Shown piece after piece: positions 1 through 6,156 of a stretch of DNA of 6,156 nucleotides. Under the pieces are notes generated by a model. It searched no databases, was not told where the DNA came from, and was given only the letters and a program-made list of their open reading frames with translations. Source of the stretch: an uncultured Dysosmobacter sp. (GTDB lineage Bacteria; Bacillota; Clostridia; Oscillospirales; Oscillospiraceae); NCBI GenBank assembly GCA_934597465.1, contig CAKTSC010000095.1, forward strand, positions 1 through 6,156, given 5' to 3'. A program made the translations under genes and the position numbers. How positions within the stretch are numbered: the first letter of the stretch is position 1; each line of letters starts with the position of its first letter.

Positions 1-631
1 CAACACCGCAGCGCTGGCGGATCTCCCCGGCGATGGCCCGGGCCCGCTCCGACTTCGGCTCCTCGCAGTTGAGCAGGACGAGGAAGGGCTTCCCCAGCTC
101 CTGCAGCTCCCGGATGACCCGCTCCTCCGGCTCCCGGTAGTCCTCCCGGGGGATGCCCGCAATGCTGCCGTCGGTGGTGATGACGATGCCGATGGTGGAG
201 TGCTCCCGGATGACCTTCCGGGTACCGGTCTCCGCCGCCTCCGTCATGGGGATCTCATGGTCAAACCAGGGGGTGGTGACCATCCGGGGGGCGTCCCCCT
301 CCAGCTGGCCCATGGCTCCGGGCACCATGTAGCCCACGCAGTCGATGAGGCGGACGGAGACCGCTGCGCCCCCCTCCAGCGTCACCTGGGCGGCCTCCTC
401 CGGCACGAATTTGGGCTCCGCCGTCATGATCGTCCGACCGGAGCCGCTCTGGGGCAGCTCATCCCGGGCCCGCTCCCGGCGGTAGACGTTGTCAATGTGG
501 GGGATGACCTGCGTCTCCATGAAACGCTTGATGAAGGTGGACTTCCCCGTTCTGACCGGGCCCACGACGCCGATGTAGATGTCGCCCGCCGTCCGCGTGG
601 CGATGCTCTGGTAGATAGATGTGTTTGTCAT
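1..631 (-). CDS. spoIVA: Stage IV sporulation protein A (SpoIVA), N-terminal part, 3' end outside window
   Basis: SpoIVA is the mother-cell ATPase that polymerises on the outer forespore membrane to form the base of the spore coat and is also needed for cortex formation. The reading frame is open from ATG at 631 to the window edge: 210 codons of a protein that is about 490 residues in B. subtilis. Seen in the translation: Walker A GPVRTGKST at residues 24-32; the family segment DELPQSGSGRTIMTAEPKF starting at residue 58; Walker B-type RLIDCVGY with Asp97; and EHSTIGIVITTDGSI from residue 143. Residue numbers match the B. subtilis protein as I recall it with no gap through residue 97. The start is set by AAGGGA at 641-646, nine bases upstream, and by the family-typical N-terminus MTNTSIYQSIATRTAGDIY. 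One oddity: position 71, Thr in the B. subtilis TIMTTEP motif, is Ala here. The gene is divergent from the ABC operon. The identification is very secure; the missing C-terminal half cannot be judged. Confidence 0.96.
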   Translation of the reverse strand, partial: MTNTSIYQSIATRTAGDIYIGVVGPVRTGKSTFIKRFMETQVIPHIDNVYRRERARDELPQSGSGRTIMTAEPKFVPEEAAQVTLEGGAAVSVRLIDCVGYMVPGAMGQLEGDAPRMVTTPWFDHEIPMTEAAETGTRKVIREHSTIGIVITTDGSIAGIPREDYREPEERVIRELQELGKPFLVLLNCEEPKSERARAIAGEIRQRCGV

Positions 632-669
632 AGTATCCCGTCCCTTTCCGCGCTCCATGCTGATGCTGT

Positions 670-698
670 ATCCTATGTTTCCTGGTGGGCAAGTATGC
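670..698 (-). promoter_or_regulatory. Sigma-E-like promoter of spoIVA
   Basis: Read on the minus strand, GCATACT (698-692) is followed by exactly 14 bases and then CATAGGAT (677-670). The B. subtilis sigma-E consensus as I recall it is KMATATT, 14-15 bases, CATACAMT, which gives 6 of 7 and 6 of 8 matches. Transcription would start near 662, leaving a leader of about 30 bases that contains the AAGGGA ribosome binding site. spoIVA is a known sigma-E gene in B. subtilis, and sipL in this window has the same arrangement. No start site has been mapped here, so this is a pattern match. Confidence 0.72.
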
Positions 699-706
699 CG
701 CCATGT

Positions 707-746
707 CCGGCCTGGAGGGGCCGGCGGAGGGGGGGCTCTTCCGCCG
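707..746. repeat. Overlapping GC-rich inverted repeats in the spoIVA/ABC divergent spacer
   Basis: CCGGCC (707-712) and GGCCGG (719-724) form a perfect 6-bp stem with a 6-base loop. CGGCGGA (722-728) and TCCGCCG (740-746) form a second perfect 7-bp stem that continues inward with G-U and G-C pairs. The two stems share bases 722-724, so they cannot form fully at the same time. Neither is followed by a clear T-run on either strand, so neither reads as a normal terminator. They lie just upstream of the spoIVA -35 element. The function is unknown, and chance in GC-rich DNA remains possible for stems this short. Confidence 0.35.
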
Positions 747-818
747 CGCAACCCCGGTTTTGTGCAGAATATCCAGTTTTGCTCGGTAGATTTTGTTTGG
801 TTTCTTCAATTTTCCCAC

Positions 819-848
819 TTTACAAGCAACGAATTAGCGTGGTAAACT
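819..848 (+). promoter_or_regulatory. Candidate vegetative promoter of the ABC operon
   Basis: TTTACA (819-824, 5 of 6 to TTGACA) is followed by 18 bases and TAAACT (843-848, 4 of 6 to TATAAT). It lies in the only clearly AT-rich patch of this spacer and about 50 bases upstream of the first gene of the operon. The -10 match is modest and other AT-rich hexamers nearby, such as TAATGT at 851-856, could serve instead, so the exact box assignment is uncertain. Confidence 0.38.
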
Positions 849-854
849 GCTAAT
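833..854. promoter_or_regulatory. Operator-like dyad ATTAGC-N10-GCTAAT
   Basis: ATTAGC (833-838) and GCTAAT (849-854) are perfect inverted arms separated by 10 bases, so the arm centres are 16 bases apart. The dyad covers the spacer and -10 region of the candidate promoter of the ABC operon, which is where a repressor would act. It is not followed by a T-run. Six-base arms in AT-rich DNA can arise by chance, so this is suggestive only. Confidence 0.28.
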
Positions 855-898
855 GTAATAAATGATACGGCACCGCCGTAGACAAGGAGGAACATAAC

Positions 899-1729
899 AT
901 GATGAAGAAACTGATGGCGCTGGCTCTTGCCGGTGTGATGACCCTTTCCCTGGCCGCCTGCGGGAACAGCAATACCCCCGCCGCGTCCTCCGGCTCCGGC
1001 AGCGCCGGCAGCGGCGAGGATACCGCCCTGACCTACGCCGTGGAGGCCGGCTCCGCCGGGGAGGAGGTTGCCAAGGAGAACGGCTTCGATGTGGTCTCTG
1101 TGGACTCCCAGGCCAAGGCCCTGATGGAGGTGGAGGCCGGTACCGCCGATGCCGCCATCATCGACCTGCTGATGGCCGGCGCCATGGTGGGCGAGGGCAC
1201 CAGCTATCCCGACCTGAAGGTCACCGACCAGAAGCTGAATTCCGAGGAGTACGGCATCGGCTGCCGCAAGGGCAGCGACCTGGCCTCCTACATCAACGCC
1301 GTTCTGGGCGAGGCCTACGCCGACGGTACCATGCAGACCATCGCTGAGACCTACGGCGTGCAGGAAGCCCTCCTCCCCCAGGAGACCAGCGAGTTCACCG
1401 CCTCTGAGGCGGACAGCGACGTGGCCTACATCCAGGACAAGGGCACGCTGATCGTCGGCATCACCAACTTCGCCCCCATGGACTACGAGGAGACGGCCGG
1501 CAGCGGCGAGTGGATCGGCTTTGACGCCGACATGGCAAAGCTTGTGGCAGAGAAGCTGGGCGTTGAGATCCAGTTCGTAGAGATCGAGTGGGACAACAAG
1601 GTCTTCGAGCTCAACGGCAAGACCATCGACGTGGTCTGGAACGGCATGACCCTCACCGACGCCGTGATGGAGGCCATGGAGTGCACCAACGCCTACTGCC
1701 AGAACGCCCAGGTGGTCATCACCAAGTAA
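899..1729 (+). CDS. ABC transporter substrate-binding lipoprotein (family 3), halves in permuted order
   Basis: This is the extracellular binding protein of a polar amino-acid-type importer, 276 residues. It has a lipoprotein signal peptide with lipobox LAAC and lipidated Cys21, then a Gly/Ser/Ala-rich linker to about residue 42. Usual family 3 order is an N-terminal half (GTLVVG...GFD.D.A...) followed by a C-terminal half (AV..GS.GE...). Here the C-terminal half comes first: AVEAGSAGEEVA from residue 47, DSQAKALMEVEAGTADAAIID to residue 89, EEYGIGCRKGSDL at 116-128 and ADGTMQTIAETYGV at 141-154. A linker then leads to the N-terminal half: GTLIVGITNFAPMDYEE from residue 182, GFDADMAKLVAEKLGV at 207-222, WDNKVFELNGKTIDVVWNGM to residue 250. 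It ends at NAQVVITK, where the hinge crossing normally lies. The frame is continuous with no frameshift. AAGGAGG at 884-890 lies eight bases before ATG 899; ATG 902 is an alternative. The family call is secure; the ligand is unknown. Confidence 0.9.
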   Translation: MMKKLMALALAGVMTLSLAACGNSNTPAASSGSGSAGSGEDTALTYAVEAGSAGEEVAKENGFDVVSVDSQAKALMEVEAGTADAAIIDLLMAGAMVGEGTSYPDLKVTDQKLNSEEYGIGCRKGSDLASYINAVLGEAYADGTMQTIAETYGVQEALLPQETSEFTASEADSDVAYIQDKGTLIVGITNFAPMDYEETAGSGEWIGFDADMAKLVAEKLGVEIQFVEIEWDNKVFELNGKTIDVVWNGMTLTDAVMEAMECTNAYCQNAQVVITK

Positions 1730-1761
1730 ATCCCCTTTCCGCCAACCAAGAAAACGACTTT

Positions 1762-1813
1762 CCATCGCCGCGAAGGCAGAGAGCACCCGCTCTCTGCCTT
1801 TGGGCGGCGATGG
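1762..1813 (+). other. Large intergenic stem-loop between binding-protein and permease genes
   Basis: The inner stem pairs 1773-1784 with 1789-1800 (12 perfect pairs, loop ACCC). The outer stem pairs CCATCGCCGC (1762-1771) with GCGGCGATGG (1804-1813), 10 perfect pairs. They are separated by a small 1-by-3 internal loop, for 22 pairs in all. No T-run follows the outer stem and only TTT follows the inner one, so full termination is unlikely. In transporter operons such a structure after the binding-protein gene commonly protects the upstream mRNA or lets only part of transcription through, giving excess binding protein. That role is inferred here; the structure itself is plain in the sequence. 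Confidence 0.75.
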
Positions 1814-1842
1814 GGCATCACGCTTTTGAAGGAGAATGACCC

Positions 1843-2568
1843 ATGTTCTGGACTGTTACCCTCTCCATCCTGCAGGGCTGCGGCGAGGCTGCCAAGCTCT
1901 TTTTCCTGACGCTGCTCTTCGCCCTGCCGCTGGGCCTGGTGGTGGCCTTCGGCTCCATGAACAAGTGGGCCCCCTTCCGCTTCCTGCTCCGGGGCAAGGG
2001 CACCCCCGGCGGCGTGTGGCGGGCGCTGGCCGCCTTCCGGCCCATCAGCGCCCTGACGAACCTCATCGTCTGGGTCATCCGGGGCACACCGCTGATTCTG
2101 CAGCTCATCATCATCTTCTACGGCCCCGGCATGTGGTTCAAGGCCAACCCCTGGAACGCCTTCTCCGACGGGCGGATGTTCGCCTGCACCCTGGCCTTCG
2201 TCATCAACTACGCCTGCTACTTCTCCGTCATCTACCGGGGCGGTATCGAGGGCGTCCCCGCCGGGCAGCGGGAGGCCGGGCAGGTCCTGGGCCTCACCCG
2301 GAGCCAGATCTTCTTCAAGGTCACACTGCTGCAGATGGTCAAGCGCATCGTGCCCCCCATGTCCAACGAGGTCATCACCCTGGTGAAGGACACCTCCCTG
2401 GCCCGGGTCATCGCCATCACGGAGATCACCAAGGCCGGTGAGGCCTTCATGAAATCCGCTGGCATCACCTGGCCCCTCTTCTACACGGCGGTCTTCTACC
2501 TGGCCTTCGTGGGCATCCTCACCATCCTCTTCCACTTCATTGAGCGCAAGCTCAGCTACTTCCGCTGA
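1843..2568 (+). CDS. Polar amino acid ABC transporter permease (HisM/GlnP type)
   Basis: This is the membrane-spanning subunit of the importer, 241 residues and close to the family's usual length. Hydrophobic segments lie at about residues 17-37, 70-93, 112-131 and 210-230, with further hydrophobic stretches between them. IRGTPLILQ at 79-87 is the characteristic motif of the HisM/GlnP family. The cytoplasmic EAA loop that docks on the ATPase begins at REAGQVLGLTRSQIFFKV (143-160), and LVKDTSLARVIAI at 180-192 is also family-typical. AAGGAG at 1829-1834 lies eight bases before the ATG. A 113-base spacer containing a large stem-loop separates it from the binding-protein gene, and only 14 bases separate it from the ATPase gene. 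There is one permease gene, so the channel is probably a homodimer. The family is secure; the transported compound cannot be read from the sequence. Confidence 0.94.
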   Translation: MFWTVTLSILQGCGEAAKLFFLTLLFALPLGLVVAFGSMNKWAPFRFLLRGKGTPGGVWRALAAFRPISALTNLIVWVIRGTPLILQLIIIFYGPGMWFKANPWNAFSDGRMFACTLAFVINYACYFSVIYRGGIEGVPAGQREAGQVLGLTRSQIFFKVTLLQMVKRIVPPMSNEVITLVKDTSLARVIAITEITKAGEAFMKSAGITWPLFYTAVFYLAFVGILTILFHFIERKLSYFR

Positions 2569-2582
2569 AAGGGGGACATACC

Positions 2583-3347
2583 ATGGCGATCCTGGACGTA
2601 CAGCACATTGAGAAGCACTTCGGCGGCACCCAGGTGCTGCGGGATATCAGCTTTTCCCTGGAGGAGGGCCAGGCCCTCTCCATCATCGGCTCCTCCGGCA
2701 GCGGTAAGACTACCCTGCTCCGCTGCCTGAACTTTCTGGAGACCCCGGACAAGGGCGTGATCTCCGTCCGGGGCGAGACGCTCTTTGACGCGGAGGACAC
2801 CCGCCGCCCCTCCGAGGCGGAGATCCGCCAGCGGCGGCTCCACTTCGGCCTGGTGTTCCAGTCCTTCAACCTCTTCCCCCAGTATACGGCCCTGCAGAAC
2901 GTCACCCTGGCCCGGGAGCTCATGGCCAAGGAAAACCACGAGAGCCGGGACGCCATCCTGCAGGAGGGCCGGGAGCTCCTGGGACGGATGGGCCTTGCCG
3001 ACCGGGCGGAGCACTACCCCCACCAGCTCTCCGGCGGTCAGCAGCAGCGGGTGGCCATTGCCCGGGCCCTGGCTCTGAAGCCGGACATCCTCTGCTTCGA
3101 CGAGCCCACCTCCGCCCTGGATCCGGAGCTCACCGGCGAGGTGCTGAAGGTCATCCGGTCTCTGGCTCAACAGAAGACCACCATGATCATCGTCACCCAC
3201 GAGATGGCCTTCGCCCGGGACGTGGCGGATCAGGTGATCTTCATGGACGGCGGCGTCATCGTGGAGCAGGGCCCCGCCCGGGAGGTCATCGACCACCCCC
3301 GGGAGGAGCGCACGAAGCACTTCCTCTCCCGCTTCGCCCAGCAGTAA
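2583..3347 (+). CDS. Polar amino acid ABC transporter ATP-binding protein (GlnQ/HisP type)
   Basis: This is the cytoplasmic ATPase that drives the importer, 254 residues. All nucleotide-binding elements are present: Walker A GSSGSGKTT at 36-44, Q-loop Gln93 in VFQSFNLFP, signature LSGGQQQR at 149-156, Walker B ILCFDEP at 169-175 with catalytic Glu174, D-loop SALD at 177-180, and switch His206 in VTHEM. LLRCLNFLE just after Walker A is typical of the GlnQ/HisP group. The ATG lies 14 bases after the permease stop, with the purine-rich AAAGGGGGA immediately upstream as ribosome binding site. It is the last gene of the operon, followed by two tandem hairpin terminators. Nothing is truncated or missing. 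Confidence 0.96.
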   Translation: MAILDVQHIEKHFGGTQVLRDISFSLEEGQALSIIGSSGSGKTTLLRCLNFLETPDKGVISVRGETLFDAEDTRRPSEAEIRQRRLHFGLVFQSFNLFPQYTALQNVTLARELMAKENHESRDAILQEGRELLGRMGLADRAEHYPHQLSGGQQQRVAIARALALKPDILCFDEPTSALDPELTGEVLKVIRSLAQQKTTMIIVTHEMAFARDVADQVIFMDGGVIVEQGPAREVIDHPREERTKHFLSRFAQQ

Positions 3348-3350
3348 GAA

Positions 3351-3386
3351 GAAAGCGCCGCGCCCGGGATCGGGCGCGGCACTTTC
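3351..3386. terminator. Hairpin terminator after the ABC operon, possibly bidirectional
   Basis: GCCGCGCCCG (3357-3366) pairs perfectly with CGGGCGCGGC (3371-3380) around the loop GGAT. After one C-A mismatch the stem continues with GAAAG (3351-3355) and CTTTC (3382-3386). On the plus strand it starts three bases after the ATPase stop and its descending arm ends in CTTTCC. On the minus strand it lies downstream of sipL and is followed by the T-rich CTTTCTTCTTAC. It can therefore serve both convergent units, although neither T-tract is long. Confidence 0.72.
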
Positions 3387-3400
3387 CGCTGTTTCTGCCA

Positions 3401-3434
3401 TCCGACAAGGAGTTTCCCTTGCCGGATACTTTTT
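3401..3434 (+). terminator. Second rho-independent terminator of the ABC operon
   Basis: TCCGACAAGG (3401-3410) pairs with CCTTGCCGGA (3417-3426), nine of ten pairs with one A-C mismatch, around the loop AGTTTC. TAC and a run of five T (3430-3434) follow directly. This is a textbook plus-strand terminator that backs up the hairpin at 3351-3386 and shields the sipL 3' end from read-through. Confidence 0.8.
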
Positions 3435-3467
3435 GCCTTTAGGAGCGGCCGCACCCATTTCCCGCGC

Positions 3468-5009
3468 TCAGACCCGCCGCCGGGGGATCAGCAGGAGCTG
3501 CCCCGTGTGGGCGTCCTCCTCACTCTCCAGGCCGTTGGCCGCCAGGATCACGGGGATCGTGCTGCGGCAGCGCTTGGCGAGATCCCACAGCTCCTCCTCC
3601 GGCCCCAGGCTCCGCAGCACCAGGGACGGCAGGCCCGCAAGCTCCAGCGGCGTCTCCTCCCAGTGGGCGGCGGCGATGCTGGCCCGCTTCCGCGTCCGGC
3701 AGCACTGGGCCCGGAACTCCAGGGCGAACCGCAGCTCGATGCCCCGCTCCCCCAGGCTCCCCTGGGGCTCCTCCGGGCAGCAGACCGTGGCCTCCAGGCG
3801 GCCGTCCTCCGGCCAGTCCATGGGGCAGCTCACCTCCACGCTGCGCTCCGCCGCCAGGGGTGCGCCGCCCTCGTCCAGGTAGAGGGCCCGGATGCGGCAG
3901 GTGCAGCGAAGGCTGCCGCCCTCCCCTTCCCGCAGCGCCGTCACGGCACCGCAGCGGACGGAGACATCCAGCAGCGTCTCCGCTACCACACCGACCTCCA
4001 GCAGCTCCCGGACGCTCTGGCGGCGAACGCCCAAGTCCTCGTACTCCGTCAGCAGCAGGGGCTCGGCCTCGTAGCTGAGCTCATAGGCGGTGCTGTAAAG
4101 ATCCCGCAGCAGCGTCAGCTCCACCTCCCGGCGGAGGAGGGCCACGGCATGGAGGGACAGCGTCACGGAAAGGCTCCGCCCCTCCCCTTCCCCGGCGGCC
4201 AGCTGGATATCACAGCCGCTGAGCTGCAGGCGGACTTCGGCGGTGGCCTCCGGCTCCTCGCCCCCCAGCTCCAGGATCTGCGAGAAGGGCAGCTCCCCCG
4301 CAGCGGAGCAGCACTTCCCCCCCGCCGTCCGGTAGAGGACGGAGAGGGAGAAGGCGCCCTTCACCAGAAGCTTTCCCCCCAGAAGTTTGCAGTCGCCTAC
4401 CAGGGGGGTGCAGCGGCCGGCCAGGATCTCCGCCGCCCCCTCCCGCCCGGCGGAGAGGCCCCAGGTGTCCGAAAAGGTGAAGTCCTTCTCCGCCACCCGG
4501 GTCAGGAGGGTGGTCTTCCGGCACTCCTGCCGCTTCTCCAGCCCTAGCTCCGGCGGGGCGCTGACGTCGCTGGAAAACTGCAGCGGCGCGGGGCGGCAGG
4601 GGCTCACGCGCACCGTCAGGCGGCAGCGGGTAAAGACCTTCCGGGGATTCAGGAGCCGGGTCTCCAGGCTCTCCACCCCCGCCTCCGCCAGGAGGCACAC
4701 CGCCTCCCCCATTCCCTCCGCCTGGGCGGTGAAGGGCAGGGAGAGGGCCAGGCTCCGGATGCCGCCCTCCCCGTCCGGAACGTAGAGCAGCGTCAGGCGC
4801 ACCACGCCGCTGACCTCCGCCCGGCCGCCGGAGACCTCCCGCCGGTGCAGGAAGGCCCTGCCCTCCGCGTCAATGATCCGGGCGATGTCCGGGCAGTAGT
4901 CCGGTACCACGGTCTCCGCCGTCTCCTCCTGGGTCACGGCCTGCTCCGCCCCGATGGCAAAGGCGTCCAGGGTGCTTTTCTTCCATTCCAATTCCATTCC
5001 TGCATCCAT
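3468..5009 (-). CDS. sipL: SipL-like spore coat morphogenetic protein (SPOCS/DUF3794 repeats plus LysM)
   Basis: SipL is the clostridial counterpart of SpoVID. It works in the mother cell, binds SpoIVA and encases the forespore in coat; in C. difficile the LysM domain carries the SpoIVA contact. The protein has 513 residues, no signal peptide and no membrane segment. SPOCS-like blocks occur at about 35-135 (starting VPDYCPDIARIIDAEG, with VSGVVRLTLLYVPDG), 190-285 (AEILAGRCTPLVGDCKLLGGK, then LSVLYR) and 335-440 (LEVGVVAETLLDVS, then CRIRALYLDEGG). A C-terminal LysM lies at about 465-510, with LWDLAKRCRSTIPVILAANGL followed by GQLLLIP. The start at 5009 has AAGGGG five bases upstream; Met5 at 4997 is a weaker alternative. 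A sigma-E-like promoter precedes it and spoVM lies just upstream. DUF3794-LysM proteins can be annotated only as LysM proteins, but linkage to spoIVA and spoVM favours SipL. Confidence 0.88.
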   Translation of the reverse strand: MDAGMELEWKKSTLDAFAIGAEQAVTQEETAETVVPDYCPDIARIIDAEGRAFLHRREVSGGRAEVSGVVRLTLLYVPDGEGGIRSLALSLPFTAQAEGMGEAVCLLAEAGVESLETRLLNPRKVFTRCRLTVRVSPCRPAPLQFSSDVSAPPELGLEKRQECRKTTLLTRVAEKDFTFSDTWGLSAGREGAAEILAGRCTPLVGDCKLLGGKLLVKGAFSLSVLYRTAGGKCCSAAGELPFSQILELGGEEPEATAEVRLQLSGCDIQLAAGEGEGRSLSVTLSLHAVALLRREVELTLLRDLYSTAYELSYEAEPLLLTEYEDLGVRRQSVRELLEVGVVAETLLDVSVRCGAVTALREGEGGSLRCTCRIRALYLDEGGAPLAAERSVEVSCPMDWPEDGRLEATVCCPEEPQGSLGERGIELRFALEFRAQCCRTRKRASIAAAHWEETPLELAGLPSLVLRSLGPEEELWDLAKRCRSTIPVILAANGLESEEDAHTGQLLLIPRRRV

Positions 5010-5036
5010 CCTTTCCCCTTGGTATGTCCTGCTGAG

Positions 5037-5065
5037 AGCTTATGCGCCAGAGCGGGCGGGTATGC
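5037..5065 (-). promoter_or_regulatory. Sigma-E-like promoter of sipL
   Basis: Read on the minus strand, GCATACC (5065-5059), 14 bases, then CATAAGCT (5044-5037). This gives 5 of 7 and 6 of 8 matches to the B. subtilis sigma-E consensus KMATATT-N14/15-CATACAMT as I recall it, and it is nearly the same as the spoIVA promoter in this window, with the same 14-base spacer. Transcription would start near 5030, giving a leader of about 20 bases. It lies in the 80-base gap after spoVM, just beyond the spoVM terminator hairpin. Confidence 0.7.
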
Positions 5066-5076
5066 CGGAAACGGGA

Positions 5077-5103
5077 AGGAGGAGGGATCTCATCCCTCCT
5101 CCT
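5077..5103 (-). terminator. Stem-loop overlapping the spoVM stop codon
   Basis: Bases 5077-5088 (AGGAGGAGGGAT) pair perfectly with 5092-5103 (ATCCCTCCTCCT), a 12-bp stem with the 3-base loop 5089-5091. On the minus strand it is followed by TTCCCGTTTCC, which is only moderately T-rich. The descending order puts the last spoVM codons (Gln-Glu-Glu-Gly) and its TGA (5092-5090) inside the stem and loop. It probably ends the spoVM transcript and insulates the sipL promoter a few bases further on. Confidence 0.62.
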
Positions 5104-5167
5104 GATGAAAGAGCCTGCGCAGCAGCCCCCGCAGGGCCTTGGGGGACTTCCAGACGATGATCCGCAT
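5090..5167 (-). CDS. spoVM: SpoVM-like amphipathic sporulation micro-protein (25 aa)
   Basis: SpoVM is the 26-residue amphipathic helix that inserts into the convex forespore outer membrane and anchors SpoIVA there. This frame encodes 25 residues starting MRIIVWKSPKALRG. Aligned without gaps to B. subtilis SpoVM (MKFYTIKLPKFLGG...), it shares Met1, Lys7, Pro9, Lys10, Leu12, Gly14 and Arg17, with hydrophobic residues at 15, 16, 19 and 20. Pro9 is the residue known to matter for curvature sensing. The start is fixed by AGGGAGG at 5178-5184, ten bases upstream. The same frame runs open further upstream to 5545, but that extension is Arg/Gly/Pro-rich and overlaps the neighbouring membrane-protein gene, so I reject it. 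It lies 17 bases after the 52-codon membrane gene and probably shares its transcript. The identification rests on a very short alignment plus the strong context of sipL and spoIVA. Confidence 0.85.
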   Translation of the reverse strand: MRIIVWKSPKALRGLLRRLFHQEEG

Positions 5168-5184
5168 GGTACCCGAACCTCCCT

Positions 5185-5343
5185 TCACCGGCGGCGGCAG
5201 CAGCCGCAGCCGCAGGCGATGAGAAGGAAGGCCACCAGAAAGAGCAGCGCCCCCACCGGAAAGATAGCCGCGATGAGGATCCCCGCCCCCAGGGCGATGC
5301 CGAAGATCCCGATGAGGTATCCGCCGCCGTTCCCACGAAACAT
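5185..5343 (-). CDS. Small hydrophobic membrane protein with Cys/Arg tail (52 aa), unrecognised
   Basis: I do not recognise a named family. The protein has 52 residues. It starts MFRGNGGGYLIGIFGIALG, is hydrophobic from about residue 9 to 43 (two short helices with a Phe-Pro break at residues 28-29), and ends in a Cys-rich basic tail, ACGCGCCRRR. The four tail cysteines lie at residues 44, 46, 48 and 49. Such a tail could sit at the membrane surface, bind metal or be acylated; none of these is shown. AAGGGAG at 5354-5360 lies ten bases before the ATG, the same spacing as at spoVM. Its stop is 17 bases before the spoVM start, with the spoVM ribosome binding site directly after the stop codon, so the two are probably co-transcribed and may act together during sporulation. 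Codon use and GC content match the neighbours. Whether it is made is inferred only from the frame, ribosome binding site and spacing. Confidence 0.72.
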   Translation of the reverse strand: MFRGNGGGYLIGIFGIALGAGILIAAIFPVGALLFLVAFLLIACGCGCCRRR

Positions 5344-5371
5344 TCCCGTCACGCTCCCTTCTCCCTGCCCC

Positions 5372-5400
5372 AGTATATCCGCCGGGACAGGGGGTGGGAA
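5372..5400 (-). promoter_or_regulatory. Candidate promoter of the small membrane protein/spoVM pair
   Basis: On the minus strand, TATACT (5377-5372) is five of six to the vegetative -10 box, with TTCCCA (5400-5395, four of six to TTGACA) 17 bases upstream. The overlapping GATATACT is six of eight to a sigma-E -10, but nothing like a sigma-E -35 lies 14-15 bases before it. The start would be near 5365, about 20 bases before the ATG. Which sigma factor uses it, if any, is open. Confidence 0.35.
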
Positions 5401-5401
5401 C

Positions 5402-5427
5402 CCCGGCGGGAAAGTTTTCCCGCCGGG
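5402..5427. repeat. 26-base palindrome upstream of the small membrane protein gene
   Basis: CCCGGCGGGAAA (5402-5413) and TTTCCCGCCGGG (5416-5427) are perfect 12-base inverted arms separated by GT. It ends two bases short of the candidate -35 box at 5395-5400. No T-run follows on the minus strand, so it is either a weak terminator or a protein binding site. A 12-bp perfect match is unlikely by chance even in GC-rich DNA. Confidence 0.6.
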
Positions 5428-5458
5428 CGCCGTCCTCCCTTCCCGTACAGCCCGGCTC

Positions 5459-5490
5459 CCGGCGCGCCGTTTCCCCGTCCGGCCCGCCGG
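5459..5490. repeat. Imperfect GC-rich inverted repeat in the beta-helix/spoVM spacer
   Basis: CCGGCGCGCC (5459-5468) and GGCCCGCCGG (5481-5490) are inverted arms matching at nine of ten positions, with a 12-base loop. It contains the 8-base palindrome GGCGCGCC at 5461-5468. It has no T-run and its role is unclear; it is one of three strong hairpins in this 130-base stretch. Confidence 0.4.
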
Positions 5491-5505
5491 TAAGGGAGAT
5501 AAGCT

Positions 5506-5533
5506 GGGCCGCGGGGATCGCTCCCCGCGGCCC
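5506..5533 (-). terminator. Hairpin terminator after the beta-helix protein gene
   Basis: GGGCCGCGGGGA (5506-5517) pairs perfectly with TCCCCGCGGCCC (5522-5533), 12 pairs around a 4-base loop. It begins 11 bases after the TAA of the beta-helix gene on the minus strand and is followed there by AGCTTATCTCCCTT, a loose T-rich tail. Position and stem strength support a terminator; the weak U-tract lowers certainty. Confidence 0.65.
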
Positions 5534-5544
5534 GGCCGTCCGCA

Positions 5545-6156
5545 TTATTCAAAGGTCGCCTGGGAGAGATCCAGCGCGTAGTCCACGCGGTTGTCGATGT
5601 CGATCCCGTTGCCGGTGAAGACGCAGCCAGCGAGATCCAGCACCCAGTCCCCGCCCAACCCCTCGATGGCCATGCCCGTGCCGTTGCCCTCAAAGCGGTT
5701 CCTGAGGTAGCTGGGGCTGGCGTAGCTGTGCGTCCAGGTGTCCATCCGGAAGCCCACGCCGTTATTCCGGAAGGTGCAGTCCTGGGGCGTGGCCCAGGAG
5801 CCGTCCAGGGCGGCAATGCCCACCTCCCAGTTCTCAAAGAGGCAGTTATAGAGATACACCGCCTGCCCGGTGGCAAGGGCCGTGCCCGTACCGCTGCCCG
5901 CGAAGATCAGGTTTTGGAAGGAGACCACCGCCCCCTTGCCGTCGTGGATGGTGACGGGCTGGGTGAAAACGGTCTCCCCCTCCAGAGAGCCCAGCAGGCA
6001 GCAGGAGTGGTTCATGGAGATGGACCGGTCATAGGTCACGGCCGGGAGGTAGAGCGTCACCTCGATGTTGTCCGCCACCGTGGCGTCTATCTGATCCAGC
6101 AGGGCCTGGAGCTCCTCCGCCGTCTCCATAGGCACATCCTCCGCCCGGTAGCTGAG
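5545..6156 (-). CDS. Right-handed parallel beta-helix repeat protein, C-terminal part, 5' end probably outside window
   Basis: The minus-strand frame is open from the window edge to TAA at 5547-5545, giving 203 visible residues. It is rich in short beta-strand periods typical of parallel beta-helices of the pectate-lyase/NosD fold: IEVTLYLPAVTYDRSISM, then CLLGSLEGETVFTQPVTIH, VVSFQNLIFAGSGTGTAL, AVYLYNCLFENWEVGIAAL, DCTFRNNGVGFRM, YLRNRFEGNGTGMAIEGLG, LDLAGCVFTGNGIDIDNR. The recurring N-x-F/C-x-x-N-G pattern is the asparagine-ladder-like turn. I see no catalytic residues I could assign to a lyase, so the role (carbohydrate binding, surface or spore structure) is open. An internal start is possible at ATG 6129, preceded by GGAGGA, or at GTG 6135, but the frame stays open and sensible to the edge, so a longer protein is as likely. 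Whether it belongs to the spore cluster cannot be told. Confidence 0.75.
   Translation of the reverse strand, partial: LSYRAEDVPMETAEELQALLDQIDATVADNIEVTLYLPAVTYDRSISMNHSCCLLGSLEGETVFTQPVTIHDGKGAVVSFQNLIFAGSGTGTALATGQAVYLYNCLFENWEVGIAALDGSWATPQDCTFRNNGVGFRMDTWTHSYASPSYLRNRFEGNGTGMAIEGLGGDWVLDLAGCVFTGNGIDIDNRVDYALDLSQATFE

Follow-up and report, generated by a model that had tools for sequence, protein, structure and literature searches.

A circularly permuted family 3 substrate-binding protein gene in an ABC importer cluster of Clostridia

A substrate-binding protein with exchanged halves

The gene at positions 899..1729 (+ strand) of the window, the whole 6,156-nt stretch of DNA that was analysed, raises the question of whether a family 3 substrate-binding protein can be encoded with its two halves in exchanged order, and how such a chain might arise and work. 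The original prediction was that the halves follow each other in swapped order in one unbroken frame. The gene is a single intact frame of 276 amino acids (P0001) that runs from an ATG at 899 to a stop codon at 1727-1729, behind a Shine-Dalgarno-like AAGGAGG read from the sequence at 884..890 (+). Residues 1-21 (899..961, +) are predicted from the sequence to form a lipoprotein signal peptide that ends in LAAC, which we take to be the lipobox, with Cys21 as the predicted lipidated residue; a serine/glycine-rich linker follows. Next come the usual second half of the family, comprising lobe 2 and the returning C-terminal part of lobe 1 (residues 44-158; 1028..1372, +), the join that connects the usual C-terminus to the usual N-terminus (residues 159-173; 1373..1417, +), and the usual first half, the N-terminal part of lobe 1 (residues 174-276; 1418..1726, +), with the hinge strand NAQVVITK at its end. 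The residue ranges originally proposed for these parts were correct to within about a dozen residues.

Two kinds of alignment established the order. The best phmmer match among PDB sequences (102 bits) was 6svf (TmArgBP), in which query residues 178-275 correspond to residues 6-102 (i-Evalue 1.8e-12) and query residues 44-150 to residues 119-224 (i-Evalue 3.5e-12). The two halves thus pair with the 6svf segments in reverse sequence. A doubled profile was built from 68 normal-order orthologs (239 columns), so that the start and end columns of a match reveal the cut. It matched the window once (343 bits), starting at column 122, running past the wrap and ending at column 106 of 239; P0001 lacks about 15 columns of the usual hinge linker, and its join spans 26 residues from column 229 to column 11. 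No further copy of either half was found in the six frames of the window. PF00497 scored above its gathering score (84.4 bits versus 26.4), as two stretches; since a Pfam profile meets a permuted protein as two partial stretches, such a protein may easily be called a fragment. The phmmer and doubled-profile alignments agree on swapped halves in one frame, and they rule out the normal order, which had been named as the alternative to a circular permutation. It is confirmed that P0001 is one intact family 3 (PF00497) homolog consisting of lipoprotein signal, second half, join and first half. The usual chain order, with both termini in lobe 1 and two continuous hinge strands, was not found, and with its halves exchanged P0001 is a permuted variant of PF00497 rather than an ordinary member.

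Predicted structure

Structure prediction had been named beforehand as a check, and its outcome fits a permuted clamp. The AlphaFold model of P0001 has a mean pLDDT of 88 and a pTM of 0.77, with 10-residue block means of 87-98 from residue 41 on; a control model of the normal-order ortholog L110 has a pLDDT of 91. The two models contain the same secondary-structure elements with the halves exchanged, except that the hinge-linker helix of L110 is absent from P0001 and one short strand is assigned differently in each. Among the 50 best Foldseek matches, the L110 control gave full-length PDB matches (best E 1.6e-21, target TM up to 0.86). The 50 best for the P0001 model comprised first-half matches, with ∼86 columns at ∼1.6 Å to TmArgBP, and weak whole-chain matches (best E 3.8e-6, target TM up to 0.60). 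The two-lobed type II fold is accordingly a predicted one, seen in the comparison of the P0001 model with the control and in the fit of the first half to TmArgBP.

A domain-swapped dimer, in which each first half would pack against the second half of the partner chain, is sterically conceivable, given the opened hinge crossing and a join of ∼25 residues. We consider this arrangement improbable, because the monomer model is confident and the length of the join is nearly constant (24-30 residues from column 229 to column 11 in 102 proteins with the same cut), as expected for a fixed intrachain span. A monomeric clamp is the reading we carry forward.

The permuted order is shared among Clostridia and adjoins an importer

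A scan of species-representative genomes with P0001 returned at least 558 relatives among at least 598 candidate stretches, and the best 80 loci were analysed. Profiles of the two halves placed the second half before the first (h2-h1) in a single frame in all 80 of these best loci, which, as the top matches to a permuted query among at least 558 relatives, are biased towards the order of the query and give no measure of its frequency. In one of them (L066) the frame is open at the contig start. Chance as the source of the order is excluded by this 80/80 agreement, and the search for the same order in relatives that had been suggested at the outset thus gave a positive answer. The record titles of the 80 loci name Oscillospiraceae, Lachnospiraceae and other Clostridia, and most are metagenome bins. 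Mean column identity among 81 permuted proteins is 60%, and Cys21 is kept in at least 90% of them.

The permuted gene is followed in the window by an ABC permease gene (1843..2568, +; 241 aa; PF00528 above the gathering score), whose best NCBIfam matches, ArtM and GlnP (amino-acid permeases), fall below cut-off, and by an ABC ATPase gene (2583..3347, +; 254 aa; PF00005 above the gathering score), whose best NCBIfam match, TcyN (cystine), is likewise below cut-off. An adjacent permease and ATPase of the polar amino acid importer family are thus present. A permease homolog lies directly downstream of the permuted gene in 80/80 best loci and an ATPase homolog comes next in 76/80, the other four having no gene listed past the permease.

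Thirteen of the 80 best loci (L021, L072, L018 and 10 more) also carry a second, distant family 3 gene of normal order upstream, which in many of them adjoins its own ATPase or permease.

An assembly or sequencing artefact, in which pieces of two neighbouring binding-protein genes have been fused, would find candidates for its raw material in such upstream genes, and one-and-a-half-repeat proteins from metagenomes (h2-h1-h2 or h1-h2-h1; 52/121 and 53/212; e.g. P0002, P0036, P0042) could be joins of this sort. We regard this explanation as hardly credible. The same single-frame order in the best 80 loci, which come from separate records, rules out the assembly join that the original prediction had set against itself; the order is present in records without a metagenome-bin label, such as Oscillibacter sp. 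PC13 (L003), and on a 2.55-Mb contig that carries a further permuted copy (L221). Moreover, 96 distinct sequences occur among the 102 proteins with the cut of the window, and 172/172 binding-protein ORFs of the genome loci are two-halved, with none of the 172 having one and a half repeats. The loss of the usual Arg after the GMT motif (see below) might point to a decaying gene or to a lipoprotein outside transport that retains the fold alone. However, the frames are open in all 80 best loci, mean column identity is 60% in the 81 permuted proteins, a permease adjoins in every case, and most normal-order orthologs have lost the same Arg, so that decay or a non-transport role is very improbable.

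Normal-order orthologs in the same cluster

A normal-order query, P0123 (representing 245 member sequences), found many close relatives. Among 300 genomes of the family of PC13, 172 matched P0123 and 124 matched P0001; at least 20 of the latter matches span both halves in permuted order, and of the 20 listed, 14 are at 64-75% identity and 6 at 43-57%. In the family to which a Candidatus Acetatifactor genome belongs, 51 of 299 genomes had matches to P0001, 8 of them spanning both halves. Thirty normal-order loci (L110-L139) have the layout of binding protein and permease seen in the window, with the ATPase next in 29; the sequence of L110 stops before the ATPase position. The relatives of normal order are at most 69% identical to the window protein over aligned columns (L133). 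P0123, L110 and L133 share the landmarks of P0001 and keep the ordinary order of halves and the hinge linker, and the gene clusters of L110 and L133 are of the same kind.

Twenty genomes were drawn from permuted loci, and in every one P0123 matched the permuted gene best, met as two swapped pieces; the other matches listed were at 29-32% identity only. On this evidence the normal and the permuted order appear to be alternative states of a single orthologous gene.

Three zones of permutation

The comparison was extended to 186 clusters, defined as loci with a downstream permease, of which 67 are normal and 119 permuted. The permuted genes fall into three classes according to the cut. In the class of the window (102 clusters) the cut lies in the hinge linker, the proteins ending at about column 106-109 and starting at 108-122. 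In 6 clusters it comes after the initial strand and helix of lobe 2 (about columns 128-142), and in 11 it lies in the middle of lobe 2, with ends at columns 171-179 and starts at 164-195. These clusters hold 67 normal, 96 hinge-cut, 6 first lobe-2-cut and 11 mid-lobe-2-cut distinct sequences, and an ATPase was found in 66, 96, 6 and 10 clusters, respectively. A lipobox-like motif lies ahead of the fold in 98 hinge-cut, 6 first lobe-2-cut and 10 mid-lobe-2-cut proteins and in 64/67 normal ones. The join measures 27-30 residues in the first and 20-28 in the mid-lobe-2-cut class. The most divergent permuted genes (L215-L219) do not all have the cut of the window, and with L219 as the query 394 genomes of the order gave 175 matches, at least 17 of them permuted (15 from separately fetched regions). 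Complete frames are exemplified by L237, a hinge-cut gene in which the lipobox Cys stands only a few residues ahead of the lobe-2 strand, and by L219 and L243.

From knowledge of the family we take the hinge crossings in the L110 model to lie at about columns 102-107 and 185-200, which makes the intervening stretch about one third of the chain. All observed cuts fall between these two crossings or at their edge: in the genes examined they are always in the hinge linker or lobe 2, and a new cut inside lobe 1 was found in 0/186 clusters. Given these positions, every permuted class would have its tether at the hinge or on lobe 2 and no longer on lobe 1.

Cys262 and Cys267, near the C-terminus of P0001, are conserved in 99/102 and 92/102 hinge-cut proteins, with counterparts in 42/67 and 41/67 normal-order proteins and in 0/6 of the first lobe-2-cut class.

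Number of permutation events

When only close permuted genes were considered, one change of topology was enough, both on the tree of permease and ATPase (PERM+ATP; 83 permuted and 53 normal rows) and on that of the halves (89 permuted and 57 normal rows). Once the divergent genes were included, with a two-state label, the first half by itself needed 7 changes, and the joined halves (172 rows), the second half by itself and PERM+ATP (161 rows) needed 4 each. When four states were distinguished on 75 of the 186 loci, the counts were 10 changes on PERM+ATP, 9 on the tree of the rotated binding protein and 7 on the combined data. The AU test on the combined data rejected a single clade both for the complete set of 37 permuted rows (p 4.5e-5) and for the 21 hinge-cut ones (p 8.4e-8), the latter also when the contig-edge row L218 was left out; these tests used quick tree searches and groups named partly after the trees had been seen. 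For the first lobe-2 class and the mid-lobe-2 class, p was 0.048 and 0.46, so that a single origin of each is possible.

A single permutation, with the normal-order orthologs as later reversions or replacements and no fluid topology, would account for the one change that sufficed in the sets of close genes. It is unlikely, since three cut zones are impossible from one unmodified event, 4 to 7 changes are needed on the two-state label once the divergent genes are included, and one clade is rejected in the 75-row set both for all permuted rows and for the hinge-cut class. We count at least four topology changes, probably seven or more, and the hinge-cut class probably arose more than once.

One normal-order gene (L176) has its own permease and ATPase inside the permuted clade of the window, possibly by reversion or gene swap.

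Proposed working, ligand and origin

We take P0001, with high confidence, to be a hinge-permuted family 3 homolog with a normal two-lobed clamp, as predicted, that would pass a polar, probably amino-acid-like ligand to its own permease, its predicted anchor likely lying on the hinge side of lobe 2. In the sequence, a linker connects the former N- and C-termini, which both belong to lobe 1; in the alignment, one hinge strand remains continuous and the other is opened with its linker deleted, the hinge strands being assigned from what is known of the family. We picture a monomer whose clamp has one hinge strand intact and the other opened, which may retain open and closed states and would serve its own permease. 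The predicted lipid anchor would sit at the hinge side of lobe 2 and not on lobe 1. That the anchor would come to lie at the hinge had been suggested from the start; this agrees with the position of the cut, as given by the alignment and the predicted model, and such a place might alter how the permease senses closing.

Landmarks that are independent of the chain order are retained in all topologies. The lobe-2 Asp (column 168) is present in 184/186 proteins, Gly and Thr of the GMT motif in 185/186 and 184/186, and the columns of W62, K65, W78 and R201 are invariant (186/186). In ordinary amino-acid binders the Arg after GMT binds the α-carboxylate of the ligand. The window has Val256 instead; Val occupies this position in 88/102 hinge-cut proteins and 53/67 normal orthologs, and Arg is found in 19/186. 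Loss of the Arg characterises the orthologous group as a whole and is not a mark of the permutation.

Permutation by duplication is the likely origin, in which a tandem gene duplication and in-frame fusion would have been followed by loss of the outer halves. Tandem normal-order copies are present in L184, L185 and L186, and the proteins with one and a half repeats may be natural recombinants or chimeric assemblies. Going by the trees, the same orthologous gene would have been permuted several separate times. We suggest tentatively, at somewhat less than even confidence, that in one importer lineage of Clostridia selection repeatedly shifted the tether off lobe 1 and onto the hinge or lobe 2, by cuts between the hinge crossings that exchange the membrane-tethered jaw, with the window representing one of at least four, likely seven or more, changes of this kind and forming a type II counterpart of Type Ic.

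Relation to known permuted binding proteins

P0001 is homologous in both halves to the family 3 proteins of PF00497 (TmArgBP 6svf/4prs, GlnH, HisJ; type II fold), with which it shares the lobe-2 Asp, the GxT motif, the lipoprotein-type start and the adjoining permease and ATPase genes. Unlike ordinary members, it has exchanged halves, no hinge linker and termini at the hinge, and in most members of its group Val replaces the Arg after GMT.

A close precedent in layout, as far as the available part of its description goes, is TpMglB-2 (Tp0684), a type I lipoprotein that binds glucose and is circularly permuted. It has relatives in Gram-positive gut bacteria; for the protein and these relatives the authors proposed Type Ic / Cluster Bc, and they suggested an adaptation to anchoring (PMC4990184). 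Both are circularly permuted, tethered binding proteins of ABC importers, the tether of P0001 being predicted from its lipobox. TpMglB-2 differs in its type I fold, its sugar ligand and a permutation within the N lobe that creates a fourth cross-over, and the accessible portions of PMC4990184 contain no recurrence with different cuts for its group. Neither a type I fold nor a sequence relation to MglB was found for P0001, whose Pfam and PDB sequence matches are to family 3; it resembles Type Ic / Cluster Bc in layout without being a member. OpuAC, which like ProX has the type II fold, was among the whole-chain Foldseek matches of the P0001 model. In the section of the CPSARST paper available, the glycine betaine-binding proteins OpuAC and ProX are given as mutually related by circular permutation (PMC2395249). 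Those pairs were recognized by structure comparison at less than 24% identity, according to the same excerpt, whereas the orthologs here are up to 69% identical and lie in the same gene cluster. Our literature search, with subscription papers mostly outside it, returned neither a permuted family 3 protein in this lineage nor a recurrent permutation with different cuts.

In the cases compared (TpMglB-2 and OpuAC / ProX, as far as their sources were available), natural permutation of binding proteins separates distant families. Here, one gene in one three-gene cluster occurs in four chain orders among related species. Because the four orders come with normal-order relatives at up to 69% identity as built-in controls, two questions become directly testable: how a permutation becomes established, and whether it matters for ligand capture and hand-over to the permease where the lipid tether and the hinge termini are placed.

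Surroundings of the cluster

The 113-nt gap between the binding-protein and permease genes contains a strong predicted hairpin of 25 pairs (1760..1815, +), the predicted fold of the gap having −52.5 kcal/mol and a z of −5.7. Perhaps this hairpin stabilises or attenuates the operon mRNA. Rfam gave no regulatory RNA in 20 sources, the sole match being an RNase P gene in L153. In the window the cluster is flanked by sporulation genes, spoIVA (PF09547; 2-751, − strand) on one side and a SipL/SPOCS-LysM gene (3468-5009, − strand) on the other. Reverse-strand ORFs of similar length, a likeness by length only, occur on both flanks in L003, L011 and L058.
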